The notes below the pieces were generated by a model that did not search any database, was not told where the DNA came from, and saw only the letters and a list, made by a program, of their open reading frames with translations. A stretch of 25,380 nucleotides of DNA from a virus. This document shows, piece after piece, positions 1 to 25,380 of this stretch (positions are counted from its first letter, which is position 1; every line of letters starts with the position of its first letter). A program made the translations under genes and the position numbers. Location of the stretch: positions 1-25,380 of IMG/VR virus record IMGVR_UViG_3300047375_000354, one strand, 5' to 3'.

Positions 1-668
1 TAAGTACCAATCTGGCAACGGCTCAATCTGATTTAACTAATTTTAGAGGTGCTTTTGATCAGGATGCTACTTTAGGCAACCAACAGAGGGCTCGACTAGA
101 GTCTGCTAATCAATATCAAACAAATGAAATTCTTAGAGGGCAGGCGGGTCTTGGAAACGCACAAGCTCAAGGGTTTGCTAGTGCAGCAAATGCAACAACA
201 GCGAGTGAGGCTGCTACAGCAGGTCAAGGAAAAGACTTTGCAAATATTGCTAAGATGATTACAGCTGGATTTCAGACACAAGATGCTGGAACTAATCAAT
301 TAAAAGATGAGTTTCAAGATAGGCTTACAACAGTTAGAAATGCTCTTGTTGATGACAATCTTGCTATAGATGACACAATCCGCAAAACCTACACTGACAT
401 GGTAACTTCGTTTGATGATCAAGGTGCTTTGATAGCTCGGTCTTCCTTGGATAACGGAAACTTCATCTCAAGAGCTATAGATGACAGTGGTAATCTCTTA
501 TTAGCTGAGTTTGCTACAAACGGTGACAGGGTTGCTCAACAATCCTTAAACATCAACAGGCTGATGGCTCAACTAGATCAGTTTGGTTATATCGCTGGCA
601 CCAATGCAAATATGGCATCTCGATCAGGGGCAGGCTTCGCTACCCCCTATGGCTTAACTTACGGATAA
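1..668 (+). CDS. Virion-associated protein, C-terminal fragment (5' cut by window edge)
   Basis: The reading frame is open from the left edge (first full codon at position 3) to the stop at 668, giving about 221 residues; the true start lies outside the window. A methionine at 255 is internal to the open frame and has no clear ribosome site, so I do not treat it as the start. The protein is rich in Ala, Gln, Asn and Thr, with no cysteine, membrane segment or enzyme motif, and looks largely helical, as internal virion or tail-associated proteins often are. The last residues (ending in ATPYGLTYG) are Gly/Tyr rich. It sits 5 nt before the endolysin gene in the late module, which supports a structural role. 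I do not recognise the family. Confidence 0.7.
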   Translation, partial: STNLATAQSDLTNFRGAFDQDATLGNQQRARLESANQYQTNEILRGQAGLGNAQAQGFASAANATTASEAATAGQGKDFANIAKMITAGFQTQDAGTNQLKDEFQDRLTTVRNALVDDNLAIDDTIRKTYTDMVTSFDDQGALIARSSLDNGNFISRAIDDSGNLLLAEFATNGDRVAQQSLNINRLMAQLDQFGYIAGTNANMASRSGAGFATPYGLTYG

Positions 669-673
669 TAAGA

Positions 674-1414
674 ATGGCACAAATGAAAACGTCAGAAAGT
701 GGCGTACACTTAATTCGAAGATTTGAAGGATTACACAAGAAAACTGATGAAGGTGATTATCGCAGTTACCGTTGTCCAGCAGGACGGTGGACGATTGGAG
801 TAGGGCACATCAAGGGAGTTCGCTCTGGTATGCGGGCTACTGAAGATGAGTGTATGGCGTTTCTCAAACAAGACCTACAAGTCTGTGAAGATGCTGTAGA
901 AAAAAACGTAAAGGTTGAGCTTTCTCAAAATCAATTCGATAGTTTAGTGTCATTTGTATTTAATTTGGGAGAAACTAACTTCCGCAAAAGCACACTTTTA
1001 GCCAAGCTTAACAAAAATTTATTTGATGATGTTCCTTCAGAATTCTTGCGTTGGAATAAGGCGAGAGTTGGAGGAGAGCTAACAGTTCTAAAGGGGCTTA
1101 CCCGAAGACGTACAGCCGAAGCAGCTCTCTTCACGATGGACGTACCTCTTCCAGATGATGATGACAAAGAGGTTATGGCACAGAAGCCAGAGCCTACATC
1201 AGTAAAGCCGTTGAAGAAGAGTAAAACAATTGCTGGAGCGGCAACAGCAGGTACTGGAACGTTAGGAACCCTACTCACAGAGGCGGCGGGAAACCTACAA
1301 GCATTAGTACACTACGCAGAAACTTTAAAAATTGTGTTCTTAGTTTTAAGCGTAGCCGGGATTGCCTTGGTTACTTACGCAAGACTTGGGGATCACAATA
1401 AAGGCATTAATTAA
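674..1414 (+). CDS. Endolysin, GH24 phage lysozyme with C-terminal membrane segment
   Basis: Peptidoglycan hydrolase for host lysis. Residues about 6-155 match the T4/P22/lambdoid-21 lysozyme fold. The catalytic glutamate is E18 in RRFEGL; RCPAGRWTIGVGH follows at 33-45, with C34 at the usual Asp/Cys position and T40 as the catalytic Thr (E-C-T triad). FNLG at 96-99 is also typical. After an acidic and lysine-rich linker (157-185) comes a small Ala/Gly/Thr stretch and one hydrophobic segment at about 219-236 (IVFLVLSVAGIALVTYA), then a short charged tail. There is no N-terminal signal, so export probably depends on a holin or on this C-terminal segment. The next gene starts inside its stop codon (TAATG at 1412-1416). 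A second ATG at 683 is an alternative start. Confidence 0.9.
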   Translation: MAQMKTSESGVHLIRRFEGLHKKTDEGDYRSYRCPAGRWTIGVGHIKGVRSGMRATEDECMAFLKQDLQVCEDAVEKNVKVELSQNQFDSLVSFVFNLGETNFRKSTLLAKLNKNLFDDVPSEFLRWNKARVGGELTVLKGLTRRRTAEAALFTMDVPLPDDDDKEVMAQKPEPTSVKPLKKSKTIAGAATAGTGTLGTLLTEAAGNLQALVHYAETLKIVFLVLSVAGIALVTYARLGDHNKGIN

Positions 1415-1668
1415 TGTTCTCATTATTTAGCAATATTAAACTCATATTTATGGGAGTATTTAGTGCTCTTTTGCCACTGCTTTATGTTTTAGGGAGAAGA
1501 GATGCAAAACAGCTACACGAAAAAAAAGAACTTGAAAAAGATATTCTTAACGAACAGAAAAAATCTGAATTTTATCAAGCAATGGAGCAAGAAGAAGGGG
1601 TTATTACTTCTGGTTCCAGCGATAGTAGGGATGACCTTCTTACAAGGCTGCGCGACAAGGGTATCTAG
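1414..1668 (+). CDS. i-spanin-like inner-membrane lysis protein (Rz-type)
   Basis: The protein has 84 residues. An N-terminal hydrophobic segment (about residues 7-27) is followed by a charged, lysine/glutamate-rich helix (about 29-62) likely to form a coiled coil in the periplasm, then a polar tail. This is the usual plan of Rz-type inner-membrane spanins, which act with an outer-membrane lipoprotein partner to fuse the membranes in the last step of lysis. The start codon overlaps the endolysin stop (TAATG), indicating translational coupling. The gene for the partner lipoprotein begins inside this one in another frame. Spanins diverge too fast for sequence recognition, so the call rests on topology and position. 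Confidence 0.75.
   Translation: MFSLFSNIKLIFMGVFSALLPLLYVLGRRDAKQLHEKKELEKDILNEQKKSEFYQAMEQEEGVITSGSSDSRDDLLTRLRDKGI
1491..1496 (+). promoter_or_regulatory. Ribosome binding site for the embedded o-spanin gene
   Basis: AGGGAG lies 5 nt upstream of the ATG at 1502, inside the i-spanin coding sequence. It fixes the start of the overlapping lipoprotein gene at 1502 rather than at a later in-frame codon. Confidence 0.6.
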
Positions 1669-1858
1669 TCCAGACTTAGAGATTTACTGCCCACCTATTA
1701 TTACTTACTCAGATAATTTTAATGAGAAGTTACTGGGTGAACTACAGGCTTATTCTGGCAATGGTGATGCGATTGTTAGAGCTCTTAACGACTACATTGC
1801 TCTAAGAGATAAAGTAAAGCTTTGTTACAGAGAGAGAGAAAAATATGCCACCAAATGA
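1502..1858 (+). CDS. o-spanin-like outer-membrane lipoprotein (Rz1-type), embedded start
   Basis: The protein has 118 residues. A basic N-terminal region (residues 1-32) leads into a hydrophobic stretch (about 33-48, LLLLVPAIVGMTFLQGC) ending in a lipobox with C50 as the likely lipidated cysteine. The mature part is about 68 residues, with two further cysteines (C64 and C107 by my count) that could form disulfides. The first 167 nt overlap the i-spanin in a different frame, the classic Rz/Rz1 arrangement, and the last 14 nt overlap the next gene. The AGGGAG site at 1491 supports the start at 1502; the basic N-terminal region before the signal is longer than usual, so a shorter translated form is possible. 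Confidence 0.75.
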   Translation: MQNSYTKKKNLKKIFLTNRKNLNFIKQWSKKKGLLLLVPAIVGMTFLQGCATRVSSPDLEIYCPPIITYSDNFNEKLLGELQAYSGNGDAIVRALNDYIALRDKVKLCYREREKYATK

Positions 1859-3851
1859 TGTAACAACTATAGATGGTCTTGTTGGTGATCCTAACGCTGT
1901 TCCTGTAGAAAATACACTAGAAGAAAATGCCGCATCATATGCAGGAGATAATCTTGTAGGTGGAACAACGCCACAGGATGTACAAGGTATTCCAACAGAC
2001 AGTACTGCCCCTGCCATTCAAGATACTACTCCAGATGGAACTGAAGCAACATACCCCTCTAGCGTAGCAGATTACTCTCCTACAACAGGCGGAGTTGATC
2101 CCTCTACTGTTACCCCAGAAGATGCTCTGGCTGGAGCAGGAACGCTAACAGGTAAGGTAGACGGTCTTTCTGATGACACTGGCATACTAGGAGATGCTCC
2201 TGGATTACAGCCAAACTTACAAGCCGACACCTCAGTAGTCACGCAGATAGGTCAAGTAAATCCTGTCAGCCAAGGTGCTACAAACGTATATACCAGTAAA
2301 ACCACCACCCCAACCATAAATGCCATGCTTACTGGAGCGCAAGCCGCTACAGGAGAGGTTGATCCTAACGCCATATCCAATATTGACACCTTCGATATGA
2401 AGGGATTGGCAACTGGCGTTAACTCAGATGGTACTCAGAACGCAGTTGGGGCTAGTCTAAACACTGTATATACTCAGAATATTAGTACCGTTGTAGATAC
2501 TAGTACAATATCTGGTAAGTTACTTGCCAACACTTTGGGCGAGGGAAACTACACAGATGCTAAGACCACTGTCCAAGGACAGATGGCAATCCTTTCAGAA
2601 CAGTTTATAGGCCCAAATGGAGAGCCTCGCATTCCTGCCTTTGCCGCGGGCGCCGTAAAGGGCGTTGAGCGCATGTTGGCGTTTAAGGGTGTGACTGGTA
2701 CGGCTGCACTGGGTGCCGTAGCGAGTGCGACAATGGAAAGCATACTTCCTATCGCTCAAGCAGATAGTGCATTCTTTCAAACTCTAACCGTTAAAAACCT
2801 CGATGCAAAAAATACACAAGCACTTAATACTGCAAATATTCTAAGCAAGATGAACATAGCAGACTTGGACACTCGGATGACCGAAAGCGTTCAGAATGCA
2901 AAAACGTTCATGGCTTACGATATGAATAATTTAAATAATACTCAGCAAATGACCATCGTCAAAACGCAAGCTCGACAACAATCCATTATGGAGGATGCCA
3001 AGCAAGAAAACGTGCGTAGGAGATTTAGTGCAGAGTCACAAAATCAGATGGATATGTATTATGACAATCTTGGATCTCAAATAAGTCAGTTTAACGTTGG
3101 TCAGAGAAATGCCCTTCAACAGTTTAACGTTGGGCAAACTAATGACATGAGCAAGTTCAATACTACTCTTGCCAATCAAAGAGAACAGTATGAAGTGACG
3201 ATGCAAAGAGAAACTGAAATCTTTAATGAAAAGTGGCGGCAAACAATCGCTACAACCAACACCTCAATGCAATTTGAAGCGGCAGCTTTAGATGTAAAAA
3301 ACATAGCAAATCTAACGTCTGAGCAACTCAACAACATGTGGGATAGAACAGATGCCCTTTTAGACTTTGCTTGGAAAGAGGGTGAGAACGCAAAAGATCG
3401 AGGTCTTACAGTTTGGACTAAAAAATTAGCATTTGAACTTGAAAGATACCAAACAGAAATTGACGCAATCACCAAGAAGTATGGCTACGATCTTGATTAC
3501 GACAAATCCGTATATGGTGTTGATAAAGACTACGAAATTAGAATGGAGCAAATAAGAAAAGAATATAAAGCCGCTAAAATAAACGCAGTAGGCTCAGTAA
3601 TTGGTGCAGTAATAGGCGCTATTCCTTTTTCAGATGAAAAACTAAAAACCAACATTAAAAAAATTAGAAAACTTAAAAATGGTGTGACCTTATACAAGTG
3701 GGATTGGACTGAAACTGCCAAGAAACTAGGCATAGAACACAACCCTACACGAGGCGTATTAGCCCAAGAGGTTATTAAAACTCACCCACACGCAGTCAAG
3801 CTAAACTCTAATGGCTATTTAAGTGTAGATTACGGAAGGGTTTTAGCATGA
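1845..3851 (+). CDS. Virion structural protein with C-terminal S74-type intramolecular chaperone
   Basis: The protein has 668 residues. The N-terminal third (1-230) is low-complexity, rich in Thr, Asp, Gly and Pro. Residues about 245-300 are Ala/Gly rich, and 300-570 are helical and Gln/Asn rich with an 11-residue repeat beginning QFNVGQ at about 415. The C-terminus (about 595-668) begins SDEKLKTNIKK and contains GVLAQEV and YLSVDYGR, matching the peptidase S74 / endosialidase chaperone domain, which trimerises tail-spike or fibre proteins and cuts itself off. S596 and K601 fit the Ser-Lys pair of that domain. It is therefore probably a trimeric tail fibre or tail-associated protein, though the central part is not a recognisable receptor-binding fold. 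The start at 1845 has a purine-rich leader (AGAGAGAG) and overlaps the o-spanin gene by 14 nt. Confidence 0.8.
   Translation: MPPNDVTTIDGLVGDPNAVPVENTLEENAASYAGDNLVGGTTPQDVQGIPTDSTAPAIQDTTPDGTEATYPSSVADYSPTTGGVDPSTVTPEDALAGAGTLTGKVDGLSDDTGILGDAPGLQPNLQADTSVVTQIGQVNPVSQGATNVYTSKTTTPTINAMLTGAQAATGEVDPNAISNIDTFDMKGLATGVNSDGTQNAVGASLNTVYTQNISTVVDTSTISGKLLANTLGEGNYTDAKTTVQGQMAILSEQFIGPNGEPRIPAFAAGAVKGVERMLAFKGVTGTAALGAVASATMESILPIAQADSAFFQTLTVKNLDAKNTQALNTANILSKMNIADLDTRMTESVQNAKTFMAYDMNNLNNTQQMTIVKTQARQQSIMEDAKQENVRRRFSAESQNQMDMYYDNLGSQISQFNVGQRNALQQFNVGQTNDMSKFNTTLANQREQYEVTMQRETEIFNEKWRQTIATTNTSMQFEAAALDVKNIANLTSEQLNNMWDRTDALLDFAWKEGENAKDRGLTVWTKKLAFELERYQTEIDAITKKYGYDLDYDKSVYGVDKDYEIRMEQIRKEYKAAKINAVGSVIGAVIGAIPFSDEKLKTNIKKIRKLKNGVTLYKWDWTETAKKLGIEHNPTRGVLAQEVIKTHPHAVKLNSNGYLSVDYGRVLA
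3087..3133 (+). repeat. In-gene direct repeat, 33-nt period (CAGTTTAACGTTGG twice)
   Basis: CAGTTTAACGTTGG occurs at 3087-3100 and exactly again at 3120-3133, 33 nt apart, which is 11 codons. At the protein level the unit continues in degenerate form for about five copies (QFNVGQRNALQ, QFNVGQTNDMS, KFNTTLANQRE, QYEVTMQRETE, IFNEKWRQTIA), residues about 415-469 of the S74-domain protein. Confidence 0.8.
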
Positions 3852-4036
3852 ACTTTGAAGACGCAATAAGAAAATCCATATCGGCATATTACAAAGGCGT
3901 AGATCCTGAGAATTTGAACGCAACTAAAGAAGAGGTTGTGTACACCCGAGAATATTTTGATGAGCTAGAGGAAGACTTGCTTGGAAAGAAGTCGGAAGAC
4001 AAAGATGAAGTAGAGGGGGAAGAGGATGGATCTTAA
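3848..4036 (+). CDS. Small acidic protein, unknown
   Basis: The protein has 62 residues, strongly acidic in the second half (a run of Glu/Asp ending DEVEGEEDGS), without membrane segments or cysteines. Its ATG overlaps the stop of the previous virion gene (ATGA at 3848-3851), and its end overlaps the next gene by 11 nt. This tight packing in the late operon supports a real gene. I do not recognise it; a small virion or assembly factor is the reasonable guess from context. Confidence 0.7.
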   Translation: MNFEDAIRKSISAYYKGVDPENLNATKEEVVYTREYFDELEEDLLGKKSEDKDEVEGEEDGS

Positions 4037-4613
4037 ATTTCTAGACCCTTCTTACGCAGATGGGCCGATACCAGGCGAGAACCAAACATCTGATGAGAGG
4101 AATTACCCTTGGCATCGACCACCAGATTTTACAGATACAGATGAGGCTATTGATTACATTGTAGAAAGCCTAGTCGATACACGAGAAGGCTTCATGTATA
4201 TGAACCTAATCGAACTAGACATAAGTATTGCTGCATGTGTTGATATGATCTTAACGAAAGGCATTAGCGAGGGGCGTTGGTCAATTGATTTTGCAATTAT
4301 CTTAGCAGGCCCAACGGCTAGAGTAATTGAGATTATGGCGAAAAGCTTTGACCTTGAATACACTCTCGGAACGGATGATCCCAAAGAATATACTTTAACA
4401 GCGGCAGGTGCAAAACAGCAAATGCAAAGAGCTGCATCTGAACTCAAAGAAAAGGTATTTGGGTTAAAGGAGACTGCGCCTCAAGAGACTCCAGAAGGTG
4501 TTGAAGAAATTGATAATGGGCAAGGACTTATGTCTGCCCCAGATGAGCAAAATGATATGCTTGGATATGGCGAACCTACAGAAGTAACTGAAGAGGAAAA
4601 TGTCGATGGCTAA
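4026..4613 (+). CDS. Conserved-looking late-module protein, unknown
   Basis: The protein has 195 residues. The N-terminus is Pro/Asp rich with NYPWHRPPDF at about 26-35, the centre (40-115) is a mixed hydrophobic helical region (for example WSIDFAIILAGPTARVIEI), and the C-terminal 50 residues are acidic, probably disordered. A strong purine-rich ribosome site (GGGGGAAGAGG) sits directly before the ATG at 4026 inside the previous gene. The end overlaps the next gene's start by 14 nt. There are no catalytic motifs. Lying between a tail protein and the internal virion proteins, it is likely a virion or assembly protein. Confidence 0.75.
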   Translation: MDLKFLDPSYADGPIPGENQTSDERNYPWHRPPDFTDTDEAIDYIVESLVDTREGFMYMNLIELDISIAACVDMILTKGISEGRWSIDFAIILAGPTARVIEIMAKSFDLEYTLGTDDPKEYTLTAAGAKQQMQRAASELKEKVFGLKETAPQETPEGVEEIDNGQGLMSAPDEQNDMLGYGEPTEVTEEENVDG

Positions 4614-7545
4614 TTATGATATGACCTCTGGCTTTATGCAGGGCTTTGAGTTTGGTACTAAGATAAAAGAACGTAGGCAAAATCGAAAGGCAGCATCTTT
4701 GTTGTCTTCTTGGAATGCTTCTTCCTATGATACTTACATTAAAAACCAAACGGCTGATAAAGAAGGCGAATTAATTGGCACAAACCTTCTAGAAGAACTG
4801 AACTTAGCAGATCTGTCAGATGAGCTAAAATCTGATTGGACTTCTCAGGCTCGCTCTTGGAGGATGTCTGGGCGCACTAAAGATCAAACTAGACAAGGGC
4901 TAATCGATCTAGCCCCTCAGTATAGGAAATTAAACAACGCAGCCATTTCTGAAAGTGCAGATACTGAAGTTGCAACTCTAGCCGCACCTACAGACAGTCC
5001 ATTTGATACCACGGTCACTGAATTTTCTAAACTTATGGATATTGAAACTAGCCCAAGTATGCCTAACGCAGAGAGGCTCGTTGCAGTGAGTAACAAGGGT
5101 GCTATTGGAATTTCCCAGATAATGCCAGCAACAGCAATGCAACCTGGATACCAGCTGGATAACATCTTTGACTTAGCTGACAGTGCCAACATGAGCTACT
5201 CAGCGAAGACCGAAGATGAAGCAAAACGATTGCTTACAAATGAACTTTTAAATAAACAGATGGGCTTTAATTATTACAACATGCTTAAAGATAAGTATGA
5301 TGGAGATACCACAAAAGCGTTAATTGGATACAATGCCGGCCCAGATGTTGCAGATCTTTGGGATGGTAGTTTCTCAGCCCTACCAGAAGAAACTCAAAAT
5401 TATCTTCGCAAATTTGGAATAGATATAGATAGTCCAGAAGCAAGTATGGCATCTGTTGATTCCCAGATGAGGGATGCTTTCTCTTCAGAATCTACAGGCA
5501 AAAAAGAAAATACTGTAGGTGGTACATTTAGAGAGTTCTTATCGAACCCTTGGCAGTCTATGAAAGATTCAGAGGCGGCTGAAGTTGAACTTATTGTTCT
5601 CAACAAGCTTGGTCTTTCGTCTATGGATGACTTTAGAAAGTACCAAAGTGCATATGTTCCAGTAGGTTTAAAGTTTACTGAGAATGGTGCCGTAGCTTTA
5701 GATAGTAGGATTGATAGAAGTGTAATTGGGAAGTCGAAAGAAGACCAATGGAAATCAGGTTGGATGGCAGATAATGGTTTAGATCCATCTGATGTTAATA
5801 ACTTTGCTAAAGCAGATAAAGCTTGGAAATTAGCTACGACAACCTCAACAACCTCTACTCGAGATTCAGCTATAAGTGGTTGGCTTGCTGACAATGCTAG
5901 TGATAAAAACAACCCAACGCCTGCAGATTTAAAAGCCGCCAATGATTGGTGGACTTCAAAACCTCAAGATGATGATTTAGATTTGATGGCGTTTGATGCA
6001 TTCAAAGCTAGATATCCTGGTTTAGGAGATGACGATGCAATTTTAACGTGGACTTTGCACGAAAATAATCCAGAGAAATTAGAAGCTCTGTCTGCTTGGA
6101 GATCAAGTGAGGCGTACAAGGCACTAAAAGGAACTGGAGAGGACTCTGTAGCAGATAACAACGCTATAAAAGAAATAGAAACTGATATGTTAGAGTTTCT
6201 GGAAAACAATTCAGAAATGACATTGCCAGAATTTGAAAGCCTCGAAACTACTGCTACTAACATTATAAATGATGCAGACTATAAGGGTAGTCCTGAGATC
6301 TTACAGCAAGCAAAAGATTTTATTGCGCGAAGTGATGCAATCAAGGCAGGCATAATTAGAAAGCAACCTTTAGATGAGCTTGAAATTAGCACTGTATTTG
6401 TTCCCACATTTAAGGATGGGGTGCAGGATGGCGTTAGAGAGATATCAGTTAAGATTAGAGGCACTCAAATACTCGATGCCGCAACCAACGCTGAAGTACA
6501 AGTTCCAAACTCAACTGGAGATCTAACGACTATAACCACTGAGACAGACCAACTAACTCTAAAAATACGTTCTGGTGCAGAGCAAGAGAGAATTAGTGAG
6601 ATAACAGGGGATATTGAGGGCAATGGTGACTACAAAGAGTTAATAGCACTACGACAAGTTGTAATTACCGCAGATCAAGGTGCCTTCCAACTTGCTAACA
6701 TGGCGGCTAAGAACCCTACGGTATTGACTGCTGCGGGTGGTCTTAACAAACTTATTAACGATATCGACAAGGAATTTGGTGCATTAAAACAACTCTTTGG
6801 GGTTGGTAACTGGAACCAAGGAGCAGCCGATACTGCCCTAGCCGACATGCTTGCAGGTGTTGAAGAGCGAAGAGTGTCTTCTATGGAAGGAGGCTTGGGT
6901 GGTTATGGAGCTATAGATGAGGTTGCAGCGCAACAAAAAGCTAACTTCGAAGCCTCACTAATCCGTTATATATTTGCACAAGGTAAAGCTCTTGGACAAT
7001 CGGGTAATGGCTTCTCTAACAAAGATTACTCCAACATTCTTAACTCCGTTGCAAACTCCAAAGACATGTTTGCGTTTAGGCGAAACATGGTAACACTGGT
7101 TAAGTCCAACGCACAAAACTACGAAAACTTGCGTGTGAGCGTAGGGAATTCCTTATTTACGGACTACTACAGTGTAATTGAAAAGGGCAGTGAATTTGAT
7201 AAGTATACTGCACAGGGCATATTTACCCCAATCAATACTTATCTAAGAGATAATGATAACTCTGAATCCAATCCTTCTTTTAGTAATAGGTATGGTGAGT
7301 TGGCTCAGTTTATGGAAACTGAATATCCAGAGGATGCAACAACTTTCGATCTATTTACTGGTGAAATAGGTGAGGTAATATCTGGTCTAGAAAGTATACT
7401 AGCAAACCCAGACACTGATGAGACAAATAAGGCTGCCTTACAATCTGCACTAACGACAATGTTTGAGTACAGAGAGAGAGGCCTTACTTACCTCTTTGCC
7501 TATAATTCTTCTAGTCAAGGCATACAGGTTGAGGGATATAAATAA
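4600..7545 (+). CDS. Internal virion protein with lytic transglycosylase domain
   Basis: The protein has 981 residues. Residues about 135-275 carry the soluble lytic transglycosylase (SLT) signature: GAIGISQIMPATA at 167-179, YNAGP at 244-248 and ETQNYLRKFG at 264-273. E149 (in IETSPS) is the best candidate for the catalytic glutamate, somewhat further from the GAIG motif than usual. The rest is long, helical and without recognised domains. T7 gp16 combines an N-terminal transglycosylase with a large ejection protein in the same way; such proteins are injected and open the cell wall locally. ATGs at 4600 and 4606 are both usable after GAAGAGG. The stop overlaps the next start (TAATG at 7543-7547). 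Confidence 0.85.
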   Translation: MSMANYDMTSGFMQGFEFGTKIKERRQNRKAASLLSSWNASSYDTYIKNQTADKEGELIGTNLLEELNLADLSDELKSDWTSQARSWRMSGRTKDQTRQGLIDLAPQYRKLNNAAISESADTEVATLAAPTDSPFDTTVTEFSKLMDIETSPSMPNAERLVAVSNKGAIGISQIMPATAMQPGYQLDNIFDLADSANMSYSAKTEDEAKRLLTNELLNKQMGFNYYNMLKDKYDGDTTKALIGYNAGPDVADLWDGSFSALPEETQNYLRKFGIDIDSPEASMASVDSQMRDAFSSESTGKKENTVGGTFREFLSNPWQSMKDSEAAEVELIVLNKLGLSSMDDFRKYQSAYVPVGLKFTENGAVALDSRIDRSVIGKSKEDQWKSGWMADNGLDPSDVNNFAKADKAWKLATTTSTTSTRDSAISGWLADNASDKNNPTPADLKAANDWWTSKPQDDDLDLMAFDAFKARYPGLGDDDAILTWTLHENNPEKLEALSAWRSSEAYKALKGTGEDSVADNNAIKEIETDMLEFLENNSEMTLPEFESLETTATNIINDADYKGSPEILQQAKDFIARSDAIKAGIIRKQPLDELEISTVFVPTFKDGVQDGVREISVKIRGTQILDAATNAEVQVPNSTGDLTTITTETDQLTLKIRSGAEQERISEITGDIEGNGDYKELIALRQVVITADQGAFQLANMAAKNPTVLTAAGGLNKLINDIDKEFGALKQLFGVGNWNQGAADTALADMLAGVEERRVSSMEGGLGGYGAIDEVAAQQKANFEASLIRYIFAQGKALGQSGNGFSNKDYSNILNSVANSKDMFAFRRNMVTLVKSNAQNYENLRVSVGNSLFTDYYSVIEKGSEFDKYTAQGIFTPINTYLRDNDNSESNPSFSNRYGELAQFMETEYPEDATTFDLFTGEIGEVISGLESILANPDTDETNKAALQSALTTMFEYRERGLTYLFAYNSSSQGIQVEGYK

Positions 7546-10500
7546 TGGCAGATAATACATTTTCTCTCGGTCTTTCGGCTGATGATTTAAAAGAAGAAAC
7601 TAGTAATTTAGCAGATACTCAAGCAACTGAGGAAGCCGAAACAGCTAGAGAAACACAAGTCTTCACTGGTAGCGGTGTGGGTGGCTACACTCAAACTGAA
7701 GAAATGAGAGATAGCGACTTAAACCCATTTACCTCCCCTATATCTTATAGCCCAAGCCAAGGTTTCTTATCGAGTATGCGTGGAGAACCAGAAGGAGATC
7801 TACTTCTACAGCTTCCAGAACGATATCAAACCAACCCATCAGTAAAATCAATTGTAAGAAGCCAAGAATATATTAACGCTGATGGTTTGCAACGGCGCAG
7901 AATGCTTGAAGAAAGTCTCAACGCTGAGAACCAAGCCATATATCAAAACACTGGGCGAGAGAGGGTACTCTTAGACCTTCCTGGAACTATGTTTGATATT
8001 GGTAGGAAGAGGGTTCAAGACGCACAAGTATTAGATCCAGATACTGGAGAGATGGTTAACAGAACCTATACAGTGCCTTCCCCAGATAATGCAAACTTAA
8101 TGGATAGATCCATACAAGGCGGTCTGTCTAGGTTCGCAAAAAGCATTACTGAGCTAGGTGCAAAGGCAGTCGATGCGTTGGCTCCTTCTGGTACTAATAT
8201 AGGTATGGAAGACTATGTTGAAGAAAACATGGCTACTGTACCCCCAGAGGGCAACTTAGAAAACATCCTTCAAGAAGTAACAAGTATTGTTGCAGGTGGT
8301 GGAGCAGGTGGTGCCATCGTTAAGGGGCTGACTAAGTACAAATCTATTGCTAGAGCCTCTGACAAGCTTGGTGAAATAGGTGAAGGTCTTGCCGACATTT
8401 GGAAGAAAACAGGCAAGGGCGATGCTATGGATATGGCACAACGCTCTCAAAAATTTAAAGACTTAGCAAAGGCATTCCTAATTGAGAGGGGTGTTACGAT
8501 TGGTGGCACTATAGCCGAACCAGATATCGAACCTTTCTTTAATATTGGGCAAGAGGCATTAGCAGCCGCAGGCATAAACCCAGATGAAAATAAGTATATT
8601 TCTATTTACGTTGATAACGAGTTATTTAATGGTGTTTTAGGTAGCATAATAAAAGTTGGTGGGGCGGTTTTTAGGTTTGGCCGATCCGTTAAACAAGGAA
8701 AGAATGTCAAAACTGATGCAGATGCTCAAAAAGTAGTTGCCTACCGCATGTTTAAAGATTTGGACTCTGGGTTGGCAGACGATGCTACACCAGAGCTTAC
8801 CGCATTTAGAATGGGTGTTCTGGCAGATGTACTCGATAAGTACAAAGTATTTAATCTTGAAGACCTAGCACAAGCACCCAAACCTACAGATGAAGCAATT
8901 AATAACCTCCCAGTAATATTTAGAGAGTCGCTCCTAAAGGGTGAGATACCGCTAGATACTGCAACTGCACTAGTATCAGGCTCAAGAGAATATGCTGAGA
9001 AAGCATACTCTGGGATAAAAGGTTTATGGCAACAGCAAAATCCTAATGCAAGTTGGGATACTTTTTTAGATGAAAAAGCTACAGAAGTGGCAGCTAATAT
9101 TCTTGCTTTGAGGAAGGGTAGAGCTCTTGCAAATAAAGAGTTTGCAAACACAGTTGGAAGCGTAAGCGATACCGCTGTTAATTCTCTTGATAATGCGGCA
9201 GAGACTCTTGCAGATGGAGTGCCAAACAACATTGAAGCACAATTGGCAGAACCGTTAGTAGACAGCCTAAATGCAACTAGGGGTGAGGCTCAACAATCGT
9301 TGGCAAATAAGCTAATTGCAGAGACTGCACAAGAGACTGCCTTTGATGAAAACGCATTTATTAATGGAGTGAGAGTACTTCAAGACACTTCACCCACTCT
9401 ATCTGGAAGTGTAAGCAATTCTAATGCCGTTCTTGTTGATATGGGCGATCAGTTAATAGAGGCGTTTACCACTTCAAAGAACGGATATAATGAACTATTC
9501 AATAACCTTCCCTCTGGGGTTGGTTTTGATGTGGGTGCTTTGTCAGACATTATGTCTCGATTAAAAGCAAATACTGGAGACTTTGGTGAAATAACATCTA
9601 ACGCATACAAGCAAGATCCAATTGCTACTATGTTGGCTATGCTTTCTCCTCGAAAAGTTGGGGCAGACAGTATTCCAGAAATAATTCCAGGCAAAACAAC
9701 TGGAACCATTACGTCACCAGACGGTGGCATTTCTGTGGTAAAGAATGCAGATGTTGAATTTTTTAAGCCTATTCTTGAAAATCCACAAGAATTGGCAACT
9801 CGCCTAATGGAAGATGGAGTTGATTTAAAACAACTTTATAAAGTAGCTCGCCCTAATATATCTGCACTAATAGACAATATTGCTATTACAAAGGGTATGG
9901 CAGCGGTTCCAGAGGAGCTTATAGAGCTAAAGAGGTTCATAGATGATGCAGCAGAAAACAGTGGCGATCCTTCTTTTGTTGGGGCAATGGATGCGTACAA
10001 AAAGCATGAAGAAACTTTTAACGCAAATACCCTACTTCAGACGTTTAGCCGTTCCGCAGACAACATCAATCCGAACTTTAATACGTCTATCCCCGGCTCT
10101 CCTCAAGGTATGGCAGACGCTAAGAAAGTAGCTGTCTCCACTATTCAACAATCCATGACTGAGGTTGTACCAGACTTTGCTGAACAAATGATTAACGCTA
10201 TGAAAGCATCTGGTATGGAAGACCCCGCTGGAGCATTGTCTGGTGTGATTTTGTCTCACATTATTAAGGATGCTTCGGGATCAATAAAAGTAGGTACTAC
10301 CAACGCAAGTGACAAACTAATTGCTGCAGGCGATCAGATGGTTGGCGATGGCATAACCCTTTCACAACAATTACAAAGAACAAACCCAGAAGCATTCCAA
10401 CAATTTGAAAACACCATAAAACAACTACAAGACGTTGAGTCTGGTGTGATTGACGCAGGAGATTTGGTTAAGCAGGCAGATGAGGCACACGCTCTTAATG

Positions 10501-11345
10501 TTCAAATTCAAAGTGAGAGAGCTGCTAGTGCTTTTATAGATAATATGAACCCCACGGCTCCAGATGCTATTGTTGGAGTAATGCAAAACCCCACTACTAA
10601 GTGGCCTAGTATATTTGACGCAGATAACTCAATAGAACAAATTCAAGAGCTATACAGGCAAGCAGATGAGCTTGGAAATCCTCTCATTAAAGCTGGCATT
10701 CAATCTCACTATCTAAAGCATTTGAGACAGAAGATTACCACCACCCAAACAACAAGTCTTGTACCGGGTGAAGCGGGTGTGGCTGCTAATCGAACCACAA
10801 GCGTTGCTCAGTTAGCTAAAATTTTAGAGAGTGACTTTGATGGAACAATGAAAACGTTGGAACAGGTATTTGCAGACAGTCCTCAGTATGCTGATCAAGT
10901 GAAGGGATTGTTAGGGCTTATAAATCAAGTGGCTAATCAGACGAGCTTAAAAACTGGTGGTAACATGTTTAAGTCTGATACAGCAATGAACCTCAATTTA
11001 GAGAAGCAACTCAAGACGATGGTTATGATTGGTTTTGGTATTTTAAACCCACTCGCAACCAAGGCAAATAGATTGGCCTCTGCCTACGCAGAAAGATCTA
11101 TTGCTAAGTCTGGTGCTATTTATGATGATGTTATCAACGCCATGTTGTCTCAACCAGAAAAGATGGCAGAAGCCATGAGACTTGGTGCCAAAGACCAGAA
11201 GAAAATGTTGGGTATGATAACAGGGATTTTAGGTAAAAGAGGTTCTCAATTAGCTTTCGTAGAGTATAGAAATCTAGATCGAGATGTGGAACTAAACACT
11301 CGTACTCCTGTAGAACAGCAAACTGAAGAGGCAATACCTCAATAG
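7545..11345 (+). CDS. Very large internal virion / ejection protein, unknown family
   Basis: The protein has 1266 residues, the largest in the window and the last gene of the late module. It is mostly polar and helical, rich in Ala, Asp, Glu, Asn and Gln, with a few Gly/Ala-rich hydrophobic patches (for example IVAGGGAGGAIVKGL and MVMIGFGILNPLAT) that could insert in membranes. No enzyme motifs or cysteine clusters are seen. Size, composition and its place directly after the transglycosylase protein match the largest internal core or ejection proteins of podoviruses, which build a channel for DNA entry. GAGGGATATAAATA before the ATG provides a ribosome site, and the start overlaps the upstream stop. 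Confidence 0.75.
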   Translation: MADNTFSLGLSADDLKEETSNLADTQATEEAETARETQVFTGSGVGGYTQTEEMRDSDLNPFTSPISYSPSQGFLSSMRGEPEGDLLLQLPERYQTNPSVKSIVRSQEYINADGLQRRRMLEESLNAENQAIYQNTGRERVLLDLPGTMFDIGRKRVQDAQVLDPDTGEMVNRTYTVPSPDNANLMDRSIQGGLSRFAKSITELGAKAVDALAPSGTNIGMEDYVEENMATVPPEGNLENILQEVTSIVAGGGAGGAIVKGLTKYKSIARASDKLGEIGEGLADIWKKTGKGDAMDMAQRSQKFKDLAKAFLIERGVTIGGTIAEPDIEPFFNIGQEALAAAGINPDENKYISIYVDNELFNGVLGSIIKVGGAVFRFGRSVKQGKNVKTDADAQKVVAYRMFKDLDSGLADDATPELTAFRMGVLADVLDKYKVFNLEDLAQAPKPTDEAINNLPVIFRESLLKGEIPLDTATALVSGSREYAEKAYSGIKGLWQQQNPNASWDTFLDEKATEVAANILALRKGRALANKEFANTVGSVSDTAVNSLDNAAETLADGVPNNIEAQLAEPLVDSLNATRGEAQQSLANKLIAETAQETAFDENAFINGVRVLQDTSPTLSGSVSNSNAVLVDMGDQLIEAFTTSKNGYNELFNNLPSGVGFDVGALSDIMSRLKANTGDFGEITSNAYKQDPIATMLAMLSPRKVGADSIPEIIPGKTTGTITSPDGGISVVKNADVEFFKPILENPQELATRLMEDGVDLKQLYKVARPNISALIDNIAITKGMAAVPEELIELKRFIDDAAENSGDPSFVGAMDAYKKHEETFNANTLLQTFSRSADNINPNFNTSIPGSPQGMADAKKVAVSTIQQSMTEVVPDFAEQMINAMKASGMEDPAGALSGVILSHIIKDASGSIKVGTTNASDKLIAAGDQMVGDGITLSQQLQRTNPEAFQQFENTIKQLQDVESGVIDAGDLVKQADEAHALNVQIQSERAASAFIDNMNPTAPDAIVGVMQNPTTKWPSIFDADNSIEQIQELYRQADELGNPLIKAGIQSHYLKHLRQKITTTQTTSLVPGEAGVAANRTTSVAQLAKILESDFDGTMKTLEQVFADSPQYADQVKGLLGLINQVANQTSLKTGGNMFKSDTAMNLNLEKQLKTMVMIGFGILNPLATKANRLASAYAERSIAKSGAIYDDVINAMLSQPEKMAEAMRLGAKDQKKMLGMITGILGKRGSQLAFVEYRNLDRDVELNTRTPVEQQTEEAIPQ

Positions 11346-11360
11346 GAAGTTATTTGTTGC

Positions 11361-11414
11361 CCAAAAGTAAAAGCCCCTGACTTAATGTTGGGTGATTAAT
11401 CCAACGCCAGGGGC
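11361..11414 (-). terminator. Nested hairpin between converging operons, minus-strand terminator
   Basis: GCCCCTG at 11373-11379 pairs with CAGGGGC at 11408-11414, and inside it GTTGG at 11387-11391 pairs with CCAAC at 11401-11405. On the minus strand the structure is followed by TTTTACTTTT, giving a rho-independent terminator for the leftward replication and metabolism operon. On the plus strand no T-run follows, so stopping of the late operon here is less certain. Confidence 0.75.
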
Positions 11415-11415
11415 G

Positions 11416-11436
11416 TAACTCACTAGCAATGAGTTA
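11416..11436. other. Second small hairpin in the convergent gap
   Basis: TAACTCA at 11416-11422 and TGAGTTA at 11430-11436 form a perfect 7-bp stem with a 7-nt loop, one nucleotide away from the larger hairpin. No T-run follows on either strand; it may stabilise transcript ends or help stop plus-strand transcription. Confidence 0.5.
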
Positions 11437-11447
11437 AAGTTAATATA

Positions 11448-11705
11448 CTACTTTTCAGCCTTCTCGTCAACGCTTTCTGCATCTCCTACTGGGTTTGAAT
11501 TTTGTTTTTCAAACAGGTTTAGCTCAAAGGTTGCCTTGCTCAAAAGGTAGTGCATAAAAGGAACATTTTGTACGCTTGTTTTAAGAAACATGTCTCCTTT
11601 TGTGTTTATGCCTGCAATTACTAAAGACTGAAACTCACCCTTAGACTCTTCTAATATACCGTCTGCAAGTTGTGCATCCGTTTTTACCTTACTTTCATCT
11701 GTCAT
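11448..11705 (-). CDS. Small protein of unknown function, last gene of the leftward operon
   Basis: The protein has 85 residues: a polar N-terminus, a central hydrophobic and ordered part (SLVIAGINTKGDMFLKTSV, then FMHYLLSKATFELNLF) and an acidic tail. There are no cysteines or membrane segments. AGGAGAATGTT gives a strong ribosome site before the ATG at 11705. It lies 12 nt downstream of the 2OG-oxygenase gene and ends just before the operon terminator. The central segment looks like a conserved phage early-gene product, but I cannot name a family. Confidence 0.75.
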   Translation of the reverse strand: MTDESKVKTDAQLADGILEESKGEFQSLVIAGINTKGDMFLKTSVQNVPFMHYLLSKATFELNLFEKQNSNPVGDAESVDEKAEK

Positions 11706-11717
11706 AACATTCTCCTA

Positions 11718-12425
11718 TTAATTGATTTTTGACCATATTGTTGGTGATGGGGTTAGGTGTTCATAATTATTTACACCGTGGTTAAGGGTGCAGATAATAT
11801 CACTCGATATGCTGTATCGAACATCTTTCGAATTTCCTGCATTCGCGGGAACTGAATGATTTGTTTTAGATGGAAAGATCAAAAGCGTATCAGTTTCCAC
11901 CTTCAGTACTTTTCCGTTCTTACCCAAAGGGGCATCGTTATCGATTAGCCCCTTTTTTCTGTGTTCATTATTTAAAAACAAAGCAGGGCAAAACTCATTT
12001 GGGTTGTCATCAAAATGAACTGCAAATTTTTTACCGCTTTCTGGAACTCTGGGATAGTATACCAAAGATATATGGCTTTGGGAGTGATTATGTTTAGCAA
12101 CTGCTTGTTGGCATGATTGCCGTACTGCCCAACTCCTAGTGTGATATAAAGATACTTCCTTAGTGTTCACACCTAGCTTTCTTACATAATCCCACACATA
12201 TTTATTAATCTCTGTGAATAGGGAAAAATATTCTACCTTTGCATGTAAATTAGAAAAGCCGTGAATATCTCCTGTCCAAGAGTCCGTAGATGTAGACTCA
12301 TCGTGATTTGTAAAATGATCTACATCTATAGCACTACAAATCTTTGCTAGTTCTGTTTTATCCATACCAAGCTCTGCCCTATAGAGGGCAAGTGGATTTA
12401 AGTATTCGAAGCTTGTATTTGGCAT
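11718..12425 (-). CDS. Putative 2OG-Fe(II) oxygenase
   Basis: The protein has 235 residues. A polar N-terminal region is followed by the double-stranded beta-helix signature of the iron/2-oxoglutarate dioxygenases: a histidine-rich site HNHSQSHISLVYYP at 112-125 (iron ligands probably among H112/H114), H190 in LLIFPSKTNHSVPAN as the distal iron histidine, and R203 in DVRYSISSDI as the likely 2-oxoglutarate arginine. The pattern resembles the phage-encoded TIGR02466-type group. Such proteins hydroxylate proteins, nucleobases or small molecules; the substrate is unknown. The start at 12425 overlaps the upstream small gene by 28 nt. A shorter start would lose only N-terminal residues outside the fold. 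Confidence 0.75.
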   Translation of the reverse strand: MPNTSFEYLNPLALYRAELGMDKTELAKICSAIDVDHFTNHDESTSTDSWTGDIHGFSNLHAKVEYFSLFTEINKYVWDYVRKLGVNTKEVSLYHTRSWAVRQSCQQAVAKHNHSQSHISLVYYPRVPESGKKFAVHFDDNPNEFCPALFLNNEHRKKGLIDNDAPLGKNGKVLKVETDTLLIFPSKTNHSVPANAGNSKDVRYSISSDIICTLNHGVNNYEHLTPSPTIWSKIN

Positions 12426-12586
12426 TGATCTTTACTTTCTAAAAGCTTTTGAGTTTCAATAAATTTCTTATCGAACCCCCTTTTCCATTCTTTATTTAGG
12501 AACGAGCTTTCTCCATAAGGACTTGAAAAAATCCCTTTTAAAAAAGCTCGTTGTCCTAAATTGAATGCCTTCTCAAGTGGCTTCAT
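12398..12586 (-). CDS. Small Rmf/CrpP-like protein
   Basis: The protein has 62 residues. Positions 7-40 follow the pattern of ribosome modulation factor and the related plasmid or phage CrpP-like proteins: AFNLGQRAFLKG (G11, A14, G18), PY at 23-24, and KEWKRGF with W34, G37 and F38. Rmf binds the ribosome and makes inactive 100S dimers; the family also includes many phage proteins of unknown role. The C-terminal 20 residues are polar. The gene begins 7 nt after the ribonucleotide reductase stop and overlaps the oxygenase gene. A role in redirecting host translation is plausible but is inference from a short motif. Confidence 0.65.
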   Translation of the reverse strand: MKPLEKAFNLGQRAFLKGIFSSPYGESSFLNKEWKRGFDKKFIETQKLLESKDQCQIQASNT

Positions 12587-12593
12587 TGCATTC

Positions 12594-14534
12594 TCAAATA
12601 TCTACAATTTCGCAGGAATCCCCCGAACACGCGAGTTCCTGTGAACCAATAGTGGAGTCTTCCACTTCAAATTGACTAAGCTCTTCCCAATCAATTTTTT
12701 TAGGCATTTTCTTTAATAACTCTTTGTAATCGGCTTCAGAGCAATCTTGGTAAGGAGCCTGTTGATAGGTGTGTTCATCATACGGCAAAAAAGATACACC
12801 AGACATCTCATCAAAGTTTTCGTATACAAAATTACCTACAGATACCCACTCAGATGCCCTAACATTTACAGTTACGCTTGGCTTATGCTCACACCAGTGT
12901 CTCTGATAAGCAAGCCACGTTTCTAGTTGCTCAATTGCCGTAATGTCTTTGGTGCAGATAGCCCCCTTTGGTGCCTTTTGTGGGAAGCTAAACACTGTGG
13001 TTGTCTTGGGCTGCCTAGCACAATCTTCAGCGGGAACTCCCTTTGCCACCATAAACTCTGTGAGGGGATCTTTTTTATCGCCTCTAACTGTACGGATATA
13101 GTAGGGGGAATGCCTAACATGAATGCCAGATGCACTATCTACTAGCTGAGAAACCGTTCCCGATGGCTTGACGCATGTAATAGCAGTAGATTGTGGAATA
13201 TCCAGTTTCTTTGCTAACTTCTTGTTTGTTTCTACTGAAACCGCCTTTAGTCGCTCAAGAAGGTTGGGTAGGTCTTTATTAGCCGTTGTAGTAAGCTTGT
13301 TATCCATAATCCCGGTTAAAGATACCCCAAGAAGCCTCTCCTCTTCTGTATTGGTTTTCCACGCCTTTCGAAGATATGGGAAGTGAGTATAGGTGGCTTG
13401 GATTGTACCTATGATCGTTGCCAACCTAACCTTCTCTGTCAGAGTTTCTTCTGTATCGGTTGCCCTTACAACTACCTCGGAAAGGTTACAAAATTGCCCA
13501 CCAGTTCCTTTAATAGGGGTGCCGTTCTCTGGGTGTATTTTGGGGCCACGCAAAATTATTTCCGAACATGGATTTGTTCCAAACTCATAGGATGGATCTC
13601 TTCGACCATTCTTTGCAGCCTGATGTTGAGAAGCTTGCCTATTAAATATGCCACGCTCACCACTTCCAGATTCAACTAAAGCCATCCACTCTCGAAGGAA
13701 GTGTATTGAATCTGGCTTGGAAGAATACGCTACGGAGTTATTTGCTAAACCCCTCTGATTGTTTGTTTTCCACCACTCGCCTGTTTTGGCGTAACGCATA
13801 TCATCATCAGACAGATTGGAAAGGCTAATGAGTGCAGAGCGTCTTACACCACCCACAACCACTACTTCACCGACCTTACACATAATATCGTGTGCTTGGA
13901 TGCTTGTTAGCTTTTTACCTTGCGATTGGTAGAAGGTAGCAATCGTGAAGTCGAATAGCTCAACCAACGGCCCTGGACCACTCGCCCTTCCTCCAAATGT
14001 CTTTAATCGACTTCCCGCAGGACGAACTTTGCTTACATCCCACTTAGGGATTTCACCTGCCCACAGTAGTGCAAGAAGCTGTCGAAAGGCTTTTGCCCAA
14101 CCTTCTTTAGAATCCTTTACACTGATTACTGTATCAGAGTCGCTTAACGAAGGTACTTCTGGAAGTTGATCAACATATTGATGCTCCACAGAGAAACCTA
14201 CGCCTGTTCCGCATAACAAAATAAACATAGCCTCATCAAAGGCGTGAGGGTGATCTATCGGGCCGTAGCTGCAATTATACATGCAAGTATTGTCTCGTAA
14301 TGAGGCTTTTCCTGCAGTCATCAATGATCTCATGCTAGGGCAGACTTCTAAGTTTAGAATAGCCTCTCGTATCTCTTTGATAGTTTTAGGATCAGAGATA
14401 ACTGGAATAACAATATTCTCAACATATCTATCTACGGTTTCAGCCCAAGTCTCTCTACGATTTTCATCTTCGAGCCATCGAGCATATCGACTAATAGCAA
14501 TAAAAGATTGGTAATCGGTTGGTAGATATTTCAT
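12594..14534 (-). CDS. nrdJ: Adenosylcobalamin-dependent ribonucleotide reductase (class II, RTPR-like)
   Basis: The protein has 646 residues. It reduces ribonucleotides to deoxyribonucleotides for phage DNA synthesis. It resembles the monomeric class II enzyme of Lactobacillus leichmannii (739 residues there). Visible elements are NTCMYNCSYGPID at 83-95 (active-site cysteine, probably C88), NPCSEI at 321-326 with C323 at the thiyl-radical position, FCNLSE at 348-353 with C349, and a C-terminal pair CSGDSC (C636, C641) spaced as the redox-relay cysteines of RTPR. GGRASGPGPL at 181-190 is also typical. Class II enzymes need vitamin B12 from the host and no second subunit, and none is present nearby. 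The start overlaps the upstream stop (ATGA). Confidence 0.93.
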   Translation of the reverse strand: MKYLPTDYQSFIAISRYARWLEDENRRETWAETVDRYVENIVIPVISDPKTIKEIREAILNLEVCPSMRSLMTAGKASLRDNTCMYNCSYGPIDHPHAFDEAMFILLCGTGVGFSVEHQYVDQLPEVPSLSDSDTVISVKDSKEGWAKAFRQLLALLWAGEIPKWDVSKVRPAGSRLKTFGGRASGPGPLVELFDFTIATFYQSQGKKLTSIQAHDIMCKVGEVVVVGGVRRSALISLSNLSDDDMRYAKTGEWWKTNNQRGLANNSVAYSSKPDSIHFLREWMALVESGSGERGIFNRQASQHQAAKNGRRDPSYEFGTNPCSEIILRGPKIHPENGTPIKGTGGQFCNLSEVVVRATDTEETLTEKVRLATIIGTIQATYTHFPYLRKAWKTNTEEERLLGVSLTGIMDNKLTTTANKDLPNLLERLKAVSVETNKKLAKKLDIPQSTAITCVKPSGTVSQLVDSASGIHVRHSPYYIRTVRGDKKDPLTEFMVAKGVPAEDCARQPKTTTVFSFPQKAPKGAICTKDITAIEQLETWLAYQRHWCEHKPSVTVNVRASEWVSVGNFVYENFDEMSGVSFLPYDEHTYQQAPYQDCSEADYKELLKKMPKKIDWEELSQFEVEDSTIGSQELACSGDSCEIVDI

Positions 14535-14728
14535 CGTGTATCTCCCATATTACTTGGGGAGTACACTGCACCATTATATTGACTTCCTGTTTTTCTATCT
14601 GCCCCAAAATCAAAAAATGCTAGGATTAGTAGGATAGCAAATATCCAATACATTACTGCTTTGCTAATCTTCAAAAACTGTTTGTAAGTTTTTTTAGCTT
14701 CTATTTCTACTACTTCAGTCGGAGTCAT
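14531..14728 (-). CDS. Small single-pass membrane protein, unknown
   Basis: The protein has 65 residues: a charged N-terminal helix (1-22), one hydrophobic segment at about 24-41 (AVMYWIFAILLILAFFDF), then a polar tail of about 22 residues. The start overlaps the MazG-like gene stop and its own stop overlaps the ribonucleotide reductase start, both by 4 nt (ATGA), so it is translated as part of this string. It is too short to assign; a holin is unlikely given the location in the metabolic operon and the single membrane segment. Confidence 0.7.
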   Translation of the reverse strand: MTPTEVVEIEAKKTYKQFLKISKAVMYWIFAILLILAFFDFGADRKTGSQYNGAVYSPSNMGDTR

Positions 14729-15057
14729 CGATCATCCCCCGAACCACCCAAAACGCCTCTTTCTTGTCTTGAGGAAAGCTTTGAAATATTACCTGCAGCC
14801 ACAGAGTCCAAAGAAACATCTAAGTCAGTTGCCAATTGTGCAAAATACCAAAGGCAAGCACCTAATTCTTTGCCAACCGCTTCTCGTTGCTCGTCGGTCA
14901 TATGACCATTATCATCTCTGTAAATTTTCTTAATTTTATTACAGACTTCTCCCACTTCACCTGCAAGGCCAAGGGCAGGATACATTACCTTCCACTCATC
15001 AGAATAAAATGCAGTCTCTCTACAAAGTTCCTGATACTCTTTAAAATCCATTTTCAT
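14725..15057 (-). CDS. MazG-like nucleotide pyrophosphohydrolase family protein
   Basis: The protein has 110 residues and matches all-alpha MazG/NTP-PPase proteins: LGLAGEVGEVCNKIKK at 29-44 with the E34-x-x-E37 metal site, then KELGACLWYFAQLATDL at 63-79 and NISKLSSRQERG at 89-100. Members hydrolyse NTPs or dNTPs, or ppGpp-like alarmones, and are common in marine phages next to nucleotide genes. The usual second metal motif is E-x-x-D (ELGDVLWY); here it reads E64-L-G-A67, so the final Asp is missing and activity may be reduced or altered. Start and stop both overlap their neighbours (ATGA). A second ATG two codons in is an alternative. Confidence 0.85.
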   Translation of the reverse strand: MKMDFKEYQELCRETAFYSDEWKVMYPALGLAGEVGEVCNKIKKIYRDDNGHMTDEQREAVGKELGACLWYFAQLATDLDVSLDSVAAGNISKLSSRQERGVLGGSGDDR

Positions 15058-15353
15058 AAATGTTCTCCACGCTCGTTCATCTCAATTAAGTCTTGGATAA
15101 AAAACAGCATCTTGTTCAGATCGTATCTGACATCGACACCTTCCTTTTCGCCAAGGCGATAACATGCTTTAAAGATGTCACCCCTAGCTTTGCTCATGCC
15201 TTTATGCGAAATTAAATGTCTAAGTTCATTGGCATGAGATGGAAGAACGTAGTATTTAGTTGACCCACCATCTGATGGGGTTTTAGTTCTGTCGCTTGGG
15301 GGCGAAGAAGGTTTTGTCACGCTATCAAACGGTGGCATGTGTGCAGTTGCCAT
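15054..15353 (-). CDS. DUF3310-like protein
   Basis: The protein has 99 residues. After a Pro/Ser/Thr-rich N-terminus (1-30) the remainder fits the DUF3310 pattern common in phages: YYVLPSHANELRHLISHKGM, then ARGDIFKACYRLGEKEG (the GNxxKYxxRxGxKxG-like core) and DLNKMLFFIQDL. The biochemical role of this family is not settled; some members are annotated as nucleotide-kinase-like without strong support. The ribosome site AGGAGA is 9 nt upstream. The stop overlaps the MazG-like start, suggesting a shared role in nucleotide metabolism. Confidence 0.75.
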   Translation of the reverse strand: MATAHMPPFDSVTKPSSPPSDRTKTPSDGGSTKYYVLPSHANELRHLISHKGMSKARGDIFKACYRLGEKEGVDVRYDLNKMLFFIQDLIEMNERGEHL

Positions 15354-15355
15354 TG

Positions 15356-15694
15356 CTAGTGTCTCCTATTGTTTTTTGGATCAAGGGTGTTAAAAAAATC
15401 TTTTATATCTAATATGTTACTGTCTGAGCCTTCTTGCCCATCGTGCTCGATGCCATAGTCAGACCATTTGAAGTTTGGATCTCTTTGAAGGATCTCTCCC
15501 ATCTCAACTAATTTTGAGAAGCTTCCGCCTAAACTTGAGACTATTCCGAGGAGTAAATTCTCCATTGTCTCAGTATATTCTTTGCCGACATCATCAGAAA
15601 ACTCGGCACCACCACCGACTTGGATTGAACCAAAGCCATCACTAGATACTTCTAAATATATTCCGTTTAAGGGTTCTTTGGGATTGTCTGTCAT
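15356..15694 (-). CDS. Unknown acidic protein
   Basis: The protein has 112 residues, acidic, with a beta-rich N-terminal half (GIYLEVSSDGFGSIQVGGGAEF) and a helical centre (YTETMENLLLGIVSSLGGSF) ending in a polar, Asp-rich tail. There are no cysteines or membrane segments. The start overlaps the endonuclease I stop (ATGA at 15691-15694), which supports expression from the same transcript. I do not recognise a family. Confidence 0.7.
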   Translation of the reverse strand: MTDNPKEPLNGIYLEVSSDGFGSIQVGGGAEFSDDVGKEYTETMENLLLGIVSSLGGSFSKLVEMGEILQRDPNFKWSDYGIEHDGQEGSDSNILDIKDFFNTLDPKNNRRH

Positions 15695-16134
15695 TTGGCA
15701 CCGACAAAACTATTTATGAGAGCCAGTGAAGGTTTGTTTATTTTCTCCCTCATCCACTCCAAAGGAACCAATCTATCTGCATACAAAAATCCATTTTTCT
15801 CACACCAAACGGCTAGAGTGGTTTTTGAACCTTTTCTGAGTCTGGAGCGAGAGTTACTAAATACGAATCTGAGATCCAAATTAGGATACTGTTCTTGTAT
15901 AAGTAGATGCTTCTTCCGATCAGTGGAAAGAAACCTCCCCTTTGACTCAATAACAATGCCATTGCCCAAAACAAAGTCTGGGGTATATTTATGTATCGAT
16001 TGGGGTATTGAATACGGTATTTTAAAGGGCTCATACTCTGCCTTTATCTTCTTCTTTTTTAATTGATCTGAAATGTCCTGTTCTATACCAGACCTATAGC
16101 CTGCTAGGATAGCTCTCTGTCGCACGTTACCCAT
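15691..16134 (-). CDS. T7-type endonuclease I (Holliday-junction resolvase)
   Basis: The protein has 147 residues, the same length class as T7 gp3 (149). Key residues line up: RSGIEQDISDQL near the N-terminus with E18, EYEPFKIPYSIP at 34-45, YTPDFVL at 50-56 with D53, and IESKGRF at 62-68 with E63 and K65, forming the PD-(D/E)XK metal site. In T7 this enzyme resolves branched DNA during replication and packaging and degrades host DNA. GGAGGAAGTTGT before the ATG is a strong ribosome site, and the start overlaps the zinc-protein gene by 8 nt. Confidence 0.93.
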   Translation of the reverse strand: MGNVRQRAILAGYRSGIEQDISDQLKKKKIKAEYEPFKIPYSIPQSIHKYTPDFVLGNGIVIESKGRFLSTDRKKHLLIQEQYPNLDLRFVFSNSRSRLRKGSKTTLAVWCEKNGFLYADRLVPLEWMREKINKPSLALINSFVGAK

Positions 16135-16339
16135 ACAACTTCCTCCGAATAACTTTAGTTGGGGGAACAGTAGGGCGCCTTGTGGCTATGTGTTGTTCAA
16201 CGTTATAAACACCTTTATATTTTATAAAGCCGTTCTTTTCGTTTCCTAAATAACACTCAGCGCAAAAGTAGGTTTTACAGTCGTGAATTACTGCGGCTGC
16301 ATCCCCACACTGAATACACTCCTTAGTTTGACTTTGCAT
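16127..16339 (-). CDS. Small zinc-ribbon-like protein
   Basis: The protein has 70 residues from the ATG at 16339. Two CxxC pairs, CIQCGDAA and CAECYLG, are separated by about 15 residues (AVIHDCKTYF), a typical four-cysteine zinc site. The C-terminal half is basic (ATRRPTVPPTKVIRRKLYG). An in-frame TTG at 16366 would add nine basic residues, but AGAGG sits at a good distance before the ATG at 16339, so I prefer the shorter form. It overlaps the methyltransferase end by 17 nt and the endonuclease I start by 8 nt. It probably binds nucleic acid or protein; the function is unknown. Confidence 0.75.
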   Translation of the reverse strand: MQSQTKECIQCGDAAAVIHDCKTYFCAECYLGNEKNGFIKYKGVYNVEQHIATRRPTVPPTKVIRRKLYG

Positions 16340-17726
16340 CTTCAGCCTCTTGAATTTTTTCTCCAATCCAACGCATCACAGGCACTGCCATAGAGTTACC
16401 CATGACCTTGTATCTTGGGCCATTTGGGCATTCTTCAGCGGGCTTGTTACGCCAAGGGATTTGAGTATAGTTGTCGGGGAAGCCTTGAAGTCTTTCTGTT
16501 TCCATAGGAATCAATCTTCGAAGCTCTGTTTTAGATCTAACAGCAGGTAGGTTGTCACCCATCTCTGCCCTTAGTGTTCCAGATATTTCGGACTCTCCAT
16601 TATTTCCAAAATTTCTAGCAATACTGCCCGGTTCAAACGCAACATAAGTTGTTTGCTTCATTCCAGGATTTGCAGAAAGAGCTCCACTGTAGGGCATTTC
16701 TCTAACTTCATCTCTGGAGTTTTGTGCAAAGGCAACAGCATGTTGATCAGTAGCATTTAGAGTAAATGATAAGTCGGTATCCCAACCGCTACCTTGTGGG
16801 CCGTTCTCATCCTTACGCCCTATCATATTTCCTTGAAGGGCTATAGCAGGGGGATTGTTACCACCACTTCCACCAAGCTTGAGTGTAGGTGATACGCCCC
16901 AATGAACATCTGGAACGGACATATTGGATGAAAAGGCAACTACGTTTTCACAATTAGATGTAGGGCCTTTGTAATCTCTTGCCGTGAGTGTGGCTGCTAC
17001 TGGGGGAACAAAGTCAGTTATGGGGGTGTTGTTACCACCAGTACCCCAGAAAGCCGTAACAGTATTAGAAACGTCTATTGGTTTGACGGTTCCATCTTTG
17101 CCTGTTCTATCGTTGTACGCAACGCTTCCTCTAGTTTGGGTGGTAAGACTTTCCCTCTTTTGCTTGCTCGTCGTAGTATCCCCTCGCAAGCTTTCTGGCT
17201 CAAATAGAAGTTTTGTGGCACTTTCCCATGTACCAATACATCCGACAACGAACACACGGCGGCGGCGCTGTGCCACTCCTGAGAACTGAGCGTCCAAGAT
17301 TCTCCATGAGAAACTATACCCGAGTTCTTGAAGCCCCCCGATGAAGGAGCCAAAATCCCGTCCTCCCCCCGAACTAAGGACGCCGGGCACATTTTCCCAG
17401 ACGATATATTTCGGCCTGAACTTTTCAATAATTCCAAGATAGATGAGTGCGAGGTTGCCCCTTGGGTCTTCAAGGCCTTTTCTAAGCCCTGCGACTGAGA
17501 AGCTTTGGCAAGGAGTCCCTCCGACCAAAATGTCAACTGATCTTCCATCAAAATCCCACTCCTTATAATTAGTCATATCCCCAAGGTTTGGAACGTCTGG
17601 GTAATGGTAGTTTAAAACTGCGGAAGCAAATGGATCGATCTCAGAAAAAGCCAGAGGCTTCCACCCTAAGTGTTTCCACGCAACTGAGGCTGCTTCTACG
17701 CCCGAACAAACGCTTAAATAATTCAT
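16323..17726 (-). CDS. C5-cytosine DNA methyltransferase (Dcm family)
   Basis: The protein has 467 residues and transfers methyl from SAM to C5 of cytosine in DNA. Motif I is SVCSGVEAASVAWKHLGW at 5-22; motif IV is GGTPCQSFS at 69-77 with nucleophile C73; motif VI is ENVPG at 111-115; motif VIII is QRRRRVFVVG at 153-162; motifs IX and X are at 403-415 and 439-452 (RLIPMETERLQGF, YKVMGNSMAVPV). All are intact. The region between VIII and IX (about 165-398), where the target recognition domain lies, is made of about six degenerate repeats. Likely roles are protection from restriction or marking of phage DNA; no partner nuclease of a restriction system is seen. The start overlaps the Cas4-like gene stop (ATGA) after GAGGAAA. 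Confidence 0.93.
   Translation of the reverse strand: MNYLSVCSGVEAASVAWKHLGWKPLAFSEIDPFASAVLNYHYPDVPNLGDMTNYKEWDFDGRSVDILVGGTPCQSFSVAGLRKGLEDPRGNLALIYLGIIEKFRPKYIVWENVPGVLSSGGGRDFGSFIGGLQELGYSFSWRILDAQFSGVAQRRRRVFVVGCIGTWESATKLLFEPESLRGDTTTSKQKRESLTTQTRGSVAYNDRTGKDGTVKPIDVSNTVTAFWGTGGNNTPITDFVPPVAATLTARDYKGPTSNCENVVAFSSNMSVPDVHWGVSPTLKLGGSGGNNPPAIALQGNMIGRKDENGPQGSGWDTDLSFTLNATDQHAVAFAQNSRDEVREMPYSGALSANPGMKQTTYVAFEPGSIARNFGNNGESEISGTLRAEMGDNLPAVRSKTELRRLIPMETERLQGFPDNYTQIPWRNKPAEECPNGPRYKVMGNSMAVPVMRWIGEKIQEAEDAKSN
17075..17548 (-). CDS. Possible overprinted gene inside the methyltransferase gene (+1 frame)
   Basis: This is a 157-codon open frame on the same strand as the methyltransferase gene, entirely inside it, shifted one base. 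The ATG at 17548 is preceded by AAGGAG at 17559-17564, 10 nt away; a TTG at 17551 is also possible. The product contains ILAPSSGGFKNSG, SWTLSSQEW, AAAVCSLSDVL and then NFYLSQKACEGILRRASKRG. I recall the last two parts as hallmarks of a small protein often annotated in phages alongside Dcm (LSxKACxGILRRAxKRGKxLP). Because conserved methyltransferase motifs force conserved shadow sequence, those annotations may themselves be shadows. The ribosome site and the long open frame are seen here; translation is inference. Confidence 0.4.
   Translation of the reverse strand: MEDQLTFWSEGLLAKASQSQGLEKALKTQGATSHSSILELLKSSGRNISSGKMCPASLVRGEDGILAPSSGGFKNSGIVSHGESWTLSSQEWHSAAAVCSLSDVLVHGKVPQNFYLSQKACEGILRRASKRGKVLPPKLEEALRTTIEQAKMEPSNQ
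17559..17564 (-). promoter_or_regulatory. Internal Shine-Dalgarno AAGGAG within the methyltransferase gene
   Basis: AAGGAG on the minus strand, ten bases before an ATG (17548) and seven before a TTG (17551) that open the +1 frame. In the methyltransferase frame it encodes Lys-Glu in a non-catalytic loop, where other codons would serve. Confidence 0.45.
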
Positions 17727-18586
17727 AGCGTTTCCTCATTGTATTCTGAGTACCAATAGTGTCTTGGCTGTAGTGCTTTGGAGCCTGTCTGAGGCTTGTA
17801 GACTGCATCAGGCCAACATTCGGCTTTGTAAGAACAAAATCCACAAGTGGTGTGAAGTCTCTTTGAACCAGTAGGAGTTCGTCTAAATAATTCTTCAGTA
17901 GGCTCAAAACATCTCTTAAACGGAGCGTCACTGCTAACCGTTTTTATAGTATTCACTATTTGTTCTTGTAATTTCTTTTCTTCAGTAGGCGTGGGTTTGG
18001 CATCTACAACCTTCAACTCACCGGTGCTTTTGTTAACTACTATCCAACCACCTTGAGGCTGATTTGTACCCTTGGCGTAGCCCAAAAGTTGTGCCGTGTA
18101 TCCGAAGGAATCATCCTTGGCTATGCCAGCCCAACCATCTTGGAATTTGTTATCAAATGCCCAAGGAGAAGCAGACTTCGTGTCGTAAACCTTGCCATCT
18201 ATCTCAATGTCATTCTCGCCCTCAATGGTTTGCCCACCGACATCCCACTTAGCTTTTGACTTACCCCCAGTGATATTAACTTCAGCAACCTTGGCAATAA
18301 GTTCAACGATGACTTCAATAGCATCTCCAAACATCATTCTAAGGATGTGGTTGTAGGGCATTTTGCCTCTTTCAGCCCCAGACTTTTCCATTTGTAATTG
18401 GCAAAGGGGGCGCCCTATGTTGGACATTCTGAGGCGAAATCTTGTATCTCTTGGGGTGAGTTGCTTTTTAAGGCACTCCTTAAACATCTCCCCTGCATCT
18501 TCGATCCACTGATCATCAACAGCAAGGTTCTCTCCATTAGAGAGCCTATCCATCGTCATACGGAGTTGGGATTCTAAAATGTTCAT
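17723..18586 (-). CDS. Cas4/RecB-like PD-(D/E)XK nuclease with Fe-S-type cysteines
   Basis: The protein has 287 residues. RecB-family nuclease motifs appear in order: FGDAIEV at 86-92 (G-x-x-x-E), GEND at 123-126 with D126, VYDTKS at 133-138 giving D135-x-K137, and QLLGY at 166-170 (QxxxY). Four cysteines fit the Cas4/AddB iron-sulfur arrangement: C62 in GRPLCQLQ near the N-terminus and C248, C251, C257 in TCGFCSYKAECWP near the C-terminus. Such enzymes are 5'-3' or single-strand exonucleases, here probably serving phage recombination, end processing or host DNA breakdown. It follows the putative ssDNA-binding-protein gene, separated by a terminator, and has a good ribosome site (GGAGG). No CRISPR array or Cas1/Cas2 is present. 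Confidence 0.85.
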   Translation of the reverse strand: MNILESQLRMTMDRLSNGENLAVDDQWIEDAGEMFKECLKKQLTPRDTRFRLRMSNIGRPLCQLQMEKSGAERGKMPYNHILRMMFGDAIEVIVELIAKVAEVNITGGKSKAKWDVGGQTIEGENDIEIDGKVYDTKSASPWAFDNKFQDGWAGIAKDDSFGYTAQLLGYAKGTNQPQGGWIVVNKSTGELKVVDAKPTPTEEKKLQEQIVNTIKTVSSDAPFKRCFEPTEELFRRTPTGSKRLHTTCGFCSYKAECWPDAVYKPQTGSKALQPRHYWYSEYNEETL

Positions 18587-18604
18587 AGTACCTCCAAAGA
18601 TTGT

Positions 18605-18631
18605 TAAAAAAATGGGGAGCCGAAGCTCCCC
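18605..18631 (-). terminator. Rho-independent terminator after the ssDNA-binding-protein gene
   Basis: On the minus strand GGGGAGC, a TTCG tetraloop and GCTCCCC form a perfect 7-bp stem (18614-18631), followed by a run of seven T residues (complement of 18606-18612). It lies between the stop at 18649 and the Cas4-like start at 18586. The downstream genes have no obvious promoter, so partial read-through is likely. Confidence 0.9.
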
Positions 18632-18648
18632 TAAGTTGGGGAGGTATT

Positions 18649-19488
18649 CTATGCGTCTTGCAGATCTTCTTCCAAACTTGAGACACTTGCGATTGCATCA
18701 ATTGCATCATCGTCCGTTTGAGATTGTCGCAATGCTTTTTGGTGCATTGAGTCAACCAAGTTGTTCTCAGCCTCAATCATACTTCCAATGACTTTCATCG
18801 TGTCAAAAGTCTTTTGGTCTAATGGGAGAGCCTTAGATAGCTTTGGCTTAAAGTGCATAACGTAGTAGTACACTGAGCCATTTTTAAGTTCTTCAGCCGA
18901 AACTTCAGCCTCATAATCATAGAAGTTACTGCCTCTTGGAAGACGTTTGATATACTCATCTTCGAAGGGATTAAAATTGGTGCCTTTAAGCATTAGGATG
19001 GCGGGCGTAGGTTCTACTGTAACTTCATCACCAGTTGCGTTCTTACCAGTGTAACTGATCAAAGCACGAACCTGACGAAAACACGTTGTGTTCTCATGCT
19101 TCTTTTTAATCTCTTCACTAGCGTCACGAAGTTCTTTGCTAGTCGGCTTTCCACAACGAATTCCACCCTTCATATCCCTAGCCTCACAACGGAAATTAGG
19201 AATTAAAAGAGTTTTATTTGCCACGCCTTTGGCTGCAGGATCGTATTGAATCCATTGAAACATTTGACTGAGGGGGCGTATTGTCACCTTCTCAGCAAAC
19301 ACTGGCTCATCCGTATTGGTCAAATAGAGTTGGCCAATTGGTAAGGAGTTTCCTTGCTCATCCTTTCGATCTTGATTTGCCTTCAACTTTGGAAGTCTAG
19401 CATTGTTGGTATTCTCTTTTGCGTTTCCACCTAAGAGGGCAGCCAATTTAGCTTCTTCGTTTGGGTCTACTGCTACTAATTCATTCAT
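18649..19488 (-). CDS. Putative single-stranded DNA-binding protein
   Basis: The protein has 279 residues. The N-terminal 45 residues are polar; the middle (about 50-235) is mixed beta-rich, with four cysteines (C99, C107 by my count, and others near GIRCGKPT and TTCFRQVRALISYTGK) that could bind zinc. The C-terminal 35 residues are Asp/Glu rich and end SSLEEDLQDA, an acidic tail as in T7 gp2.5 and other SSBs that recruits partner proteins. It has its own promoter with a TGACACT element and its own strong terminator, consistent with an abundantly made protein, and it sits between the DNA polymerase and the nuclease. GAGGA lies 7 nt before the ATG. No decisive domain is visible; another replication accessory role is possible. 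Confidence 0.55.
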   Translation of the reverse strand: MNELVAVDPNEEAKLAALLGGNAKENTNNARLPKLKANQDRKDEQGNSLPIGQLYLTNTDEPVFAEKVTIRPLSQMFQWIQYDPAAKGVANKTLLIPNFRCEARDMKGGIRCGKPTSKELRDASEEIKKKHENTTCFRQVRALISYTGKNATGDEVTVEPTPAILMLKGTNFNPFEDEYIKRLPRGSNFYDYEAEVSAEELKNGSVYYYVMHFKPKLSKALPLDQKTFDTMKVIGSMIEAENNLVDSMHQKALRQSQTDDDAIDAIASVSSLEEDLQDA

Positions 19489-19528
19489 ATATTTGTCCTC
19501 AATGACTTTTTTTGTCTCTGTAAAGATG

Positions 19529-19564
19529 ACAGTACATTAATTAGTGTCATAGGTCAACACTAAT
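19529..19564 (-). promoter_or_regulatory. Promoter P1 with TGACACT element and operator-like palindrome
   Basis: Minus strand: -35 TTGACC (19552-19557), 17-nt spacer, -10 TACTGT (19529-19534), about 34 nt leader to the ATG at 19488. The spacer holds TGACACTAATTA. An 8-bp perfect inverted repeat, ATTAGTGT (19540-19547) and ACACTAAT (19557-19564), straddles the -35 box, suggesting a dimeric repressor site. It overlaps the last codons of the polymerase gene. Confidence 0.7.
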
Positions 19565-21655
19565 ATCCTGTGTATCCATCCAATTGGGGCCGATTTCTGC
19601 CTCAACATCTAATGGAATATTTACTTTAAAATTAAACCTTTCAAATATTTCATCATCAATATCTCGCATAGCCCAAGTTAAGGCTTTAACGACATCTGTG
19701 CTTTCACCTGGAAAAACATCGACCACGAGTGAGTCGTGTACAGTCAGAATAAGCTTTGATTTCAATCTGTTATCTTTGAACCTTCTAAACGCTCGGACAC
19801 ATGCCACAACCATGATGTCAGCCGTAGCAAATGACTGACAAGGATAATTAACAATGTTGGTTTGGTTTGTTACTCTGCCACCCCTCAACCTTTTAACATT
19901 TGGAAATGCAAACTCTCTGCCACTAGGAGTCTTGATTACACCATCTTTAAGAGCGTCCGTTGTTAGTGTCGTATGCCATTTTTTAAGACCATCATAAACG
20001 TTGAAGAACTCTTTAAAATAGGTCTGTACATGAGGGGGTTCCCCCATCCCCATCCCGCCATATAACGGGGCGAACGTAAATTGTTTCGAGGCTTGGCGGA
20101 GATCTTTAGAAACATCCTTTGGAGCACACCGATAAATAATAGAGGCAGTCTGTCGATGTATGTCTTTGCCGTTGAGGATATCATCTTTTATTTGTTGATC
20201 CCCAGACAGCAGCCCCGCCACTCTGAATTCCAATCCTGAGTAGTCCATTTCTAAAGTCTGGCCACCCTCAAATCGAGAGACTACACACCTCCGAACTGGA
20301 AATTTCTTAGGTTGGTTTTGAAAATTTGGATTGCTCGATGACAGCCTACCAGTACGGGTAGTGCATTGATTAAACTGTGCGTGAAGAATTCCATCTGAGC
20401 GAACCCAAGTTCGAATGCCCTTTATAGACGTATCTATATAGTTGCTTACAGCATGGAGCCTAGTAATCTTTGTTAGGAACTCAATTGCCTTTTTGTTCTC
20501 TTTAAGTTCAGCCTGCTTAATCAAATTTTTGATTGTAATCTTATCTGTCTTGAACCCATTTATTGAGACATCTTTAACACCCTCTGGGATAAGTTTAAGT
20601 CCAGCAACTTTGTCAGTATTAGTAAGAAGGAAACCCCTCTTCTTGCACTCTGAACACCCAGTAATATTTTTGTAGGGCGTTCCATCCTTTTTAAATTTCT
20701 GGTACTGCCCCTTGCCATTACAAGTATTGCAGTGGTGTGCAATCGTCCTTTTAATAACCTTGGTTTGATACTTAACTGTATTGTTAAATTGATCTGGTTT
20801 CATAAACCGTGGGGGGAGGGGTCTGCCTCTTCCGTTGGTGCCAATGTTAAATATTCTTTTCCACGCATCCCTATCCAAAACTTCCCTACTATATATAACC
20901 TTGGTCATATCTTGCCCACTGTGAAGGTTAATAGGGGTATCTCCCATCACCTCTGCCACCAACGTGTCCAAATCTATTTTTAATTGCTTTCGCTCAGTCT
21001 CTAGCTCTTGCTCAACAACATCTAGCATTGGGAGGTCTATTTTAATTCCGTTACTCTCAATCTCAGTAAGGAATAAAAGCATCTCATTCATCAGTTGAAA
21101 TATTGGTTTTAGGCTAGTGTTATCGGGTTGATTGAGTTCATCGATCTGAGCCAAATAAATCTCTGCACATGACTGAACGTCAGCATCGAGGTATTCCAAA
21201 ACCGTATCCAAAGGCATTGCCTCAAACCCTGTGCCACCCTTGAAGAGTTCATCTACTAGGGCATCTTTCTTCCTAGTAACATCTCGTCTTTCTGCGGTTT
21301 CTTTGAGACTTTTTCTTACATCCAAGCCCCTTGCAAAAATGTACTCTCCAATCATCGTGCAATAGACGGGTGGGCATTCGAAACCTGTCGCTACAAGATA
21401 AGAATAATCAAACTTAGCATTATGGCAGACCAACAAGTCTGCATCTGCCAAATCTGCTTTTAAGTCCTCTGGGGTATCTGCTACTTGTTGCTCATCGTGA
21501 AAGAAAATAGATCGTTTTAACTCACCCAACACTCCATTATCGATCATCAACCACCCGGCAGCCACGATCTTATTGTGAGGGTTGTACGGACTATTATCTT
21601 TCTGACCATCCATATTTTGGACAGTGGTTTCTAAATCTAAAACAATAACCTTCAT
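19547..21655 (-). CDS. Family-A DNA polymerase with DnaJ-like zinc finger
   Basis: The protein has 702 residues from the ATG at 21655; that start begins directly with the exonuclease motif and falls 4 nt after the deaminase stop, whereas an upstream in-frame codon at 21721 would add 22 non-family residues. 3'-5' exonuclease: LDLE at 6-9, NAKFD at 79-83, YLDAD at 155-159. Insert: CNTCNGKG at 309-316 (C309, C312) and CSECKKRGF at 334-342 (C334, C337), a two-CxxC DnaJ-type zinc site. Polymerase: TGRLSSSNPNFQNQ at 435-448, motif A DYSGLEFR (D471), motif B RQASKQFTFAPLYG at 520-533 (K524, Phe528 at the E. coli F762 position), motif C VHDS (D641, Ser where most have Glu). All catalytic aspartates are intact. 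It replicates the phage genome. The zinc insert matches what I recall for phage HMO-2011. Confidence 0.95.
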   Translation of the reverse strand: MKVIVLDLETTVQNMDGQKDNSPYNPHNKIVAAGWLMIDNGVLGELKRSIFFHDEQQVADTPEDLKADLADADLLVCHNAKFDYSYLVATGFECPPVYCTMIGEYIFARGLDVRKSLKETAERRDVTRKKDALVDELFKGGTGFEAMPLDTVLEYLDADVQSCAEIYLAQIDELNQPDNTSLKPIFQLMNEMLLFLTEIESNGIKIDLPMLDVVEQELETERKQLKIDLDTLVAEVMGDTPINLHSGQDMTKVIYSREVLDRDAWKRIFNIGTNGRGRPLPPRFMKPDQFNNTVKYQTKVIKRTIAHHCNTCNGKGQYQKFKKDGTPYKNITGCSECKKRGFLLTNTDKVAGLKLIPEGVKDVSINGFKTDKITIKNLIKQAELKENKKAIEFLTKITRLHAVSNYIDTSIKGIRTWVRSDGILHAQFNQCTTRTGRLSSSNPNFQNQPKKFPVRRCVVSRFEGGQTLEMDYSGLEFRVAGLLSGDQQIKDDILNGKDIHRQTASIIYRCAPKDVSKDLRQASKQFTFAPLYGGMGMGEPPHVQTYFKEFFNVYDGLKKWHTTLTTDALKDGVIKTPSGREFAFPNVKRLRGGRVTNQTNIVNYPCQSFATADIMVVACVRAFRRFKDNRLKSKLILTVHDSLVVDVFPGESTDVVKALTWAMRDIDDEIFERFNFKVNIPLDVEAEIGPNWMDTQDISVDL

Positions 21656-21659
21656 ATTT

Positions 21660-22103
21660 TTATATGATGTTAAGATATTTGAATGGGCTGAATTCAACGT
21701 ATTCAATTTGTGACTCCTCAATTATTATTTGCGCTTCTTTGAAGTTGTACCGATCTATTGGATCTGCACTTGGTGGTGGCGCGATTAGTTTTGTTATTCC
21801 GCTTGATAAGATTGCCTTTGTGCAGGCTAAACAGGGGTGGTGAGTTACAAGCATAGTCGCAGAGCGAAGACCCCAACCATGCTTTGCGAAGTCTGCTATT
21901 GCCGCCTGTTCTGCGTGAACCATGCAAATGTGTTTGTCAGAGAAATTAAGATTTCTTGAATGTCTAATTTGGGTGGGAAACCTATTCGTGTATAAAAGTT
22001 TGGCACCATCAGTCACCGTAATTAAACAACCCACTTTTGTATCAGGATCGTCAGAATATTTTTGGGCATACTTTCTCGCTGAGAAAAAATCTTTATTCAA
22101 CAT
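21660..22103 (-). CDS. dCMP deaminase-like zinc deaminase
   Basis: The protein has 147 residues from the ATG at 22103. The zinc site is intact: VHAEQAAI at 62-69 (H63, catalytic E65) and HHPCLACTKAIL at 88-99 (C91, C94). The N-terminus AQKYSDDPDTKVGCLI is typical of the deoxycytidylate deaminase group, which makes dUMP from dCMP to feed dTTP synthesis. It overlaps the helicase stop by 11 nt. An in-frame ATG at 22145 would add 14 residues deeper inside the helicase gene; the shorter start fits the family better. It is followed at once by the polymerase gene. No thymidylate synthase is seen in the window. Confidence 0.88.
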   Translation of the reverse strand: MLNKDFFSARKYAQKYSDDPDTKVGCLITVTDGAKLLYTNRFPTQIRHSRNLNFSDKHICMVHAEQAAIADFAKHGWGLRSATMLVTHHPCLACTKAILSSGITKLIAPPPSADPIDRYNFKEAQIIIEESQIEYVEFSPFKYLNII

Positions 22104-23319
22104 AGCGAGAGGTATCACCTTCCAAGCTACAGATGATCGTTCCATGCCATCCAGACAGCTTATTTTTGCTGACGGTTAAGTATCTGGTGTTATCTGGTTC
22201 ACTGTCATCCACATCACCCTGTTCATGCTTCCCTATGCCGATACACAAATCGAGTTCTGCCATTTTACCGATTTTGGAACCTTCCATATCGAACCCCGAT
22301 AGGCGAACCTTACCTCTGGCTTCGGCACTTGCTTGGCTAACTGTGATCAACCCAACTTGCTGGCGTTTTGCCAATTCTCGCAAAGACTGAAACAGCCCCC
22401 TCAAACGCTCATGGCTTGAGTTGAAAGATCCATTAATCTGGCACTTGTCACCTTGATCCAAGATAAGGATGTCACAACCTTCATGCTCAATGTAGGATTC
22501 TATTTTAGCCAAATCCCACTCTTGAACGTCCTGCATTGTTATATTGTTTTCGATGGTGCTAAACCTACCAACTGCCTCAGAGGGGTTCTTGGCAATTTCT
22601 TCTCTTGTCATTCCAGAGTAGGCTTGAATAGAGCGAAGCATCGTGCGTTCAGTCTCTTCCTCATTACCTAAGTAGATAACCCTAGCACCTTGTTCAGCAA
22701 ACCCACCGGGGCCACAACAAAGGCTAATAGCAAAAGCTGACTTACCTGTTTCGGGCAACGCCATAACAGCCATAAACTCTCCTGGACCGATACCATATAC
22801 GGAACGGCTCAGAGTGGATATGTTGAACTTCCATCTGTTTTCGTTTGAGGTTTTAAATAGGAGTTTTTCAATGTTCTTAGTGGTAGGCTCACCAAACTCA
22901 GAGGGCATCATCCCATCTTTGGTGGTATCGATTAAAGACTTCAGCCGATCAAAAGCATCTGGCATCCCCTCAGTAATCTCGATGCCAAGGTTTGCAATCT
23001 TGGTGCCTATATCACGCTTCCACAACTCTTTGACGTAATGGGTGGCAACCTCATTACCTAGCTCTGACGCTCTGTCGATTGACTCTATCTGTTGTCGAAC
23101 ATCGTTTTGTTCAGATTGAGTAGCAACAGGATTTGCTTGCAGCCAACAGGCGTAGAGGTCTGTAGTAGATAGGTTAGAAGAAAACTTATCATGGGCATCT
23201 GATATGCACCGATATAAGTTTTTGTAATTTCCCTGGAATAATGAGGACTTTAAATTAGTCTTTTGTTCCTTGAAAAAATCGTAGTCGAGTAGTTTTTTTA
23301 ATACTAATGTGTCCATCAT
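22093..23319 (-). CDS. DnaB-like replicative helicase
   Basis: The protein has 408 residues. An N-terminal helical region (1-165) resembles a reduced DnaB N-domain. The RecA-like C-domain has ALPETGKSAFA with Walker A residues at 187-194 (G192, K193, S194; the usual first Gly is Ala), NEEE at 219-222, Walker B CDILILDQGDK at 282-292 with D288, GLITVSQAS at 323-331 (the Q motif of DnaB H3/H4) and YLTVSKNKLSG at 380-390 (arginine-finger/KNR region). It unwinds DNA ahead of the polymerase as a hexamer. It is encoded apart from the primase, unlike the fused T7 gp4. It has its own TGACACT promoter and a leader of about 23 nt. Two adjacent ATGs (23319, 23316) can serve as start. Confidence 0.9.
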   Translation of the reverse strand: MMDTLVLKKLLDYDFFKEQKTNLKSSLFQGNYKNLYRCISDAHDKFSSNLSTTDLYACWLQANPVATQSEQNDVRQQIESIDRASELGNEVATHYVKELWKRDIGTKIANLGIEITEGMPDAFDRLKSLIDTTKDGMMPSEFGEPTTKNIEKLLFKTSNENRWKFNISTLSRSVYGIGPGEFMAVMALPETGKSAFAISLCCGPGGFAEQGARVIYLGNEEETERTMLRSIQAYSGMTREEIAKNPSEAVGRFSTIENNITMQDVQEWDLAKIESYIEHEGCDILILDQGDKCQINGSFNSSHERLRGLFQSLRELAKRQQVGLITVSQASAEARGKVRLSGFDMEGSKIGKMAELDLCIGIGKHEQGDVDDSEPDNTRYLTVSKNKLSGWHGTIICSLEGDTSRYVE

Positions 23320-23348
23320 GTCATCCCTAGTGACTTAGTTAGTGAGGC

Positions 23349-23377
23349 AAAGTACCATAATTAGTGTCACAAGGGAA
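23349..23377 (-). promoter_or_regulatory. Promoter P2 with TGACACT element (helicase)
   Basis: Minus strand: -10 TACTTT (23349-23354) preceded by TGG (extended -10), 17-nt spacer containing TGACACTAATTA, and a poor -35 TTCCCT (23372-23377). The TGACACT lies at the same distance from the -10 as in P1 and P3. The weak -35 suggests either activation by a bound protein or reliance on the extended -10. Confidence 0.65.
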
Positions 23378-23380
23378 GGT

Positions 23381-23406
23381 AAAAAAAACCCCTCCAAAAA
23401 GAAGGG
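23381..23406 (-). terminator. Rho-independent terminator upstream of the helicase promoter
   Basis: Minus strand: CCCCTTC, a TTTTT loop, GGAGGGG (7-bp stem with one G-T pair), then eight T residues. It ends the primase transcript after the small gene at 23416 and lies just before promoter P2, so helicase expression is uncoupled from the primase. Confidence 0.88.
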
Positions 23407-23415
23407 GCTTTAATT

Positions 23416-23631
23416 TTAGCTGATGCGTAGTTTCATTTTCTTGATATCGGGATTTGAGTGAGCTCTATGCTCTCGCCTCTCTCTTATATCTACTGCACTG
23501 AAAACCACTCTAGGGTTTCCGTTAACTAATGTATCTATTGCATCTTTTAGTCTTTGTTGCTCTTCACCTGCGTCTATGAACCCATTAGGCAATTCATAGT
23601 CAATGATGGCAATGCCTCTAGCTTTAAACAT
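23416..23631 (-). CDS. Small protein, unknown
   Basis: The protein has 71 residues from the ATG at 23631, with GGGG 6 nt upstream; a GTG at 23643 would add four residues. It has a mixed beta/alpha pattern: FKARGIAIIDYELPNGF, a charged helix (EEQQRLKDAIDTLV), then RVVFSAVDIRERREHR and a basic tail. There are no cysteines or membrane segments. It ends 10 nt before a strong terminator and so closes the primase transcript. I do not recognise the family; the basic C-terminus would allow nucleic-acid contact. Confidence 0.7.
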   Translation of the reverse strand: MFKARGIAIIDYELPNGFIDAGEEQQRLKDAIDTLVNGNPRVVFSAVDIRERREHRAHSNPDIKKMKLRIS

Positions 23632-23670
23632 TTTATTCCCCACAATTAAAAATTATTTTTAAATACTAAA

Positions 23671-23916
23671 TTACTGAGTGGGGTGGGGTGGCCCAATAGG
23701 GGGGTTTAGCCAATTACTTGCTCTTTCAAAAATCCCAAGAGATAATGAGCTTTTTGAAATATTTGTGGCTGCTATCTTTCTCAATATAGCTTGCAGTAGA
23801 GAAGAAGAGTTAACCAGGTATGACCAAGGATAGTTTGATGCAGACCTAGTTTCTCTAGGTGTACTAGAATTACCAAATCGATTAGCTATGATATGGTTAC
23901 CTTTATTTATAAACAT
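23671..23916 (-). CDS. Small Ser/Asn-rich protein, uncertain
   Basis: An 81-residue open frame fills the space between the primase and the next small gene, overlapping the primase end by 14 nt. The leader GAGAAAAAGAAA is purine rich but lacks a clear Shine-Dalgarno core. The product is Ser, Asn and Pro rich (ending NPPIGPPHPTQ), with one amphipathic stretch (SLLQAILRKIAATNISKSS). Context and coverage of an otherwise empty 260-nt gap favour a gene, composition gives little help, and I do not recognise it. Confidence 0.45.
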   Translation of the reverse strand: MFINKGNHIIANRFGNSSTPRETRSASNYPWSYLVNSSSLLQAILRKIAATNISKSSLSLGIFERASNWLNPPIGPPHPTQ

Positions 23917-24703
23917 TTTCTTTTTCTCGACCCCGCAATAGGGCTTTACAAAAACTATCCAAATCTAAATCATCCATTTCTTTTATATCCTTTTGTAAGA
24001 ACCTCACTGTTACATTAGGATGAGTTATGGCCTTAGATAGCTTTATACTACTTTTCGATGCGTCCTTGTCAAGTGCTACAATTACTCTCTTATAATTAAG
24101 CAGTTGTGACATTTGTGATTGATTTAAAGAGGTTCCGCACAAAGCAACGCCACACAATCCCATCTCTGCAACAACGGCTGCAGATGGTACATCCTCAACT
24201 AAAACTGCAATATCTGATTCACCAATAATGAATAATTTACTTTTGTTTCCGTAGGTTAGCCACTTTGGTAGGCGTTTGCTAAGTGATCTTCCTACTGCAA
24301 AACTCTCATCTGAAGATAAAAACAGTACTCGATCTTCTACTGGGTCATATTTGACATTAATTAAGTTATTAATGAATGCATAATAACAGTTCGTTTGTTT
24401 CAAATATGTCACAACTTTAGGATGGTTGTTGGGATGTGATAGAACACTAGGCACTTCTCTACTGTTTTTTGTGGGGGGAGAAGTAAAGGTTTTATTCTTA
24501 ATATCATCTAAAGAATACCCTACTGAAACGCCCCCTCTAGCACTGCATGATGCTTTAAAGCAGTTCCAAAGTACTTTTCCATTCAATTGAGTAACAGTGA
24601 ATTTATTACGTCCATTACAGAAAGGGCATGTAATAGTCTTTCTTTGACCCGAATTTAATGTAAGTGTATTTATAAATTCAACTTGTTCTCTGTAAGGTAT
24701 CAT
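23903..24703 (-). CDS. DnaG-type primase
   Basis: The protein has 266 residues. The N-terminal zinc-binding part has C26 and C29 (CPFCNGRNKF) and C48 and C53 (WNCFKASCSARG), as in T7 gp4 and DnaG. A TOPRIM domain follows: LVEDVPSA at 168-175 with E170, and VIVALDKDAS at 207-216 with D212 and D214 for metal. It makes RNA primers for lagging-strand synthesis. The ATG at 24703 has AGGGG 6 nt upstream. An in-frame TTG at 24787 would extend it by 28 residues but lies in the -35 box of promoter P3, so it cannot be on that transcript. Unlike T7, the helicase is a separate gene, starting about 580 nt downstream. Confidence 0.9.
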   Translation of the reverse strand: MIPYREQVEFINTLTLNSGQRKTITCPFCNGRNKFTVTQLNGKVLWNCFKASCSARGGVSVGYSLDDIKNKTFTSPPTKNSREVPSVLSHPNNHPKVVTYLKQTNCYYAFINNLINVKYDPVEDRVLFLSSDESFAVGRSLSKRLPKWLTYGNKSKLFIIGESDIAVLVEDVPSAAVVAEMGLCGVALCGTSLNQSQMSQLLNYKRVIVALDKDASKSSIKLSKAITHPNVTVRFLQKDIKEMDDLDLDSFCKALLRGREKENVYK

Positions 24704-24758
24704 ATTGCTCCCCTCTGCCCCTAGCGTTTTGGTATAGCTCGGCCCGGAAGGCCTCGCA

Positions 24759-24787
24759 AAAATACCATCGAAAGTGTCACTCGTCAA
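24759..24787 (-). promoter_or_regulatory. Promoter P3 with TGACACT element (primase)
   Basis: Minus strand: -35 TTGACG (24782-24787), 17-nt spacer with TGACACT, extended -10 TGG plus TATTTT (24759-24764). The leader to the primase ATG is about 49 nt. A second, inverted TGACACT copy lies upstream at 24798-24804 on the plus strand, making a widely spaced inverted pair around the -35. Confidence 0.75.
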
Positions 24788-24814
24788 CCCTAGCTATGAC
24801 ACTAGGTACATGGC

Positions 24815-24903
24815 TCCCCCATAGGCAACCTTGTAAGTCATTGAAATCATTGACGCTACATGTAATCAGTAGGTCCGCGGTTCGAGTCCGTGTGGGGGCA
24901 CCA
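24815..24903 (+). other. tRNA-Thr(UGU)-derived sequence, likely phage attachment site (attP)
   Basis: From TGTAATCAGTAGGTC at 24861 to the CCA at 24901-24903 the sequence has the form of the 3' half of a bacterial tRNA-Thr(UGU): anticodon UGU and loop end, anticodon 3' strand TCAGT, five-base variable loop AGGTC, T arm CGCGG-TTCGAGT-CCGTG (five pairs, one G-U), acceptor TGGGGGC, A and CCA. The 5' side (24815-24860) is degenerate: TCCCCCATA at 24815 can pair six of seven acceptor bases and ATTGA at 24849-24853 can pair with TCAGT, but the D arm and a 7-nt anticodon loop are missing. A 3' tRNA half that restores the host gene on integration is the usual form of a tyrosine-integrase attP. It is not a working tRNA. 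Confidence 0.7.
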
Positions 24904-24960
24904 TCTACTTGATAAACAACGATAATAAAAATTATTTTGAGTAAAGTAGAGAAAAGTAGA
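24904..24960. repeat. AAGTAGA repeats beside the tRNA-derived site
   Basis: TCTACTT (24904-24910) directly follows the CCA end; its inverse AAGTAGA occurs at 24944-24950 and 24954-24960, ten bases apart. These could be integrase arm-type binding sites or simply a hairpin-forming stretch. Confidence 0.4.
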
Positions 24961-24980
24961 AAATGGTGCCCATTTACTGC
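24955..24980 (-). terminator. Possible weak terminator after the right-edge oxygenase gene
   Basis: Minus strand: AAATGG, gca, CCATTT (6-bp stem at 24961-24975), extended by AGT/ACT with a small bulge, followed by a T/C-rich stretch but no clean T-run. It lies immediately after the stop at 24980. Confidence 0.35.
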
Positions 24981-25380
24981 TATTTTGTGACACTAGTGAA
25001 CAAGGGTTTATGACCCATCCATAAGTTGACGATAAAAGCCCTTCTCTGACCACTGTAGACCTTGCTCACTCGATGAGAGCTACTTGGATCAAACATTATG
25101 AGTCTGTTGTGAACAGGTGCTATACGCTCCACACTGTCGGGATCGTTGTTATATTCGATCTCTAAAAAGCCACCCTCAATGTCATGTTTGAACGGATAGA
25201 GGATAGCCCCATACTCTGGGGTAATCACTCTCCCACTCGCCTCACAGAGTTCCTCATCCTTATCCTGGTGCCAATCTAGACCACCCCCAGAGTGGGTGTT
25301 AGTCCACCATTCAAAACCTTTGGCTGCAGCCACATTGGGGTAATGTCTCCAAATGTTATATATTATTCTTTCCCAGAAGG
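24980..25380 (-). CDS. 2OG-Fe(II) oxygenase, N-terminus beyond right window edge
   Basis: The frame stays open to the right edge (133 codons visible) and the edge part reads as ordinary protein (WERIIYNIWRHYPNV), so the start lies outside; a GTG at 25333 is not needed as start. Iron site: LDWHQDKDEE gives H-x-D, and IMFDPSSSHRVSKV supplies the distal His, followed by GQRRAFIVNLW with the 2-oxoglutarate-binding Arg. GAILYPFKHDIEGGFLEIEY is the usual beta-strand pair of the prolyl-hydroxylase-like fold. Substrate unknown; it is a different subfamily from the oxygenase at 11718. The end is followed by the tRNA-derived site. Confidence 0.85.
   Translation of the reverse strand, partial: FWERIIYNIWRHYPNVAAAKGFEWWTNTHSGGGLDWHQDKDEELCEASGRVITPEYGAILYPFKHDIEGGFLEIEYNNDPDSVERIAPVHNRLIMFDPSSSHRVSKVYSGQRRAFIVNLWMGHKPLFTSVTK

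Follow-up and report, generated by a model that had tools for sequence, protein, structure and literature searches.

The DNA analysed here, called the window throughout, is a 25.4-kb virus record from an HMO-2011-type phage. Its nearest relatives form subgroup III (CRP-3, CRP-212, CRP-235 and CRP-738), to whose DNA polymerases that of the window is 57, 55, 53 and 50% identical, respectively. The phage has both features of this subgroup, a polymerase with a DnaJ-type insert and an integrase upstream of the replication module, the integrase being read in the record L004. This record represents essentially the same phage (100% polymerase identity) and reaches 4.2 kb beyond the right end of the window, with the integrase, a DUF932 gene and small genes in the additional sequence. 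Replication genes lie on the minus strand of the window and structural genes on the plus strand. The features of interest are the following:

18649–19488, minus strand: gene predicted to be driven by P1, conserved in subgroup III (homology)
19529–19557, minus strand: promoter P1, with -35 TTGACC (19552–19557), element TGACACTAATTA (19538–19549) and -10 TACTGT (19529–19534)
19540–19564, minus strand: inverted repeat of P1, ATTAGTGT-N9-ACACTAAT, whose upstream arm overlaps the -35 box and the last codons of the polymerase
19547–21652, minus strand: DNA polymerase A with a DnaJ-type CxxCxGxG insert (ORF translation, homology)
22093–23319, minus strand: replicative helicase, predicted to be transcribed from P2 (homology)
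23349–23377, minus strand: helicase promoter P2, with TTCCCT, element TGACACTAATTA (23358–23369) and extended -10 TGG-TACTTT (-10 box 23349–23354)
23385–23415, minus strand: intrinsic-terminator-like hairpin and T run, directly upstream of P2 (sequence)
23903–24703, minus strand: DNA primase, predicted to be transcribed from P3 (homology)
24759–24787, minus strand: primase promoter P3, with TTGACG, TGACACT (24773–24779) and extended -10 TGG-TATTTT (-10 box 24759–24764)
24797–24803, plus strand: inverted extra TGACACT(A), upstream of P3 (sequence)
24871–24903, plus strand: tRNA 3′-end-like sequence GTTCGAGTCC...GGGGGCACCA, probable attP core (sequence; position as in CRP-3)
24988–24994, plus strand: further TGACACT(AG), on the far side of the tRNA-like att sequence (sequence)

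The gene driven by P1 had been labelled a ssDNA-binding protein, for which Pfam and PDB searches gave no support. No complete tRNA gene was found at the tRNA-like att sequence. Integrases are present in the HMO-2011-type group (PMC6918029, PMC9038755), and CRP-3 has been shown to integrate into a tRNA-Met gene that its att core overlaps (PMC6918029). A search of cellular genomes for prophage relatives found no close one.

Exact minus-strand copies of TGACACT occur at 19543–19549, 23363–23369 and 24773–24779. As originally predicted, each of them is placed inside the 17-nt spacer of a sigma70-like promoter, exactly 8 nt ahead of the -10 box, so that the minus strand reads TTGACC-TATGACACTAATTAATG-TACTGT in P1, TTCCCT-TGTGACACTAATTATGG-TACTTT in P2 and TTGACG-AGTGACACTTTCGATGG-TATTTT in P3. 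The longer sequence shared by P1 and P2 and the inverted extra copy upstream of P3 were likewise found as described. The -35 of P2 is poor and its -10 is extended (TGG); such a -35 would also suit an activator. Because a terminator-like hairpin sits directly upstream, expression of the helicase-polymerase block is probably P2-dependent, and GGGGC-T(n) hairpins ahead of the helicase promoter in many relatives resemble the layout of the window. The DNA polymerase gene ends within P1: the TGA of the element serves as its stop codon, and the upstream arm of the inverted repeat codes for the final residues of the enzyme (ISVDL*). Thus, the repeat predicted around the -35 does exist, but its upstream arm is partly coding and, taken alone, is weak evidence.

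The pattern TGACACT-N8-TANNNT occurs three times in the window, exactly at these promoters, against 0.04 expected, and none of 100 shuffled sequences reached three. The bare heptamer is not rare (7 copies versus 3.7 expected), and therefore the signal resides in the register and not in the count. The remaining copies are located at 946 and 2174, both coding, and near the tRNA-like att sequence.

The promoter ahead of the homologue of the P1-controlled gene was then extracted from 107 unique loci, being picked by a simple consensus score. Most of these loci showed a TTGAC(T)-17/18-TANNNT promoter whose spacer carries a CAC(Y)TA(A/G)(C/T)TA-like element. The centre of the element, TAA(C/T)TA, is conserved between phages and the outer bases vary. 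Among 32 deduplicated promoters with a 17-nt spacer, column information peaks at spacer positions 9–14 (1.0–1.55 bits), where it equals that of several -10 positions, and the outer half-site positions are variable. In L016, a 95–98% relative of the window phage, the element is unchanged and the adjacent bases differ. Absence of the motif from homologous promoters, which the original prediction had named as fatal, was not observed: literal TGACACT is often missing, and a diverged version stands in the same register. Subgroup I phages have a different spacer sequence, with no second occurrence in their early promoters.

The sites are dyads. Within the 29.6 kb of this phage that was searched, P1 is the best dyad, matching GACACTARYTAGTGTC at 14 of 16 positions, and P2 is the second, with 13 of 16; the P1 dyad of the window phage is slightly shorter (ACAC-N6-ATGT). 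Inverted half-sites with an 8-bp spacer are also found in noncoding promoters of CRP-212 and CRP-3. Among noncoding GTGT-ACAC pairs of CRP-212 spaced by 0 to 20, all 4 are N8, a spacing that likewise has 4 copies in CRP-3. Half-site 7-mers are enriched in noncoding DNA. Pair statistics allowing one mismatch gave little signal, counts of spacing with a fixed core being clearer. As far as the letters go, the palindromes ACACCTAATTAGGTG in CRP-212, GCACTTAACTAGGTGC in CRP-3 and CCACTTAATTAAGGG in CRP-235 show the dyad nature of the sites. In P3, as in some relatives, a second half-site can hardly be made out.

How far does the regulon extend? Two isolates carry sites at int, the primase, the helicase, the P1 gene, a DUF1127 gene and a conserved 111-aa gene or its homologue: CRP-212, with the 111-aa gene itself and sites of ACACYTAR type, all upstream of the genes, and CRP-3, with the homologue and sites of GCACYTAR type. 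CRP-212 has further such sites upstream of DUF932 and the capsid gene. The regulon had been proposed to comprise the early module; since int, left-arm and (in CRP-212) capsid promoters carry sites as well, it is wider than that. The placement of the sites also varies, the int site being reversed in CRP-212 and CRP-3 and a site lying near +1 in the relative L092.

The elements of one genome drift together. The 12 bases of each phage's own P1 element were matched to the regions upstream of its own and of foreign helicase and primase genes. For the helicase, the own match was 8.78 of 12 bases versus 8.05 for foreign regions (27 genomes, p <= 1e-4 in two permutation runs), and for the primase 8.74 versus 7.99 (23 genomes, p = 1.5e-4), these p-values being approximate because the sequences are related. 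Of eight controls on neighbouring sequence, six gave p > 0.2 and two p = 0.01–0.04. In several genomes, CRP-235, L075 and L177 among them, the own P1 element fits the helicase region no better than foreign ones do. Shared ancestry alone does not produce this concordance, since P1 and P2 are non-homologous sequences. Phages of a single host strain also carry different versions: CRP-3, CRP-212 and CRP-235, all growing on FZCC0040, differ in the base that they favour in noncoding DNA just ahead of the CAC core, namely G, A and C, respectively (p = 0.00025; coding-DNA control, p = 0.33), and P1 of CRP-212 carries the ACACCTAATTA version. Concordance within genomes together with divergence on one host points to a factor that the phage encodes and that evolves in step with its sites. 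The same register, the coordinated drift and the same-host versions also lend good support to the earlier proposal that one trans-acting factor would act on all three promoters.

We consider it probable, though well short of certain, that each TGACACT element is half of an operator at which a regulator encoded by the phage acts, most likely as a repressor, and that regulator and sites coevolve. A phage origin of the predicted regulator is suggested because phages of one host strain have different versions. The full site would be a dyad, about GACACTA-RY-TAGTGTC in the window phage, with the strong half in the spacer and the weaker half running into the -10 box. A dimeric regulator bound there would cover the -35/-10 region and thus repress promoters otherwise fit for host sigma70 RNA polymerase, in a manner that may be likened to phage immunity or early-lytic repressors. 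Through such coevolution, the TARYTA centre would be common to all and the operator letters around it particular to each phage lineage. A protein probably binds these sites, and its role may lie in lysogeny or in timing. Repression seems preferable to activation because the boxes are good and optimally spaced at 17 nt, because site placement and orientation vary and because the group is temperate. More tentatively, it is possible that HMO-2011-type phages possess a fast-diversifying regulon of immunity or timing type under a regulator from an unrecognised family, and that each lineage uses a single operator code for its early, integration and structural promoters.

The main rival to the repressor reading is that the element is the site of a phage activator or sigma-appropriating factor, comparable to MotA of T4, aiding host RNA polymerase at early or middle promoters. 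The fixed register to the -10 in P1–P3 and the poor -35 of P2 are compatible with it, as are the many P1 -10 boxes that differ from TATAAT (TACTGT, TACATT). However, P1 and the promoters of most relatives have a 17-nt spacer and a -35 close to the consensus TTGACT, the sites can face either way, come as full palindromes and in some promoters lie near +1, and MotA boxes take the place of the -35, which the window elements do not. We therefore regard an activator as rather unlikely. Less likely still is a host transcription factor that phages exploit or that controls them. Such a factor could explain why the TARYTA centre is conserved across phages of related hosts, but hardly why the outer bases differ in three phages isolated on FZCC0040 or why the elements of each genome drift in concert; moreover, a different spacer element, ACTTAAAATA, is shared by two promoters of the SAR11 phage HTVC033P, at the same position, and stands ahead of the helicase.

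The tRNA-like att sequence has three copies around it in a stretch of about 220 bp, which would suit arm-type integrase sites near attP or origin iterons. This explanation is improbable, given that copies are found in promoters 1.4–5 kb away and near promoter-like sequence, that in CRP-212 the capsid gene, which belongs to the structural half of the genome, is preceded by one, and that the sequence of the 8-bp spacers is not constant, as it would be in the overlap region of a recombinase. The promoter core of SP6 is GTGACACTATAG, and the resemblance of TGTGACACTAAT to it raises the idea that the element is the core of a promoter for a T7/SP6-type single-subunit RNA polymerase. We find this very hard to credit: the annotations of the isolates list no RNA polymerase gene, PF00940 gave no match in 8 relatives (the controls containing no positive case, and the window genome being partial), the element has conserved -35 and -10 boxes on either side, and it is found in either orientation and differs strongly from phage to phage. 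Chance or coding constraint, to which the overlap of P1 with the polymerase gene end, the conserved residues encoded by its upstream arm, the choice of three promoters by eye and the lack of enrichment of the bare heptamer could point, is just as implausible in the face of the register test, the noncoding P2 and P3 copies, the sites in noncoding DNA at the capsid and helicase genes of CRP-212 and the concordance within genomes.

Which known systems does the putative repressor resemble? As in dispersed phage operators, the same site is present at several promoters of one phage genome and the sites covary within genomes, as expected with a phage-encoded factor, so the predicted system may work like these operators and, above all, like Cluster A stoperators. 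Cluster A mycobacteriophages (L5 clade) have an immunity repressor and dispersed stoperators whose motifs drift with the repressor; stoperators are 13-bp asymmetric sites bound by a monomer in one main orientation (PMC6550527, PMC9283540). The likeness consists in a short site repeated many times in each genome, in versions that are specific to a phage and in early lytic promoters among the targets. Unlike stoperators, the sites described here are dyads or inverted pairs, in both orientations and tied to promoters; judged on this shape, they would not belong to the Cluster A stoperator family. The C1 operators of phage P1 are also numerous, spread genome-wide and overlapping promoters of different modules, and in this dispersal they resemble our sites, but they are asymmetric and 17 bp long. 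Operators of lambda CI and Cro are dyads over the -35/-10 of early promoters, again in a temperate phage; they are clustered in two control regions, whereas here one or two sites occur at many promoters, and no XRE-type regulator was detected in 8 large relatives or among the matches listed for the scanned isolate proteins. The MotA box of T4 replaces the -35 in middle promoters at a fixed spacing from the sigma70 -10; the window element shares such a fixed spacing but is palindromic and lies between -35 and -10. A term search of the main genome papers on the HMO-2011-type group (PMC6918029, PMC9038755) returned no mention of promoters or repressors. The sites would provide a testable cis-regulatory code for abundant ocean phages, predicting which promoters are controlled and the immunity groups among same-host phages, and narrowing the search for the regulator.

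No regulator was identified in the window, in the further 4.2 kb of L004 or in the scanned isolate proteins. The nonstructural proteins of CRP-3, CRP-235 and CRP-738 were scanned with Pfam and PHROGs (best 25 families per table); the matches listed included no CI/Cro-type, MerR or ribbon-helix-helix repressor and did not name a homologue of the L5-type Rep, and no XRE (HTH_3) match passed the cut-off in the 8 large relative contigs. A 75-aa protein (window 23416–23643), whose predicted model matches no solved fold, was set aside as too strongly conserved for variable operators. An 85–92-aa helical family with 270 relatives was also discarded, having no PDB sequence match and Foldseek hits all with E > 2. 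Two proteins, neither detected in all the phages compared, are candidates for the regulator: an HTH-like 79-aa protein (L004:547–786) with a relative in CRP-738, and a protein with an HTH plus a coiled coil, CRP-3 gp56/CRP-212 gp55.

Promoters with an element in the spacer were also found in the SAR11 phage HTVC033P (L028), where ACTTAAAATA lies within each of two promoters of the TTGACA type close to the polymerase, with a single further copy upstream of the helicase. These promoters are possibly an independent version of the spacer-element architecture of the window.

L028 7242, 10486, 10828: copies of ACTTAAAATA

Small DUF1127 proteins are encoded by the phages themselves, from genes located downstream of promoters with putative operators; those of the CRP isolates (L019 to L022) are as follows.

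L019 46523-46672: DUF1127 gene
L020 48374-48568: DUF1127 gene
L021 47829-47972: DUF1127 gene
L022 47773-47916: DUF1127 gene

Three further small products were noted, two of them from the window.

Window 23416-23643, minus strand: 71-75-aa protein, primase-helicase interval
Window 23671-23916, minus strand: small ORF overlapping the primase end
L235 3001-3279: 80-95-aa helical protein of HMO-2011-type phages

The first is kept across about 89 related loci with the pattern MKARGIxxID...RERR...KKMKxR. Searches of Pfam, PHROGs and PDB gave no matches, and its predicted model, a single long helix, found none by fold comparison. The second changes rapidly, yet retains a PPxGPP-like C-terminal ending; its counterparts occur in IMG/VR loci and, unannotated, in L019, L020 and L021. 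The third is highly conserved in L235 and about 270 relatives (INLxYIRAAIExxTGxxLxL...YLxEEGLIT).

In L004, the record of a phage essentially identical to that of the window, several genes of the left arm have TTAACTCACTAGC directly 5′ of their ribosome-binding sites, and a shorter version, TCACTAGC, precedes the integrase. This repeat may act as a leader or in translation.

L004 1286-1298, 1597-1609, 2730-2742, minus strand: TTAACTCACTAGC/TCACTAGC repeat
L004 about 2990, plus strand: TTAACTCACTAGC/TCACTAGC repeat

All four CRP isolates also carry 750-860 bp without annotated genes.

L019 48354-49211: gene-free stretch
MZ892988.1 50166-50938: gene-free stretch
L021 48879-49631: gene-free stretch
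L022 48727-49532: gene-free stretch

Common to the four stretches is a block made of variants of GTGCCACC..GTATAC..GACCAGAGATTGGG..CGTAAATGACCC, perhaps an origin, a packaging site or an RNA.
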